A stretch of 64,000 nucleotides of DNA from Bacteroides sp. (GTDB taxonomy: Bacteria; Bacteroidota; Bacteroidia; Bacteroidales; Bacteroidaceae): NCBI GenBank assembly GCA_015060765.1, contig SUXW01000011.1, positions 1 to 64,000 of the forward strand. The letters run 5' to 3'. Each line of letters opens with the position of its first letter. Position 1 is the first letter of the stretch. A program made the translations under genes and the position numbers. The notes beneath the pieces are model-generated. The model saw only the letters and a list, made by a program, of their open reading frames with translations, did no database searches and was not told the origin of the DNA. Below, in pieces: positions 1 through 64,000 of the stretch.

Positions 1-2
1 TG

Positions 3-68
3 CCAATGAAAGACATAGATGGACAAAACACCGTTACTAAATCGTTACTGAAAGCGAATTTGATATAA
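3..68 (+). other. Open-frame tail entering from the left edge (uncertain)
   Basis: A frame is open from the window edge to a TAA at 66-68 and ends in residues SLLKANLI. It lies just before the tRNA-Ser-like fragment, where an integrase gene of an integrated element often ends. The visible 21 residues match no family I recognise, so this may simply be non-coding. Confidence 0.15.
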
Positions 69-102
69 GCAAGAACTTGATTTATACGAGGTTACGAGAG
101 TT

Positions 103-126
103 AGGTTCATAATCCTCTCTCTCCGC
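103..126 (+). repeat. 3' fragment of a tRNA-Ser gene, probable att remnant
   Basis: The bases AGGTTCATAATCCTC followed by TCTCTCC and GC look like the T-arm and 3' acceptor strand of a bacterial serine tRNA, whose genes typically end GGTTCGAATCCCTCTCTCTCCGC or similar. The matching 5' acceptor strand (GGAGAGA), D-arm and anticodon arm are absent from the preceding 100 bases, and the T-loop is altered, so this is not a functional tRNA. Integrative elements that use tRNA 3' ends leave such copies at one border. NBU2-type mobilisable units of Bacteroides are known to use tRNA-Ser. That this is an att site is an inference. Confidence 0.45.
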
Positions 127-131
127 GATAA

Positions 132-157
132 AAGGGAGTATGATTACTCCCTTTTTT
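132..157 (+). terminator. Rho-independent terminator after the tRNA-Ser fragment
   Basis: A perfect 9-bp inverted repeat (AAGGGAGTA at 132-140, TACTCCCTT at 145-153) with a 4-base loop is followed by a run of T. It lies just after the tRNA-Ser-like 3' end, where a tRNA gene terminator would sit. Confidence 0.75.
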
Positions 158-186
158 ATTTTTTAATTGAATATTAATTTACATAA

Positions 187-224
187 TAAAAGAGGCCAAC
201 TTTTTAAAGTCAGCCTCTTTTTAT
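187..224. terminator. Terminator of the arabinose/rpiB operon
   Basis: AGAGGC (191-196) pairs with GCCTCT (213-218), with an inner ACTTT/AAAGT stem. Runs of T flank the hairpin on both strands. It lies 17 bases beyond the rpiB stop and probably ends the long minus-strand operon. Confidence 0.7.
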
Positions 225-240
225 GTATAGCGATTAAAGA

Positions 241-675
241 TTATTTCACCGGCATTTTTTCAATGCGCGCCTGGTGGCGTCCGCCTTCAAAATCAGTATT
301 GAAAAATTCATCCATAATCTTGTTGGCCATGTCTTGGTCAATGAAACGTCCTGGCATTACCAGAATATTGGCATCGTTGTGCTGACGCGCGAGATGAGCA
401 ATCTCAGGAATCCAACAAAGTGCTGCACGAATACCCTGATGCTTGTTCAGCGTAATGCCTATTCCTTGTCCGCTTCCGCATACAGCAATACCCGGGTAAC
501 ATTCACCTGCTTCTACAGCTTCTGCCAACGGATGGGCATAGTCTGCATAGTCACAACTGTCTGCACTGTAGGTACCGAAATCCTTGAAGGTATATCCCTT
601 GGCTACCAACCAAGTCTTGATGTATTCCTTCAATTCGTATCCGGCATGATCGGATGCTAACCCAATCGTTTTCAT
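241..675 (-). CDS. rpiB: Ribose-5-phosphate isomerase B
   Basis: This 144-residue cytosolic enzyme interconverts ribose-5-phosphate and ribulose-5-phosphate. The RpiB/LacAB fold is shown by SDHAGYELK near the N-terminus, CGSGQGIG with Cys66 at the position of the catalytic cysteine, HNDAN near residue 100 and GGRHQ near the C-terminus. The length is normal for the family. Its ATG overlaps the transketolase stop by one base (TAATG), which suggests translational coupling. It is the last gene of the arabinose operon, where it would balance the pentose phosphates formed from xylulose-5-phosphate. Confidence 0.95.
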   Translation of the reverse strand: MKTIGLASDHAGYELKEYIKTWLVAKGYTFKDFGTYSADSCDYADYAHPLAEAVEAGECYPGIAVCGSGQGIGITLNKHQGIRAALCWIPEIAHLARQHNDANILVMPGRFIDQDMANKIMDEFFNTDFEGGRHQARIEKMPVK

Positions 676-2693
676 TAGAGCATTGCTTTTACTTGGTTAT
701 ACACATTTTCTGCAGTGAAGCCCAATTTTTCATCGAGCACTTTGTAAGGAGCCGAGAAACCGAAGCTTTCCAATCCCCATACCTTGCCTTCGTGAGCAGG
801 AACCAGACCTTGCAAGTTAACTGGCAAACCAGCTGTCAAACCGAATTTCTTGACACCTGCCGGCAATACTTCTTCTTGATAGCAAGAGCATTGGCTGCGG
901 AACAAACCTTCAGAAGGAACGCTGACGATACGGCACTTCACACCATCCTTACGGAGAAGCTCAGCACCGGCTACCAATGTAGAAACTTCAGAACCTGAAG
1001 CAACGAGGATAACATCTGCATTTTCATCCGAACCGGCTACGATATAAGCACCCTTGGCTGCTTGTGAGTAGTCGTTACCTGCTGGAAGGTCAGTAATGTT
1101 CTGACGTGACAAGATAAGAGCAGTAGGAGTGGCTGTGTTGGCCATAGCCAATGCCCAAGCTTCTGTCGTTTCCTTGGCATCTGCCGGACGGAGAACGAGG
1201 GTAGAGTTGTGGCCCTTGTGATTTTTCAGTTTTTCCATCAAGCGGATTTGTGCTTCTTGTTCTACCGGTTCATGAGTAGGACCGTCTTCACCAACACGGA
1301 ATGCATCGTGAGTCCAAATGAACTTAACAGGAAGTTCCATCAAAGCCGCCATACGTACGGCAGGTTTCATATAGTCAGAGAATACGAAGAAGGTACCACA
1401 AGCAGGGATAACACCTCCGTGAAGTGCCATACCGATACAACAGCAAGCCATAGTCAATTCAGCAACACCAGCTTGGAAGAAAGCACCGCTGAAATCGTCT
1501 TTAGTCAAAGCTTTGGTCTTTTTCAAGAAACCGTCGGTCTTATCTGAATTCGACAAGTCAGCCGAAGCACAAATCATGTTAGGTACTTGTTCTGCCAATG
1601 CAGAAAGACAAGCTGCTGATGCGTTACGGGTAGCATCGTTAGCCTTCTGTTCAACTTTTGACCAGTCGATTTGTGGAGCTTTGTTGGCAAACCAGTCAGC
1701 CTGTGCAGCAGCCTTTTCAGGATTAGCAGCAGCCCATGCTTCTTCTTCTGCATAACGTGCAGCACAGATTGCTTTCAATTCTTCTGCTCTCTTGGCATAA
1801 AGTTCCTTAACATCGTCAAAAATCTGGAACGGATTTTCAGGATCACCGCCTAAGTTTTTCACTGTGTTGATAAATGCATCACCACCGAGAGGAGCACCAT
1901 GAGTTTTACAGTTACGTTCGTACGAAGAACCGTCTGCTTTCAAAGCACCTTTACCCATGATACATTTACCGATAATCAATGTCGGTTTGCCTACAACGGC
2001 TTTTGCTGCTTCAATAGCCTTGCGGATTTCTACGGTATCATTACCATTGATTTCAATCACTTCCCAACCGAGGGCACGATACTTTGCAGCAGTGTCTTCG
2101 TTCATTACTTCAGCAGTTTCTGTGGAAAGTTGGATGTCATTGGAGTCATAGAACATGATGAGGTTGTCCAAACCAAGGACACCGGCAACGCGTGCAGCGC
2201 CTTGTGAAATTTCTTCCTGAACGCCACCATCAGAAATGTATGCATAGATGGTTTCTTTAGCGAAAGTAGGGTTGCCAGTTTGTGCAGCCAAGAACTTTGC
2301 AGCGATAGCAGCTCCCACAGCGAATGTATGTCCCTGACCGAGTGGGCCGGAAGTGTTTTCTACACCACGGGCTACTTCAAATTCCGGATGTCCGGTAGTA
2401 GGGGAGCCCCATTGACGAAGTTGTGCCAATTCTTCAAGACTATATTTACCGATAAGTGCCAATTGGGCATAAAGCATCGGAGCCATGTGGCCTGGGTCAA
2501 GATAGAAACGGTCACGACCTACCCATGTTGGGTTCTGTGGGTCGTAGTTAAGGTATTCTGAATAGAGTACATTGATAAAGTCTGCACCACCCATAGCACC
2601 GCCCGGGTGACCTGACTTAGCTTTCTCTACAGATGCAGCGGCAAGGATACGAATGTTATCCGCTGCGTGATTCATTACTTTTATATCATTCAT
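675..2693 (-). CDS. tkt: Transketolase
   Basis: This full-length 672-residue thiamine-diphosphate enzyme moves two-carbon units from xylulose-5-phosphate to aldose phosphates in the pentose phosphate pathway. The sequence shows HPGG at residues 29-32, the TPP site region SDGGVQEEIS at about 154-163 followed by LIMFYDSND, and the C-terminal pyrimidine-binding half with FSDYMKPAVRMAAL and VGEDGPTHEPVEQ. The first residue of the usual GDG motif is Ser here; from memory this is common in Bacteroides transketolases. It sits between the AraB-like kinase and rpiB and takes the xylulose-5-P formed by AraD. A separate promoter may lie just upstream. Confidence 0.95.
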   Translation of the reverse strand: MNDIKVMNHAADNIRILAAASVEKAKSGHPGGAMGGADFINVLYSEYLNYDPQNPTWVGRDRFYLDPGHMAPMLYAQLALIGKYSLEELAQLRQWGSPTTGHPEFEVARGVENTSGPLGQGHTFAVGAAIAAKFLAAQTGNPTFAKETIYAYISDGGVQEEISQGAARVAGVLGLDNLIMFYDSNDIQLSTETAEVMNEDTAAKYRALGWEVIEINGNDTVEIRKAIEAAKAVVGKPTLIIGKCIMGKGALKADGSSYERNCKTHGAPLGGDAFINTVKNLGGDPENPFQIFDDVKELYAKRAEELKAICAARYAEEEAWAAANPEKAAAQADWFANKAPQIDWSKVEQKANDATRNASAACLSALAEQVPNMICASADLSNSDKTDGFLKKTKALTKDDFSGAFFQAGVAELTMACCCIGMALHGGVIPACGTFFVFSDYMKPAVRMAALMELPVKFIWTHDAFRVGEDGPTHEPVEQEAQIRLMEKLKNHKGHNSTLVLRPADAKETTEAWALAMANTATPTALILSRQNITDLPAGNDYSQAAKGAYIVAGSDENADVILVASGSEVSTLVAGAELLRKDGVKCRIVSVPSEGLFRSQCSCYQEEVLPAGVKKFGLTAGLPVNLQGLVPAHEGKVWGLESFGFSAPYKVLDEKLGFTAENVYNQVKAML

Positions 2694-2718
2694 GTCTGAT
2701 AAAATTTGGTTTTGATTG

Positions 2719-2726
2719 CAAATATA
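2719..2726 (-). promoter_or_regulatory. Possible internal promoter (-7) before tkt
   Basis: The minus strand reads TATATTTG, a full match to the Bacteroidetes -7 TAnnTTTG, about 26 bases before the tkt start. No TTTG is found 19-21 bases further upstream, so this is a weak call. If real, tkt-rpiB could be expressed without arabinose. Confidence 0.35.
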
Positions 2727-2811
2727 GCTGAATAAATGTTACGATTCTTTGTTTCTTGTAACAAATACCTTTCTCCATGTTTCAGCAAATTGCAAGTTCG
2801 TTCTATTTTTC

Positions 2812-4416
2812 TTATTTCTTGCATTTAACCGCTATTTCTTCAATCGGAAGGGTAGCCTTGTAATTTTCAATGTAAGCATTGAAACCAGCTACTTCTTCTG
2901 CTGTAGGTGAAATTTCCACACCGGCTTCTCCTGCAAATACCTTTTCTTCCAGGTAATCGGCCAATGAAGCTTGTTCGGGGTTGTTCACCAGATAAGCAGC
3001 AAGCAGGGCGATACCCCATGCACCTCCTTCACCGGCTGTTTCCATGACAGAGATAGGAGAATTGAGTGCTGCAGCCAAGATGCGTTGTCCTACGCCTTGG
3101 GTTTTGAACAGACCACCGTGTCCGGTGATGCGGTCCACCTTGATCTTTTCTTCGTTGAAAAGTATATCGTTTCCAATCTTGAGGACACCGATAGATGCAT
3201 GCAGATGGGAACGCATGAAGTTGGCCAAATTGAACTTGTCATTAGCCGAACGGATAAACATAGGACGTCCTTCAGCCAAACCTACTACCGGTTCACCTGA
3301 AATGTAGTTGTATGCAATTAATCCACCGCAATCGGCATTGCCTTTTAAAGCATGGTTGTAAAGTTTTCCATAAACTTCATTCATGTCTACCGGAATACCC
3401 AGCAGTTCCTGGTATTCTTTGAACAGATTTACCCATGCATTAAGATCGGAAGTACAGTTATTGCAATGTACCATTGCTACAAGACTACCATCGGGAGTCG
3501 TTACCATGTCAATCATTTCGTAAGGTTTCGACAGGTCTTTTTCCAAAACAATCATGGAGAAAGAAGAGGTCCCGGCCGAAACATTACCTGTGCGTTGCTT
3601 GACAGCATTGGTTGCAACCATTCCGGTTCCGGCATCACCTTCCGGAGGACACACAGGAATGCCTGGTTTCAAATGTCCGGATACATCGAGACGTTTGGCA
3701 CCTTCCGGGGTCAGGAATCCGGCGTTTTCACCTGCTACAAGTACTTCGGGCAGAATATCGAGCAATTTCCAGTTGAATTTCTGAGGGGCAATCAATTGGT
3801 CGAATTTCTGAACCATTTCTGCTGAATAGGTCTTTGTTTCAGGATCGACAGGAATCATACCCGATGCATCACCTACTCCAAGCACTCTTTTGCCTGTAAT
3901 CTGCCAATGAATGAATCCGGCTAACGTAGTCAGGAAGTTGATGTCCTTCACATGTTCTTCATGATCCAATATGGCTTGATAAAGGTGTGATATACTCCAT
4001 CTCAACGGAATGTTGTATACAAACAGTTCGGAAAGTTCTGCGGCAGCCTTACCGGTATTGGTATTTCTCCAGGTGCGGAAGGGAACCAGGATTTCTTCTT
4101 TTTCATTGAAAGCCATATATCCGTGCATCATGGCACTGATACCAATGGCAGCCAAAGTTTCTATCTCTGTATCATACAATTCCTTCACATTGGCGCGAAG
4201 GTCGGCATAACAGTCTTGTAAGCCATACCAAATAGCTTCTACACTGTATGTCCAAAGTCCGTCCACCAATTGATTTTCCCAAGTGTGACTACCTTGGGCT
4301 ATAGGCTTGTTGTTCTCATCAATGAGAACGGCCTTGATTCGAGTAGAGCCAAACTCGATACCGAGTATGGCTTTACCTGAATCTATCGTTGATTTGGCGT
4401 TTAAATTCATCTTCAA
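2812..4416 (-). CDS. araB: FGGY-family kinase, probable L-ribulokinase
   Basis: The 534-residue protein is a sugar kinase of the FGGY/ASKHA superfamily. It begins with the phosphate-1 loop LGIEFGSTRIKAVLID (residues 18-33) and has PPEGDAGTGMVATNAV, NVSAGTSSFSMIV and the late adenosine-site region RITGHGGLFKTQGVGQ. It should phosphorylate L-ribulose to L-ribulose-5-phosphate between AraA and AraD. The sequence differs from the classical E. coli AraB, so the substrate rests on its place directly after araA (21 bases) in an arabinose operon. Similar Bacteroides proteins are often annotated only as a carbohydrate kinase. Confidence 0.85.
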   Translation of the reverse strand: MKMNLNAKSTIDSGKAILGIEFGSTRIKAVLIDENNKPIAQGSHTWENQLVDGLWTYSVEAIWYGLQDCYADLRANVKELYDTEIETLAAIGISAMMHGYMAFNEKEEILVPFRTWRNTNTGKAAAELSELFVYNIPLRWSISHLYQAILDHEEHVKDINFLTTLAGFIHWQITGKRVLGVGDASGMIPVDPETKTYSAEMVQKFDQLIAPQKFNWKLLDILPEVLVAGENAGFLTPEGAKRLDVSGHLKPGIPVCPPEGDAGTGMVATNAVKQRTGNVSAGTSSFSMIVLEKDLSKPYEMIDMVTTPDGSLVAMVHCNNCTSDLNAWVNLFKEYQELLGIPVDMNEVYGKLYNHALKGNADCGGLIAYNYISGEPVVGLAEGRPMFIRSANDKFNLANFMRSHLHASIGVLKIGNDILFNEEKIKVDRITGHGGLFKTQGVGQRILAAALNSPISVMETAGEGGAWGIALLAAYLVNNPEQASLADYLEEKVFAGEAGVEISPTAEEVAGFNAYIENYKATLPIEEIAVKCKK

Positions 4417-4437
4417 ATCAATTTTTGAGTTTTACAT

Positions 4438-5979
4438 TTAGCAGAGTGCTTTGTTCAGCATGTAGTACACTTCATTCATGCGCAATTCTTTCTTGAAATC
4501 GCACAAGTTGGTGTCCTTGTTAATCTTCAAGTATTCAAGACCCATTATTTCTGCGAAATCTTCCCAATATTCTTCTGTAATGTCATAAGAGAATGCGCTA
4601 TGGTGTGTACCACCTGCAAGAATCCATGCTGTGGCACCGATTTCGAATGTTGGTTGTGGAATCCAGAGTGCAGATGCTACAGGCAGATTAGGCATCGGCT
4701 TGGGTTCGATACATTCAACTTCTTGAGAAATGAGACGGAAACGATTGCCGAGGTCAACAACAGTAGCCTTGATACCACGACCTACCTTGGAAGTGAATAC
4801 GAGGCGTGCAGTCTGTTGCTTGCGGATACCGATACCGAGGAAGTGAACTTCGAGCTTGGGCTTGTCTGTTGCAATAAGCGGACAAACTTCGAGCATGTGG
4901 CTCTGGAGACAAGATGAACTGTCACCGGCGAAGTTAAGGGTGTAGTCTTCCAGGAATGAACATCCCTTAGGCATACCTTGTTGGATAGCCCAAACTGTGC
5001 GATAGAGACAAGCAGTCTTCCAGTCGCCTTCTCCACCAAAACCGTAACCTTCGGCCATGAGGCGTTGGGAAGCAAGACCCGGAATTTGGTCAAAGCCTAC
5101 GAAATCTGGAGCATCGATATCAGCGTCACCAAGGTCATCAAAGTTGGTTGTGAAAGCAGTAGCGCCTTCATCTACCAATACGCGGCGCAGTGCGATTTCA
5201 GCTTTGGCTGCATTTCTTACCTTTTCCCAATATACTTCTTCACCGCTTTCATCAATCTTGATTTCATACAGTTTCTTGTATTCTTCCACAAGTGCATCTA
5301 CTTCTGCATCTGTTACCTTCTTGAAATATTCCATCAGTGAAGAAACAGGGTAGTAGTCTACGTGGTATCCCATGCGTTGTTCAAATTCTACGCGGTCACC
5401 ATCGGTTACAGCCACATTGTTCATGTTCATACCGAACATCAAACAACGTACGTTCTTGGCATCAGCTACACCGGCAGCTACGCGTGCCCAAACAGCGATC
5501 TTCTTTTGTACTTCTTCGTTTTTCCAATAACCGCTCACTACCTTGCGTGGAACTCGCATACGAGTGCAAATATGACCAAATTCAATATCACCGTGAGCCG
5601 ATTGGTTGAGGTTCATGAAGTCCATGTTGATGGTTTCCCATGGAATCTCGGCGTTGTATTGGGTATGGAAGTGGAGAAGTGGCTTCTGCAATGCTTGAAG
5701 AGCTTTAATCCACATTTTTGCTGGTGAGAAAGTATGCATCCAAGTGATGATACCAACACATTTTTCATCGTTGTTGGCAGCTTTCATTACCGCTTCTGCT
5801 TCCTTGGAAGAGTTTGCTGTTCCTTTGTAGACTACTTTAATAGGGATGATACCGCTATTGTTGAGTCCGTCAACCATTTCTTTTGAATGACCGTCTACTG
5901 CTACGACTGCGTCACCACCGTAAAGAAGCTGAGCTCCTGTTACGAACCACACTTCAAATTGTTCAAATGCTTTTTCCAT
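4438..5979 (-). CDS. araA: L-arabinose isomerase
   Basis: This 513-residue enzyme converts L-arabinose to L-ribulose using a divalent metal. Hallmarks are FEVWFVTGAQLLYG at the N-terminus, WMHTFSPAKMWI at residues 80-91, HFHTQYNAEIPW, GFGGEGDWKTA carrying a metal-ligand Glu, and GTHHSAFS near the C-terminus with the second histidine ligand region. The length agrees with the E. coli enzyme (about 500). It lies 26 bases after araD and 21 before the kinase in one transcription unit. Confidence 0.97.
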   Translation of the reverse strand: MEKAFEQFEVWFVTGAQLLYGGDAVVAVDGHSKEMVDGLNNSGIIPIKVVYKGTANSSKEAEAVMKAANNDEKCVGIITWMHTFSPAKMWIKALQALQKPLLHFHTQYNAEIPWETINMDFMNLNQSAHGDIEFGHICTRMRVPRKVVSGYWKNEEVQKKIAVWARVAAGVADAKNVRCLMFGMNMNNVAVTDGDRVEFEQRMGYHVDYYPVSSLMEYFKKVTDAEVDALVEEYKKLYEIKIDESGEEVYWEKVRNAAKAEIALRRVLVDEGATAFTTNFDDLGDADIDAPDFVGFDQIPGLASQRLMAEGYGFGGEGDWKTACLYRTVWAIQQGMPKGCSFLEDYTLNFAGDSSSCLQSHMLEVCPLIATDKPKLEVHFLGIGIRKQQTARLVFTSKVGRGIKATVVDLGNRFRLISQEVECIEPKPMPNLPVASALWIPQPTFEIGATAWILAGGTHHSAFSYDITEEYWEDFAEIMGLEYLKINKDTNLCDFKKELRMNEVYYMLNKALC

Positions 5980-6005
5980 AATCTTATCTTATCAAATGGT
6001 TAATA

Positions 6006-6692
6006 TTATTTTTGTCCATAATAGGCATTGGGACCATGCTTGCGGCTGAAATGCTTTTCTACCAGCAACTGGTTCATGGTCAGATTGGGGTTTACTGCAT
6101 AGGCTATGCTGGCCATCTTGGCCACTTGCTCCATAACTACTGCATTGTGAACGGCATCGTGTGCATCCTTACCCCATGAGAACGGTCCGTGGTTCTTTAC
6201 CAACACACCGGGTGTATGAACAGGATTCATGCCAATGAATCTCTTCACAATGACATTACCTGTTTCCAGTTCATAGGCACCTTCCACTTCTTCCTTCGTC
6301 ATACTTTCGGTACATGGAATGTCCTTGTAGAAATAGTCGGCATGAGTTGTTCCAATATTCGGAATGTCACATCCGGCTTGTGCCCATGCGGTAGCATAGG
6401 TGGAGTGGGTATGTACCACACCACCGATTTCGGGGAATGCTTTATACAGAACAAGGTGTGTAGGAGTATCCGATGAAGGGCGGAGGTTGCCTTCCACTAC
6501 GTTGCCTTCCAAATCGACAACGACCATGTCTTCTGCTTTCATGTCATCGTAAGATACACCACTGGGCTTGATGACAACCAGGCCGGTCTCACGGTCGATG
6601 GCCGAAACGTTTCCCCATGTGAATATAACAAGTCCATGCTTTACCAAATCAAGATTGGCATGGAATACTTTTTCTTTTAATGCTTCTAACAT
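6006..6692 (-). CDS. araD: L-ribulose-5-phosphate 4-epimerase
   Basis: This class II aldolase-fold enzyme (228 residues) inverts C4 of L-ribulose-5-phosphate to give D-xylulose-5-phosphate. Visible features are TWGNVSAID (25-33), [11 protein letters not shown] (41-51), SSDTPTHL, the zinc-binding pair in [14 protein letters not shown] (about 92-105), [12 protein letters not shown] and NHGPFSWG with the third zinc histidine. It begins five bases after the araR stop and feeds transketolase further along the operon. Confidence 0.96.
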
Positions 6693-6697
6693 AATTC

Positions 6698-7375
6698 TTA
6701 TAATTTAAATTTAGGATCTTTCAAGTAGGCCTTATCGTTGAATTTATAAAGGAAAGCCCCTCTTTTGGATCCAGTCTTGTCTATATGCTCCGTCTTTTCT
6801 ATGAAATCCATGGTGGCGACTCTCTTGCGGAAGTTCCGCTTGTCTATTGGTTCTCCATAAATGGCTTCGTACAAGTTCTGCAGTTGAGTGAGTGTAAACA
6901 ACTCGGGCAGTAGGTTGAATCCGATAGGATGGTCGGATGCTTGATGTTTCATCAGTTCACGTGCCTTGGCTATCATCTCCGGATGGTCGAATATCAATTC
7001 CGGAAGCTGGTCAATCTTTATCCAATGGGCATTGTGCTGTTGGACTAACTCCCGATCGTATTCATTGACATTGATGAGTGCATAATAGGCTACAGAGATG
7101 ACTCTTTCTCCCGGATCTCTATCAATCCGTCCGAATGCACCTACTTGTTGCATGTATACATCATTCAGTCCTGTCAGTTCGCTCAATACCCGCTTGGCGG
7201 CATCGTCAATGCTTTCCTCTTCTTGTACAAATCCACCCATCAAAGACCATTCGCCCATAGCCGGTTCAAAGTTCCGTTTCAACAGGAGGAGCTTGAGCTC
7301 CCCCTTGTCGAAACCGAATATGATACAGTCTACCGACACATAGAATTTCGGATTTATATTGTAATAGGTGGTCAT
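6698..7375 (-). CDS. araR: NUDIX-family transcriptional regulator AraR
   Basis: The 225-residue protein has an N-terminal NUDIX fold (about residues 10-140) and a C-terminal winged helix (about 145-225) that includes [14 protein letters not shown] and NFRKRV. The NUDIX box region [20 protein letters not shown] keeps the fold but lacks the full REUxEE catalytic signature, as expected of a ligand sensor rather than a hydrolase. Bacteroides AraR of this architecture is known to repress arabinose genes and to release DNA on binding L-arabinose. The gene is inside the operon between the transporter and araD, so it is probably autoregulated. A candidate operator lies at 10604-10620. Confidence 0.9.
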
Positions 7376-7392
7376 TATTAATTATCGTTAAA

Positions 7393-9312
7393 TTACCAGA
7401 GGCAGATATAAAGGATAGCGGTAATCACACAGATACCGATTGTACCATAAGTATATCCTCTAGTTGTTGCAAACAAATCCAAGTTGATTGGCAATGCCTT
7501 CGGATCTTTCTTGTTATCCAAAGAGTTGCTGTAGAGCCATACGGCATTACAGCCTACCAATACACCAAAGAAGATGAATGCTTGGAAACCGATGTCGTTC
7601 AAATATGCTGTCCATTCAGTAGAGTTGCCCATTAATGTAACAACCAAGCCCAAAATTACAAAGAATGCACCTGTACATCCAATCGTTTTTGCCCACATCA
7701 ACATCTGTTTCTTATCTGCATCCGAAATGGCTTCAGCACTTACATACTTCTTGTCCATATAAGATATCAGGATGAAGATGCTTACAAGGATAATGAAGAT
7801 ATAACCGGCACGAAGCTGGAAGGCTACATCAGGCAAACAGATCTTGAAGATAACACCCATCGGGATGGTCAGGATAGATGTCCAGATAGCTGCTGTTGCA
7901 GAAGCACGTTTCCACAAAAGACCGAGACCGAATACAGTGATGATACCCGGATAAATGAAACCGGAATATTCCTGAATGTATTGGAATGCTTGGTCGAGTC
8001 CGCCGAGCAAAGGCTTTACTGCTACTGCAGCGATAATCAAAGCTGAAAGAGCTGTGATACGGCCTACATTAACCAATTTCTTGTCAGAGGCTTCTTTGTT
8101 GATATACTTCTTGTAGATGTCCATGGTAAACAGGGTAGAAGTAGAGTTGAACATGGAGGCCAAAGAAGAAATGATGGCAGCAGTAAGAGCAGCAAATGAA
8201 AGTCCCTTGATACCAGTTGGGGTAAAGTTACGGATCAACCAAGGATAAGCATCGTCCGAACGGTTGATGGCTCCTTGCAAGTCAAAGCTGGTGAATGTTT
8301 CCGGATTCTGCATGATATAGTATGCACAGATACCAGGAACCACAACGATGAACGGAATCAGAATCTTCAGGAAACCTGCGAAAATCAAACCTTTCTTTGC
8401 TTCGTCGATACTCTTGGCAGCAAGACCTTTCTGGATGATGTATTGGTTGAAACCCCAATAACCCAAGTTAGTCAACCATACACCACCAACAACCGCTACA
8501 ATACCCGGTACATTGGCATAAGCAGCTGGGTCATGAGATTCTTGGATAATCAAGTGGAAGTGCGGGTCGGTAGCGTGTTCGCCGGTTGTTAAATCGTTGA
8601 AGATTTGTGCAAAGGCACCCAAGGCATCTGTACCCAGAACTTCACCCATAGCACTTAGAGCGACGAAAGCTGTAATCAAACCACCACCGATGAGGAAAGT
8701 TACCTGCATAACGTCTGTCCAAGCTACAGAAGCCAAACCGCCATAGATGGAATATATACCTGCAATGACAAACAAACCGATGATGATGAGCATCTGCATC
8801 GAGATTTCAAATCCCATGAAGCTGACCATTACACCTTGTACACCCAAAATCTGTTCGATGGCCAAAGCACCCAACCATGCTACGGAAGTCAGGTTCACAA
8901 ATACATAAAGGAACAACCAGAGAATAGAGAATGCAAGACCTACCCCTCCGTTGTATCGTTCATACAAGAACTGGGGAATAGTGAAGATCTTACGGTCAAT
9001 CATAATAGGAAGTAGGAACTTACCTACAACAATCAAAGTAACGGCTGCCATGATTTCGTATGCAGCGATAGCAATACCGTCGGCATAACCTGTACCCGAC
9101 ATACCGATAAACTGTTCTGCCGAAATGTTGGCAGCAATCAATGAAGCACCTACGGCCCACCATGTCAAAGTGTTACCGGCCAAAAAGTAATCGCTGGCGC
9201 TCTTTCCTTTACCGTCCTTGTCGCGGCTGAGGAACAGACCGAGGGAGACTAAGACTACGATATAAATACCAAAGATGATAAAATCAATGGTTTCAAATCC
9301 TGATGAACTCAT
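7393..9312 (-). CDS. Sodium/solute symporter (SSS family), probable arabinose transporter
   Basis: This 639-residue inner-membrane protein belongs to the SGLT-like SSS family. It has about 14 hydrophobic segments, the early motif ASDYFLAGNTLTWWAVGAS, SLIAANISAEQFIGMSG, IYSIYGGLASVAWTDVMQ and ALTAAIISSLASMFNSTSTL carrying the Na+-site Ser/Thr region. It sits between the secreted mutarotase and araR, so sodium-driven uptake of L-arabinose is the likely role. The substrate is inferred from context; galactose or xylose cannot be excluded. Confidence 0.88.
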   Translation of the reverse strand: MSSSGFETIDFIIFGIYIVVLVSLGLFLSRDKDGKGKSASDYFLAGNTLTWWAVGASLIAANISAEQFIGMSGTGYADGIAIAAYEIMAAVTLIVVGKFLLPIMIDRKIFTIPQFLYERYNGGVGLAFSILWLFLYVFVNLTSVAWLGALAIEQILGVQGVMVSFMGFEISMQMLIIIGLFVIAGIYSIYGGLASVAWTDVMQVTFLIGGGLITAFVALSAMGEVLGTDALGAFAQIFNDLTTGEHATDPHFHLIIQESHDPAAYANVPGIVAVVGGVWLTNLGYWGFNQYIIQKGLAAKSIDEAKKGLIFAGFLKILIPFIVVVPGICAYYIMQNPETFTSFDLQGAINRSDDAYPWLIRNFTPTGIKGLSFAALTAAIISSLASMFNSTSTLFTMDIYKKYINKEASDKKLVNVGRITALSALIIAAVAVKPLLGGLDQAFQYIQEYSGFIYPGIITVFGLGLLWKRASATAAIWTSILTIPMGVIFKICLPDVAFQLRAGYIFIILVSIFILISYMDKKYVSAEAISDADKKQMLMWAKTIGCTGAFFVILGLVVTLMGNSTEWTAYLNDIGFQAFIFFGVLVGCNAVWLYSNSLDNKKDPKALPINLDLFATTRGYTYGTIGICVITAILYICLW

Positions 9313-9341
9313 TTTAATTCGTATTATTTAAAGTTAGACAA

Positions 9342-10502
9342 TTATTTTTCTACACCGAATTTAAATTTGCAGAAACTCTTGTAGGTTTCACCCGGTGCCA
9401 AGTAAGCGTTGCTTTCAGCCCATTCCTTGTTGGGTGAATCCGGATATTTTTGAGTTTCGAGACAGAAACCGGTACGTTGTGCGTACAAGATTCCCTTCTT
9501 GCCTTTAGCTGTTCCATCCAGGAAGTTGCCAGAGTATGCTTGGATACCCGGCTCGTTGGTGTACACTTCCAATGTGATACCGCTGACTGGAGAAGTGAAT
9601 TTGGCAGCCAATGCGTTTACATCGCCCTTGGTGTTCAGTACCCAGTTGTGGTCGAATCCATTACCGAATTTCACTTGTTCGAAATCGAAATTGTCGATGT
9701 CCTGACCTACTGCCTTCGGAGTAGTGAAGTCCATCGGTGTGTCTTTTACAGGAATAATTTCACCGGTAGTCATGTAAGTACTGTCAACGGGAGTGAAATG
9801 GTCGGCATTGATGTAAAGGATATGATCAGTGATAGGAGTTGTCGGATCACCACTGAGGTTGAAGTAGGAGTGGTTGGTCATGTTGACAACTGTCTTCTTG
9901 TCGGTAGTCGCTTCATAGAAAATGTCGATAGCGTTGTCGGCTGTCAAGGCATAAGTTACGATAGCTGTCACGTTACCGGGGAAATTGTTGTCACCATCGG
10001 GCGACTTCATGGTCAATACCATGGTACTGTCATTGGTCTGGTTGGCTTCATAAACCTGATATTGCCAGCCTGTAGGACCTCCGTGCAGGCAATGCCCGAA
10101 ATTGTTTTGAGGCAATTGGATTTCTTCGCCGTCCACTACAATCTTACCTTGGTTGATGCGGTTGGCATAACGGCCGATGGATGCACCGAAGTCGCTGGGT
10201 ACGTTCTGATAACTTTCAATGTTGTCAAAGCCAAGTACCACATCCTTCATTTCACCGTTCTTGTCGGGTACCATGATGGAAACGATACGGCCGCCAAAGT
10301 TGGTCACACACACTTCCATGCCGGCAGCATTTTTCAAAGTGTACAGTTTGACAGGTTTCACACTGTCTACTACAGCCTCAAAATGGGATGGATTCAAACC
10401 CGACAGAGTCAAAGTCTCTGTAGCTTGTTGCTTGGGTGCACAACCGCTGAGGATTGCCAGCGTCATGCCTGCGCCTAAAAGGCTCTTCTTCATGTTTTTC
10501 AT
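9342..10502 (-). CDS. galM: Aldose 1-epimerase, lipoprotein
   Basis: The 386-residue mutarotase has an N-terminal lipoprotein signal (KKSLLGAGMTLAILSGC, lipidated Cys21), so it acts outside the inner membrane. The GalM fold is shown by NFGGRIVSIMVPD, GRYANRINQGK, LHGGPTGWQYQVYE, the general-acid region MTNHSYFNLSG and FCLETQKYPDSPN with the catalytic Glu. As first gene of the arabinose operon it would supply the anomer taken up by the symporter. The operon start is supported by the 190-base upstream gap with operator-like palindromes and by the galK terminator beyond it. Confidence 0.93.
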   Translation of the reverse strand: MKNMKKSLLGAGMTLAILSGCAPKQQATETLTLSGLNPSHFEAVVDSVKPVKLYTLKNAAGMEVCVTNFGGRIVSIMVPDKNGEMKDVVLGFDNIESYQNVPSDFGASIGRYANRINQGKIVVDGEEIQLPQNNFGHCLHGGPTGWQYQVYEANQTNDSTMVLTMKSPDGDNNFPGNVTAIVTYALTADNAIDIFYEATTDKKTVVNMTNHSYFNLSGDPTTPITDHILYINADHFTPVDSTYMTTGEIIPVKDTPMDFTTPKAVGQDIDNFDFEQVKFGNGFDHNWVLNTKGDVNALAAKFTSPVSGITLEVYTNEPGIQAYSGNFLDGTAKGKKGILYAQRTGFCLETQKYPDSPNKEWAESNAYLAPGETYKSFCKFKFGVEK

Positions 10503-10586
10503 AACAAATTGGAGTACTAATTAGTAAATTGTTCTTTAATTTGTGTAAAAGTAACACTTATTCCAATAGGTTATGCTTTTAGTGTA

Positions 10587-10602
10587 TATGTTATGCAACA
10601 TA
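10587..10602. promoter_or_regulatory. Second palindrome in the ara control region
   Basis: TATGTT-ATGC-AACATA is a perfect 6-bp inverted repeat with a 4-base centre. It ends one base before the stronger palindrome at 10604-10620. It could be a second regulator site (AraR or a catabolite regulator) or part of a compound operator. The role is unknown. Confidence 0.4.
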
Positions 10603-10603
10603 A

Positions 10604-10620
10604 AGTGTAACATTTACACT
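10604..10620. promoter_or_regulatory. Candidate AraR operator
   Basis: AGTGTAA-CAT-TTACACT is a perfect 7-bp inverted repeat with a 3-base centre, about 100 bases upstream of the first gene of the arabinose operon. A looser GTGT...ACAC copy lies at 10543-10557, nearer the start. The symmetry and length suit a dimeric winged-helix repressor such as AraR. I cannot confirm the published AraR consensus from memory. Confidence 0.55.
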
Positions 10621-10630
10621 ATTTTGCTTG

Positions 10631-10670
10631 AAATAAAAAGAAGTGGATGTGACAAACACATCCACTTCTT
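10631..10670 (-). terminator. Terminator of the galactose operon
   Basis: A 14-bp perfect stem (10638-10651 with 10657-10670) and 5-base loop are followed on the minus strand by a T-rich tract (10631-10637). It lies 20 bases beyond galK and separates the galactose operon from the arabinose control region. Confidence 0.88.
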
Positions 10671-10689
10671 ATCGTATTTATAGCTATAA

Positions 10690-11844
10690 TCAGATCAATT
10701 TGCGTGAACCGTCCGAAATCACTACATCGTAAACTTTCGGGCTACGGCCGAATTTTTCTTTGAAACGTTCTTTGGCAGTTGTGATGAATGTTTCATACAA
10801 TTCATTCTTCACCAGGTTGATGGTGCATCCACCAAATCCACCGCCCATGACGCGCGAACCGGTCACACCGCAGTCAAATGCTACGTCGTTCAAGAAGTCG
10901 AGTTCTTCACAGCTCACTTCATACAACTTGCTCATACCGTAGTGAGTTTCGTACATTTTCTGACCTACTGTTTCGTAATCGTTCTTTTCCAATGCGTCGC
11001 AAACATCGAGTACTCGTTGGATTTCTTCGATTACGTATTGTGCACGCATGTAGTCTTCTTCCGATACTTCAGCCTTCACAGCTTCCAGCATTTCCATGTT
11101 GCAGTCACGGAGGAATTCCACTTCCGGGTGAGTCTTCTTGATAGCAGCCACTACGTTTTCGCAACTTTCACGACGCTTGTTGTAAGCCGATGAAGCCAAT
11201 TCGTGCTTCACTACAGAGTCTACCAAAACCAAGCGGTATCCTTCCGGTCTGAATGGGAAATATTGATATTCCAATGAGCGGCAGTCCAAACGGATCAAGC
11301 TGCCTTCCTTGCCGAATACAGAAGCGAACTGGTCCATGATACCGCACTTCACACCGCAATAGTTGTGTTCTGTAGCTTGACCTACCTTAGCCAATTCAAA
11401 CTTGTCAATCTTGCCTTCTCCGAAAATTTCGTTCAGAGCGTATGCGTATGTGCTTTCAAGAGCAGCCGATGAAGACATACCTGCACCAAGAGGCACATCA
11501 CCGGCAAAAGCTGTGTTGAAACCTTTCACATCTACACCGCGCTTAATCATTTCACGGCATACACCGAAAATGTATCTTGCCCAGCTGGCGCGTGGAGCAT
11601 CTTCTTCGTTCAAACCAAATTCCACATAATCCTTCAAATCGATGGAATAAGCCTTGACGATATTGGTTCCATTAGGCTTGATTTCGGCCATAATGCCTTT
11701 ATCCACTGCTCCGGGGAATACGAAACCACCGTTGTAGTCTGTATGTTCGCCAATCAGATTGATACGACCTGGAGATGCATATACTGAGCCTGTAGTGCCA
11801 TCAAAATGTTTGATGAAGCGACTTCTTACAAAATCTATTTCCAT
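10690..11844 (-). CDS. galK: Galactokinase
   Basis: This 384-residue GHMP kinase phosphorylates galactose at C1 (Leloir pathway). It shows the signature GRINLIGEHTDYNGGFV (residues 27-43), the ATP loop VPLGAGMSSSAALES, CGIMDQFASVFG and the C-terminal motif GGGFGGCTINLV. It is the last gene of a three-gene set with a sugar transporter and a mutarotase. galT and galE are not in the window. Confidence 0.97.
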   Translation of the reverse strand: MEIDFVRSRFIKHFDGTTGSVYASPGRINLIGEHTDYNGGFVFPGAVDKGIMAEIKPNGTNIVKAYSIDLKDYVEFGLNEEDAPRASWARYIFGVCREMIKRGVDVKGFNTAFAGDVPLGAGMSSSAALESTYAYALNEIFGEGKIDKFELAKVGQATEHNYCGVKCGIMDQFASVFGKEGSLIRLDCRSLEYQYFPFRPEGYRLVLVDSVVKHELASSAYNKRRESCENVVAAIKKTHPEVEFLRDCNMEMLEAVKAEVSEEDYMRAQYVIEEIQRVLDVCDALEKNDYETVGQKMYETHYGMSKLYEVSCEELDFLNDVAFDCGVTGSRVMGGGFGGCTINLVKNELYETFITTAKERFKEKFGRSPKVYDVVISDGSRKLI

Positions 11845-11886
11845 GATATTATAGTATTTAAAGTTAATAGTATTTTTGCGGTTTGT

Positions 11887-13164
11887 TTATTCTACTGGAA
11901 TATCCTTGTTTACGTTCTTGCATCCAATCTTACTGTAGTAAAGGATGTATGCCAACATAGCGATGACCAACCAATAACTTGGAATGGCACCCACCTTCTG
12001 TGCAATGGCATGTTGGATAAGCGGCATGATACCACCACCTACTACCATGGTCATGAACAGACCGGATGCGGCAGCAGTGTATTTACCCAAACCTTCTACA
12101 GCCAAGTTGAAGATACCTCCCCACATAATGGAAGTACAGATACCACAGATGGCAATGAAGAAACATTTTACAGGAATATCGTGACCTTCGAACTGTATGG
12201 CAACACTTTCAGGTAAGAAAATGGCGATAAGCAATAGAACGATAGCCGTTGTAGAAACGATGGTCATCTGAGTGGAAGTGGATACTTTACCACTGATGGC
12301 GCTACTGAGCATACGACCAATCATCATCAGGAACCAATATACAGCTGCCAAGGTACCTCCGATTGCGGCAGAACCTTCAAAGCCCATGTTGGAGAGATAG
12401 AAGTTCAATTCAGCCGGAATACCGATTTCTACACCTACATAGAAGAAAATGGCGATGACACCCAATACACAATGACGGAAAGACAACGGACTGTGTGCAA
12501 ACTTTTCGTTCTTTACATTCTGTTGTGGTTCTGGGATGGCAACGGCCGAAATGATGAAGAATGAAATGGCGAATACAGCCATACCGATGAACAACAGCGG
12601 AGCAACATTGCTCATGCTGGTCTTTTCGGAAAGTTGGCCAACCAATACACCCACCAAGAAAGGAGTCAGGGTTCCGGTCAAAGAGTTCATGGAACCACCA
12701 ATCTGGATGAATTGGTTACCACGGTTACCACCGCCGCCCAAGATGTTCAGCATCGGGTTCACCACTGTGTTCAACATACATACGCAGAAACCGCAGATGA
12801 ATGCACCCAGCAAATAAATGATCAGGTTCAAGGCAACCGGTTGTCCTTGATAGTCGAATGCGTGGATGTCTGCACCGAATATGCTCGACAAGTATTGCAC
12901 TAACAGACCGGCTACACCTACACCCAAAGCGATGAGGGCAGTCTTTTTGTATCCATATTTAACAAGCATCTTACCGGCAGGAATACCCATGAAGAGGTAA
13001 GCTGCAAAGTTCATCATGTTACCCATCATACCGGCCCAAGGATAAGTGTATCCCCAAATAGTACCGAAAGGAGCGGCCATATTGGTCACAAAGGAAATCA
13101 TGGCAAAAATGAAGCACATGGTAATAATGGCTATCAAGTTGCCGTTTTGTTTTTGTTGATTCAT
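11887..13164 (-). CDS. MFS sugar transporter, FucP/GluP type
   Basis: The 425-residue protein has about 12 membrane segments and belongs to the fucose/glucose/galactose:H+ symporter group. Recognisable stretches are ITMCFIFAMISFVTNMAAPF in the first helix, YLFMGIPAGKMLVKYGYKKT (the MFS loop 2-3), FIQIGGSMNSLTGTLTPFLV and FYVGVEIGIPAELNFYLS. Between galM and galK, a galactose or glucose substrate is most likely. The gaps of 42 and 34 bases fit one operon. Confidence 0.9.
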   Translation of the reverse strand: MNQQKQNGNLIAIITMCFIFAMISFVTNMAAPFGTIWGYTYPWAGMMGNMMNFAAYLFMGIPAGKMLVKYGYKKTALIALGVGVAGLLVQYLSSIFGADIHAFDYQGQPVALNLIIYLLGAFICGFCVCMLNTVVNPMLNILGGGGNRGNQFIQIGGSMNSLTGTLTPFLVGVLVGQLSEKTSMSNVAPLLFIGMAVFAISFFIISAVAIPEPQQNVKNEKFAHSPLSFRHCVLGVIAIFFYVGVEIGIPAELNFYLSNMGFEGSAAIGGTLAAVYWFLMMIGRMLSSAISGKVSTSTQMTIVSTTAIVLLLIAIFLPESVAIQFEGHDIPVKCFFIAICGICTSIMWGGIFNLAVEGLGKYTAAASGLFMTMVVGGGIMPLIQHAIAQKVGAIPSYWLVIAMLAYILYYSKIGCKNVNKDIPVE

Positions 13165-13198
13165 AATTTTAATACTTAAATGTTTTTTAATAGGTTGA

Positions 13199-14293
13199 TT
13201 ATTTTTCTACACCAAACTTGTAGATTGTCACTTGCTTGTAAGTTTCTCCCGGTTTCAGTACACAGGAAGGGAAGTGTCCCTTGTTGGGCGTGTCGGGGAA
13301 ATGTTGGGCTTCGAAGCAAATGGCACTACGTGCAGGGAAGGTCGCTCCATGCCATCCGGCAAATCCGGTGTGCCAATTGGCGGTGTAGACCTGTACGCCC
13401 GGTTCGGTGGTGTACATTTCCAATACGCGTCCGCTGATGGGTTCTACACATTTGGCTGCAAAGGTCAACGCGTCCTGTTCGTGCTTGTTCAGCACGTAGT
13501 TGTGGTCGTATCCCGTACCAAATTCCAATTGCTGGAACTTGTCGTTGATGCGGCATCCCACGGTATGAGGCGTACGGAAATCCATCGGTGTTCCTTCTAC
13601 AGGAGCAATTTCACCGGTAGGAATGCATACGTTATCGATAGGAGTATAGTAATCAGCGTTGATGGTTACGATGTTGTTTTCTACACTGGCGGTAGGATTG
13701 TCCAGACCGGACAAGCTGAAGAAAGCGTGGTGGGTGAGGTTGACGAGTGTCTTCTTGTCGGTAGTGGCGGTGTAGTCGATAATGAATTCATTGTCGTTGG
13801 TGAAGGTATAAATCACCGTGATGTCCAGATTGCCTGGGAAACCTTCTTCACCGTCGGCCGATAGATAATGTAGTTTGACACTTTGTGGAGAAGTCTGTTC
13901 GGCATCCCAAACGCGGGCATGATAACCGGTCGGTCCTCCATGCAGGGAGTTGGGCCCGTTGTTCACAGCCAGGGAATATTCCTTACCGTCCAATTCAAAC
14001 TTTCCACCTGCGATGCGGTTTCCGTAGCGGCCTATCAAGGTGCTCAGATAACCTTCGGGACTGTTTATCACATGGTCAATGCTGTCATGGCCTTGGATAA
14101 CGTTGGCATACTTGCCGTCTTTGTCGGGAACCATCAGGGCGAGTACTGCGCCACCGTAGTTGGTTATAGCCAATTCGGCTCCACTCTCATTCTTCAGAAT
14201 GAATAAATCTGTTGCTTTTCCGTCGATGGTCTTCTGGAAATCGGCTCTCTTCAAGCCGCAGAGATTCTCTCCGGATGTAGATGCATTTATCAT
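13199..14293 (-). CDS. galM: Aldose 1-epimerase, cytosolic
   Basis: This second mutarotase (364 residues) has no signal peptide, unlike the lipoprotein copy at 9342-10502. It keeps NYGGAVLALMVPDKDG, GRYGNRIAGGKF, LHGGPTGYHARVWD, the catalytic region LTHHAFFSLSG and ICFEAQHFPDTPNKG. It probably converts beta- to alpha-galactose for the galactokinase two genes downstream. The 61-base gap to folC would hold the promoter; on the minus strand it carries TTTG and an AT-rich TATATAAA about 18 bases later, a poor match. Confidence 0.94.
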   Translation of the reverse strand: MINASTSGENLCGLKRADFQKTIDGKATDLFILKNESGAELAITNYGGAVLALMVPDKDGKYANVIQGHDSIDHVINSPEGYLSTLIGRYGNRIAGGKFELDGKEYSLAVNNGPNSLHGGPTGYHARVWDAEQTSPQSVKLHYLSADGEEGFPGNLDITVIYTFTNDNEFIIDYTATTDKKTLVNLTHHAFFSLSGLDNPTASVENNIVTINADYYTPIDNVCIPTGEIAPVEGTPMDFRTPHTVGCRINDKFQQLEFGTGYDHNYVLNKHEQDALTFAAKCVEPISGRVLEMYTTEPGVQVYTANWHTGFAGWHGATFPARSAICFEAQHFPDTPNKGHFPSCVLKPGETYKQVTIYKFGVEK

Positions 14294-14354
14294 GGCTTGT
14301 AAATCTTTTTATATAGTATTCGTAAAACTATTGCAAATAAAAAGATTTTATTTC

Positions 14355-17281
<2,927 letters not shown>

Positions 17282-17316
17282 TTAGCTTATTTTAATAGGT
17301 TCTTTTGAATGGAGTG

Positions 17317-17324
17317 CAAAGGTA
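17317..17324 (-). promoter_or_regulatory. Promoter (-7) for the ABC-F/folC operon
   Basis: The minus strand reads TACCTTTG, a full match to TAnnTTTG, 42 bases upstream of the ABC-F start. The -33 is poor (TGTG about 22 bases further up). Confidence 0.6.
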
Positions 17325-17387
17325 CGAAAAAAGAATGAGAAAGTGCCACACTGTGTGCTGTGAAATGTCACTTTGTCATTTTTTTGT

Positions 17388-17395
17388 TATCTTTG
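17388..17395 (+). promoter_or_regulatory. Promoter (-7) for grpE-dnaJ
   Basis: TATCTTTG matches TAnnTTTG exactly and gives a predicted start near 17402, an 80-base leader before grpE. No good -33 TTTG stands at the usual distance. No CIRCE-type inverted repeat is visible. Confidence 0.55.
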
Positions 17396-17482
17396 TCCCC
17401 GTTTTCGTCCGTTTGCCTTTTGGCACGGTATTTGTAGTTCAAGAACTGACTGAATAGTAAATAATAAAAATAACATATCATC

Positions 17483-18073
17483 ATGAAGGAAGAAAAGAAC
17501 AACCCTCAGGAAGAAGAAGTATTGAAGAACGAAGAGATGACCGATGAGGCCGCTTGCGATCAGGAAGCAGTCGCACAGGAAGAGGCTCCAGCCGAAGAAC
17601 TGACCGTAGAAGAGCAGCTTGTGAAAGATTTGGAAGAAGCGCAGAAAGAAGTGGAAGACTTGAAGGACAAGCACTTGCGCCTGTCGGCCGAGTTTGACAA
17701 CTACCGCAAGCGTACCCTCAAGGAAAAGGCTGAACTCATCAAGAACGGTGCCGAAAAGACACTCACCGCCATTCTTCCTGTCCTGGACGATTTTGAACGC
17801 GCCATCAAGAACATGGAATCCTCCGAAGAAAACAAGGCCATGCTCGAAGGCGTACAGCTCATTCATACCAAGTTCCTGAAAGTACTGGCTCAGGAAGGTC
17901 TGCAGAAGATCGAGACCGAAGGCAAGGACTTCGATACCGATTTCTGTGAAGCGATTGCTCTGATACCTGCACCGAGCGAAGAACTCAAAGGAAAGATCCT
18001 GGATTGCGTGCAGACAGGATATATGTTGAACGATAAGGTAATCCGCCACGCCAAGGTTGCGGTGGCACAATAA
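17483..18073 (+). CDS. grpE: Nucleotide exchange factor GrpE
   Basis: The 196-residue cofactor releases ADP from DnaK. It has an acidic, disordered N-terminus (about 1-45), a long coiled coil (about 48-100) containing LRLSAEFDNYRKRTLKEK, and the C-terminal beta domain with FCEAIALIPAPSEELKGKI and the closing GYMLNDKVIRHAKVAVAQ. The length and domain order are normal. dnaJ follows nine bases later in the same operon. Confidence 0.97.
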   Translation: MKEEKNNPQEEEVLKNEEMTDEAACDQEAVAQEEAPAEELTVEEQLVKDLEEAQKEVEDLKDKHLRLSAEFDNYRKRTLKEKAELIKNGAEKTLTAILPVLDDFERAIKNMESSEENKAMLEGVQLIHTKFLKVLAQEGLQKIETEGKDFDTDFCEAIALIPAPSEELKGKILDCVQTGYMLNDKVIRHAKVAVAQ

Positions 18074-18082
18074 TCTGACATT

Positions 18083-19255
18083 ATGGCAGCAAAGAGAGAT
18101 TATTATGAAGTGTTAGGCGTAGAGAAGTCGGCCAGCGAAGCCGAAATCAAGAAAGCCTACCGTAAACTGGCTATCCAGTACCACCCCGACAAGAATCCGG
18201 GCGATAAGGAAGCGGAAGAGAAGTTCAAGGAAGCGGCCGAAGCCTATAGCGTATTGAGCGACAAGGACAAGCGCGCCCGTTACGACCAGTTCGGTCATGC
18301 CGGTATGGGCGGTGCGGCAGGCGGCGGATTCAGCGACTTTGGCGATTTCGACCTGAACGATATCTTCAGCAGTGTGTTTGGTCACGGCTTCTCCGGCTTT
18401 GGCGGTTTTAGCGGCTTCGGAGGAGGCGGTGGAGGACGCTCATCCCAACGTCGGTTCCGTGGTGCCGATCTCCGTGTAAAGGTAAAATTGAACCTCAAGG
18501 ATATCTCCACCGGTGTAGAAAAGAAGTTCAAGTTGAAGAAATACGTCACTTGCGAACATTGTCACGGTACAGGAGCCGATGGCGACGGTGCCACCGAAAC
18601 TTGTTCCACTTGCCACGGTACCGGTAGTGTAACCCGTACCCAGCAGAGCATCTTCGGTATGATGCAGACACAGAGCGTCTGTCCGCAATGTAATGGCGAA
18701 GGAAAGATTATCAAGAACAAGTGCAAGCATTGTGCGGGCGAAGGCATCGTCTACGGCGAAGAAGTAGTGGAAGTGAAGATTCCGGCTGGTGTAGCCGAAG
18801 GCATGCAGCTTACCGTCAACGGCAAAGGAAATGCCGGTAAGCGCAACGGCATACCGGGCGACCTGTTGGTAGTAGTCGAGGAAGAAGCACATCCCGACTT
18901 GGTTCGTGACGACAACGATTTGATATACAATCTATTGCTTAGCGTACCAACAGCCGCTTTGGGTGGCACGGTAGAAATTCCTACCATCGATGGCAAGGTG
19001 AAGGTCAAGATCGAATCGGGTACCCAACCCGGTAAGGTACTCCGCTTGCGTGGCAAGGGCTTGCCCAGTGTCAACAGCTATGGTTACAACGGCGGTACGG
19101 GCGATTTGCTCGTCAATGTCAGCGTTTACATTCCCGAAACCCTCAGCAGGGACGAAAAGCAGGCATTGGAAAAGATGCAGAACTCCGATAACTTCATGCC
19201 CAACCTGAGCATCAAGGAAAAGATATTCAAGAAGTTCAAGAGCTTCTTCGACTAA
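18083..19255 (+). CDS. dnaJ: Chaperone DnaJ
   Basis: This full-length type I J-protein (390 residues) stimulates DnaK ATPase and binds unfolded proteins. It has a J domain with HPD at residues 34-36, a Gly/Phe-rich segment ([14 protein letters not shown]), four zinc-finger repeats ([32 protein letters not shown]) and two C-terminal beta domains ending in a KKFKSFFD tail. It is cotranscribed with grpE and is followed five bases later by a strong terminator. Confidence 0.97.
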
Positions 19256-19260
19256 AGAAA

Positions 19261-19300
19261 AGAAAGGCGGGTGCGTTCCATGCACCCGCCTTTCTTTATT
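19261..19300. terminator. Bidirectional terminator between dnaJ and cdd
   Basis: A perfect 14-bp stem (19261-19274 with 19282-19295), loop of seven bases, is followed by a T-rich tract on the plus strand. The genes converge here, and the last bases of the hairpin abut the cdd stop, so it probably serves both. Confidence 0.88.
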
Positions 19301-19775
19301 TCAGGAAATCCCCGTCAAACGATAAAGGCAACAAACTGCCCACTCCATTCAGAATATAGATCTCGTTCTTGCTATAAAGCAGAATCCTCATGGGGAATCC
19401 GTATCGTTTCTCCGTTTCCAGTAATACCTGCCTGCATGCACCGCAAGGAGGAATCGGTCTGTCCAGAAATCCCTCTTCCGAACGCGCCGCAATGGCCAGC
19501 GTCTTCACTCCTTGGTCGGGATATTGGCTGTTGGCATAGAACAACGTGGTACGTTCGGCACAGATGCCCGAAGGGTAAGCGGCATTCTCCTGATTGGTTC
19601 CCGTCACCACCGTTCCGTTTTCCAGCAAAGCCGCCGCACCCACCGAAAAATGAGAGTAGGGGGCATAACTCCGGTTGGTAGCCTCGCAGGCAGCATCCAT
19701 CAACTTCCTTTCTTCGTCCGGTAATTCATCGTACGTGCAGGTCTGCATCTGTATTTCAATTTTCAGTTCTTTCAT
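19296..19775 (-). CDS. cdd: Cytidine deaminase
   Basis: This 159-residue homotetramer-type zinc enzyme deaminates cytidine and deoxycytidine. The motifs are SYAPYSHFSVGAA, GTNQENAAYPSG, the active site ICAERTTLF (Cys-Ala-Glu) and the zinc pair in PPCGACRQVL. The frame is open to an ATG at 19820, but the family starts near MKELKIEIQM, and a TACATTTG -7 at 19799-19806 would put the transcript start downstream of 19820. The start at 19775 is therefore chosen. Confidence 0.93.
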   Translation of the reverse strand: MKELKIEIQMQTCTYDELPDEERKLMDAACEATNRSYAPYSHFSVGAAALLENGTVVTGTNQENAAYPSGICAERTTLFYANSQYPDQGVKTLAIAARSEEGFLDRPIPPCGACRQVLLETEKRYGFPMRILLYSKNEIYILNGVGSLLPLSFDGDFLK

Positions 19776-19798
19776 GACATGTGGATTTTGTTGATACG

Positions 19799-19806
19799 CA
19801 AATGTA
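19799..19806 (-). promoter_or_regulatory. Promoter (-7) of cdd
   Basis: The minus strand reads TACATTTG, a full match to TAnnTTTG, 24 bases before the chosen cdd start. No convincing -33 is seen. Confidence 0.5.
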
Positions 19807-19882
19807 GTAAAAGTTTTCATTTATTTTATAATAGTATCGTATAAAGATAAAATTATACAAGTGGCCAAAGGAATAAATTCGT

Positions 19883-19890
19883 TATATTTG
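19883..19890 (+). promoter_or_regulatory. Promoter (-7) of the GH3 gene
   Basis: TATATTTG matches TAnnTTTG and predicts a start near 19897, about 42 bases before the ATG. The -33 region has no clear TTTG. Confidence 0.55.
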
Positions 19891-19938
19891 CATGATATTA
19901 TTGAATTTATCAACTAACAACTAATAATTAATCGAACC

Positions 19939-22272
19939 ATGAAGAAAATGTTTCTTACGTTGGCTGTGTTCGGAATCCTGTTGGGCTCCTGCTCGCAGAA
20001 ACAGACCACAGAACCAGCCATCCCCGTCGATGCGGAAATCGAAAAGAAAGTAGAGGAAACCCTGAGCCGCATGACGCTCGAAGAGAAGATCGGCCAGATG
20101 ACCGAAATCACCCTCGATGTATTTGGCAAGAAAGGTACCTATGGCGAAGCCTTCGAGATAGACGAAGCCAAGCTCGATACCGCCATCTATAAATACAAGA
20201 TCGGTTCCATCCTGAATGTGCCGGGTGTAGGCTTGAAGCGCGAACGCTGGAACGAACTCATTACCCTGATACAACAAAAGTCGATGGACGCCATGGGCAT
20301 CCCCTGTATCTATGGTCTTGATATGAACCACGGTGCCACCTATACCCAAGATGCCACCTTCTTCCCGCAGAACATCAACCTGGCTGCTACCTTCAACCGT
20401 GAAATAGCCCGCCGTTCTGCCGAAATTACCGCTTACGAAACCCGCGCCAGCAACACACCGTGGACCTATTGCCCGGTAGTCGACCTGGCCCGTAACCCCT
20501 TGTGGCCCCGTCATTGGGAAAACTTCGGTGAAGATTGCTACTTGAGCGGTGAGATGGCCGAAGCCCAGGTACTCGGTTTCCAGGGCGAAGACCCCAACCA
20601 CATCGACCAGAACCACATTGCCGTCAGTGTGAAGCACTATATGGGCTACGGAGTACCCGTTAGCGGTAAGGACCGTACCCCCGCCATCATTGCCGAACAC
20701 GATTTGCGTGAAAAGCACTTCGCACCCTATGTAGAAGCCATCCGTGCCGGTGCCCTCACCGTGATGGTCAATTCCGCTTCCATCAACGGCATTCCTGTAC
20801 ATGCCAATCACGAACTCCTCACCGGTTGGTTGAAGGAAGGCTTGAACTGGGACGGTATGATTGTAACCGACTGGGCCGATATCGACAACCTCTGGAAACG
20901 TGAAAAGATAGCCAAGGACAAGAAGGAAGCCATCAAGTTGGCCATCAATGCCGGTATCGACATGTCCATGGACCCGTACGATTTAGGTTTCTGTACCCTG
21001 TTGAAGGAATTGGCCGAAGAAGGCGAAGTACCTATGAGCCGTATCGACGATGCTGCCCGCCGTGTGCTCCGTCTGAAATACCGTTTGGGCTTGTTCGACC
21101 AACCCAACACCAACTGGGCCGACTATCCTGAATTCGCTTCCGAAGCACATGCCAAGGCCGCTTTGCAGGGAGCCGAAGAATCCATCGTGCTCTTGAAGAA
21201 CCAGGAAGACATCCTTCCGTTGGCCCAAGGCAAGAAGATTCTGGTTACCGGTCCCAACGCCAACCAGATGCGTTGCTTGAACGGTGGTTGGAGCTACTCT
21301 TGGCAAGGCCATGTAGCCGATATGTATGCCGGCAAGTACAACACCATCTACGAAGCCATGTGCAACAAGTTCGGTGCACAAAACATCATCCTCGAACAAG
21401 GTGTCACCTATAACGAACGCGGTAGCTATTGGGACGAAAACGAACCCCAAATCCAGAAAGCCGTTGCCGCCGCTTCCCGTGCCGACCTCATTGTGGCCTG
21501 TATCGGTGAAAACTCCTATTGCGAAACTCCGGGCAACCTGACCGACCTTTCCCTCAGCCAGAACCAACGCGACTTGGTGAAAGCCTTGGCCAAGACCGGC
21601 AAGCCCATCGTATTGGTACTGAACGAAGGTCGTCCGCGCATCATTGCCGACATCGAACCCCTTGCCAAGGCTGTGGTACACATCCTGTTGCCGGGCAATT
21701 ACGGTGGCGATGCTTTGGCCAACCTGCTCAGTGGCGATGCCAACTTCAGCGGTAAGATGCCATACACCTATCCCAAGGAAGTACATTCCCTCATGACCTA
21801 CGACTACAAGCCGAGCGAACACACCGGCGAAGTGATGGAAGGCGCCTACAACTACGATGCTCAAGTATCCTTCCAGTGGGCCTTCGGTTACGGTTTGAGC
21901 TACAACAAGTACGAATACAGCAACCTGCAAGTCAACAAGAACCAGTTTACTGCTGCCGACGAATTGGTATTCACCGTCGATGTCAAGAACACCGGCAACC
22001 GTGTAGGCAAGGAAAGCGTATTGCTCTTCAGTAGCGACTTGGTAGCTAGCCTTACCCCCGACAACCGCCGTCTCCGTCAGTTCGAAAAGATAGAACTCCA
22101 GCCCGGCGAAACCAAGACCGTAACCCTGAAGATCAAGGGTAGCGATTTAGCCTTTGTAGGAGCCGATGGCAAGTGGCGTTTGGAAGAAGGCGATTTCCGT
22201 ATGCAAGCCGGCAATCAGGTGTTGGATATTGCCTGTACCCAGACCAAGGTATGGGAAACCCAGAACCGTTGA
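19939..22272 (+). CDS. bglX: Glycoside hydrolase family 3 beta-glucosidase, lipoprotein
   Basis: The 777-residue enzyme has a lipoprotein signal ([18 protein letters not shown], Cys18), so it is anchored in the periplasm or outer membrane. GH3 N-terminal domain: [39 protein letters not shown] and the nucleophile region [11 protein letters not shown] with Asp311. GH3 C-terminal domain: [26 protein letters not shown] and [29 protein letters not shown] in two pieces. A C-terminal fibronectin-III-like domain runs from about residue 675. The gene uses C-ending codons strongly, a sign of high expression. It stands alone between terminators. Beta-glucosidase or beta-xylosidase activity is likely; the exact glycan is unknown. 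Confidence 0.93.
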
Positions 22273-22292
22273 TTCCCTATACCTCTATTATA

Positions 22293-22327
22293 AAGAAAGG
22301 CTGCTCCGTTGGGGCAGCCTTTCTTAT
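22293..22327. terminator. Bidirectional terminator after bglX
   Basis: AAGAAAGGCTGC (22293-22304) pairs with the complementary strand at 22315-22326, extended inward by three G-C pairs. T-rich tracts follow on the plus strand. It also lies at the 3' end of the polysaccharide locus on the minus strand. Confidence 0.82.
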
Positions 22328-22334
22328 TTTATTC

Positions 22335-23090
22335 TCACCAGGGGATTTTAGCTTTGATGTATTGTGGAATTTTCGATAGAATCTTACCTGTCAGTGCCGG
22401 ATAAGGAGGAATCCCGTTTGCCTTGTATTGCTTGATGTCCTCGCTCCATTTCCTTCTGCACAGCTTGGGGTCGGTAGAAAGACCGCCCATCCTCATTTTC
22501 ACGATGAACCTGTCCAGGTAATGCACCTTCAGATGCTGGTTGTACAGGCACCTCACCAAGAAATCCGTATCCGCTGCAATCCGATAATTCTCATCATACA
22601 TCCCCACCTTCTCGAAACAATCCCGTTTCATGTATACGGTAGGGTGTAGGGGTAGCCATCCCCATCTCACCGCCTTTCTGGAATACTTCCCGCTAATCCA
22701 TTTCCGTACGATGCGTTCCGTATCCCTTTCGTTCATAAAGAGCCCGTTGCCATACACCATTTCCGCCTTGCTATTCTTGAAAGCCTCCACCACCTCGCTG
22801 ATGGTGTGCGGGTCATAAAAGCAATCATCGCTATGCAGCAGTCCCACTATATCCCCAGTGGCTGCCCGTATTCCCTTGTTGATGGCCTCGTACATCCCGT
22901 TGTCCGGTTCGCAGACTATCCGGCTGATTCTATCCCTATATTCATGGATGATATCCATCGATCCGTCCGTCGAATTCCCGTCCACCACAATGTATTCTAT
23001 GTTCGGGTAATCCTGTGCCAGCACACTCTCTATGGCCTTTCTCACCACCGAGTGTCGGTTATAACAAGAAGTGATAATCGATACTTTCAT
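22335..23090 (-). CDS. Glycosyltransferase family 2
   Basis: This 251-residue GT-A enzyme is the last gene of the polysaccharide locus. The nucleotide-sugar site is seen as SIITSCYNRHSVVRKAIESV at the N-terminus, VVDGNSTDGS (35-44) and the DxD-like LLHSDDC (84-90). It lacks membrane segments and should act on a lipid-linked glycan at the cytosolic face. It resembles the WcaA-type enzymes of exopolysaccharide clusters. Donor and acceptor are unknown. Confidence 0.88.
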   Translation of the reverse strand: MKVSIITSCYNRHSVVRKAIESVLAQDYPNIEYIVVDGNSTDGSMDIIHEYRDRISRIVCEPDNGMYEAINKGIRAATGDIVGLLHSDDCFYDPHTISEVVEAFKNSKAEMVYGNGLFMNERDTERIVRKWISGKYSRKAVRWGWLPLHPTVYMKRDCFEKVGMYDENYRIAADTDFLVRCLYNQHLKVHYLDRFIVKMRMGGLSTDPKLCRRKWSEDIKQYKANGIPPYPALTGKILSKIPQYIKAKIPW

Positions 23091-23101
23091 GTTATCTTTT
23101 A

Positions 23102-23575
23102 TTATAATTCAAACCACTCCCTCAGTTTGTTCTCTATCAAGCTCTCTGCATTTCCTTTTTGTAGAGGTTGGAAGATGTGGTTTCGGGCCTGTTCCATTTT
23201 GTCGGGAAAGTCCTTTTCGTGGAACACCCCCACGATGCATCCCATGCTATCCAGTTTCCTCACTAATTGGAACTGGTCATGGATGTGTTCCGTATGGTTG
23301 TGCCGTGGCATCACCACGATTCTTTTCTTCATCTCCATGGCTTCGCTGATGGCACCCCATCCCCCTTGCAGAATCACCATATTGGCCTGCTCCATGTACC
23401 TTTTCATTTCCTCCTTCGTACAGAAGCGGAACGCCTTGGCATGGCGGTAAGGGTAGGGAGTATGTCCCGTTTGCACTATCACCTCCTCCTCACTTTGCGA
23501 AGCCCATTCGTCTATCGCCTTTGCCATCCGTTCGAACGGCATGTCCATGGTACCCAAACTTGCAAAAATCATAAT
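23102..23575 (-). CDS. PssE-like glycosyltransferase subunit (Alg13 type)
   Basis: The 157-residue GT28 C-terminal domain protein begins MIFASLGTMDMPFERM and carries the UDP-binding region ILQGGWGAISEAME followed by VVMPRHNHTEHIHDQFQL. The frame runs open to 23803, but the extra N-terminal residues resemble nothing and are the antisense of nothing coherent, and family members begin at the MIFASLGT strand. The start at 23575 overlaps the end of the partner gene by seven bases. Together with PssD it would form a split Alg13/Alg14-like transferase that adds the second sugar to a lipid carrier. Confidence 0.87.
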   Translation of the reverse strand: MMIFASLGTMDMPFERMAKAIDEWASQSEEEVIVQTGHTPYPYRHAKAFRFCTKEEMKRYMEQANMVILQGGWGAISEAMEMKKRIVVMPRHNHTEHIHDQFQLVRKLDSMGCIVGVFHEKDFPDKMEQARNHIFQPLQKGNAESLIENKLREWFEL

Positions 23576-24033
23576 ACCCCTATATAAGTAGCGTTGGGAA
23601 ACACCTGTTTCAGTTCCTCCCATTGAATCAGGAACAGGTCGGCATATTTCTCTATCCATCGGGGCGTGCGCGACGGTTCCGTCACATCCGCGGCCGAGTT
23701 GATGAAGATAATCTTTGCCTTCAGCAGTTTCTTGGCAAAGAATACGGTAGGCACCGTTACCCCGGCTCCCGTGGTGATGATTACCTTGGGCCGTTTCACC
23801 CATACCCAGAACAGCGCCTGTATGCTATTGATGAGTAGTGTCATTTTCCGATGCGGCTGGAAGTTCGTCAGAAACACATGCTCCTTATCCTTCAGGAACT
23901 CCTGGGTCGATGTCGTCTTCAGCGTCAGCCAGTAGCAGTCCCACCGTTCGGGAATTGTCCCTATGGCCAGTTGCAGTTCCCTTAAATGTCCACCGGCCGA
24001 GCAAGCCAGACAGATTTTAGAATTCTTTTTCAT
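23569..24033 (-). CDS. PssD-like glycosyltransferase subunit (Alg14 type)
   Basis: The 154-residue protein begins MKKNSKICLACSAGGHLREL, the glycine-rich start typical of Alg14/PssD/EpsE, and has VIITTGAGVTVPTVFFAKK. A hydrophobic patch near residues 75-90 could anchor it and recruit PssE to the membrane. The open frame extends to 24075, but the start at 24033 fits the family. It overlaps the acetyltransferase stop by 17 bases and PssE by seven. Confidence 0.86.
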   Translation of the reverse strand: MKKNSKICLACSAGGHLRELQLAIGTIPERWDCYWLTLKTTSTQEFLKDKEHVFLTNFQPHRKMTLLINSIQALFWVWVKRPKVIITTGAGVTVPTVFFAKKLLKAKIIFINSAADVTEPSRTPRWIEKYADLFLIQWEELKQVFPNATYIGVL

Positions 24034-24586
24034 CCTTGATGATTCGCTTCTTGATAAACTTTGCCGGATTGCCACCCACTACCGTCCACGGCTCCACATC
24101 CTTGAATACCGCAGCCCGTGCACCTACTACGGCACCTTGTTTCACGGTAACGTCTGGACCGATGAATGCTTCGCTTGCTATCCATGCCTGATCCTCTATA
24201 ACGATGGGCTTGCTATACAGACGGTGCAACGGGTCGGTAATGTCGTGCGTAGCCGTACATAAGTATGCCCCTTGCGATACGGTAGTATTGGCACCGATGG
24301 TAACCGTTGCCGCATTGTAGCAATTCACTTTGGGGCCGATACACGAATACTCCTTCATCACTAAATTGGCAGGGTAGAAGATTTGCGCCGAAGAGTACAC
24401 ACTGGCTGTGCGATGAATCTTTGCACCAAACAGTCTTAATAGAAACCGTTTCCATCCGCTTGCCATGTTCCGAGGGAACGGACGAGCGAGGAGGGTCCAT
24501 ACTACCGCCCACAAGGCACGTGTCAGCTGATGTCTCCGGCTATAGTTGTTTTGGTATTTTGAGAGGTCAATAATTGGTTGATTCAT
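24017..24586 (-). CDS. Hexapeptide acetyltransferase, WcaF-like
   Basis: The 189-residue left-handed beta-helix protein has the repeated hexapeptide pattern (TASVYSSAQIFYPANLVM, ATVTIGANTTVSQGAYLC, AFIGPDVTVKQGAVVGARA) and the conserved THDITDP and GGNPAKFIKKR. It resembles the colanic-acid acetyltransferase WcaF and would O-acetylate a sugar of the repeat unit. The AT-rich section begins just upstream. Confidence 0.87.
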   Translation of the reverse strand: MNQPIIDLSKYQNNYSRRHQLTRALWAVVWTLLARPFPRNMASGWKRFLLRLFGAKIHRTASVYSSAQIFYPANLVMKEYSCIGPKVNCYNAATVTIGANTTVSQGAYLCTATHDITDPLHRLYSKPIVIEDQAWIASEAFIGPDVTVKQGAVVGARAAVFKDVEPWTVVGGNPAKFIKKRIIKDEKEF

Positions 24587-24633
24587 AATTGTATATTAAT
24601 GTGGCTATGTGAATTATAATTATGCGATAACTA

Positions 24634-25611
24634 TTAAGATACTATATTTTTAAAAAATTTATATAGCCTATATATAGTATCAGGAAGAAATGGTATATAG
24701 TATGTGATTTTGCATAATAGACCTTTTGACGTCTTTATAGGGTGTTGAGTAAATATCAGTTTGATATGCTTTTGTAATTTTTTATAATAGGTTTTTCTGT
24801 CATCAGATATTTTCTGTTTATCTATAGATTTCACTTTATTGAAGTTAATGATAATGCCTTTGATGCATTTCAATGTAATAGTTTCAATAAATGGCCTAAA
24901 TATTATTTCCTCTTGTTCTCTATAATATTCTTCTAAAATCTTAAAATATCCTTTATAATATTGAGATTGCGTACCAATCAATTGGCTGTCAGAATGTGGA
25001 TGCACTCTATATTGATAGATGACATGGGGAATAAATCGATAAGTTTGGGCTTTTTTACATATTTGCAGTAGTAGATATTCATCATCAGGTATCATATCAA
25101 ACTTGATATCATGTTTCATTAAAAAAGCTTTGTTGATAACTTTATTCCAAACATATGAATGTATATTTTTTTTAGCATAGATATATTGTCCGTTGTAATT
25201 ATGGTTATATTTGCATTTATAAGTGATATGCTCAAATTTATTTTTTTTATGAATCCTTTGAAAATCAAAGTTCAGAACATCCACTTGATTACGAGATAAT
25301 TCATAGAAAATAATATCCAGAGCATTTTCAGGTATAATGTCATCACTGTCTATAAACCAAAGATAATCCCCTTTTGCATTTTTCAAACCTGTATTTCTGG
25401 TATCTATTAATCCGCGATTTTGTGAATGAGATATAATCCTAAGTTTTTCACAGGTGTAATTCTCCAATATGGTTAATGTCTCATCTGTGGAGCCGTCATT
25501 AATAGCTATGATTTCTACATCATGCTCTTTGCTTTGTTTAATGAGAGAAGTTATGGTACTTCTTATCCAATACGATACGTTATAGCAAGATATAATGATG
25601 GAAAGTTTCAT
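24634..25611 (-). CDS. Glycosyltransferase family 2
   Basis: The 325-residue GT-A protein opens with KLSIIISCYNVSYWIRSTIT, has IAINDGSTDETLTIL and the DxD region LWFIDSDDIIPENAL, and later MIPDDEYLLLQICK. The sequence is strongly AT-rich with many Ile, Lys and Asn codons, unlike the genes on its left, which suggests horizontal origin with the rest of the locus. The donor sugar is unknown. Confidence 0.87.
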   Translation of the reverse strand: MKLSIIISCYNVSYWIRSTITSLIKQSKEHDVEIIAINDGSTDETLTILENYTCEKLRIISHSQNRGLIDTRNTGLKNAKGDYLWFIDSDDIIPENALDIIFYELSRNQVDVLNFDFQRIHKKNKFEHITYKCKYNHNYNGQYIYAKKNIHSYVWNKVINKAFLMKHDIKFDMIPDDEYLLLQICKKAQTYRFIPHVIYQYRVHPHSDSQLIGTQSQYYKGYFKILEEYYREQEEIIFRPFIETITLKCIKGIIINFNKVKSIDKQKISDDRKTYYKKLQKHIKLIFTQHPIKTSKGLLCKITYYIPFLPDTIYRLYKFFKNIVS

Positions 25612-25654
25612 GGCATTTCGCTGATTTTTACAATGATAAAATGGAAGTGTTTAG

Positions 25655-26302
25655 CTAATAAAGGATTAACTTTGTTGAACATTGTGTCCATAAACTAGGA
25701 TAATCAAAATAACAGGCAGGGTATAGTTTGATGCCTTCTTTTAGTTTTATGGGTGATTGAATGAAATTACACCCATTATAACCATATTTTGCAATAGCTA
25801 TTTTAGCATGAATTTTAGGTAAGGTCGTCATATCATACCTAATTTCTTCTGGTAGTGTTTGATCGTATGATTTAATGAAATGGTTGTTTTCATAATAGTT
25901 CATACAATCCTTAAAAAATGGATGATGCTTCTCTGCTCCAAAACAATGAGAGGTAAGGTAATAAATCCTTGGATATTCATGCTTGGAGTTTTCTTGGCCA
26001 ATAAACATGGGTGAATTAAGATATTCATCAAACGATTTAAGAACCTCTACATCAGTATCCAGATAAATACCTCCATAAGTATAAACGGCATAGCACCGCA
26101 CTACATCAGCAGCAAAAGCCCATTTTTTGACGCTGACAGCTTCATTGGCAAAAGTGTTATTTACCTCTTTCAGCCTTTCTGCATCCCACAGCATGAATTC
26201 ATAATCAGGAAGAACTCTCTTCCATGTATCCATCAATTCTTGCAAGTGTTTAGGGATGGGTTCACCCGAAAACCAAGTATAGTGTATGATTTTTGGAATC
26301 AT
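25655..26302 (-). CDS. Glycosyltransferase, OCH1/GT32-like
   Basis: The 215-residue protein has the sugar-binding region that contains a DxD motif: IPKIIHYTWFSGEPIP at the start, AFAADVVRCYAVYTYGGIYLD (quoted in part) and DTD at residues 82-84. This pattern marks the Gly_transf_sug group of mannosyl- or galactosyltransferases. It lies between two other transferases of the locus, transcribed the same way. Confidence 0.86.
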   Translation of the reverse strand: MIPKIIHYTWFSGEPIPKHLQELMDTWKRVLPDYEFMLWDAERLKEVNNTFANEAVSVKKWAFAADVVRCYAVYTYGGIYLDTDVEVLKSFDEYLNSPMFIGQENSKHEYPRIYYLTSHCFGAEKHHPFFKDCMNYYENNHFIKSYDQTLPEEIRYDMTTLPKIHAKIAIAKYGYNGCNFIQSPIKLKEGIKLYPACYFDYPSLWTQCSTKLILY

Positions 26303-26330
26303 GGTTTAGTATTAAGTGATAATAATATGA

Positions 26331-27455
26331 TTATTCATAAATAAAAACAGGCTTATTTTTGAATTCTACAATCCATTCATACATTTGTTTCATTTTTAAA
26401 GAAATGCTTTCAATGGAATAAAAATCTTCCATTAACTTTCTTCCTCTAACTCCCATCGCTTTTAATTCTTCTGCAGGAGTATGGGTAGCTTTTTCTAATG
26501 TTCGATTTAAAGCCTCCTGATTGTATTCTATCCACCACCCACATTGATGAGTATTCAATTCTTCCCAGGGCGCTCCTTGGGTAGCAATACAAGGGATGCC
26601 TCGCACTAATCCTTCCAATATCACATTGCCTAAGTTCTCGAATTCACTGGGCATAGCAAGTACAGATAGAGAAGCCAAGGCCTTGTCTTTTTCTTCACCG
26701 GAAAGAAAACCTGTAAATCGTACATTCTTCAGATTCAGCCTTTTTACTTCCTCTTTTAGAAATGATTCATAGACACTATCACCGCCTCCAATGATTAGCA
26801 ATTCGATGTTTGATTGATCTTTTTGAGCTGCTAAAGCATATATCAACCCTTCTACATCCTTACGGGGAGATAACCTACCCAAATAACCTATTCTGAATAT
26901 ATCATCTTGCTTTTGATACGGATACTCCTTTATTTCGATAGGATTTGGTATTACGGCAATAGGAGAGGTTATACCCAATTCCCTGCAATGCTTCATTTCT
27001 TCTTGGCAAGTAACATGAATACAAGCCGCTTGATTCAAGTCCTTCAGTAATCGGAACTTTAATGATAATCGTTTGAAGAATCTATTCGATTTGGCTATAT
27101 CTTGCGGGTAAAGCATTCCTCGGGGTGTTATGACATACGGTTTTCCTTTCTTTCGAGCCACATCTACCAATGCATAAGTAGGATATAGCCAAATGCCTTG
27201 TGCATGATAAATATCATAGTCTCCTAATGCTTCCACCTCTTTTTTGTAAGTAGGAGAGTAGGCGAACTTGGTTTTTAATGCTTGGCTACAGATGTGAGTC
27301 GTTATTGCTTGTAAGTCTATTGATTCATTTTGAAAAGGAGGACAATAAATTTCTGCATTTACACCTTGTTGTACAAGTCCTTTTAATGTATGGTAGGTGC
27401 TCATGGCTGGACCTCCTGTTGTCTTATTTAATGTGCCTATATGTAGTATTTCCAT
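26331..27455 (-). CDS. Glycosyltransferase family 4
   Basis: The 374-residue GT-B enzyme begins MEILHIGTLNKTTGGPAMST. It has the retaining-GT4 C-terminal motif EFENLGNVILEGLVRGIPCI (EX7E type) and GYLGRLSPRKDVEGLI with the phosphate-binding Arg/Lys. It shares the ending KLMEDFYSIESISLKMKQMY with the GT4 at 28525, so these two are paralogues. Confidence 0.9.
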   Translation of the reverse strand: MEILHIGTLNKTTGGPAMSTYHTLKGLVQQGVNAEIYCPPFQNESIDLQAITTHICSQALKTKFAYSPTYKKEVEALGDYDIYHAQGIWLYPTYALVDVARKKGKPYVITPRGMLYPQDIAKSNRFFKRLSLKFRLLKDLNQAACIHVTCQEEMKHCRELGITSPIAVIPNPIEIKEYPYQKQDDIFRIGYLGRLSPRKDVEGLIYALAAQKDQSNIELLIIGGGDSVYESFLKEEVKRLNLKNVRFTGFLSGEEKDKALASLSVLAMPSEFENLGNVILEGLVRGIPCIATQGAPWEELNTHQCGWWIEYNQEALNRTLEKATHTPAEELKAMGVRGRKLMEDFYSIESISLKMKQMYEWIVEFKNKPVFIYE

Positions 27456-27478
27456 AAACTGAATTATAATACATAATG

Positions 27479-28528
27479 TTATCTATCTCCTACACAAATG
27501 CGATATGCTTTGGGAAAATATTTCATAAAATAATTTCCTATTATTACCCCACAAATAATAAACATCCATGGCGATAATAAATAGGATGTCAAGTAACCAA
27601 CCGAATCTTTTCCTATTATAACTACAATGAGTTTTCGTACAATGTTGATGGTGGGTTCATGAAATAGATAAATGAAGAAGGTAAAGTGGCATACTTTTTC
27701 TAATAAAGTACCTCCTTTTAATGTAAAGTCAGACTTTACTATTCTATCATAGAGTGTCCAACTTCCCATTAATCCTATTGCAATAACGGGACTTTTTATC
27801 CATTCCATTTGAATAGATGTATGATTATATAATTCATAACATCCTATAATGATGTATGCTATCAAGCAAACTATTCCAATTCTTTGCTTGAAATTTCGGT
27901 TGGTCGAAATAGGATGCATGGCTAAATTCCCTCCTATACTGAACCATAACAATGCGTATGTTCCGAAAACTTCCGGGAAAGAACAACTGATGATAAAAGT
28001 GAATAGCGTAAATCCCCACTTGATTCTTTTTATCAATAGATACCATAATGGCGAAAACAGGACAACCAAAATCAAGTCTCTTAAAAACCACAATTGAAAA
28101 GCCAAGGGCGGATCCCAATATGTTTGGGTAAAAATGGTAGTTGTATGTTGATTTTCGAAAATGGACAGAAGAGGTGAATTAGTAAATTTATCTGTATAAG
28201 GTATGTTTGCTATGAGGTATACCAACACGACATAAAAACTACAAGCTATGAAATAAGGTATCACTAATGTCCTTATCCTTTTTTTTATTTTCAAGAAGAT
28301 AGAATGTATACCTTGTGGAACTTTCACGAAAAACAAATAACCCGATATGCAATAGAACAAAGGTACGGCACAACGGCCTATTATGTCACTAATTATGTAT
28401 TGTATAGATTCATTCAGAACCATACCACCAATCTCGAAATCATGGAACCCGGAATGAATATATAAAACCAGTATGATGGAAACAAAAGACATTATTCTTA
28501 TTTTATCACTGGTATATGGGCTTATCAT
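27479..28528 (-). CDS. Acyltransferase family 3 membrane protein
   Basis: The 349-residue protein has about ten hydrophobic segments and the acyltransferase-3 look: an early helix with YIHSGFHDFEIGG, the region IIGRCAVPLFYCISGYLFFV and the late HFTFFIYLFHEPTINIVRK. Members of this family O-acetylate or succinylate surface polysaccharides. Its start overlaps the previous gene's stop by four bases. Confidence 0.87.
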   Translation of the reverse strand: MISPYTSDKIRIMSFVSIILVLYIHSGFHDFEIGGMVLNESIQYIISDIIGRCAVPLFYCISGYLFFVKVPQGIHSIFLKIKKRIRTLVIPYFIACSFYVVLVYLIANIPYTDKFTNSPLLSIFENQHTTTIFTQTYWDPPLAFQLWFLRDLILVVLFSPLWYLLIKRIKWGFTLFTFIISCSFPEVFGTYALLWFSIGGNLAMHPISTNRNFKQRIGIVCLIAYIIIGCYELYNHTSIQMEWIKSPVIAIGLMGSWTLYDRIVKSDFTLKGGTLLEKVCHFTFFIYLFHEPTINIVRKLIVVIIGKDSVGYLTSYLLSPWMFIICGVIIGNYFMKYFPKAYRICVGDR

Positions 28529-29613
28529 AACAATCCTTGGTATAGTTTAATCATCTCCTGAGATGTCTTTTGAATGGAGTAGCTGTCTTCAACCAACTTT
28601 CTTCCGTTCATTCCCATCTCTTTCAGTTCATTTGAAGTCAAGGATAGATAGTCATCAATGGCATGACTTATTTCATTAACTTCCGCTTTTACCCACCATC
28701 CACAATGATGATTAATCAGGTCTTTCCATGGAGCTCTTTGAGTGGTGATGACAGGAGTGCCACAAATTAGTGATTCAATGACAACATAACCAAAATTTTC
28801 ACTATATGTTGGTAATATTAATATATCAGCATCTTTATATAATTCCCATTTTTCTTTACCGTATACTCCACCTATGAAATGAACCATATTGGATATATCC
28901 AATATTTTAGCTTGTGCTTTTAATTTCCTGATTAAACTTTCACGTCCTTCACCAGCAATGATGATTGAATAATCTTTTAGTGTTTCTTTTTTTATTGCCA
29001 CTGCTTCAAGAAGCAGGTTTATTCCTTTTTTCTCATGTATTCTCGAAAGGAATAGTATTTTTTTCTTTCTTTGCCAATTGCTTTTAATCGATAAATCTTT
29101 TGTATCCAATCCATTGGGTACAATCATGATGTTTTGATTATAATTCAATTGAGACAGATGTTCTTTCTCAATTGTAGAAGTAGCATGAATTATATCTGCT
29201 TTTTTTATGGCTTCTTTTTGAAATAACGATAAAGCTGGTAGTTTCTTCGTCCAATAATTTTGTTTGATAATCCATGGCTCTAACATGCCATGTGGCGAAA
29301 GAATGATTTTGTAACCAGATTCTTTTGCCCATTTTTGTGCGTATGCACATTGTGGAATCCAGCACCCGTTTATATGTACAATATCCGGTTTGATGTCATT
29401 CAATATGTTTTTCCATTCTTTTTTCATACCGTGTAAAAGATTGGAACTGATGAAGTAAATGCTACAATTCTTGATGACAACGGCATCTTTGTGATAATGA
29501 GTAACGATATGAACTTGATGATATTTTCCTAATTCAGAACATAAAGACTGAATGAAAGTGGTAGTGCCGAAAGACTTTAGACTTATACTGGATATGTAGT
29601 GGATTATTTTCAT
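28525..29613 (-). CDS. Glycosyltransferase family 4
   Basis: The 362-residue GT-B enzyme has KKILFLSRIHEKKGINLLLE, IAGEGRES, and the EX7E region SENFGYVVIESLICGTPVIT followed by APWKDLINHHCGWWV. That last stretch is nearly the same in the GT4 at 26331, evidence of duplication within the locus. It overlaps both neighbours by four bases. Confidence 0.9.
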   Translation of the reverse strand: MKIIHYISSISLKSFGTTTFIQSLCSELGKYHQVHIVTHYHKDAVVIKNCSIYFISSNLLHGMKKEWKNILNDIKPDIVHINGCWIPQCAYAQKWAKESGYKIILSPHGMLEPWIIKQNYWTKKLPALSLFQKEAIKKADIIHATSTIEKEHLSQLNYNQNIMIVPNGLDTKDLSIKSNWQRKKKILFLSRIHEKKGINLLLEAVAIKKETLKDYSIIIAGEGRESLIRKLKAQAKILDISNMVHFIGGVYGKEKWELYKDADILILPTYSENFGYVVIESLICGTPVITTQRAPWKDLINHHCGWWVKAEVNEISHAIDDYLSLTSNELKEMGMNGRKLVEDSYSIQKTSQEMIKLYQGLL

Positions 29614-30593
29614 TTTCTCAGTTCATTATAAATATCCATGTATTGTTTGGCTATTTTTCGTACATCAAACCTCTCTACGTTTATTAATCCTTTGCGGATT
29701 AGTTCTTCGCGATGGTTGGGATGATTGATTACATTCAGATAGGCATCTCTTATGCTGTTTATATCGTATGGATTGACATATTCAACAGCATTTCCTGAAA
29801 TTTCTATCATAGGTTCCAATTGGGAGGTAATCACAACCCGGCCTGTTTTTTGTCCTTCTATAATAGGCATTCCAAAACCTTCGTAAATGGATGGAAAATT
29901 GACAATATCACAATGGATGTATTCTTGACGGATTTCATCGTCTGTTAAATCCTTTTTGTTGGAATAATCTATCTTGTATTCTTTGAGCATATCTATTGTC
30001 TCATTGTCTAATTCACCGATAATCCTTAAATGGCAAGGAATGTCTTTTAGTGCTATAATTGTTCTTCTTAAATTTTTATTCCAAAAAGTTCCTACATGAA
30101 GAATTGTAGGTTTCACCTCATTGAAAGATTTTGGAATGAATTCTATTTTAGGGTCGATAGGATTATAGATTACTTGTATTTTATCTGAATGTATGTACCG
30201 ATTGATTTCCTTTTGAGTTTGTTTGGAAATGCATATAGTTCTATCTGCTAAAAGAATAGGAATATAAACCCAAAATATCAATTTATAGATTTTGATCAAA
30301 ATATTTGAAGCATTTCTTATAAAGACAAGATCGTGAATGGTTAATATTTTTCTACATCCAATTAATCCTATGATGGAATCATGTATTTGCCCACTGATAT
30401 GGTTTACTCCATATTTATCCCTATTCTTATATGCAAAAAGTATATTATGGTAAATGGATAGGGGAGTAGTTCTTTCGGTTTGTGTATAGTGGTCCTTGAT
30501 ACTTTCATATTTAGCAATTTCATATTCTAAAGTACTGAATACTTTATGAATGGAATACCCACAAGATTTGTTCCGATGAAAATAGGTTATCAT
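29610..30593 (-). CDS. Glycosyltransferase family 4, short
   Basis: The 327-residue protein has KILTIHDLVFIRN, ILHVGTFWNKNLRRTIIALK and YEGFGMPIIEGQKTGRVVIT with the EX7E motif. It resembles the short GT4 mannosyl/rhamnosyl transferases of capsule loci. It overlaps both neighbours by four bases, so the genes are translated as a chain. Confidence 0.88.
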   Translation of the reverse strand: MITYFHRNKSCGYSIHKVFSTLEYEIAKYESIKDHYTQTERTTPLSIYHNILFAYKNRDKYGVNHISGQIHDSIIGLIGCRKILTIHDLVFIRNASNILIKIYKLIFWVYIPILLADRTICISKQTQKEINRYIHSDKIQVIYNPIDPKIEFIPKSFNEVKPTILHVGTFWNKNLRRTIIALKDIPCHLRIIGELDNETIDMLKEYKIDYSNKKDLTDDEIRQEYIHCDIVNFPSIYEGFGMPIIEGQKTGRVVITSQLEPMIEISGNAVEYVNPYDINSIRDAYLNVINHPNHREELIRKGLINVERFDVRKIAKQYMDIYNELRK

Positions 30594-31831
30594 GCTATAC
30601 TCAATGTCGTTTTGATGGATGCTATCAATTCATTCTCATAACAGCTCCATGGTCTTTTTGAGGCTGTCTTCATCGCTTCCTTGCCGACCGTTTGTAATAT
30701 TTCAGGGTGTTGGATAAATTTCTCCAATAATTCTCTGATAGGTGCACTTTCTCCCGCTTTTACAATCCATCCGTCTTTATCATGAGTGATGAGGTCGGGG
30801 GCACAAGTTCGTTCCGTGGTAATAACGGGTGTACCTTGCGACATGGCTTCTGTAATGACAAGTCCAAACCCTTCAAAAAGAGAAGGGAATATAAATACAT
30901 CATGTTCGGCCATGCATTGTAAAACCTCATCGTGTGGTAATGATGGTATGTAATTTACTTTTTTCAAGGCTTCTTTCAGAACAGGACAACCGTTGATGTT
31001 TCCTTTACCAATAACGGTCAGCTCGATGTGCTCTTCTAATCCTTGGATGGATTCGAATAAATAAGAGAGACCTTTATTTTGAGTTAATGCACCTACATAT
31101 AAAGCTCTGATTTTTCTACCTTTGAATGGTATATATTCTCTTTGTATATTTATTGTTGGAAATCCGTATGGGATAACATGGATAGGTGGTAATTGCTTAG
31201 GATAATATTTTTTTAAGCAATCTTTGGCATAAGTACTTGCAATAAAGATTGTATCAGAATATTCAATTTCAAAATCTTTTCGTTTGAATTTGTTAACTGA
31301 ATCGTTTAAACCAGAAAAAGTACTAATCCATTTTGGGTTGCATTGCCTTTCTTTTTTAAGAATTTCTTGTTTTGCTCTCCAATAAATGGATGGGATATCA
31401 TATAAACATATTATGCCATTTTTTTTTGCAGTTTTAAAAGTTTCATATGCACCGTCTTCATATGCATATATGGAATGAATGGTTTTCTTGTCTTTTATAT
31501 ACGTGGAGACCTTTTTGTCCAAATCTTTGTATACATTATCGATGCAGAAGATTCCTGTTTCGTGCGTTGTAAAAATAGTTAGATGTAATTTTTGGCAAAT
31601 GATTCTACTTAATTCTTTTATTGGGTATGTTTGAGTCTTATTTTTAATGCTATAAACAAATTCCCTTCTTTTTATATCTTTAAATATATAGCTTAAATAA
31701 TATAAGTAACTATTTTTGAAACAACTGATACACGTGTGAAATGTATCCAGTATTCCATTGTTATGTAATACGTGGATGACACTTCTAACATTGGTGTTAC
31801 CTGTAGGATGAGATATGACAATTTTACTCAT
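30590..31831 (-). CDS. Glycosyltransferase family 4
   Basis: The 413-residue GT-B enzyme starts SKIVISHPTGNTNVRSVIHV and has IRALYVGALTQNKGLSYLFE and FEGFGLVITEAMSQGTPVIT with the EX7E pattern. The N-terminal half has an unusual run of short aromatic and charged segments, typical of variable acceptor-binding domains. The donor is unknown. Confidence 0.89.
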   Translation of the reverse strand: MSKIVISHPTGNTNVRSVIHVLHNNGILDTFHTCISCFKNSYLYYLSYIFKDIKRREFVYSIKNKTQTYPIKELSRIICQKLHLTIFTTHETGIFCIDNVYKDLDKKVSTYIKDKKTIHSIYAYEDGAYETFKTAKKNGIICLYDIPSIYWRAKQEILKKERQCNPKWISTFSGLNDSVNKFKRKDFEIEYSDTIFIASTYAKDCLKKYYPKQLPPIHVIPYGFPTINIQREYIPFKGRKIRALYVGALTQNKGLSYLFESIQGLEEHIELTVIGKGNINGCPVLKEALKKVNYIPSLPHDEVLQCMAEHDVFIFPSLFEGFGLVITEAMSQGTPVITTERTCAPDLITHDKDGWIVKAGESAPIRELLEKFIQHPEILQTVGKEAMKTASKRPWSCYENELIASIKTTLSIA

Positions 31832-31842
31832 GATACCAATTC

Positions 31843-32661
31843 CTAGTTCTTATATTTTTCTGATATATACCTATCTGGTAATATATTAATGGCATATAAG
31901 TATAAATAGTAAATTAATGCATTGGTTATTCCAAAGTGCTTTTTCCTATAATAGAAATTGATTCTTGGTGGAGATCCTAAAGGAGAATGTAAATATTTGA
32001 ATCTTTCAATGATTGAGACATTCCATTTTTTTATTCTGCATATTTTTTCTCTTTTACTGCATGCAATTGCTTTACGTGTTGAAACAACTTTTATCCCTCT
32101 TTTTATTGCGGTTAGGCCATAGTCTAAATCACCTAAATCATGGTGATATGTAGGATCAATAATCCCAATTTCTTTAACAACTTCTTTGGGTACTAAAACA
32201 ACGTTACCGTTCATGTATCTAATTTCTTGTGGAGTATCATTAGGAAGAATAATTTCTTTTTTCTGATTATATCCACCATAAATTATTTTTTTCGTTTCTA
32301 CATCTTCTACAAGACCAGATACAATACAAGTGTGAGAAATAATATTTTTACATTCTATAAGTTCCTTATAAAATGAAGGATATAATACTATGTCGTCGTT
32401 AAGCCATAAATAATGATCATAATCATTCTTAAGTGCCTCTTTCCATGCAGTGTACATTCCTCGACTCCAATATAAACTTCCATCTCCTTGAATCAAATGA
32501 ATGTGTGGATATTCATTTCTTATCATATCTGTGGTTCCATCTATAGAACCATCATCAACTAAAAAAACGTCATTGTTTAGTTGTGAGGATAATAATGAAT
32601 TGAGACATTTTTTTGTCTGTTCTTTTCTGTTATGACAAGTTATTAGTATTGCAGTTTTCAT
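31843..32661 (-). CDS. Glycosyltransferase family 2
   Basis: The 272-residue GT-A protein has ILITCHNRKEQTKKCLNSLL, VFLVDDGSIDGTTDMI, the DxD region YLWLNDDIVLYPS and DLGDLDYGLTAIKRG. It belongs to the rhamnosyltransferase-like group of GT2. It overlaps the upstream acetyltransferase by four bases. Confidence 0.88.
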   Translation of the reverse strand: MKTAILITCHNRKEQTKKCLNSLLSSQLNNDVFLVDDGSIDGTTDMIRNEYPHIHLIQGDGSLYWSRGMYTAWKEALKNDYDHYLWLNDDIVLYPSFYKELIECKNIISHTCIVSGLVEDVETKKIIYGGYNQKKEIILPNDTPQEIRYMNGNVVLVPKEVVKEIGIIDPTYHHDLGDLDYGLTAIKRGIKVVSTRKAIACSKREKICRIKKWNVSIIERFKYLHSPLGSPPRINFYYRKKHFGITNALIYYLYLYAINILPDRYISEKYKN

Positions 32662-33344
32662 ATGTCGATTCCTTCAAATAATCGTTTTATGCCTTTGCCT
32701 TTTAATTTAGCAGGAGAACCTGCAAGTAATGAATATTCAGGAATGTCGGAGTAATCTTTGTTGCATAAACTATTTGATGCAACGATTGTATTGTTTGGAG
32801 TAATAGTCCCTTTCATTATATTACAACGATTCCCAAACCAATTATATGAACCAATTTTTATAGGTGAATTAATAGGATTGATGATATTATTTTTTATATT
32901 TTTTGTATAATGAAAATTTGTATCAAATATTTGGCATTCCCAACTGAAGTCTATTTCATTGTTGAAAATAATAGTTTCTTCACAATAGATTTTATTTAAA
33001 GCTCCAATACGGACATGATTACCAAATTCTAATGTTCCTTTTGGACCAACATGGATGTAGGAGCTACATCCAATCTCTGTTTTCCCATGGAAAATTATTT
33101 TCCCTTGTAAATCAAGAATAAATGGATTATGCGGAAACATGTCACTACCTCTTCCTCCGATTCTTATCATGGCTCTTTGTATATGCGAAGCGTCTATTCT
33201 TATTTTACCATGCAAATTTTCAAATCGAACTTTATAATAGAAATCAAAAGGTAATTTAATCGCTTGCCTAAAAGGTAGCATTTTGAAATTAAAATATATG
33301 ATAGCTATGATGTTGTGTTGTATAAAATAATTAAATATGTTCAT
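32658..33344 (-). CDS. Hexapeptide-repeat acyltransferase
   Basis: The 228-residue protein shows irregular left-handed beta-helix repeats (GKTEIGCSSYIHVGPKGTLE, GNHVRIGALNKIYCEETII, IKIGSYNWFGNRCNIMKG) and the usual LAGSPAKLKGKGI end. It probably acetylates a sugar of the repeat unit. It begins eight bases after the Wzy stop. Confidence 0.82.
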   Translation of the reverse strand: MNIFNYFIQHNIIAIIYFNFKMLPFRQAIKLPFDFYYKVRFENLHGKIRIDASHIQRAMIRIGGRGSDMFPHNPFILDLQGKIIFHGKTEIGCSSYIHVGPKGTLEFGNHVRIGALNKIYCEETIIFNNEIDFSWECQIFDTNFHYTKNIKNNIINPINSPIKIGSYNWFGNRCNIMKGTITPNNTIVASNSLCNKDYSDIPEYSLLAGSPAKLKGKGIKRLFEGIDI

Positions 33345-33352
33345 TGTAGCTT

Positions 33353-34684
33353 TTATATATTTTTATTTAGAGTGGTGAAAAAATAACCTGTTATGAAGAA
33401 TGTAAAATTTGCAATGAATAAATTCCCCCATGAAAAATAAAGTCCAAAACATATAAAAATGGTTGGATATAGAAAAATGGGATAATAGTTACTTGTATTT
33501 ATACTTTTTTTTAGAATAGGTATACATCGTAATACATATCCCAATCTAATACTTAATATAATCCAACCTAGAAATAATCCTGATTCACATATAGTTCGTA
33601 AACCATCCCATTCTGCTAAAGCAAAACCTGCATTTTTATCTATTCCCATGATGCGACCTCCGGTTTGTGTGCTCATACCTTGGCCAAATCCCCAAAAAGG
33701 AATACTTTCGCCATCTAAAGTTTGTGGAAAAAATAAAGCTTGTATATTATATTCAATGTTTCGACTGATAATCTCTAATACTATTCCTGTTATGACATTG
33801 CTATTCCCTTGTTCTATGATAGCTACAGATTCAAATCTTTGGCCTAAATTATTGATGGCTTTTTGCCCAATTGGTGTTATAAAAATGAGAAGTAATAAGG
33901 ATATGCCGATTATACTATATTTGAAAAGACGTCTAATGTATTGTTTATTAATTATAAATAAAAAATATATAATGACGGCAATATGAAGTATTAATGTCGT
34001 GCGAGATGCGGAACAAAAACATGCTAATATATCCAAAATGCAAGTTGTTATTAATACTTTTTTATTAAGCCTATTTACTTTAAAAAATAAAAAATAACAT
34101 ATGATAGAGAAAGCTAATAAGGAAAACAGTGAATTATGAGTGTGATGTATAAAGATACCTGCAGGTCTGAATGCGCTGGCTAATTCTGATACTGAAACAT
34201 ATGCAATTTCTTCTCTAACTTCACTTCCTAAGTAATTCAAAAAATGAGATGGGGGTAACATGAATTGAATGATTAGCAAAATGGAATTTGCTATAGATGT
34301 ATATATAATAACTTTACTAAAGAAATTTAGATCTTTTTCAGTTAGAATTTTCCCGATAAAAAAACAGACTGGAAGTCCAAACCAATATGGTAAACAACCA
34401 TATAGTGCAACGATTAGATTGCCATGCCCAAAAATCATAGTTGTAGCAAAAACAATGATCCCAACAAAAAAAAATGATATTTCCCATCGTGTCATTCTCT
34501 TGATATATTTGAATCCAATCAAGCAAATGATTATAGCTGCAACTTGTTTCAACATCATTATAGGTGCTGATAGTGAAGGTAATAACCATTTTCGGAAGAT
34601 GCCATCGAATAATATCAAGAAAAAATAGGCATATATGGTCGAATGTAATTTATTGTATATGTTGGTCGGTATTAAGATTGGCAT
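33353..34684 (-). CDS. wzy: O-antigen polymerase-like protein (Wzy)
   Basis: The 443-residue, very hydrophobic protein has about 11-12 membrane segments, short cytosolic loops and a large central periplasmic loop (about residues 290-345, including SIPFWGFGQGMSTQTGGRI). This layout and its place beside Wzx mark the repeat-unit polymerase. Sequence identity in this family is low, so the call rests on topology and context. It overlaps the flippase gene by 13 bases. Confidence 0.82.
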   Translation of the reverse strand: MPILIPTNIYNKLHSTIYAYFFLILFDGIFRKWLLPSLSAPIMMLKQVAAIIICLIGFKYIKRMTRWEISFFFVGIIVFATTMIFGHGNLIVALYGCLPYWFGLPVCFFIGKILTEKDLNFFSKVIIYTSIANSILLIIQFMLPPSHFLNYLGSEVREEIAYVSVSELASAFRPAGIFIHHTHNSLFSLLAFSIICYFLFFKVNRLNKKVLITTCILDILACFCSASRTTLILHIAVIIYFLFIINKQYIRRLFKYSIIGISLLLLIFITPIGQKAINNLGQRFESVAIIEQGNSNVITGIVLEIISRNIEYNIQALFFPQTLDGESIPFWGFGQGMSTQTGGRIMGIDKNAGFALAEWDGLRTICESGLFLGWIILSIRLGYVLRCIPILKKSINTSNYYPIFLYPTIFICFGLYFSWGNLFIANFTFFITGYFFTTLNKNI

Positions 34685-36207
34685 TTGCTATTTCTCTTTA
34701 GTAAAATGTAAGAATGTAAGTGTTGTCGCTCTGTTGAACTAAGTCCAAATACATATATAATTATCAATAACACAAAACAATTTGCTAAAAGTAATTGGCT
34801 AATTCCGATAATGCTAGTTAATGTGATAGTTGATAATAAATAACAAACAATAGATGATAGCCCCAATGTCACGCAACAAGGAACAATGACTTGAAAACTA
34901 ACCTCCCTAATCTTAATTGCACTAACTCTGCTTGCAATGTAAGTTCTAATACCACATGATACAACATCCATAATAATGACAGATATTAGCATGTAGTTGG
35001 GATTGTTGGTGAGTTTTCCTATAAGAAATCCCATGGGTACAGCCAACAAATAAAAACAATCTGGAACCAGCATAAAATGTTTGATGCGGTTGGTGGCCAA
35101 TACCGCTGTTCTGATGGGCTCAAAAAAAGCATAGGTCAAACTGATGAAGACGGTACATTGTGCAAAGGTAACGGCATAAGGAGGAACTTCGCCTAACCAT
35201 AATTGCATGATATATTCGGTCCTGAATAGAAAAGGTATCATGATGATGAGAATCATGAAAACTTGTATTTTGCAACCTGTATATATCAGGCGTTTATGTT
35301 TTTCTATTTCGTTGTTGGCATAAGTTTTTGTAATTTGTGGAGCAATGGCCTTGTGTACGTTCAGTGCAAACGAAAGAATGGAATTCTTCAATTGTAAGGC
35401 AATGGCATATACAGCATTGATTGCTACTCCGAATATCAAATTGAAAGAGAGTATAATACCTTGTGATGCTATAGTAAGTATTATTCCAGAAGTACACGTA
35501 ATCCCTGCAAATGTCCCCATTTCTTTCATCGTGTCTTTATCAATCATGAACCGATAGCTGACTTCTGTCTTGAATTTCTGTTGGCAATATTGCTGGTAGA
35601 TTATTCGAATGAACAGACCTATTGCAAAGAGAAAGGCGGAATAGATAATCAACCGATGGTCATGGAAATAGGAGAGGCAATAAGCTGCGGCACAACTCAA
35701 TACTACTTGAATGATAGAAATCCCTGCAAAGGCTCCCATACGTTCGTGAGCTATGATAAGGGCATTGTATGGAATGCTCACAAGGTTGATGAGACTCCCA
35801 ACTACTGATAATTGATATACCCAGAATGCGGCTTGCTTACTTCCTTCGGGGATGTTGATATGATGATGTAATACCCACAATCCTCCTGTTTCCAGTAAAA
35901 TCAAGATAAAGGCAGAAAGAAGAAAAATGATGTTCAGCGATGAACAGAATATCTTGTTTACGTTGCCTTCGTTTTTCCCGAGTTCGAAAGTGATGAACCG
36001 TTGAATGGTACTGGTTATTCCGTAAGTAAAGACGCTGAATAGTCCGACTACGCTTCCTACAACACCGTATACTCCCATTTCGTCTACTCCCAAATTTTTC
36101 AGAACAAGGCGAGTAGCGTATAGATTCAGCCACATGGTAAAGGCCATTCTCAGATAGAGCAGGCCAGTGTTTTTGATGATTCGTTCCTTATTGAAATTAT
36201 CTCCCAT
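34672..36207 (-). CDS. wzx: Polysaccharide flippase (Wzx)
   Basis: The 511-residue membrane protein of the MATE/MVF-related oligosaccharide flippase family has about 12-14 segments. Recognisable parts are the N-terminal KNTGLLYLRMAFTMWLNLYA, VYGVVGSVVGLFSVFTYGIT and SIPYNALIIAHERMGAFAGI. It would carry the lipid-linked repeat unit across the inner membrane. It is the first gene after the repeat-rich non-coding stretch that separates it from upxY. Confidence 0.88.
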   Translation of the reverse strand: MGDNFNKERIIKNTGLLYLRMAFTMWLNLYATRLVLKNLGVDEMGVYGVVGSVVGLFSVFTYGITSTIQRFITFELGKNEGNVNKIFCSSLNIIFLLSAFILILLETGGLWVLHHHINIPEGSKQAAFWVYQLSVVGSLINLVSIPYNALIIAHERMGAFAGISIIQVVLSCAAAYCLSYFHDHRLIIYSAFLFAIGLFIRIIYQQYCQQKFKTEVSYRFMIDKDTMKEMGTFAGITCTSGIILTIASQGIILSFNLIFGVAINAVYAIALQLKNSILSFALNVHKAIAPQITKTYANNEIEKHKRLIYTGCKIQVFMILIIMIPFLFRTEYIMQLWLGEVPPYAVTFAQCTVFISLTYAFFEPIRTAVLATNRIKHFMLVPDCFYLLAVPMGFLIGKLTNNPNYMLISVIIMDVVSCGIRTYIASRVSAIKIREVSFQVIVPCCVTLGLSSIVCYLLSTITLTSIIGISQLLLANCFVLLIIIYVFGLSSTERQHLHSYILLKRNSKCQS

Positions 36208-36335
36208 GCACTAAAATAGGATGTTGTTATAATTCGGGACTAAAAGTTTTTGAAAATTTACCTACATCCCTACATGATTCTGCTTATCTGCTTGATTACC
36301 AGGTTGTAAACCATGTAGGGAATCCTGTAGGGAGC

Positions 36336-36360
36336 ATGTAGGGAGTTGAATTCCCTACAT
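36336..36360. repeat. Hairpin inside the repeat element
   Basis: ATGTAGGGA (36336-36344) and TCCCTACAT (36352-36360) form a perfect 9-bp stem with a 7-base loop. On the plus strand TTTTAT follows, a weak terminator; on the minus strand, the direction of transcription here, no T-run follows. Confidence 0.65.
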
Positions 36361-36462
36361 TTTATAAGAAACGGTAAACTAAACTTGTTGTCATCTGATA
36401 AGAAAAGCGTTAACTGATATCGATAGATTCATTCACCATTCTTTGGACCTTCGTTCATAATG

Positions 36463-36504
36463 CTTTGAACGGTGGTTCAAAGTACTTCGTACGGTGGTTT
36501 AAAG
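36463..36504. repeat. Two tandem palindromic 20-mers
   Basis: CTTTGAAC-ggtg-GTTCAAAG (36463-36482) is a perfect 8-bp palindrome. Two bases later CTTCGTAC-ggtg-GTTTAAAG (36485-36504) is a diverged copy with the same centre. They occupy the middle of the inverted-arm element. Confidence 0.7.
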
Positions 36505-36551
36505 ATTTTGATTGAGTTTATCTGCTTGATTTTCAGTATTATATAAATCAT

Positions 36552-36573
36552 GTAGGCAAATTATGTTGCCTAC
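36552..36573. repeat. Second hairpin inside the repeat element
   Basis: GTAGGCAA (36552-36559) pairs perfectly with TTGCCTAC (36566-36573), loop of six bases. It mirrors the left-arm hairpin in position but has a different stem. Confidence 0.6.
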
Positions 36574-36689
36574 AGGTTCCTTACATGCTTCCCTACATGG
36601 TTAATGAATTGATAATTAGAAGGATAAGCTTAATCATGTAGGGATGTAGGTAAAATTGCGAAAAAACTATTTGTAGCTATAACCGAATT

Positions 36690-37220
36690 CTACGGTTGCG
36701 GCTGAATGGCTTTGCAATACCAACGGGAAATGCGTACCATTACTCCCATACCTACAAATACTTTCAAGAAGTAGAAACGATTGTTTTTTCGTATCAATTT
36801 GCCGGTACTTCCTTTGAACGGACCTTGCACTACCCGTACTTCCTTACCTATCAGAATATCGGCTTCGGTTGGTGTCATGAATACGGATTCCTTGAACTGA
36901 GGATCGCATAGCATACGGAGCTCTGCCATTTCTTGAGAAGATATCTCACAGAATTTCTGCCGACCGGGGTGATGGAATATCATCAGTGGAACCGGACTTT
37001 GGGCAAATTGTTCCATCATTTCTTGTGGAGTGCCTTTTTTTTCGACAAACAACAGATTGTGTATGGCAGGAACAAAGGTAGGCTTACGCGGATTCTCTTG
37101 AGTGGATGGACCAAAAGTCATGGGGATGAAGTGTGCATATCCTTTTTCTGTCAGGAATTGGCTGGCCTTTTGTTCCTGGCAATGAATGGTGCGGATGGCA
37201 TACCACGAAGAATTGTCCAT
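36690..37220 (-). CDS. UpxY-family transcription antiterminator (NusG paralogue)
   Basis: This 176-residue specialised NusG has an N-terminal NGN domain beginning WYAIRTIHCQEQKASQFL (residues 6-23) and a C-terminal KOW segment GKEVRVVQGPFKGSTGKL. UpxY proteins of Bacteroides capsule loci bind RNA polymerase in the 5' leader and prevent early termination of their own operon. The frame is open to an alternative start at 37385, but the NGN domain begins just after the ATG at 37220, so that start is chosen. This leaves a leader of about 190 bases from the predicted promoter. No UpxZ partner is present. Confidence 0.88.
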   Translation of the reverse strand: MDNSSWYAIRTIHCQEQKASQFLTEKGYAHFIPMTFGPSTQENPRKPTFVPAIHNLLFVEKKGTPQEMMEQFAQSPVPLMIFHHPGRQKFCEISSQEMAELRMLCDPQFKESVFMTPTEADILIGKEVRVVQGPFKGSTGKLIRKNNRFYFLKVFVGMGVMVRISRWYCKAIQPQP

Positions 37221-37418
37221 ATCGTATTGATGATTCAATGAACCGGCTTTCAGTGGAATCCTGTATATCCTTAGGGCAATTCTTCTCTTCCTGCAAAAAT
37301 GGGATATCTTGCAGATATATAGTAGCTTAACCATAAGGATATAGCTTTGGATTGCTCCACCGTACAAGAGGAACCGGAACCTCACGGATAATAAGTCAAC
37401 TTATTTGCTATAACATGA

Positions 37419-37426
37419 CAAAGGTA
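37419..37426 (-). promoter_or_regulatory. Promoter (-7) of the upxY/polysaccharide operon
   Basis: The minus strand reads TACCTTTG, a full TAnnTTTG match, right after the ompA terminator. It predicts a start near 37412 and a leader of about 190 bases. The leader contains a perfect small hairpin (AATAAGT/ACTTATT at 37390-37405). The -33 match is poor. Confidence 0.55.
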
Positions 37427-37428
37427 TA

Positions 37429-37468
37429 AAAAAAGGCGGACTATCTTGGTAGAATGTCCGCCTTTTTT
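37429..37468. terminator. Terminator after ompA
   Basis: A 13-bp stem (37429-37441 with 37456-37468) is flanked by A and T runs that work on both strands. It ends the ompA transcript 17 bases after its stop and lies right before the upxY promoter. Confidence 0.85.
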
Positions 37469-37485
37469 GTCTCTTGTATACAATA

Positions 37486-39237
37486 TTATTTGATGATATA
37501 TTGTATTTGTACTTTTACACAACGGTTCAACTTGGCATTTAAACCTTGAGTACTCTTATCGTCTACTTTACCGATAGGCTCAGCCAAGGCGTTGATCGAG
37601 TATTTGTCATCGGATACCTTCACATTTGGATTGCCTTTCAACCATTCGATGGCAGACATGGCACGGTTGAATGAAAGGGTCTTGTTACGGTTGATGCCTA
37701 CATTCTCTGCATCTTCGCCAATGTAGTTGTCCTGACTGGTTGCCAATCCTTCGGCTTGGATATGGAGAATATTGCCTTCGCTGAATATTTTCTGAAGTTC
37801 TTTTACGGCTTCTGCGTCAGCATATTGACTGATATAGCCTGTATTACCTTCCAAGGCAGCATATACATCAGCAAAACTGAAGAGTTGGGTGCCTTCTTCG
37901 AGTTTCATGTTTTGCTTGATAAGTTGCAAGCCGTTACGTCCATTCAAGCCGTATGATTCGTTTTCCTTGTAGTTTTCTGCATTCAATAGGCGTTGTCCCT
38001 TCGTTTCGTTATCAATACGATAATACCAGGCTTTCTGTCCGTCGTATACTGGAGCATAGTAATAACCTGCTTTTTCTTCGAAGGCTTTCATGTCTTCCGG
38101 ATTCATGCTGAGTGAAATCGGTGAACTTGCCAGTTCGTAACCGCGAACTGTTCCGTCGATGGCATTAGCAGCTATAGCCTTTTCTGTCTGTACGTCTGTT
38201 GTAGCCAAATTGTTCAGCGGACGGTTGTCGGCTATGCGTGATGCAACGGCTTCGTTGTCTTCAAATTTCTTTTGGGTAAAGATACCTCCAGCCAAATAGT
38301 CGATGGCGTTGACTTCTGCATCTTTTACGATAGGAGCATCGTTACGTCCTGAATAGTTGTTCGGATAGAAGATGTAGAATGTCATGGTCTTGTATTCCGG
38401 GCATTTTTCTACGATTGGAGCCGGTACGGGTACGATATCGTAGATAATATTTTCGGCAGTAGTGCATCTTTCCCATCCACGTTTGTTGAAGTAGTAAGTT
38501 ACACCCACGCTCAATCCTACGTTGGTATCCCACCAGTGGCTGCCTTCTTTCTTGTAATTTTCCTTGATGACAATGTCGTCGAAGTTGGTTTGGTAGAATA
38601 TACCGTGCAACTTGGCATCGAGCGACCATTTCTTTTCCTTGGTAAAGAAACGGCTGTATTGCAATTCCAAATGTCCGCTCCATTCGTTCAATTGAGGACC
38701 TCCGGTGTCGAAATGGTGTAGGGTACCGATACCGGCCGAAAGAATGAACTGGTTCTTCAGTTTGTCTGAATTCAAGCCTTCGTATCCTTTAAACATACGT
38801 GAGAGGTTGAACATGACGTTGGCACTGAGGTCCCACCACTTGATTTTGGTCTTCCAATAGGTGGTTCCGTCATCGGTCTTCAGCGGACTGCCTACATTCC
38901 ATACATTCTGTTCTTTGCTGAAACCTTTGGATTCAAAACCACCAAACTGTATCTTGGCGCCGATGGTAGGAGTGAACCATTTACCTACACCGACAAACAA
39001 ATCGGGTGAAATACGATCGGAAAAGTCTCCGGCACTGGAATAGTCACCACTAAACAAATGGGCTCCCACGTTACCGAATACGAACCAGTTATCCCAAAAA
39101 CGATTGGTGACAACACGGAATTTGTCGTCGGTAGGTTGCTCTACCACTACTTTAGTAGAGTCCTTAATCATCATGTCTTGTGCGCTGATGCCGATGTACG
39201 ACATTAAAAGAACTGCGCTTAACAATAGTCTTTTCAT
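37486..39237 (-). CDS. OmpA-family outer-membrane protein
   Basis: The 583-residue protein has a signal peptide (MKRLLLSAVLLMSYIGISAQ) and an N-terminal beta-barrel-like half (about 30-270) with alternating patterns such as WFVFGNVGAHLFSGDYS and WSLDAKLHGIFYQ. A middle region of about 150 residues follows, then a C-terminal OmpA-like domain (about 470-583) with ILHIQAEGLATSQDNY and NRNKTLSFNRAMSAIEWLK. It would tie the outer membrane to peptidoglycan. It has its own promoter and terminator, so it is not obligately part of the polysaccharide operon beside it. Confidence 0.85.
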   Translation of the reverse strand: MKRLLLSAVLLMSYIGISAQDMMIKDSTKVVVEQPTDDKFRVVTNRFWDNWFVFGNVGAHLFSGDYSSAGDFSDRISPDLFVGVGKWFTPTIGAKIQFGGFESKGFSKEQNVWNVGSPLKTDDGTTYWKTKIKWWDLSANVMFNLSRMFKGYEGLNSDKLKNQFILSAGIGTLHHFDTGGPQLNEWSGHLELQYSRFFTKEKKWSLDAKLHGIFYQTNFDDIVIKENYKKEGSHWWDTNVGLSVGVTYYFNKRGWERCTTAENIIYDIVPVPAPIVEKCPEYKTMTFYIFYPNNYSGRNDAPIVKDAEVNAIDYLAGGIFTQKKFEDNEAVASRIADNRPLNNLATTDVQTEKAIAANAIDGTVRGYELASSPISLSMNPEDMKAFEEKAGYYYAPVYDGQKAWYYRIDNETKGQRLLNAENYKENESYGLNGRNGLQLIKQNMKLEEGTQLFSFADVYAALEGNTGYISQYADAEAVKELQKIFSEGNILHIQAEGLATSQDNYIGEDAENVGINRNKTLSFNRAMSAIEWLKGNPNVKVSDDKYSINALAEPIGKVDDKSTQGLNAKLNRCVKVQIQYIIK

Positions 39238-39290
39238 TATTTTTATGGTATTAATTTCTTTTTAATTCCCCTTCTAGTTATATTAATTTA

Positions 39291-39298
39291 CAAAAGTA
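39291..39298 (-). promoter_or_regulatory. Promoter (-7) of ompA
   Basis: The minus strand reads TACTTTTG, a full TAnnTTTG match, 53 bases before the ompA start. No good -33 is seen. Confidence 0.5.
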
Positions 39299-39327
39299 AA
39301 CTAAATTGTAATAAAATGAAACAATTT

Positions 39328-39927
39328 TCAAGTTTTTCTTCGATTTTTGTGGAATAAATCGAGCGTAGTGCGAAGAATAATCTTTAAGTCGAGCAGGAAC
39401 GACCAATTCTCGATGTACCAAATATCTTCCTTCACTCTACCTTTCATGTCTTCCAACGTGTGTATATCGCCTACATATCCTTTTATCTGTGCCCATCCGG
39501 TTATGCCGGGCTTCACCAGGAGCCGTACCGTGTATTCTTCTATCAGGGCAGTATATTCCTTGGTATGTTCTACCATGTGTGGACGTGGCCCCACGATGGA
39601 CATGTCGCCTTTTAATACATTGACGAATTGGGGGAACTCGTCTATATGTGTCCGTCTCATGAAGTGACCAAAGCGTATCAGCTGTTTGCTGTCGGTTTCC
39701 ATGGAACGGAATTTGTAACATTTGAATACCTTGCCATTTTTGCCGTTCCGTTCTTGCTTGAAGATAATCGGCCCTTTGGAGTTCAATTTAATGATGATTC
39801 CTATAACAACAAAGAGGATAGGGAACAAGGTGCAGGCAAAGAGTAGGGATACAACGATGTCAAAACAGCGCTTTATGCGCCGTTTCCCTAAAGATGATAA
39901 AGGATATAAAGCATAGGTTAAAGCCAT
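39328..39927 (-). CDS. Priming sugar transferase (monotopic phosphoglycosyl transferase)
   Basis: The 199-residue protein carries only the catalytic bacterial sugar-transferase domain: a re-entrant helix with KRCFDIVVSLLFACTLFPIL, KVFKCYKFRSM, DEFPQFVNVLKGDMSIVGPR and PGITGWAQIKGY. It should transfer a sugar-1-phosphate to undecaprenyl phosphate and so start the repeat unit. The four-helix N-terminal domain of WbaP/WcaJ is absent. The frame extends to a TTG at 39960, but a -7 at 39958-39965 covers that codon, so the ATG at 39927 is chosen. Confidence 0.9.
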   Translation of the reverse strand: MALTYALYPLSSLGKRRIKRCFDIVVSLLFACTLFPILFVVIGIIIKLNSKGPIIFKQERNGKNGKVFKCYKFRSMETDSKQLIRFGHFMRRTHIDEFPQFVNVLKGDMSIVGPRPHMVEHTKEYTALIEEYTVRLLVKPGITGWAQIKGYVGDIHTLEDMKGRVKEDIWYIENWSFLLDLKIILRTTLDLFHKNRRKT

Positions 39928-39957
39928 ATCATTTTCTATCTGCTGTAATTGTGGGTG

Positions 39958-39965
39958 CAAAGTTA
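39958..39965 (-). promoter_or_regulatory. Promoter (-7) of the sugar transferase
   Basis: The minus strand reads TAACTTTG, a full TAnnTTTG match. The predicted start near 39951 gives a 24-base leader to the ATG at 39927. Confidence 0.55.
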
Positions 39966-40128
39966 CAAATCTTATTCGAGAATTTTAAGTTTTTTTCAAA
40001 CTAATTGAGTGGATATTTTGATATTAGGAACTCCATAATATGTTTAACGCATTATACAAAATGTTGCATATAAATGACATTCTTGAAAAATATGTATTAA
40101 ATATGGTGTTAGAAAAAAGATATTTGTT

Positions 40129-40136
40129 TAATTTTG
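40129..40136 (+). promoter_or_regulatory. Promoter (-7) of the first LruC gene
   Basis: TAATTTTG matches TAnnTTTG and lies 33 bases before the ATG. The region upstream is very AT-rich; the -33 is at best TGTT. Confidence 0.5.
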
Positions 40137-40169
40137 CAGCATTGAAATTGATTAAACCTACTACGTATT

Positions 40170-42380
40170 ATGAATTTGAAGCATGTGTTTGTGCTGGCCT
40201 CAATGATGGGGCTGGGCATGGTCGGTTGTACAACCGATGAAGGGGTATTGGAAGAAGAGATTCTTCCGGAAATTGAAAAAAGTGAAGAAGTCCTGAATTA
40301 TGAGGAGGCCTTTGCCGATGCGTTCGGGACAATCGATCCGTCGCATACGTGGAATACCGCCACGCGAGGAAATGCGGAAGTCTCTGTAGGCTACGAAGGC
40401 AATTATACGTTGAAACTTTATACTTCAAATCCCCGCATTACCAGTAAGCAAGCTTATTTGTTGGGTGAATTCCCCATCGAAGGCAATTCATCTGTTACCA
40501 TAGAATTTGATATGCCGGGTACCTTGGAAACGGTATATGCTTCGTTGGTGGACGAAGAAGGACATCGTGTCATTAAACCGGCAAAGCTGAACAACGGAAC
40601 CTTATTCTTGAATTTCGGTGGCGTCCCGGGTAGTAGGGTAGTAACTTCTACCGATACAGAAATTTTGAAGGTTTCGGAAACTGATCCTTGGGTATATGAA
40701 AAGAAGGATTGGGAAATACCGTTGGAAACTTTGCCAGAAGAAGTTAATGCGTTGGGAAAGGAAGGCATTTCGGAGAACTTCCTGTATCGTTCTCATGGCC
40801 CGTTCATTGTGTATCCCATGTATTTTTGGACAAGTAATACGTCTATGGAATTAGGTATTTATTATTATGATGATAATGACAATAAGATAGAACAGGCTAT
40901 TTGGCATAAGGATGAAGCTTTTCGGTTTTATCATAAATATAAAGAATGGAAATCTTATAACCCATATCCAGGGAGTCCTGGATATTGGGAGGAAAAAGAA
41001 AAATGGTCGATTTTACAAACAAGTGAACATTGGGGGAGTGAGGGTTGGACTTTTAGTGGTTGGTCCATTGATAATGAATGGAATTGGTTTAAAAATCCAA
41101 CAACAAGGACAGATTTGCTAAAAATGGAATGTGAGGGTATTCTAATTAATATTCAACCTGGTCTTAAATTCGGATTTTATATAACTAATGGTAATAGAAA
41201 GTTTTATTCGGAATCCAAACATAATGAAAAGACAGGAAATAATCCAATTGGTTGTTATGCCGCTACTTTTTATTCGGAGGAAGGTAATCTTTATTTAGCT
41301 TATGAAGATTGGTATGACCATACAACTCTCGACTTTAATGACTTGGTCTGCAAAATAGGAAACCCTGAAAACATTGAAATTGTAGACGAAAATACTCCCG
41401 ATACTCCTATGGAGTATATCATAGCTTACGAAGACTTGGGTTATCCCGATTTCGATTTCAACGATTTGGTGATGAGCGTGAGCCATGTTTCCGGTTTGAC
41501 CAAGGCGTATGTAAAGGCATTGGCGGTAGGTGGTTCGTTGCCGGTGTATGCCAGTTATTCTTCTGCATCGGATGTGGAAACTCCGTTGTTCGGTGGCAAG
41601 GAAATTCATCAAGCATTTGGGGCGGCCAATGAAGGGGATAAGAATGATGCAGCTTTGGACAATGGATGTTACTATCCAGTCAATATATCGGGTGACCCAA
41701 ATGCCATGTCCGATGTGAATCCGATATTCTGTGCATTGGATGTACCCAATACGTTCTCCATTGCCGATGAAATGAAGAACTTCAAAATCAAGATGGTCCG
41801 TAATCCGGGAGATGCTCAAGAGGAAATCAGTACAATCGGTCCTCCATCATTTGCTGGTAACACTCCACAGGCTTTCCTAATTGCCGATCCCGAATGGGAA
41901 TGGCCGGCAGAATTCCAAAACATCAAGGAAAAGTATACGGAATTTGAACAATGGGCAAGTAATCCAGCTGCCAATTGGTACGAAGCCAAATGGGAAACTC
42001 CTTCAGAAGATGATCCTAATCAAGGAGATGGAAATGAAGGTGGCGGTACAGGTGGTGAACCGGAGATTGTACCAGGAGAAGATTATGGAACATTAATTGA
42101 AAATTTTGAAGTAAAAGAAGGGCAAATATTCCCAGCTGAAATGTTTGCAAATGCATCTAAAGCTACAGTGACATTTACCAATGTTCAGGGGTGTAGAATC
42201 TATATGCATCATAGTGATGATCATCAAATTCATTTGGATAGTGGTTATGGTATTAAAACTGCAAATTATTCATTTATATTGGAAGGTGCTATATTGGAAA
42301 CTGCTCAAGCGGGCAAATTGAAGTTAAGTGGCTTAAGTGGTAATTTCCCTAATACCAAAGTTTATGTAAAATGTGAATAA
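40170..42380 (+). CDS. LruC-domain lipoprotein 1
   Basis: The 736-residue protein has a lipobox (VGC, Cys20). Near residue 50 it has AFGTIDPSHTWNTA, a motif shared with the two paralogues that follow. Next come a beta-sandwich-like segment (about 65-150) and two Asp-rich, possibly calcium-binding modules: LDFNDLVCKIG near 390 and DFDFNDLVMSVSHVSG near 430, the latter opening the LruC domain. Unlike its paralogues it ends with a Gly-rich linker (about 615-635) and an extra beta-rich domain of about 100 residues. Residues about 225-350 have AT-rich codons, perhaps an acquired insert. Function unknown; probably outside the inner membrane. Confidence 0.8.
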   Translation: MNLKHVFVLASMMGLGMVGCTTDEGVLEEEILPEIEKSEEVLNYEEAFADAFGTIDPSHTWNTATRGNAEVSVGYEGNYTLKLYTSNPRITSKQAYLLGEFPIEGNSSVTIEFDMPGTLETVYASLVDEEGHRVIKPAKLNNGTLFLNFGGVPGSRVVTSTDTEILKVSETDPWVYEKKDWEIPLETLPEEVNALGKEGISENFLYRSHGPFIVYPMYFWTSNTSMELGIYYYDDNDNKIEQAIWHKDEAFRFYHKYKEWKSYNPYPGSPGYWEEKEKWSILQTSEHWGSEGWTFSGWSIDNEWNWFKNPTTRTDLLKMECEGILINIQPGLKFGFYITNGNRKFYSESKHNEKTGNNPIGCYAATFYSEEGNLYLAYEDWYDHTTLDFNDLVCKIGNPENIEIVDENTPDTPMEYIIAYEDLGYPDFDFNDLVMSVSHVSGLTKAYVKALAVGGSLPVYASYSSASDVETPLFGGKEIHQAFGAANEGDKNDAALDNGCYYPVNISGDPNAMSDVNPIFCALDVPNTFSIADEMKNFKIKMVRNPGDAQEEISTIGPPSFAGNTPQAFLIADPEWEWPAEFQNIKEKYTEFEQWASNPAANWYEAKWETPSEDDPNQGDGNEGGGTGGEPEIVPGEDYGTLIENFEVKEGQIFPAEMFANASKATVTFTNVQGCRIYMHHSDDHQIHLDSGYGIKTANYSFILEGAILETAQAGKLKLSGLSGNFPNTKVYVKCE

Positions 42381-42415
42381 AAATGTTTGAATAATGAATT
42401 TTGAATAGGCATTAT

Positions 42416-42449
42416 AAAAAGAGGGCATTCACAATTGCCCTCTTTTTTT
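42416..42449. terminator. Bidirectional terminator between LruC genes 1 and 2
   Basis: AAAAAGAGGGCA (42416-42427) pairs with TGCCCTCTTTTT (42436-42447), followed by more T on the plus strand and flanked by A on the left. The two genes converge here. Confidence 0.87.
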
Positions 42450-42454
42450 ATGGT

Positions 42455-44527
42455 TTATTCAAACGAGAATACAGCGTTCTCTTTACCTTCACCTATTGTT
42501 TTGTACCATTCCAAATTATTTTGTTGGTCTTGGTTCCAGTCCTTGAATTGTGGATATACATCGTATATTAGTTGTCTTTCTTTCGGCCATTTCCAACCTT
42601 CGGGAATGCAAATCATTTGCGGAGCAGTTGCAGATTTGTCATTGTGGTTGTTGCCAGTAATGAATGCTGCTATAGTAGGATTACCAGGGTTGTAGCCTTC
42701 CGCATACTGATTTATAACTTCAATCTTGAAGTTCCCCATATTGTTTGTAATACTAAAATCTTTTGGTACAGTAATTGTCATGGGCTCTCCCTTTCCGGGA
42801 TTGTATCCACCGCCATCGGCGTCTACATTTAAAGGACGAAGGCTTTTAATCGTTTCATTATGAGGATTTATGCTTTTTAAATTAGAATCTATAGCTGTAT
42901 GGTATAAATAAGGCCAAGTGTTATTACTTATATATTGTTTGTTATAATTATAATCATAATATAGATAGGAGGAACAAATACCACCTGCAGCCAATGGAGT
43001 TACTGTGGCATAGTCCCGTCCTGCAACATGGCTTACACTGAATACGATGTCATTGAAATCATAGTCATCGGCAGAACCTAAATCTTCACAAGCAATAATC
43101 CACGTTTGAGGTTTTTCTTCCTTCTCGCCAAGGTCGGTATGTTCTTCGAAATTACCGGTAAGGGTGAAGAATATGTCATTGATGTCGATGTCTCCTCCAT
43201 CTTCCATTCCCATGTAGGTAGTACCGTTGTATTCAAAAACAATGGCATTGTCGCTGGCCCCTTTGGAAGGATCTTGTACATCTTTGTAGTTGCCATAATA
43301 ATTGTTTAGGATAGGTAAGGAGTAATATATCTTTCTTCCTCCTTGGAAAAAATTCTCGTTAAAATAGTTGTTTATCAAATTTGTTTTTTCATCTTGTTCA
43401 TTACCGGCCTTAATAATGAAAAAACCGATATGAGTGCCTTCGGGGAAATTGTAAGTAGCCTGATAGTCATTATTGGGATCAAAATATACCAGATGATACT
43501 CCTGGCCTTCCATTAGATGGCTGTTATGTTGGTTGCCATTTGCCCATGTTGGAGTTTCCATTCCTGCTGGTATATGATATGTATCGGCGGATTCATAACA
43601 ACGAATGTTGCTTTTGGGCCTAGCATCGTCAATCAATAGATATTTGGGGGCATTACGGAGTTTCTCCAAATCATTTTTGTCATCTTCGTTGTAATAGAAA
43701 TAACCTACCATATCGTAAAATATGGTGCCGCCACAAAGAATGGATATAGATACGGGACCTGCTTCCTTTACTACAATCTCAGCATCTCGACCCAGATATT
43801 CTTCCCATTTGGTTACGGGGTCTTCTCCTTCGCCCAACACTCCTCCGCCTTTCAGAATGTTTTTGATGACGCTAAATTTTATTTTAGGGTCGATAGCGTT
43901 TTGTTTTACATTACTCAAATAGTATAAAGGGTCGGATTGGTCGGTTTGCCATTGAGTTCCATTCTCGGTGATTACATTTCGTCCGAATTGTCCTAAATTA
44001 AAAGTGTCACATACGAATGTGGTACATTCTCCCAAACTTCTGGAGCCGATGGCACTGGTTCTTATTTCCAAATTCTTATTGTTGATTGGGTAAAGTTTGT
44101 CGGTTATGGTTCTTCCATTTTTGCTGGTAATCTTTATGAATACTTCCTCTTGGGTCTTCAGCGCATCAAAAGAAATGGTGCCGGTTCCTGTCATTTTTGT
44201 ATTGGCAAGTATTCTGCAGTCGGGATGAGTCGGTTCGTGAGTGTAAATCCGAACTGTATGCTCTCCGGCAGCTTCCCTCAGGTAAATCTTGGCGGTAACC
44301 CGCATGGCGGCACTCCAATCGTGATTGGGGTCTATTTCTCCCAATGTTTCTACCCATGCGGCATTGTAGGCTTCCAACATGGACGATTGGGTGGTCTCTT
44401 CTTCTCCTGTTTCAGGGAGAATGGTTTCTACTACTGTTTGTTCTATAGTGTCTTCTTCTTGACAAGCGGTGAAAACACCTCCCAATGCCAAAGAGACGAT
44501 AAGGATATTTAAATAGATTGCTTTCAT
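42455..44527 (-). CDS. LruC-domain lipoprotein 2
   Basis: The 690-residue lipoprotein has the signal MKAIYLNILIVSLALGGVFT followed by ACQEED (Cys22). The acidic residues after the Cys resemble the surface-export signal of Bacteroidetes lipoproteins. It has TLGEIDPNHDWSAAM near residue 58, RILANTKMTGTGTISFDALK in a beta-sandwich region, GDIDINDIFFTLTG near 460, and the LruC start WIIACEDLGSADDYDFNDIV near 490. It is clearly homologous along its length to LruC 3 downstream on the same strand. Function unknown. Confidence 0.8.
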   Translation of the reverse strand: MKAIYLNILIVSLALGGVFTACQEEDTIEQTVVETILPETGEEETTQSSMLEAYNAAWVETLGEIDPNHDWSAAMRVTAKIYLREAAGEHTVRIYTHEPTHPDCRILANTKMTGTGTISFDALKTQEEVFIKITSKNGRTITDKLYPINNKNLEIRTSAIGSRSLGECTTFVCDTFNLGQFGRNVITENGTQWQTDQSDPLYYLSNVKQNAIDPKIKFSVIKNILKGGGVLGEGEDPVTKWEEYLGRDAEIVVKEAGPVSISILCGGTIFYDMVGYFYYNEDDKNDLEKLRNAPKYLLIDDARPKSNIRCYESADTYHIPAGMETPTWANGNQHNSHLMEGQEYHLVYFDPNNDYQATYNFPEGTHIGFFIIKAGNEQDEKTNLINNYFNENFFQGGRKIYYSLPILNNYYGNYKDVQDPSKGASDNAIVFEYNGTTYMGMEDGGDIDINDIFFTLTGNFEEHTDLGEKEEKPQTWIIACEDLGSADDYDFNDIVFSVSHVAGRDYATVTPLAAGGICSSYLYYDYNYNKQYISNNTWPYLYHTAIDSNLKSINPHNETIKSLRPLNVDADGGGYNPGKGEPMTITVPKDFSITNNMGNFKIEVINQYAEGYNPGNPTIAAFITGNNHNDKSATAPQMICIPEGWKWPKERQLIYDVYPQFKDWNQDQQNNLEWYKTIGEGKENAVFSFE

Positions 44528-44567
44528 AATCGGTATAATGTGATATGTTAATTTCTTTATTATTTTG

Positions 44568-44575
44568 CAAAAGTA
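44568..44575 (-). promoter_or_regulatory. Promoter (-7) of LruC gene 2
   Basis: The minus strand reads TACTTTTG, a full TAnnTTTG match, 40 bases before the start. It implies that LruC gene 2 can be transcribed separately from gene 3. Confidence 0.5.
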
Positions 44576-44613
44576 TAAAAATACTCTAATAAAAAGAAAT
44601 TATTTGTTGTTGT

Positions 44614-46575
44614 TTATTCAACGATTAGATTGCTGTTACTGACATCTTTATACCATTCACTTGAAGAAGACTGGTCGTTAGTCCAATTTTTGAAGCTCTC
44701 GTATGCTTGATATATCAATGCTTCTTCTTTCGGCCATTTCCAACCTTCGGGAAGTGTAAGCATTAATGGTGCTTGAGAACCTTCGTTCTTATTCAGCTCT
44801 ATGTTGTTTCCCTGATTGATGGCGTTGCCTATAGTTATGGCTTTTCCCAAGTCGTTGGTATTGGTTTGGTCTATCAAGAGGGTAAAACCATGTTGGGTTA
44901 CACTATAATCTGTAGGAACGGTTATTTCTATCGGTTCTGCTTTGGTTGTATAACCATGGAGGGCATTGGCATTGATTGGAAGTCGGGGAGTGGTATTGTC
45001 TGGAATAATAAACAATTCGTGGAATTCTTTCCCTCCGACGATAGCACCATTGTATTGGATCCATACCGGTAAAATGCCTCCTGAAGCCAATGGGGTTACC
45101 AATGCCTTGTTTTCGCCTCTAACATGACTGACACTGAATACAATGTCGTTGAAATCCAAATCGTATACCGATCCTAAGTCTTCGCAGGCTATGATAAAGG
45201 ATTCTGGTGGGGTTTGACTCAATTCCTGGTGATTGACGATGTTACCGGTAATGGTAAAGAATATGTCGTTCATGTCGTGGTCGTTTTTTATTAGACTTGC
45301 ATTTGTTTCTGTATTACCCATGGAGTCTTCCATACCCATATATGTAATACCATTATAATTGAAAATAATGGAATTGATGGCACCTCCACTTTGAGCATCT
45401 GATGGGTCCTGGTAGTAACCGTAGTATTCGTTAAGGGCGGGTGATGAAAAACAAATGGCGTGGAAGTCATTTATATATTCTTCGAATATTGACATATCCC
45501 ACAGGTCTGCTCTGATAATGAAGAATCCGATGTGTATTCCTTTGGGAAAGTTGTATGTAGCATTGCCTTCTTCATCAAAATAAGTAAGCTGATATTCTTT
45601 CCCGGTAATTTGGTGGTCGTTATGTTCTTCATTTAGAATCCAATTGTTGGTAATGTCCATTCCGTCTGTTGGTGTGTGACGTTGGTTTGCTGTATCGTAA
45701 CAACTGATGTTGGACTGAGGAGTGGCGTCGTTTATCAATAGGTATTTGGGGGCGTTGATTATGCTTTCCAGATCGTTGCTGTCCCAATAATAATAATATC
45801 CTACTATGTCTTTGAAAATGGTACCTCCACAAAGCATGGAAATGGCAACTGGTCCTGTTTCGTTGACTATAATTTCGGCGTTCTTATCATATTGTCCTTG
45901 CAGAGTTGTCAGGTTGTTGTTTGCTTCAGCCAATACGCCGTCTGTGTTAAGTATTGATTTTAATACAGAGAAATCCATTTTGTCACTTTCTTGGCTTGCT
46001 ACGTTTTCGAGGCATTGGATAGTAATTCTCTTTCCATTGAAATCATGATTCAACTCTTTGGATTCTGACACAAAGGTATTGCATGTACCCAAACTACGTG
46101 GACGGATATAGCTGTCTCTGGTACTGATAGATAAATTGTCGGTAGGATAATAATGACTGATAACACTACGTCCTTGTTCGTTAATGACCTGTATATATAC
46201 TTTTTCTTGAGCCTTTTTTATGTCAAAGGATATGGAACTTTTTCCCTTGATGGTTGTATTTACAAGTATACGGGCAGACGGCTTGATAGGATTGTGGGTA
46301 TAGATTCTGATGGAATAATTTTCATTGCCATTCAAATTGAAATTGGCGGTGGCTTGTTTGACAGTACTCCAATCGTGATTAGGGTCAATGCTTCCGAATG
46401 TTTCTAACCAGGCTGCCTGATAAGATTCGAATTGTGGGGCGATGGTAGAAGACGGATCAACTTCTATTTGTTGTTCCAAAATAGGTTCGTTGTATACTTC
46501 TTCTTCTTGACACGATGGAAATAAAATGCAAATGCATGATATGCAAACAATGCAAAATGAATGAAAATTTCTCAT
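44614..46575 (-). CDS. LruC-domain lipoprotein 3
   Basis: The 653-residue lipoprotein has a Cys-rich signal (CIVCISCICILFPSC) with Cys22 followed by QEEE, again an acidic surface-export-like signal. It has TFGSIDPNHDWSTVK near residue 60, RILVNTTIKGKSSISFDIKK, HDMNDIFFTITGN near 430 and SFIIACEDLGSVYDLDFNDI opening the LruC domain. The same domain order as LruC 2 shows tandem duplication. Function unknown. Confidence 0.8.
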   Translation of the reverse strand: MRNFHSFCIVCISCICILFPSCQEEEVYNEPILEQQIEVDPSSTIAPQFESYQAAWLETFGSIDPNHDWSTVKQATANFNLNGNENYSIRIYTHNPIKPSARILVNTTIKGKSSISFDIKKAQEKVYIQVINEQGRSVISHYYPTDNLSISTRDSYIRPRSLGTCNTFVSESKELNHDFNGKRITIQCLENVASQESDKMDFSVLKSILNTDGVLAEANNNLTTLQGQYDKNAEIIVNETGPVAISMLCGGTIFKDIVGYYYYWDSNDLESIINAPKYLLINDATPQSNISCYDTANQRHTPTDGMDITNNWILNEEHNDHQITGKEYQLTYFDEEGNATYNFPKGIHIGFFIIRADLWDMSIFEEYINDFHAICFSSPALNEYYGYYQDPSDAQSGGAINSIIFNYNGITYMGMEDSMGNTETNASLIKNDHDMNDIFFTITGNIVNHQELSQTPPESFIIACEDLGSVYDLDFNDIVFSVSHVRGENKALVTPLASGGILPVWIQYNGAIVGGKEFHELFIIPDNTTPRLPINANALHGYTTKAEPIEITVPTDYSVTQHGFTLLIDQTNTNDLGKAITIGNAINQGNNIELNKNEGSQAPLMLTLPEGWKWPKEEALIYQAYESFKNWTNDQSSSSEWYKDVSNSNLIVE

Positions 46576-46605
46576 ATAGTTCTGTTTAGATTATAGTTCA
46601 TAATG

Positions 46606-46613
46606 CAAATGTA
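46606..46613 (-). promoter_or_regulatory. Promoter (-7) of LruC gene 3
   Basis: The minus strand reads TACATTTG, a full TAnnTTTG match, 30 bases before the start codon. Confidence 0.5.
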
Positions 46614-46790
46614 TGAACTTTGTTTTTTTTTCGAGTGTAAATGGAACACTTATTTGGTCTGCAAAATGTTTTAAGGTAGTAAATCATTTGTTAATGAAAT
46701 ATTGTTTATGCCGAATCATTATCGTGAGTAAATAAAAATGTTACATAGACATAGTGCGTGATATAAATTAATTCCTTAATAAATGTAAAA

Positions 46791-46822
46791 ATTGCAATTG
46801 TTGTTTTTACTTCGTACCTTTA
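46791..46822 (+). promoter_or_regulatory. Promoter of the sigma-factor operon
   Basis: ATTG (46791-46794), 20 bases, then TACCTTTA (46815-46822) match the -33/-7 consensus with one mismatch in each half. The predicted start is near 46829, about 23 bases before the ATG. Confidence 0.5.
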
Positions 46823-46851
46823 GGCGGTTCTAACCCAACAAAGACCCGCAG

Positions 46852-47388
46852 ATGAAAGTGAATGAAGATAGAATACGTGAGGCGTGTGCCGCCAACCCGG
46901 ACAAAGGATTCCGGATGTTGGTGGAGGCTTACCAGCAACAGATGTACTGGCACATCCGACGTATGGTGGTGGGGCACGAGGATGCGGAAGATGTATTGCA
47001 GGAAACGTTCATCCGTATATTTAAATACATCGGCGATTTCCGATCGGAGAGTTCGCTCTCTACCTGGATCTATCGGATTACTACCAACGAATGTATCCGG
47101 TTCCTGAACAAGAAGAAGGAGGAGGCGGTATCTACCGAAGAGGTGCAGGAGGAACTGATGGGGAAACTGATGGCTTCGGAATATGTGGACTATGAGAACG
47201 AAATGGCGGTGAAGTTCCAACAGGCTATCTTGAGACTGCCCGAAAAGCAACGGTTGGTGTTCAACTTGAGGTATTACGATGAACTGAGCTACGAGGAGAT
47301 AAGCCAAGTGACGGGGTCGAAGGTGGAGACGCTGAAGGCCAACTACCATTTTGCCAAGGAGAAGATAAAGGAATATATGACCAAATAA
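46852..47388 (+). CDS. RNA polymerase sigma factor, ECF type
   Basis: The 178-residue sigma-70 family protein has region 2 (VVGHEDAEDVLQETFIRIFKYI, quoted to the core; about 38-60) and region 4 (LPEKQRLVFNLRYYDELSYE followed by EISQVTGSKVETLKANYHFA; about 125-170) with no region 3. It is followed after ten bases by a small membrane protein and then by a Spy/CpxP-like protein, a layout of extracytoplasmic stress operons. The signal it answers to is unknown. Confidence 0.92.
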   Translation: MKVNEDRIREACAANPDKGFRMLVEAYQQQMYWHIRRMVVGHEDAEDVLQETFIRIFKYIGDFRSESSLSTWIYRITTNECIRFLNKKKEEAVSTEEVQEELMGKLMASEYVDYENEMAVKFQQAILRLPEKQRLVFNLRYYDELSYEEISQVTGSKVETLKANYHFAKEKIKEYMTK

Positions 47389-47398
47389 TGTGTGGAGT

Positions 47399-47764
47399 AT
47401 GGAAAAGGAATTTGATTTTATGAAGGTGGGCAAGCAAATGCCGTATCGCACGCCCGATGGATTCTTTGAAAGAATGCAGACGGAAACGATGGCGAGAGTG
47501 GAGGCGGAAAAGCGCAGAAAGAAACTCTATCGGCTGAAGATAGGATTTGCTACGGTGCTGAGCGCAGCAGCCATCTGGTGTGGAGTGACTTTCTTTACCA
47601 AAGCACCGACCGATGCGGTGCAACCGATGGATGCTTCCGAATGGTTGGTGGATGCGGAAGAATGTGACGATCCGTTCTGTGTGTATCTGCAACAGTTGTC
47701 GGATGAGGACTTGTCGCAGTTGGCGGACTTCATGGAAACGGATATTTTTATGAGTGTGGAATAA
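47399..47764 (+). CDS. Small single-span membrane protein, probable anti-sigma factor
   Basis: The 121-residue protein has a cytosolic N-terminus with PYRTPDGFFERMQTETMARV, a basic stretch KRRKKLYRLK, one hydrophobic span (about residues 46-64, IGFATVLSAAAIWCGVTFF) and an acidic C-terminus. The N-terminal VPEGFFE-like motif is common in Bacteroides proteins encoded beside ECF sigma factors, but no zinc-binding HxxxCxxC is present. The ATG at 47399 is preferred to a GTG at 47390. The anti-sigma role is inferred from context. Confidence 0.7.
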   Translation: MEKEFDFMKVGKQMPYRTPDGFFERMQTETMARVEAEKRRKKLYRLKIGFATVLSAAAIWCGVTFFTKAPTDAVQPMDASEWLVDAEECDDPFCVYLQQLSDEDLSQLADFMETDIFMSVE

Positions 47765-47779
47765 TTAAATGATAGGAAT

Positions 47780-48343
47780 ATGAATCTACCTAAGTATGTA
47801 TGGATGCTGCTACTGGCAGGAATGACGCTGGTGCAGGGTGTATCGGCACAGGATAACAAAGGAAAGCCGAAAGATGGACAGAAACCGGTGATGAGCTGGG
47901 AGGAAATGCAGGAAATGCAGAGCGACTTTATCGTACAGACATTGGTGCTGGATGATAAGACGGCCGAAAAGTTCAAGCAGATTTATAAGGAATATGCGGA
48001 GGAGTTGAGGAACTTGATGCCAAAACAGGGCCCCGGCAGAGGACGAAAAGGACCGGATGCCAAAAAGGGAAAAGGTGAAAATGGGGAATGGAAGGCTCCA
48101 ACCGACGAGGAGGTGGAAAGGATGATTAAGGGACGATTCGCACAAAGCCGAAAGATGCTGGACTTGCACGAAAAGTATTATGACAGATACCGCAAAATCT
48201 TGTCGCCCAAACAGATTCAGAAGGTGTACGATTTAGGAATGATGAATGCCGGTAGGGTGCAACAGGAAATTAACCGCAGACATTGGCAACGGGGAGCGCA
48301 CGGACCGCATCATCCGTGGGGACAACCGCAAGGACCACAATGA
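47780..48343 (+). CDS. Periplasmic Spy/CpxP-like protein
   Basis: The 187-residue protein has a signal peptide ending VSAQ, then helical, charged sequence with SDFIVQTLVLDDKTAEKF and YRKILSPKQIQKVYDLG, which recall the LTxxQ motifs of the Spy/CpxP family. It has a basic PGRGRKGPDAKKGKG linker and a His/Pro/Gln-rich tail. It probably binds misfolded envelope proteins or reports on stress. It begins 15 bases after the putative anti-sigma gene. Family assignment is by pattern only. Confidence 0.65.
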   Translation: MNLPKYVWMLLLAGMTLVQGVSAQDNKGKPKDGQKPVMSWEEMQEMQSDFIVQTLVLDDKTAEKFKQIYKEYAEELRNLMPKQGPGRGRKGPDAKKGKGENGEWKAPTDEEVERMIKGRFAQSRKMLDLHEKYYDRYRKILSPKQIQKVYDLGMMNAGRVQQEINRRHWQRGAHGPHHPWGQPQGPQ

Positions 48344-48437
48344 CATATAGGGGGATAATGCTGAATGGATAATGACTCAAATGGAGGAATTATCCATTCT
48401 TTTTTTCGGATGGTGGGGATATTCGGATATTTATTGT

Positions 48438-48445
48438 TATGTTTG
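48438..48445 (+). promoter_or_regulatory. Possible promoter (-7) of the glucosaminidase gene
   Basis: TATGTTTG matches TAnnTTTG and predicts a start near 48452, just before the ATGs at 48456 and 48465. No -33 is evident. Confidence 0.35.
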
Positions 48446-48455
48446 TGTGAAAATT

Positions 48456-49352
48456 ATGAATGACATGGATATAAAGAAGTATATATGGATGGCTTGTCTG
48501 GTGTGTGGTATCGCCGGCGGACAGGCGCAGACTACGCATAAGCATTACGAGGAGTATATCAAGAAGTACCGGGAGATTGCGGTGGAGGAAATGAAACGTT
48601 ATCACATTCCCGCAAGTATTACATTGGCACAGGGCTTGTTGGAATCGGGTGCGGGACAGAGTACACTGGCAAGGAAATCGAACAATCACTTCGGAATCAA
48701 GTGTGGGGGTGACTGGACGGGAAAGACGGTGAAGCATGATGATGATGCTCGCAACGAGTGTTTCCGGGTGTACAAACATGCGGAAGAATCGTATCGCGAC
48801 CATTCGAAGTTCCTAGCAGGGCGCTCGCGCTATGCTTCGCTGTTCCAGTTGAAGCTGACGGACTACAAGGGGTGGGCGCACGGATTGAAGAAGGCTGGGT
48901 ATGCCACGAATCCACGGTATGCCTACCAACTGATTGATATCATAGAACGGTATAACTTGCACCGATATGATACGAAGGACGGACTGAAATGGATGAAGGA
49001 GAATCCGAATCCACACCAGCCGTATATAGCCAATGGATTGCTATATATTAATGTACGCGCGGGAGATACGTGGAAGGCTATCGCAAAGGAGTTTGATATC
49101 AGCCAACGGAAACTGAGGAAGTACAACGACCTGTACAAAGGGTATGAATTGCAGGAGGGGGATATCCTTTATTTGGAGAAGAAGAACCGGAAAGCACCGA
49201 AGGAACACATTGTGCATGTGCTCCGTGCCGGTGAATCCTTGTATTCGGTATCGCAAAAGTATGGCATCCAGTTGAAACGTCTGTACAAGATGAACAAAAT
49301 GGAGCCGGATGATGCGGCTCCACAAGTGGGTACCATATTGAGATTAAGATAA
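48456..49352 (+). CDS. Peptidoglycan glucosaminidase with two LysM domains
   Basis: The 298-residue secreted enzyme has a short signal (KKYIWMACLVCGIAGGQAQ), a glucosaminidase domain (about 35-175) with ITLAQGLLESGAGQSTLARK, SNNHFGIKCGGDW and AGYATNPRYAYQLIDIIERY, and two LysM modules (YINVRAGDTWKAIAKEFDIS and HIVHVLRAGESLYSVSQKYG). It should cleave peptidoglycan glycan strands in the periplasm (GH73-type). The frame stays open to 48372, but that extension would precede the signal peptide, so 48456 is chosen (48465 is also possible). Confidence 0.9.
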   Translation: MNDMDIKKYIWMACLVCGIAGGQAQTTHKHYEEYIKKYREIAVEEMKRYHIPASITLAQGLLESGAGQSTLARKSNNHFGIKCGGDWTGKTVKHDDDARNECFRVYKHAEESYRDHSKFLAGRSRYASLFQLKLTDYKGWAHGLKKAGYATNPRYAYQLIDIIERYNLHRYDTKDGLKWMKENPNPHQPYIANGLLYINVRAGDTWKAIAKEFDISQRKLRKYNDLYKGYELQEGDILYLEKKNRKAPKEHIVHVLRAGESLYSVSQKYGIQLKRLYKMNKMEPDDAAPQVGTILRLR

Positions 49353-49383
49353 TAAAAGCTCCCTTGGGGAGCTTTTATTTTAT
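49351..49383. terminator. Bidirectional terminator between the glucosaminidase and GH28 genes
   Basis: A 13-bp stem (49351-49363 with 49367-49379) and a 3-base loop are flanked by A/T tracts on both sides; the genes converge here. Confidence 0.87.
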
Positions 49384-50720
49384 TGTTTCTGTACATTGAC
49401 ATTCTTAACAGTGAATCCGTCTACGTAGGACTGATTGAAGTCGGCATTTTTCTTGACCTTGATGTCGAGGTTCTCAAAATGGAAATTCGACAATTTGTAT
49501 TGGTCGTCCTGCTTCCTTACATTGAAGAAATTGTCCACTTCCATCTGGCAATTGCGCATGGTGATGTGGTCGCTGTACGACATGGGAGGATCCTTGCGGT
49601 CTTTCAGGTCGTAGAACTGGGTCCATGGTTGGATAAAGATGAACTGGCCTACATTGCCGGTGATGTTTTCTACGGTGACATATTCGTAACGTTGTGGGGT
49701 GTCGGGGCGCATCTTGAGCCACAACAGACGAGTGGCATGGTCTACCTTGATGCGGCGCAGGATGATGTTGTGGTTGTAGATGGATTCGGAACCTAATGTC
49801 AGACAACCGTGGCAGAAGCCGTAGGTGCAATCTTCGATGATAACGTTTTCGTTCTTTCCGTTACCTTCTGTCTTGGTGGGGTCGTCGGCCCAGGGACCTT
49901 TACCGCCTTTCATGGCGATGGCATCGTCGTTGACCGACATGTAACAGCCTTTTACTAAGATGTTCTTCACTACATCCAAATCGATGGCATCGGTGCTCGG
50001 ACCTTTGGCGTGGTTGGGTTTGCCGAGTGAATAGATAGAGAGGTTGAGTAGCTTCACATTTTCGCTGTTGTAGATGTGGGTGGTCCAGAATGCGGAATTC
50101 TGCAACTTGACACCTTCTATCTGTACATTCTTGCAATTGGATACATAAACCAGACGGGGGCGCTGTTCGTCCTTGTTGGTGCATTGACGGTTCCATTTGC
50201 GGCGCAACCAGAATTGTTTGTGGTAGCGGAGGCCGTTGCCGTCGATGGTGCCTTTGCCGGATATGGTGAATCCGTCCAGACCGTCGGCATTGATCAGTGC
50301 TCCAAAGTATGTGCAAGTTTCTCCTTCGATGCGGGTCTTGCCTAACGGGTAGTCTCCAATGAAGTCGGATCCCAACAGGGTAGCACCGTCTTCCAAATAG
50401 AGGTGGGTGCCTTGCTTGAAGTGAAGTCCTCCGGTCAGGAAAGTACCTCTTGGAATGACAATCACTCCTCCGCCGTTGGCGGCAGCCTGATCAATCAGGG
50501 CTTGGATCTCTTCTGTGTGTAGTCGGCCGTCTGCAAAGATTTCGTAGTCGGTCAACACATATTTCTTGCCTAATGATTCGATGTCTACAGACGCTGTTTG
50601 TCTGAACCATTCGGGAATTTCGGTGCCGTCGGGGAAACGGTCGATGTCTTTTTTCTTTTTAGCGAAGGCTGTTGGCAATACAAGCAACACAGCCAGAAGT
50701 AGTAGTGCAATTCTTTTCAT
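49380..50720 (-). CDS. Glycoside hydrolase family 28 (polygalacturonase-like)
   Basis: The 446-residue secreted enzyme (signal MKRIALLLLAVLLVLPTAFA) has a right-handed beta-helix. The GH28 active-site strip is visible: GPSTDAIDLD, VNDDAIAMKGG with the Asp pair, and YGFCHGCLTLGSE with the conserved His. The usual NTD and GHG are STD and CHG here, as in Bacteroides exo-type members. It should attack galacturonan or rhamnogalacturonan in the periplasm or at the surface. It stands alone, with no SusC/D next to it. Confidence 0.9.
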   Translation of the reverse strand: MKRIALLLLAVLLVLPTAFAKKKKDIDRFPDGTEIPEWFRQTASVDIESLGKKYVLTDYEIFADGRLHTEEIQALIDQAAANGGGVIVIPRGTFLTGGLHFKQGTHLYLEDGATLLGSDFIGDYPLGKTRIEGETCTYFGALINADGLDGFTISGKGTIDGNGLRYHKQFWLRRKWNRQCTNKDEQRPRLVYVSNCKNVQIEGVKLQNSAFWTTHIYNSENVKLLNLSIYSLGKPNHAKGPSTDAIDLDVVKNILVKGCYMSVNDDAIAMKGGKGPWADDPTKTEGNGKNENVIIEDCTYGFCHGCLTLGSESIYNHNIILRRIKVDHATRLLWLKMRPDTPQRYEYVTVENITGNVGQFIFIQPWTQFYDLKDRKDPPMSYSDHITMRNCQMEVDNFFNVRKQDDQYKLSNFHFENLDIKVKKNADFNQSYVDGFTVKNVNVQKQ

Positions 50721-50758
50721 ACGTTTTCAAGGATTTTTGATATTTGTAATATGATAGA

Positions 50759-50766
50759 CAAAGATA
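50759..50766 (-). promoter_or_regulatory. Promoter (-7) of the GH28 gene
   Basis: The minus strand reads TATCTTTG, a full TAnnTTTG match, 39 bases before the start codon. Confidence 0.5.
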
Positions 50767-50804
50767 TGAAAAGATTTGTAAATAAAGAAAGAATGGGAGT
50801 AACT

Positions 50805-50841
50805 AAAAAGAGCGAATATGCTTTTGACATATTCGCTCTTT
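50805..50841 (-). terminator. Terminator of tRNA-Arg
   Basis: A 14-bp perfect stem (50807-50820 with 50828-50841), loop of seven bases, is followed on the minus strand by TTTTTAG. It begins one base after the mature tRNA end. Confidence 0.88.
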
Positions 50842-50842
50842 G

Positions 50843-50916
<74 letters not shown>

Positions 50917-50932
50917 ATCCTTAATTGCGGTG

Positions 50933-50964
50933 CAAAGGTAAGGAGTTTCGTTGAAACGTGCAAG
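50933..50964 (-). promoter_or_regulatory. Promoter of tRNA-Arg
   Basis: On the minus strand CTTG (50961-50964), 20 bases, then TACCTTTG (50933-50940) match the Bacteroidetes consensus with one mismatch in the -33. The predicted start is about ten bases before the mature tRNA. Confidence 0.7.
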
Positions 50965-50993
50965 AAAATACTTGTTTTTTTTATTTGTACGAA

Positions 50994-52373
50994 CTATGGC
51001 TTGATTTTCTTCTTGTACACTTCGGTGCGGGCCAGAATTTCTTTGACGAAATTGTAGGTCTCTCTACCGCGGAAGTAGCCATTCTTGCATACGGGGTCGT
51101 TGAAGTATTCTTCGTTGCTCTTCAGCAGGATGTAGTCGGCTACGTTGTTGTCCCATACGTATTTGTTCTTTCCGTATTTTTCGGCTAACGCCATGGCATC
51201 GAAGATGTGTCCCAATCCCCCGTTGTATGCGGCAAGTATGAACTTAATCCGTTCTTCGGGGTCTTCTACCTTGGTAAACGAGCGTGCGGTTAGCCCCAAG
51301 TATTTCACGGCGGCCTTGATGCTTTCTTCGGGATTCTGCTCTTTCCCTTCGGGTACTCCCATGGCCTTGGCAGTGCGGGGCATGAGCTGCATCAGTCCTT
51401 TGGCACCTGCCCAAGATACGGCGGTGGTGTCGAAATTGGATTCGGTATAGGCCAAGGAGGCAAGCAAACGCCAGTCCCAACCGATTTCTTGTGCATATTT
51501 CTTGAACAGGGAGTCGTAATGGGAAATCTTGCCTTCGCGTTCGGACAGGATGTATCCTTGCGGTTCCCGCTTGCTGTATTCAAAGTAGCGCTTGGTGCTT
51601 GCCTTGTAGGCGGGCGATGTGGTGTTTTCGGCATGCCATCGGTTGGCTGCTTCCGCCAGTAACGGGGAAGTCTTCCGTACGGCCCATGAGGCGCGCTGGT
51701 CGAAACTGATGGGTAGTTTGACGTTCAGATTGGTGTAATAGCTTTGGTTGAGGCGGGCCAGGTCGTTGTCGCATACGGCATAGTCGATATCGCCTTGGGC
51801 TACTTTCATAATCAGGTCTTCGGTGCTGACGCTGTCGTTGTAGACCGGATGAATGAGGATACCGCCCCCTAACTCGTTGTTGAGGTTGTGCAATCGCCGC
51901 AGGTGTTTGCCTGGTTTGGCGTAGACATGCTTTCCAATGAGTTCGGTGACGTTGGTCAGCGGCTTGGGGTTCTTTCCGTTCCGCTGGACCAGTACCTGGT
52001 GAGTAATGATGTCTTCTCCACAGAACAGGACGCTGTCTTTCATTAATTTGGATACGGGCAGGGGATAGGCTATCAGGTCGCCTTCACCGTTCTGTAGCAT
52101 GCGGACCAGTTCCAACAGACTTCTACCGACTTTGATTTCCAGTTTCAAGCCCAAGGATTCGGCAAATTGCTTGGCCAGTTCGTACTGGAATCCCATGGGT
52201 TCTCCCCGATAGTCGAAGTAGGAGATGGAACTGTTCAGGGTCAAGGCTACCAATACCCCGCTGTCCTTCATCTGTGGAAGGTCGTGGTGGATTTCCTGTG
52301 CATGGGGTTGCCGGCGGCAGGACAACATGGCTATGCAGGAACCTATGAATATCAGTAGCCAGATTCTTCTCAT
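50994..52373 (-). CDS. MltF-like membrane-bound lytic transglycosylase
   Basis: The 459-residue lipoprotein (MRRIWLLIFIGSCIAMLSC, Cys19) has an N-terminal periplasmic solute-binding-like domain (about 40-285, with SISYFDYRGEPMGFQYELAK) and a C-terminal SLT domain with the catalytic Glu in LAYTESNFDTTAVSWAGAKG, then LMQLMPRTAKAMGV and AAYNGGLGH. It cleaves peptidoglycan to anhydro-muropeptides. The frame extends to 52469, but the lipoprotein signal begins at 52373, where the ATG overlaps the udk stop by four bases. Confidence 0.92.
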   Translation of the reverse strand: MRRIWLLIFIGSCIAMLSCRRQPHAQEIHHDLPQMKDSGVLVALTLNSSISYFDYRGEPMGFQYELAKQFAESLGLKLEIKVGRSLLELVRMLQNGEGDLIAYPLPVSKLMKDSVLFCGEDIITHQVLVQRNGKNPKPLTNVTELIGKHVYAKPGKHLRRLHNLNNELGGGILIHPVYNDSVSTEDLIMKVAQGDIDYAVCDNDLARLNQSYYTNLNVKLPISFDQRASWAVRKTSPLLAEAANRWHAENTTSPAYKASTKRYFEYSKREPQGYILSEREGKISHYDSLFKKYAQEIGWDWRLLASLAYTESNFDTTAVSWAGAKGLMQLMPRTAKAMGVPEGKEQNPEESIKAAVKYLGLTARSFTKVEDPEERIKFILAAYNGGLGHIFDAMALAEKYGKNKYVWDNNVADYILLKSNEEYFNDPVCKNGYFRGRETYNFVKEILARTEVYKKKIKP

Positions 52374-52981
52374 TTCCCTACCATCCTTTCGATGTATCGT
52401 TTCAATATTTCGATGGCCTTGGTGTTGTGCCCGCCTTGTGGGATAATGAGGTCGGCATAGCGCTTGCAAGGCTCGATAAATTCTTCGTGCATGGGCTTGA
52501 GTACATCACGGTATTTGCCTATGAGCATTTCCAACGGATGACCGCGTTCGGCTATGTCGCGGGTAATGACGCGAAGCAGACGTTCGTCGGGTTCGGCATC
52601 GACAAATATCTTGATGTCCATCAGGTCGCGCAAATGCTTGTCGTACAAAGCCATGATGCCTTCGACGATAATCACTTCCTTGGGCTCTACATGGATGGTC
52701 TCCGGCAGACGGGTGCATGTCAGGTAGGAATAGGTGGGCTGTTCGATGGAACGCCCTTCACGCAAGTCGTTGATCTGACTGGCAAGCAATGTCCACTCGA
52801 AGGCATCGGGATGGTCGAAGTTGGTCTTCTTGCGTTCTTCGAGCGGCATGTCCGACTGGTCGTTGTAGTACGAATCCTGAGGAATGACCGCTACCGAATT
52901 CTCGGGCAGGCTTTCTACTATCTTCTTCACTACGGTGGTCTTTCCGGATCCGGTTCCACCTGCTATACCAATTATTATCAT
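52370..52981 (-). CDS. udk: Uridine kinase
   Basis: The 203-residue P-loop kinase phosphorylates uridine and cytidine. It starts MIIIGIAGGTGSGKTTVVKK and has IPQDSYYNDQ, the Walker-B-like VIIVEGIMALYD and RLLRVITRDIAERGH. The open frame reaches 53074, but the P-loop start at 52981 fits the family, and a perfect promoter lies at 53052-53082. It is coupled to the lytic transglycosylase gene by a four-base overlap. Confidence 0.95.
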   Translation of the reverse strand: MIIIGIAGGTGSGKTTVVKKIVESLPENSVAVIPQDSYYNDQSDMPLEERKKTNFDHPDAFEWTLLASQINDLREGRSIEQPTYSYLTCTRLPETIHVEPKEVIIVEGIMALYDKHLRDLMDIKIFVDAEPDERLLRVITRDIAERGHPLEMLIGKYRDVLKPMHEEFIEPCKRYADLIIPQGGHNTKAIEILKRYIERMVGK

Positions 52982-53011
52982 AGAAATGATGAGCTTTAAA
53001 ACAAAAACCAT

Positions 53012-53019
53012 TAAATTTG
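53012..53019 (+). promoter_or_regulatory. Possible promoter (-7) of the Dabb gene
   Basis: TAAATTTG matches TAnnTTTG on the plus strand, 67 bases before the Dabb start. The implied transcript would run across the udk promoter. Confidence 0.4.
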
Positions 53020-53051
53020 CGTGGGCATTCGGCTTATCCGCATGCATCAGG

Positions 53052-53082
53052 CAAAAATAGGATAAATAAATCAAATATCAAA
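53052..53082 (-). promoter_or_regulatory. Promoter of udk (full consensus)
   Basis: On the minus strand TTTG (53079-53082), exactly 19 bases, then TATTTTTG (53052-53059) match both consensus boxes. The predicted start near 53045 gives a leader of about 64 bases. Confidence 0.75.
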
Positions 53083-53085
53083 TTT

Positions 53086-53385
53086 ATGGTTAAGCATATT
53101 GTGTTGTTTAAGTTGAAAGATTCTCTTTCGAAGGAAGAAAAGTGTGACGTAATGAACCGATTCAAGGTGGCTATCGAGGCTTTGCCGGAGAAAATATCGG
53201 TTATACGCAAGGTGTTTGTGGGACTGAACATGAACGAAGCGGAAACATGGGACATCTGTCTGGAAAGTGAATTCGATACGTTGGATGATGTGAAGTTGTA
53301 TGCGGCACATCCCGACCATGTGGCGGCTGCCGGTATCTTGAAAGAGGCTAAGGGTGACCGTGCTTGTGTGGATTATGAATATTAA
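53086..53385 (+). CDS. Dabb-family stress-responsive alpha-beta barrel protein
   Basis: The 99-residue protein starts MVKHIVLFKLKDSLSKEEK and continues with FVGLNMNEAETWDICLESEF and LYAAHPDHVAAAGILKEA, the dimeric ferredoxin-like Dabb pattern. The cellular role of most members is unknown. The frame is open from 53017, but family members begin at VKHIVLFK, so 53086 is chosen. A thioesterase follows nine bases later. Confidence 0.88.
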   Translation: MVKHIVLFKLKDSLSKEEKCDVMNRFKVAIEALPEKISVIRKVFVGLNMNEAETWDICLESEFDTLDDVKLYAAHPDHVAAAGILKEAKGDRACVDYEY

Positions 53386-53394
53386 ACTGAAGGT

Positions 53395-53886
53395 ATGAAG
53401 AAGATTATCAATCCCTGGAAAGGAGTGGAAGGTTACAACTGTTTCGGGTGTGCACCGCACAACGAGGCAGGGGTGAAGATGGAATTTTATGAGGACGGTG
53501 AAGAGATTATCAGCATCTGGAAACCGAAACCGGAATATCAAGGCTGGATTGACACGTTGCATGGAGGAATACAGGCAGTACTGCTGGATGAGATTTGTGC
53601 ATGGGTCATCTTGCGGAAACTTCAGACTACCGGAGTAACGTCGAAAATGGAGACCCGTTACCTGAAATCCATCCGTACCACCGATTCGCATGTGGTGCTG
53701 CGGGCTTCCATCAAGGAAATTCGCCGGAACATTGTGCTGGTGGATGCGGCTATCTATAATAAGGACAACGAACTTTGTACGCAAGCCATGTGCACGTATT
53801 TCACGTTTTCCAAAGAAAAAGTGAAGGAGGAAATGAAGTTTATGGGCTGCGAAGTGGAACCGGAAGAGATGATTCCGTTAATTTGA
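53395..53886 (+). CDS. PaaI-like hotdog thioesterase
   Basis: The 163-residue protein has YNCFGCAPHNEAGVKMEFYE at the start, typical of the 4HBT/DUF4442-like group, then GWIDTLHGGIQAVLLDEICA in the active helix of the hotdog fold. It should hydrolyse an acyl-CoA thioester; the substrate is unknown. It probably forms an operon with the Dabb gene. Confidence 0.87.
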   Translation: MKKIINPWKGVEGYNCFGCAPHNEAGVKMEFYEDGEEIISIWKPKPEYQGWIDTLHGGIQAVLLDEICAWVILRKLQTTGVTSKMETRYLKSIRTTDSHVVLRASIKEIRRNIVLVDAAIYNKDNELCTQAMCTYFTFSKEKVKEEMKFMGCEVEPEEMIPLI

Positions 53887-53915
53887 AAGAAAAAATAAAG
53901 ATTTTCTGATAAATA

Positions 53916-53947
53916 TTTGTATATCTCGAAATATCGCTTTACATTTG
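53916..53947 (+). promoter_or_regulatory. Promoter of the histidine operon (full consensus)
   Basis: TTTG (53916-53919), exactly 20 bases, then TACATTTG (53940-53947) match both consensus boxes. The predicted start near 53954 is about 16 bases before the leader peptide. Confidence 0.75.
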
Positions 53948-53969
53948 TCGAAAATTAGAACGAAAAGTT

Positions 53970-54014
53970 ATGCAAAGAACAACTACATATCATCATCATT
54001 GTCCTAACGATTGA
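53970..54014 (+). CDS. hisL: Histidine operon leader peptide
   Basis: A 14-codon frame encodes MQRTTTYHHHCPND and stops with TGA. Three consecutive His codons just upstream of an attenuator are the mark of a his leader peptide: ribosome stalling at His codons when charged tRNA-His is scarce changes the fold of the RNA. It is followed by alternative hairpins and then by hisG. Confidence 0.85.
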   Translation: MQRTTTYHHHCPND

Positions 54015-54017
54015 TTC

Positions 54018-54062
54018 GGTGGGCTGATGTTGTTGTAGTCAATGATACTTGAAAGGCTTGCC
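54018..54062 (+). promoter_or_regulatory. his antiterminator
   Basis: GGTGGGC (54018-54024) can pair with GCTTGCC (54056-54062), which otherwise forms the 5' arm of the terminator. ATCATTG over the His codons (53995-54001) can pair with CAATGAT (54040-54046), so a stalled ribosome would free the region for antitermination. This is read from base complementarity alone. Confidence 0.65.
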
Positions 54063-54083
54063 GATAAGGTGGGCCTTTTTTAT
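54052..54083 (+). terminator. his attenuator terminator
   Basis: AAAGGCTTGCC (54052-54062) pairs with GGTGGGCCTTT (54068-54078) over 11 pairs including G-U, followed by a run of T. The second GGTGGGC (54068-54074) is an exact copy of the antiterminator strand at 54018, so the two folds exclude each other. Confidence 0.82.
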
Positions 54084-54117
54084 TAAAACGGAAATAAGAA
54101 TATAAAAAATATAGAGT

Positions 54118-54969
54118 ATGCTTAGAATTGCAGTACAGTCCAAAGGCCGTTTGTTCGAAGAAACAATGGCGTTGTTACAGGAAGCCGATATCAAGATTTC
54201 GTCTTCAAAGAGAATATTGTTGGTCCAATCGTCCAATTTCCCCATTGAAGTGTTGTTTCTTCGCGATGATGATATTCCTCAATCGGTCGCTTCGGGAATT
54301 GCCGACTTGGGTATCGTTGGCGAAAATGAGTTCGTGGAACGGAAAGAAGATGCAGAGATTGTCCGTCGGTTGGGATTCAGCAAGTGCCGTTTGTCTTTGG
54401 CCATTCCGAAGGATGTGGATTATCCGGGATTGTCGTGGTTTGAAGGACGGAAGATTGCAACTTCTTATCCGGGTATCCTGAAGGATTTTATGGACAAGAA
54501 TGGTATCAAGACAGATATTCATGTCATTACCGGTTCGGTGGAAATCGCTCCGGGTATCAGTCTGGCCGATGCCATCTTTGATATTGTAAGTTCCGGTTCT
54601 ACTTTGGTAAGCAACAGCCTGAAGGAAGTGGAAGTGGTGATGAAGAGCGAGGCGCTCCTGATAGGCAACAAAAATATGTCGGAAGAAAAGAAGGAAATAT
54701 TGAATGAACTTTTGTTCCGTATCGAAGCGGTCAAGGCTGCGGAAGATAAGAAATATGTGCTGATGAATGCACCGACTGCCCGACTGAAGGATATCATTGA
54801 TGTATTGCCGGGTATGAAGAGTCCCACGGTGATGCCTTTGGCTCAGGAAGGATGGAGTTCGGTGCATACCGTACTCGACCAGAAATGTTTCTGGGAAATC
54901 ATCGGCAAACTGAAGGCTTTGGGTGCAGAAGGCATATTGGTGCTCCCGATTGAAAAAATGATCTTGTAA
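54118..54969 (+). CDS. hisG: ATP phosphoribosyltransferase (long form)
   Basis: The 283-residue enzyme carries out the first step of histidine synthesis (ATP + PRPP). It has RIAVQSKGRLFEETMALLQE, VASGIADLGIVGENE, the PRPP-site region ISLADAIFDIVSSGSTLVSN and a C-terminal regulatory domain (about 210-283) with LKDIIDVLPGMKSPTVMPLA. The long form carries its own His-sensing domain, so no HisZ is needed. It begins 35 bases after the attenuator. Confidence 0.96.
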   Translation: MLRIAVQSKGRLFEETMALLQEADIKISSSKRILLVQSSNFPIEVLFLRDDDIPQSVASGIADLGIVGENEFVERKEDAEIVRRLGFSKCRLSLAIPKDVDYPGLSWFEGRKIATSYPGILKDFMDKNGIKTDIHVITGSVEIAPGISLADAIFDIVSSGSTLVSNSLKEVEVVMKSEALLIGNKNMSEEKKEILNELLFRIEAVKAAEDKKYVLMNAPTARLKDIIDVLPGMKSPTVMPLAQEGWSSVHTVLDQKCFWEIIGKLKALGAEGILVLPIEKMIL

Positions 54970-54978
54970 GATAACGTC

Positions 54979-56262
54979 ATGAAAAAGATACTATATCCCC
55001 AACCCAATGAATGGGCGGAACTGTTGAAACGCCCGGTCATGAATATGGAGACCTTGCGCGGTACGGTAAACGAGGTGCTCGACCGTATCAAGGCGGAAGG
55101 TGATAAGGCGGTACTGGACTATGAGGAACGCTTTGACAAAGTGAAACTGGAATCGCTTGCCGTTTCCGAAGCGGAAATGATGGAAGCGGAAGCGTTGGTG
55201 CCTATCGAACTGAAAGCGGCTATTCTGATGGCGCAAAAGAATATCCATACGTTTCATGCGGCCCAGAAATTTGAAGGGAAGAAGGTGGAAACAGTACCGG
55301 GTGTCACTTGCTGGCAGAAGGCGGTGGCTATAGAAAAGGTAGGGTTGTATATACCGGGGGGTACGGCTCCTTTGTTCTCTACCGTGCTGATGTTGGCTAC
55401 TCCTGCCAAGATAGCCGGATGCAAGGAAATTGTACTTTGTACTCCTCCCAACAAGGAAGGGAAGGTGAATCCTGCCATTCTGTATGCTGCTCAAGTGGCG
55501 GGTGTAAGCAAGATATTTAAAGCCGGTGGAGTACAGGCTATCGGTGCCATGGCATACGGAACGGAAAGTGTACCCAAGGTGTACAAGATATTCGGGCCGG
55601 GAAACCAGTATGTTATGGCGGCCAAGCAACAAGTGTCGTTGCATGATGTGGCAATCGATATGCCGGCGGGCCCGTCGGAAGTGGAAGTGCTGGCGGACGA
55701 GACGGCTAATCCGGCTTTCGTAGCTGCCGATTTGCTTTCTCAGGCCGAACATGGGGTGGACAGTCAGGTGGTGCTGATCACGACTTCCGAAAAACTGATG
55801 AAGGAAGTGGAATATGAAGTGCAGCATCAGTTGTCGCGCTTGCCCCGATGGGAGATTGCAGACAAGGCGCTCAGCAATAGCAAACTGATTTTGGTGAACG
55901 ACATGGAGGAAGCCATAGCCATGACCAACGAATATGCACCCGAGCATCTGATTATCGAGACTCGAGATTATATGGAACTGGCGGAAAAAGTGGTCAACGC
56001 GGGTTCGGTATTCTTGGGACCGTTGACACCGGAGAGCGCGGGCGACTATGCGTCGGGTACCAATCATACCTTGCCGACCAATGGCTATGCACAAGCATAT
56101 AGCGGTGTGAGTCTGGATAGCTTCATCCGTAAGATTACCTTCCAGGAAATTACACGGGAGGGAATCTTGAATATCGGTCCGGCCATAGAGGTGATGGCGG
56201 CCAACGAACAACTGGATGCACACAAGAATGCAGTAACTGTAAGATTAAATACTGTCAAGTAA
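54979..56262 (+). CDS. hisD: Histidinol dehydrogenase
   Basis: The 427-residue zinc enzyme oxidises L-histidinol to L-histidine with two NAD+. Markers are GLYIPGGTAPLFSTVLMLAT, VQAIGAMAYGTESVPKV, FGPGNQYVMAAKQQVS, MPAGPSEVEVLADE, LSQAEHGVDSQV with Gln/His metal ligands, and YAPEHLIIETRD with the catalytic Glu-His. It starts nine bases after hisG. Confidence 0.97.
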   Translation: MKKILYPQPNEWAELLKRPVMNMETLRGTVNEVLDRIKAEGDKAVLDYEERFDKVKLESLAVSEAEMMEAEALVPIELKAAILMAQKNIHTFHAAQKFEGKKVETVPGVTCWQKAVAIEKVGLYIPGGTAPLFSTVLMLATPAKIAGCKEIVLCTPPNKEGKVNPAILYAAQVAGVSKIFKAGGVQAIGAMAYGTESVPKVYKIFGPGNQYVMAAKQQVSLHDVAIDMPAGPSEVEVLADETANPAFVAADLLSQAEHGVDSQVVLITTSEKLMKEVEYEVQHQLSRLPRWEIADKALSNSKLILVNDMEEAIAMTNEYAPEHLIIETRDYMELAEKVVNAGSVFLGPLTPESAGDYASGTNHTLPTNGYAQAYSGVSLDSFIRKITFQEITREGILNIGPAIEVMAANEQLDAHKNAVTVRLNTVK

Positions 56263-56265
56263 GTT

Positions 56266-57303
56266 ATGAGAAATTTGAAAGAACTGACACGTCCCAATGT
56301 TTGGGCCTTGAAACCCTATTCGTCGGCACGTGATGAATATAGCGGAGTGGAGGCTTCGGTATTTCTGGATGCCAATGAAAATCCATATCACGCTCCGTAC
56401 AACCGTTATCCCGATCCATTACAAAAGGAACTGAAGGCCTTGATTGCTCCTATTAAACATGTACGTGAAGGACAGATCTTTTTAGGTAATGGAAGTGATG
56501 AGGCCATCGATTTGATATTCCGTGTGTTCTGTCGTCCGGCAGTGGACAATGTGGTGGCAATCGATCCCACTTACGGAATGTACCAAGTATGTGCTGATGT
56601 GAACGATGTGGAATACCGCAAGGTGTTGCTGGATGAGAATTTCCAGTTCTCTGCAGAGAAGTTATTGGCAGCTTCGGACGAAAAAACGAAAGCCATATTC
56701 CTATGCTCACCTAATAATCCGACCGGCAACAACCTTTGTCGTAAGGAGATAGAGAAGTTGTTGGAAGGGTTTGACGGACTGGTCATCGTGGATGAAGCGT
56801 ATGCGGATTTCTCCAATGCCCGTTCGTTCCTGCTCGATTTGGACAAGTTTCCCAATCTGGTGGTGCTCCAGACATTCTCCAAAGCATGGGGATGTGCGGC
56901 TATCCGTTTGGGCATGGCATTTGCATCCGAGGAAATCATTGGCTTGTTCAATAAGGTGAAGTATCCGTATAATGTGAACCAATTGACCCAACAGGAAGCG
57001 ATTGCTTTGTTGAAGGATTCCCAAAAGGTACAGGAATGGGTAGAGATTTTGTTGAAGGAACGGACCCGATTGGCCGATTCGTTTGCTGCCCTGAACTGCT
57101 GCTTGCATATTTACCCGACTGATGCCAATTTTTTCCTGGCCAAAGTGACCGACGCATCTTCCATTTATGCGTATCTGGTAGGAAAGGGAATCATTGTGCG
57201 CAATCGTACCAATGTCACTCTGTGTGGTAACTGTCTGCGTGTCACCATCGGTACTCCTGAAGAAAATGATGCTTTGTTGGATGCTTTAAAGGAAATGAAA
57301 TGA
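56266..57303 (+). CDS. hisC: Histidinol-phosphate aminotransferase
   Basis: The 345-residue PLP enzyme of aminotransferase fold I forms histidinol phosphate. It has [59 protein letters not shown] and the PLP lysine in [14 protein letters not shown] (Lys206). The gene starts three bases after hisD and overlaps hisB by four. Confidence 0.96.
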
Positions 57304-58421
57304 AAAAGGTACTGTTTATCGATAGAGACGGGACATTGGTGGTAGAACCGCCCGTAGATTACCAGCTCGATGCATTCGAGAAACTGGAATTTGTCCCGAA
57401 GGTTTTCCGTAACCTAGGCTTTATACGCAGCAAACTTGACTATGAATTTGCTATGGTGACCAATCAGGATGGTTTGGGTACCTCGTCGTTCCCGGAAGAG
57501 ACATTCTGGCCGGTACACCATTTGGTGATGAAGACGCTGGAAAACGAGGGCATCACTTTTGACGAAGTGTTCATCGATCGTAGTTTTCCGGAAGACTTGG
57601 CACCTACCCGTAAGCCGCGCACCGGTATGTTGGGCAAGTATCTGGATAATCCCGAATACGACCTGGCAGGCAGTTATGTGATAGGCGACCGCTATACCGA
57701 TGTGGAACTTGCCAAGAATTTGGGATGCAAGGCTATCTTGTTGCAGGACGACAAGTCGTCGTTGGTAGAGTATGGCTTGGAGGCTTATTGTACTTTGGCA
57801 ACAAAGGATTGGGACCGGATAGCGGAATTCCTGTTTGCAGGAGAACGGGTAGCCGAAGTCCGCCGTACAACCAAAGAAACGGATATATATATAAAGGTAG
57901 ATTTGGATGGTAACGGGAAGTGCGAGATAGCTACCGGATTGGGATTCTTCGACCACATGCTGGAGCAGATAGGCAAGCATGGAGGAATAGACCTGACCAT
58001 TCAAGTGAAGGGCGATCTGGAAGTGGACGAACATCATACGATAGAAGATACGGCCATTGCATTGGGTGAATGTATAGCCAAGGCATTGGGTGATAAACGA
58101 GGCATTGAGCGTTACGGCTATTGTCTGCCGATGGATGACTGTCTGTGTCAGGTGGCCCTGGATTTTGGAGGACGCGCCTGGTTGGTATGGGATGCGACAT
58201 TCAATCGGGAGAAGATAGGAGAGATGCCTACTGAAATGTTCCTCCATTTCTTCAAGTCGCTCAGTGATGCCGCCCGGATGAATTTGAATATCAAGGCAGA
58301 GGGACAGAACGAACATCATAAGATTGAAGGTATCTTCAAAGCCTTGGCAAGGGCCATCAAAATGGCAGTTCGTCGGGATATCTACCATTTTGAAGTCCCT
58401 TCGAGCAAAGGAAGTTTATAA
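57300..58421 (+). CDS. hisB: Bifunctional histidinol-phosphatase / imidazoleglycerol-phosphate dehydratase
   Basis: The 373-residue fusion has an N-terminal HAD phosphatase (about 1-165; [32 protein letters not shown]) and a C-terminal IGP dehydratase (about 180-373; [35 protein letters not shown] and [17 protein letters not shown] with the manganese-binding His-His pairs). It catalyses steps 6 and 8 of the pathway. The rest of the pathway (hisI, H, A, F) is not in the window; the operon ends here at a terminator. Confidence 0.97.
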
Positions 58422-58442
58422 TTACATGGTGTAAAAATAGTG

Positions 58443-58485
58443 TTGAGCCCCAACTTGAATTAATCGGTTGGGGCTCAATTTATTT
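58443..58485 (+). terminator. Terminator of the histidine operon
   Basis: A perfect 12-bp stem (58443-58454 with 58467-58478) and a 12-base loop are followed by TTTATTTATG. Confidence 0.85.
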
Positions 58486-58532
58486 ATGTCTATAGGTGTA
58501 AAAATGAAAGAATGCAAAGGGTGTTATTGTAT

Positions 58533-58548
58533 TTTTACAAGTGTAAAA
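58533..58548. promoter_or_regulatory. Palindrome upstream of susC
   Basis: TTTTACA-AG-TGTAAAA is a perfect 7-bp inverted repeat, 28 bases upstream of the -33 box of the susC promoter, a natural place for a regulator. GGTGTAAAAAT also occurs at 58428-58438 and 58496-58506. No regulator gene is near. Confidence 0.4.
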
Positions 58549-58575
58549 TATACCATAAAAAATGTTAAAGAAATG

Positions 58576-58608
58576 TTTGGTCTGAATGGCTTGATTTCGA
58601 TATATTTG
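58576..58608 (+). promoter_or_regulatory. Promoter of the susC-susD operon (full consensus)
   Basis: TTTG (58576-58579), 21 bases, then TATATTTG (58601-58608) match both boxes. The predicted start near 58615 gives a 42-base leader. Confidence 0.75.
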
Positions 58609-58656
58609 TAGACAAAATAACTAAATCTATTACTAAATTTTAAACAAAAACACTTT

Positions 58657-61600
58657 ATGAATCTTGAATTTTTATTCAAAAGACTATGCCTTGTCATGAC
58701 GCTAAGTGTAGTCTGTTTGTTTGCCGCTGCACAGGGCAAACCAATTCAAGGCACGGTGAAAGATGCCTTGGGTGAACCGATGATTGGTGTAAACGTGCTT
58801 GTTAAGGGTACGACCAACGGGTCCATTACAGATTTTGACGGTAAGTTCGCTCTTACCGGTGTGAAGAGTTCCGATGTGTTGGTCATCACATACATTGGAT
58901 ATGTATCTCAGGAAATACCTGTAGGTGACCAGACTAATTTCAATGTTGTATTGAAGGAAGATACTGAAACATTGGATGAAGTCGTGGTAGTGGGCTATGG
59001 TGTTGTCAAGAAATCGGATTTGACCGGTTCGGTAGGAAGTGTCAAATCGGAAACCATTGCAGCCAAAGGTTCTACGTCCTTGATGGAAAGTTTGCAGGGA
59101 CAAGTGGCCGGTGTGAACATTTCTCAGTCATCCAGTCGTGCAGGCGATGGCTTCAGCATCCAGATTCGTGGTAAGAGCTCCATGGGTGATGCAACTTCTC
59201 CATTGTATGTCATCGATGGTGTGGTTTGTGACAACATGGATTTCTTGAATCCGATGGATATCGAGAAGGTGGACATCTTGAAGGATGCTTCTTCTACAGC
59301 TATTTACGGTTCTCGTGCGACTAACGGTGTGGTAATGATTACAACCAAGAAGGGTGATTCCAATGCTTCCAAAGCTACCGTAAGCTATGATGGATACTAT
59401 GGTTTCAGAAGTGTTGCCAATATGCCGGATTTCATGACGGGAGAAGAATTCATGAAGTTCCGTTTCGGCCGTTATCTGACTTCATCTCAAGATGCAGCAA
59501 CAGGTACAACTACTTGGAACATGTCCGACTCCAACTACTACAAGGCTTGGTGTAACGGTAGCCCGGTGGTACAGCAAATGTATAAGGATGGCAACTATAC
59601 CGATTGGGCCGATCTCATTACCCGCGACGGTTCCCAACAGAACCATTTCATCAATATCAGTGGTGCCGGTAAGAATATCACTTATCGTGTAGGTGTTGGT
59701 TACCAGAATGAAGAAGGTATCCTGTATGATGAATACGAACGTTGGAACCTGAAAGGTGCTGTAGACCATAAGATCAATGATCAGTTGAGCGTTGGTTTCT
59801 CGACCAACTTAGCTACTTCAAACAAAGAATTCGGTAGTAAGAACTCGGTAAACAACGGTTTTGCCATGACCCCGTTGATGGGTGCTTATTATTGGGAAGG
59901 TGATAAGGCCGGACAACCTATTCTTCAACCGGGTAAAGATGCCGTACTTTATCCTTATGGCGGTGGGCCAACTTCCACTTACAGTCCTATCGTTGACCGT
60001 GAAAACTCAACCGACGACACTCGCTCTTATAATGCAATGGCCAATGTATACTTGCAATACAGCCCGATCAAGGAAGTTATCTTGAAGACTACTTTCTCTC
60101 CAATGTATCAAAAGGTACGTAGAGGTCAGTTCTATACCGGCGAAACGGAAGCTCGTAGAAACCAAGGTACCAATATGGCTGAAGATACAATGGACGAGGC
60201 ATTCTCTTATACTTGGGATACTCAAGCCAATTTTATCAAGAATTTTGGTGACCACAATTTGAATGTCTTGGCGTTGTTCTCTGTATATCAACAAAAGGAA
60301 GAAGGTAATTATATCAAGATTACCAATATGCCGTTTGATGTGGCATGGCATAACTGGGGAGCCGGTACAGTTGAAAGCCAGTCCAGCTATTATCAGAAGA
60401 TTTCCATGCTTTCGTATGTAGCTCGTATCAACTATAGCTATAAAGATAAATACTTGGTGACTTTGTCATCTCGTTGGGATGGTTCGTCCAAGTTTGCCAA
60501 GGACAATCGTTGGGGTATGTTCCCTTCTGCTGCTGTAGCATGGCGCGTTAATCAAGAAGATTGGATGAAGGGTACCAGTGACTGGTTGAGCAACTTGAAA
60601 CTTCGTTTGAGTTTCGGTATTACCGGTAACAATGCGGGAGTAGGTCCTTATGATACTCAGTCGTTGGCCGACCAGAAGTATTACTATAACTTCGGTGGTA
60701 CCGTAGCAAACGGTTTTGGTTATGCCATGAGTAATGCTGCACTTACTTGGGAAAAGACTACCGAATTCAACTTTGGTATTGATTTCGGATTCTTACAGAA
60801 TCGCATTACCGGTAGCATAGACTTGTATAACAAGGATTCCAAGGACTTGTTGATGGAAATGCAGACTCCGTACGAAATGGGTTCCGCAACAGGTGCAATT
60901 GTAAGTAATGTAGGTAAAGTAAACAACAAGGGTATCGAAATTCAGTTGAATACAACCAATATCCGCAACAAGGACTGGAATTGGACCACTTCTTTCTCTT
61001 TCGCACGCAACATCAATGAAATTAAGGAATTGAACGGCGAAAAGAACGACTTGGTAGGTAATAAGTGGTTCATCGGTCAGCCGATTGATGTAGTTTACGG
61101 TTACAAGATGATGGGTATCTGTACGGCAGAACAAGCCAAGGCTTTTGCTGCTGATCCTAATCAGAAGACCAAATTCTATGAAGGTGAAATGGTTTATTGG
61201 GATAAGACAGGTGACGGTAAAGTAGATGCTTCCGACAGATGTATCTTGGGTCACAACGCACCGACCTGGACAGGTAGCTTCACTTCCAATCTGACTTACA
61301 AGAACTGGGATTTCTCAGTGAATGTATATACCAGCCAGGGAGGTACAGTGTATTCTCCGTTCATGAGTTCTTATTGTGGATACGGCTCACGCGGTACCCA
61401 GCATATCAAGATGGATTTCTATATTCCTGATGGTGCTCCTATTCTTGCCGATCCGGAAGACTTCCAAGTGATTGACGGAACTCCTTCGAATGTAATGAAT
61501 AACAGCAGTGCCGTTGCTTATCAGCAAGGTACTCACTATGGTAGTTGGCCTTATCCAACCAGTACCAATGGTAATGGTGGTGGTGCCTTGTTCAATACCA

Positions 61601-61860
61601 GCGGTGAAGATGCTTCACATTTCTTTGTAGACAATTCTTATGTAAAGGTCAAGAATATTACCTTGGGATATACATTCCCACAGAACTGGTTGAAGAAGGT
61701 GCATGTTTCCAGCTTGCGTCTGTATGTGAATGTGATGAATCCGTTTACATTTACAGATTACAAGGGCTTCGATCCGGAATGGGCAGATGCACAAATCAGC
61801 GGTGGTGCCGGTGGCCCAAGTTCAAGAACTTATCAGATTGGTGTTAATTTGAAGTTTTAA
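58657..61860 (+). CDS. SusC-family TonB-linked outer-membrane transporter
   Basis: The 1067-residue protein has a signal peptide (LVMTLSVVCLFAAAQ), a carboxypeptidase-D-like N-terminal extension (about 27-105; IQGTVKDALGEPMIGVNVLV), the TonB box region LDEVVVVGYGVVKKSDLTGS, a plug (LQGQVAGVNISQSSSRAGDG, SPLYVIDGVVCDNMDF, SRATNGVVMITTKKG) and a 22-strand barrel ending in RTYQIGVNLKF. It imports a glycan or other oligomer bound by the SusD partner. No sigma/anti-sigma or HTCS regulator lies next to it. The substrate is unknown. Confidence 0.95.
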   Translation: MNLEFLFKRLCLVMTLSVVCLFAAAQGKPIQGTVKDALGEPMIGVNVLVKGTTNGSITDFDGKFALTGVKSSDVLVITYIGYVSQEIPVGDQTNFNVVLKEDTETLDEVVVVGYGVVKKSDLTGSVGSVKSETIAAKGSTSLMESLQGQVAGVNISQSSSRAGDGFSIQIRGKSSMGDATSPLYVIDGVVCDNMDFLNPMDIEKVDILKDASSTAIYGSRATNGVVMITTKKGDSNASKATVSYDGYYGFRSVANMPDFMTGEEFMKFRFGRYLTSSQDAATGTTTWNMSDSNYYKAWCNGSPVVQQMYKDGNYTDWADLITRDGSQQNHFINISGAGKNITYRVGVGYQNEEGILYDEYERWNLKGAVDHKINDQLSVGFSTNLATSNKEFGSKNSVNNGFAMTPLMGAYYWEGDKAGQPILQPGKDAVLYPYGGGPTSTYSPIVDRENSTDDTRSYNAMANVYLQYSPIKEVILKTTFSPMYQKVRRGQFYTGETEARRNQGTNMAEDTMDEAFSYTWDTQANFIKNFGDHNLNVLALFSVYQQKEEGNYIKITNMPFDVAWHNWGAGTVESQSSYYQKISMLSYVARINYSYKDKYLVTLSSRWDGSSKFAKDNRWGMFPSAAVAWRVNQEDWMKGTSDWLSNLKLRLSFGITGNNAGVGPYDTQSLADQKYYYNFGGTVANGFGYAMSNAALTWEKTTEFNFGIDFGFLQNRITGSIDLYNKDSKDLLMEMQTPYEMGSATGAIVSNVGKVNNKGIEIQLNTTNIRNKDWNWTTSFSFARNINEIKELNGEKNDLVGNKWFIGQPIDVVYGYKMMGICTAEQAKAFAADPNQKTKFYEGEMVYWDKTGDGKVDASDRCILGHNAPTWTGSFTSNLTYKNWDFSVNVYTSQGGTVYSPFMSSYCGYGSRGTQHIKMDFYIPDGAPILADPEDFQVIDGTPSNVMNNSSAVAYQQGTHYGSWPYPTSTNGNGGGALFNTSGEDASHFFVDNSYVKVKNITLGYTFPQNWLKKVHVSSLRLYVNVMNPFTFTDYKGFDPEWADAQISGGAGGPSSRTYQIGVNLKF

Positions 61861-61882
61861 TCCATCCTAAATAAAGAATTAT

Positions 61883-63598
61883 ATGAAAAAGATACTATAT
61901 AGTTTGGTTGCTGGAGCGATGGTGCTGTTTACCGGTTGCTCTGATTTCTTGGAACAAGATAACCGTTCCGATGTGCCTACCGACGGCTTTTACAATACGG
62001 CCGAAGGGTATGAGAGTCTTACAAATGCCATGTACTCTTCCTTGAGACCCATTTTTACAGACCAACCCAACTTGTTTGTTGGTGGTACCGATCTCTATGG
62101 TGACGGTAAGTCGGAAAGTGTGGTATGGACTTATTATACATTTACTACTTCCGAAGGTCATTTGAAGAATTTCTATCAAAGATGTTATAAAGGTATTCAG
62201 TTGGCAAACAGTGTCATCGCTTATGGTGAAACAACTGCTGCAAGCAAAGTACGTGAGCAATATATCGATGAAGCCCGCTTCATTCGTGCCTGGTTCTATT
62301 TCCAATTGGTACAGCAATTTGGCGGTGTGCCTTTGAGCAACGACATGTATACTTCGGCTGTAATGAGCCATCCGCGCAACACTTTGAAAGAGGTATACGA
62401 CTTCATCATCTCCGAATTTGAATACCTGGCTACATCATCCAAATTATTGGATCGTAGTAGTTCCGGTGTTGGACGTGCCAATAAACGTGCTGCCAATTTC
62501 TTCTTGGCCAAGGCTTATCTGACTCGCGGTTGGTTGAACGGTCAGGATTATGAAGCACAGGAAGAAAACATTGCCGATGGTAAGGACTTTGAAAATGCGG
62601 CTAAATATGCTTTGTTGGCCATCAATAACGAAAAACCGGATGAATCCATCGAAACCGTGTTTGACATTGCCAATGAAGCGAATGATGAATTTTTCTGGAG
62701 TGTACAATACAGCTCTGAATCAGTAGAGAATCCGAGTGGAGACGGCTCTCGTCAGATGTGTCAGTTTGGTGCTTATTTAGGAGGTTCCGAATGGCAGTAT
62801 AACAAGTCAATGGACGGTAACTATTCACCGACATTGTGGTTCCACCATCAGTTTGACAAGGGTGACGGCCGTTACGAACAGACATTCATGTTCGAATTCC
62901 ATCAGAATTATTTCGATTTTTATGGAAAGAAGAGTACCATTAAGTTCTATTATGCACCTTGGTGGGCTACCGATGCCGATATCGAAGCATGGAAGGCCGA
63001 CGATCCTAATGGCTTGAAGAAAGATTTGCAATATGTAGGAAAGACCATTGCTGAAGCTACAGAATATCCGTTGAGTTCGGCTCCAGAAACATTCAAGAAC
63101 CGTCGTCACATGGACTTTGGTGTTCCTTGTATTCGTAAGTTCGATGATTATACCGAAGCTTCCAAAGCCAATCGTAGCAGTACATGTAGTATGCACGATG
63201 TGTCATTGGCTCGTTTGGGTGAAGCTTATTTGATTGCTGCCGAAGCCTATATCAAAACAAACAATGCAGCAAAGGCAGCAGAAATGATCAATACGTTGCG
63301 TAATCGTCCGGGAACCATCAAACCAGGATTTGAAGCCGAAATGACTGTCAATGCCAGTGATATGAACATTGATTTCATCTTGAAGGAACGTGCTTGTGAA
63401 ATGGCAGGTGAATACGTTCGTTGGACTGACTTGAAGCGTACTCATAAGTTGATTGAATATTTCACAGAACATAATGAAGATAATGTGCCTGCAGCCAATT
63501 TGAAAGGTACCGACGGTAAGTACAAGATTCTTCGTCCGATTCCTCAATCTGCCATCGACTTGAATAAGGCAGAAATTGAACAGAATCCAGGTTATTAA
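61883..63598 (+). CDS. SusD/RagB-family outer-membrane lipoprotein
   Basis: The 571-residue surface lipoprotein (lipobox TGC, Cys19, then SDFLEQDN) starts 22 bases after susC. The SusD helical fold is shown by YNTAEGYESLTNAMYSSLRP, EARFIRAWFYFQLVQQFGGV with the family's typical start, KRAANFFLAKAYLTRGWL, LGEAYLIAAEAYIKTNNAAK and the C-terminal FILKERACEMAGEYVRWTDL. It caps the SusC barrel and binds the ligand. The ligand cannot be read from the sequence. Confidence 0.95.
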   Translation: MKKILYSLVAGAMVLFTGCSDFLEQDNRSDVPTDGFYNTAEGYESLTNAMYSSLRPIFTDQPNLFVGGTDLYGDGKSESVVWTYYTFTTSEGHLKNFYQRCYKGIQLANSVIAYGETTAASKVREQYIDEARFIRAWFYFQLVQQFGGVPLSNDMYTSAVMSHPRNTLKEVYDFIISEFEYLATSSKLLDRSSSGVGRANKRAANFFLAKAYLTRGWLNGQDYEAQEENIADGKDFENAAKYALLAINNEKPDESIETVFDIANEANDEFFWSVQYSSESVENPSGDGSRQMCQFGAYLGGSEWQYNKSMDGNYSPTLWFHHQFDKGDGRYEQTFMFEFHQNYFDFYGKKSTIKFYYAPWWATDADIEAWKADDPNGLKKDLQYVGKTIAEATEYPLSSAPETFKNRRHMDFGVPCIRKFDDYTEASKANRSSTCSMHDVSLARLGEAYLIAAEAYIKTNNAAKAAEMINTLRNRPGTIKPGFEAEMTVNASDMNIDFILKERACEMAGEYVRWTDLKRTHKLIEYFTEHNEDNVPAANLKGTDGKYKILRPIPQSAIDLNKAEIEQNPGY

Positions 63599-63615
63599 TC
63601 CATGGGAACAAAAAT

Positions 63616-63650
63616 GAAGGGCGTACCGAACGGTACGCCCTTCGTTTATT
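63616..63650. terminator. Bidirectional terminator between susD and nadE
   Basis: A perfect 13-bp stem (63616-63628 with 63631-63643) with a two-base centre is followed by TTTATTAT on the plus strand and by ATTTTTGTTCCC on the minus strand. The genes converge. Confidence 0.82.
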
Positions 63651-64000
63651 ATAACTCTTCACATTCTTTCAGCCAAAGGGTGGCATGGGCATCGCTTGGC
63701 ATTTTCCAGTCGCCACGGGGACTCAATCCTACGGAACCTACTTTCGGACCATCGGGTAGGCAGGAACGTTTGAATTGTTGCTGGAAGAAACGGCGGAAGA
63801 AGGTGGTCAGCCATTTCTTGATAACTGTTTCGTTGTATGTCCCACGGAATGCGATGTTGGCCAGATGGAATATCTTGCTTGGGCGATATCCGAAGCGGAG
63901 GAAGTAGTAGATGAAGAAATCATGCAGTTCGTAGGGGCCTACCAAATCTTCTGTCTTCTGCTTGATATTGCCTTGTTCGTCGGCCGGAATCAATTCGGGA
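63649..64000 (-). CDS. nadE: NAD(+) synthetase, C-terminal part (runs off the window)
   Basis: The last 116 residues of a glutamine-dependent NAD+ synthetase are visible, ending at the stop at 63649. Recognisable parts are [59 protein letters not shown] and [18 protein letters not shown]. It amidates nicotinate adenine dinucleotide. The N-terminal glutaminase and synthetase core lie beyond position 64000. Confidence 0.92.

Follow-up and report, generated by a model that had tools for sequence, protein, structure and literature searches.

The window analysed here, a stretch of 64,000 nucleotides from the genome of a Bacteroides sp. (the host genome below, G000; assembly 84% complete), carries a capsule operon in which two genes leave a 482-bp gap between them. 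One is an upxY-type gene (P0001; 36690..37385, minus strand) whose product gave NusG and KOW matches; the NusG match begins at residue 60, so the true upxY start is probably further in. The other codes for a flippase-type membrane protein (P0002; 34672..36207, minus strand), with a MatE match of 20.1 bits, below the Pfam cut-off of 24.9. An earlier note on this DNA had placed a repeat element between a NusG-type antiterminator and a flippase gene, and our domain searches agree with that location, the MatE match being sub-threshold. The element occupies most of the gap and contains no gene. A tRNA gene was also seen in the window at 50843-50916, on the minus strand.

The element has no assigned strand and spans 36239..36674, limits that follow the outermost inverted similarity and are accurate to within about 10 bp. 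The perfect 23-bp inverted repeat of the earlier note is present: TTTACCTACATCCCTACATGATT lies at 36257..36279 on the plus strand, where it corresponds to the two outer iterons, and at 36632..36654 on the minus strand. Its 19-bp core had two matches in the window at up to three mismatches, against 0.01 expected. The arms can be aligned further inward, as that note had also stated (36247-36342 with 36569-36664; 96 nt, 78% complementary), and an additional outer inverted pair was found at 36239-36251 and 36662-36674. The element itself is thus real, but its edges, at about 36239-36674, are slightly wider than the 36257..36654 first proposed. The proposed clustering of the CATGTAGGG-type repeat was likewise borne out, as 9 of the 17 matches in the 64-kb window (at most one mismatch) fell inside the element; the total of 17 is unremarkable (11.9 expected; 9 of 100 shuffles were as high), and it is the clustering that is remarkable.

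Two end units account for the arms. Unit 1 (36256..36363, plus strand) and unit 2, inverted (36547..36655, minus strand), scored 111 and 114 bits with R1, a covariance model built from 11 units. In unit 1, three inner iterons, CATGTAGGG / CCTGTAGGG / CATGTAGGG, are found at 36312..36343 (plus strand) and a terminal hairpin at 36335..36361 (plus strand), the third inner iteron being common to both; the inner iterons and terminal hairpin of unit 2 lie at 36549..36599 (minus strand). The centre (36440..36505, no assigned strand) consists of overlapping inverted repeats of the TTTGAACGGTGGTTCAAAG type; by eye it seems to correspond to a repeat array that adjoins the left end in related elements. 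An outer AAAAGTTTTTTGCAAA-like stretch was also found beside other units. By eye, an AAATT-like direct repeat is possible at the window element, in AT-rich sequence, and is not general among the copies; no clear target-site duplication was seen at the copies read.

The ends of the window element matched eight other places in the host genome (stretches of about 90-117 bp at 76-84% identity, in most cases on both strands), and its centre had an additional 28-nt match at contig C40. Altogether the host genome presented nine places with 11 strong end units of about 105 bp, the window included, and three weaker matches. Only one of the eight other places is an inverted pair (C1); the remaining seven carry one strong unit only. 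Six host units, the left end at C1 among them, have about 250 bp in common, 88-90% identical to the query copy and containing the end unit plus short tandem repeats, and two others share 325 bp at 94% identity. One unit adjoins a tandem repeat of about 20 bp (GTGAACGGAGCGACGA type; L092 4534-4880), with extra copies relative to its relatives, and a tRNA-like sequence was read by eye beside L092. The scanned neighbours of the host copies included a predicted AAA-ATPase with a PD-(D/E)XK domain, GH43, class II aldolase, GH88, GH2, a POT transporter, an ABC-2 protein and GMP synthase.

Units detected by R1 (E <= 0.01) were present in 10 of 61 genomes of the genus. The exact unit pattern was found in only one of the 40 genomes searched, the host itself, and in no viral contig, and a search of plasmids found no DNA similar to the window element. 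Another dispersed repeat (GAGCGAAGCGAAGGATCTCGG type) was seen by eye near several sites in G009, G057 and G060 (L080 ~2010-2085, L085, L134). In G008, contigs stop 12-51 bp behind units (L083 end, L088 end), as expected if assemblies break at these repeats.

The position behind upxY within the operon had suggested an RNA structure acted on by UpxY, a site of inversion or cassette swapping, or a mark of the cassette border. Folded as one DNA strand, the element is strongly structured (z = -10.2; none of 100 shuffles equally stable), and it has one terminator-like site on the transcribed strand where 0.4 were expected; it matched no known RNA family in Rfam at the gathering score. However, no end unit was found behind five upxY relatives examined (a sixth, L172, was unparsed), and no NusG-type gene was found among ten scanned proteins neighbouring the other host copies, which leaves the UpxY proposal unsupported. 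The proposals of a cassette-border mark and of a site for swapping gene sets are likewise unsupported; the other copies adjoin unrelated genes, such as those for glycoside hydrolases, aldolase, POT transporter and GMP synthase. A role as UpxY-responsive RNA or as an inversion or cassette-swapping site is accordingly very improbable. The window element is not a capsule feature, and any effect on the capsule operon would be secondary. The remaining proposal of the earlier note, a non-autonomous mobile repeat, is supported by full-size relatives that enclose a primase-helicase gene. That note had also held that scatter between unrelated genes would reduce the element to an ordinary interspersed repeat; the copies do lie between unrelated genes, but the label does not fit, because of those same gene-bearing relatives.

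Inverted pairs of R1 units in the genus often start 0.26-0.6 kb apart, the window pair included, which is too short to leave room for a primase-helicase gene. In three cases the starts are 2-3 kb apart (about 2.5 kb), and all three long pairs (G000:C1, G061:C184 and G063:C96) enclose one intact frame of 694-696 aa. The enclosed proteins of G063 and G061 combine a BT4734-like N-terminal domain, a VapE-like domain and DUF3874, and the host protein at C1 is 75% and 72% identical to them, respectively. A gene for a HU-HIG protein starts 27 bp outside the right end in G063, and a HU-HIG-like frame was seen by eye outside the right end at C1 too. The host has a second full element at C23 (L160 4136-7445), whose inverted 110-bp ends, 93% identical, enclose divergent HU-HIG-like and primase-helicase genes. 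Its ends belong to a second host type with the word GTGTAGG, found at eight places: two at C23, four elsewhere and two at C30 (L192 1417-2664, G000), a 1.24-kb element with inverted ends of this type around a HU-HIG gene alone. The cargo therefore varies between elements (primase-helicase, HU-HIG, both or neither), and the mobile system may include HU-HIG as a partner. Elsewhere in the host, units of both end families lie about 350 bp apart (L094 3553-4122; G000:C41). In G070, two units with the word CTGACAC lie in the same orientation 2.6 kb apart (L153 8799-8905 and 11391-11497), with a 584-aa ORF, lipoprotein-like by eye, between them.

Gene-bearing and gene-less forms share their ends, and the window element is very probably a gene-less relative of the primase-helicase element. 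The distribution of the gene in the genus is consistent with such a relation: a primase-helicase match of at least 385 aa, a criterion of our own under which G019 and G010 were counted though in pieces, was found in 8 of 10 genomes with units versus 7 of 51 without (p = 8e-5, relatedness uncontrolled). The two genomes that carry units without a full gene, G057 and G058, are assemblies 88% and 80% complete. A wider gene search (E <= 1e-120) retrieved 3 of 393 genomes of the order, the host included, and the flanks of three genes from other genera (G181 and two of G386) had no inverted match above shuffles.

The PF08800 (BT4734-like) domain scored 120.4 bits in P0003 and 129.5 bits in P0004, with a cut-off of 22.4; the host protein is 75% and 72% identical to these two. 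In an alignment of 16 proteins, the others being 43-77% identical to the host protein, Walker A, Walker B, paired arginines, E88 and D182 were invariant in all 16. The motif naming is our own. E88 and D182 may correspond to the acidic metal-binding motifs I and III; motif I reads E-x-N/D/E-like rather than D-x-D/E in the 16 proteins. The ratio dN/dS was 0.06-0.16 in the five of nine gene pairs for which dS was finite, two of the five with dS >1, and such ratios show, at the level of coding sequence, a gene under purifying selection. The sole match in a PDB sequence search at E <= 1 was 7pds, 'Similar to D. nodosus vapE' (E 6.7e-5). In the accessible part of one paper (PMC5862659), archaeo-eukaryotic primases include the BT4734-like family, and a role as helicases of mobile elements is predicted for VirE-type domains. 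The protein had matches in 415 phage records, 7 of which covered at least 80% of the query, and in 75 plasmid records, 6 of which did so. In Bacteroides plasmids, the annotation of BT4734/BF3469-family genes assigns them no role. In a B. finegoldii plasmid record, whose gene table is incomplete, the gene lies between AMP-binding and GH3 genes and has full matching ends.

From its T-rich outer border inward, a typical end unit shows a short word two or three times, a spacer of about 33 nt, the same word two or three times in inverted orientation, and finally the word as a hairpin. This layout stays similar, whereas the word differs among elements: CTACAT, CTTGCAC, CTGACAC, TGACAAT and GTTGCAG. 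Words read by eye in the 3' flanks of the genes were CTACAT, CTACAC, CTTGCAC, CTCATACTCAT, CTGACAC, CTCTCAT and TGGTGGCAGCA. Related elements partly share words, which are therefore not exclusive. The best reading of the end unit is an origin-like iteron site. In an alignment of 53 distinct units, fitted to the model and including one off-register window row, 89.8% of the cells pair, and 21 of 26 stem pairs changed on both sides, in 113 cells compared with 38 in shuffles. Rather than folding, the swapping of words in double-stranded iterons may have produced this covariation; the alignment does not separate the two origins.

The words were also counted mechanically, as any 7-mer repeated at least four times in the 250 bp around and behind the stop codon. 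Nine of 16 in-genus genes had such a word versus none of 55 control ORFs; three copies were found behind five of the 16 genes (p 0.046-0.112, uncorrected) and behind five of the 55 controls, and two copies behind two of the genes. The set of 16 omits the contig-cut or split genes of G008:C19, G009, G010 and G019. At least three copies of the 3' word were present in the 5' flank of only five of the 16. An inverted-arm test on 700-bp flanks was clear in 3 of 16 (L103, L104 and L128), with L100, L101 and L126 scoring just above shuffles. With 1100-bp flanks L127, L113 and L114 were clear as well, giving 6 of 16 (scores of 66-177; shuffle maxima of 28-31), and the other 10 of 16 lacked a clear inverted match between their own two flanks. 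When all flanks were compared with each other, L103, L104 and L128 matched their own partner best, whereas the rows of L100, L101, L126, L102 and L127 scored higher off the diagonal, which we read as similarity of the neighbouring HU-HIG genes; the matrix is thus not a clean specificity test. Thirteen phage or plasmid records span at least 80% of the protein, and 10 of them made up the outside sample. In two of the ten, both ends are complete and match each other, with new words (TGACAAT and GTTGCAG); three word copies lay behind the gene in two of the ten (p 0.04 and 0.13) and two copies in six, and L174 and L178 look near-identical behind the gene, so that the outside records are not all independent. 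Four copies of a word behind the gene were absent in 7 of the 16 in-genus genes and in 8 of the 10 outside records.

These contents and words bear on a further possibility, an ordinary MITE moved by a classical transposase that escaped detection, with the primase-helicase as a passenger. The copies are indeed short, intergenic and multicopy with inverted ends, their cargo is variable, and the host assembly is incomplete (84%). Yet the sole plausible genes inside the five long pairs (C1, C23, C30, G061 and G063) are primase-helicase and/or HU-HIG, and no transposase or recombinase ORF was seen there; the word is the same at both ends where readable but differs between elements; and a clear target duplication is missing from the copies read. 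We consider a hidden transposase unlikely. The window element is probably non-autonomous, a MITE-like derivative of a mobile element that has, at its ends, origin-like sites for the primase-helicase which it encodes.

Parent and derivative can be compared directly in some genomes. In G009, the primase-helicase gene, here contig-cut, is followed by sequence that shares 94% identity over 117 bp with the right end of a short element (L079), and the leader of the G059 primase-helicase gene is 70% identical over 327 bp to a short copy of G008. By eye, short copies have one end with two outer iterons, bordering a repeat array, and another end with three. The prediction that a third G008 gene would carry the word of the G008 short copies proved wrong, its word being CTTGCAAG. 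The L079 element lies between genes that we take to code for a histidine kinase and glucose-6-phosphate isomerase, and its insertion site, filled in G009, is empty in four relatives. In G057 the two flanks align at 91% (2,552 bp) and 95% (414 bp), with a gap of 54 bp versus 626 bp in G009; by eye, the gene pair is kept without the element in G058, G060 and G064. G059, G061 and G063 have other neighbours at this site and are uninformative for occupancy.

Such a site also bears on the idea of a dispersed operator or RNA element that regulates primase-helicase genes and is copied by host recombination rather than being mobile. Units flank the gene, one stands upstream of it, and the covariation is structure-like; against this, solitary units are found at unrelated genes, there are sites both with and without the element, and gene-less copies combine left-type with right-type ends. 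This idea appears quite improbable to us.

The mobile derivative that we prefer suggests the following mechanism. The autonomous form would consist of two inverted end units of about 105 bp flanking a gene whose product joins a BT4734-like primase, a VapE helicase and DUF3874, sometimes with a HU-HIG gene inside. The primase-helicase would bind its own word at both ends, open the DNA there and replicate the segment, and gene-less copies, the window's included, would be served in trans; the window copy would have landed in the gap of the capsule operon. Movement by the protein is what we infer, and the chances that the primase-helicase drives copying of the element are about even. Neither a transposase nor a recombinase was seen between the ends, and a host or helper enzyme may join the copy to its new site. 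More tentatively, and with rather less confidence, the elements could represent a class of transposable elements driven by a primase-helicase and not by a transposase, in which replication would start from inverted ends with cognate iterons, copies would insert elsewhere, gene-less forms would be served in trans and new lineages would arise by a change of word at both ends. The matching ends, gene-less copies and free site make some BT4734/BF3469-family genes testable mobile elements, and the changing words offer a natural series for how a primase-helicase initiator would recognise its origin. Elements with changing words would also account for intergenic repeats where some draft contigs end. 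No published description of a BT4734/VapE element with such ends was found among the titles and abstract openings listed by searches of an open-access library.

Several known systems resemble the element in part. As in MITEs, the window element is short, lacks a transposase gene and has terminal inverted repeats and several copies, of which seven others in the host have one strong unit only; it departs from them in that its ends are shared with a primase-helicase element, with no transposase-like ORF seen in the five long pairs. BrickBuilt of Porphyromonas gingivalis, according to the accessible part of its description (PMC4596501), is likewise short, intergenic and multicopy with inverted ends, and holds tandem repeats as do several relatives of the window element. 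Its ends match IS5-family transposons (PMC4596501), whereas the ends here are iteron sites with a changing word and, unlike those of BrickBuilt, enclose primase-helicase and HU-HIG genes. BrickBuilt was rejected as the same element, its ends as described there being different.

REPINs, which are moved by a RAYT (Y1 transposase), similarly present paired hairpin units at many intergenic sites, and the bulge in the hairpins and the GTAG within the word of the window element recall them. They need a Y1 transposase, however, and no Y1_Tnp (PF01797) was found in the host genome (84% complete), in a search whose control matched 5 of 14 genomes; moreover, GTAG lies inside the stem and is absent from several other words. 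An origin as a REPIN-like repeat is extremely improbable.

The proposed mobile element with origin-like ends comes nearer to replicating satellites. The BT4734-like primase family has the PF08800 domain in common with the element's protein, and the accessible part of PMC5862659 names the family once, with no ends or derivatives described there. In the accessible parts of their descriptions (PMC7145576, PMC10061031), SaPIs and phage P4 have a helicase and a separate or fused primase, as is predicted here. The pairing of a primase with a VapE-type helicase that marks such satellites is thus present in the element as far as its sequence can tell. Those satellites carry integrase and packaging genes, whereas no integrase, packaging or capsid gene was seen between the ends of the elements read, where there is no room for them. 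Again unlike SaPIs and P4, the elements described here have iteron sites at both ends in inverted orientation, and gene-less copies scattered in the chromosome. P4 alpha and SaPI Rep read cognate iterons. The putative primase-helicase has its nearest working counterparts in the initiators of SaPI and P4, and an initiator that would bind its own iterons is compatible with the words that match at both ends of some elements.
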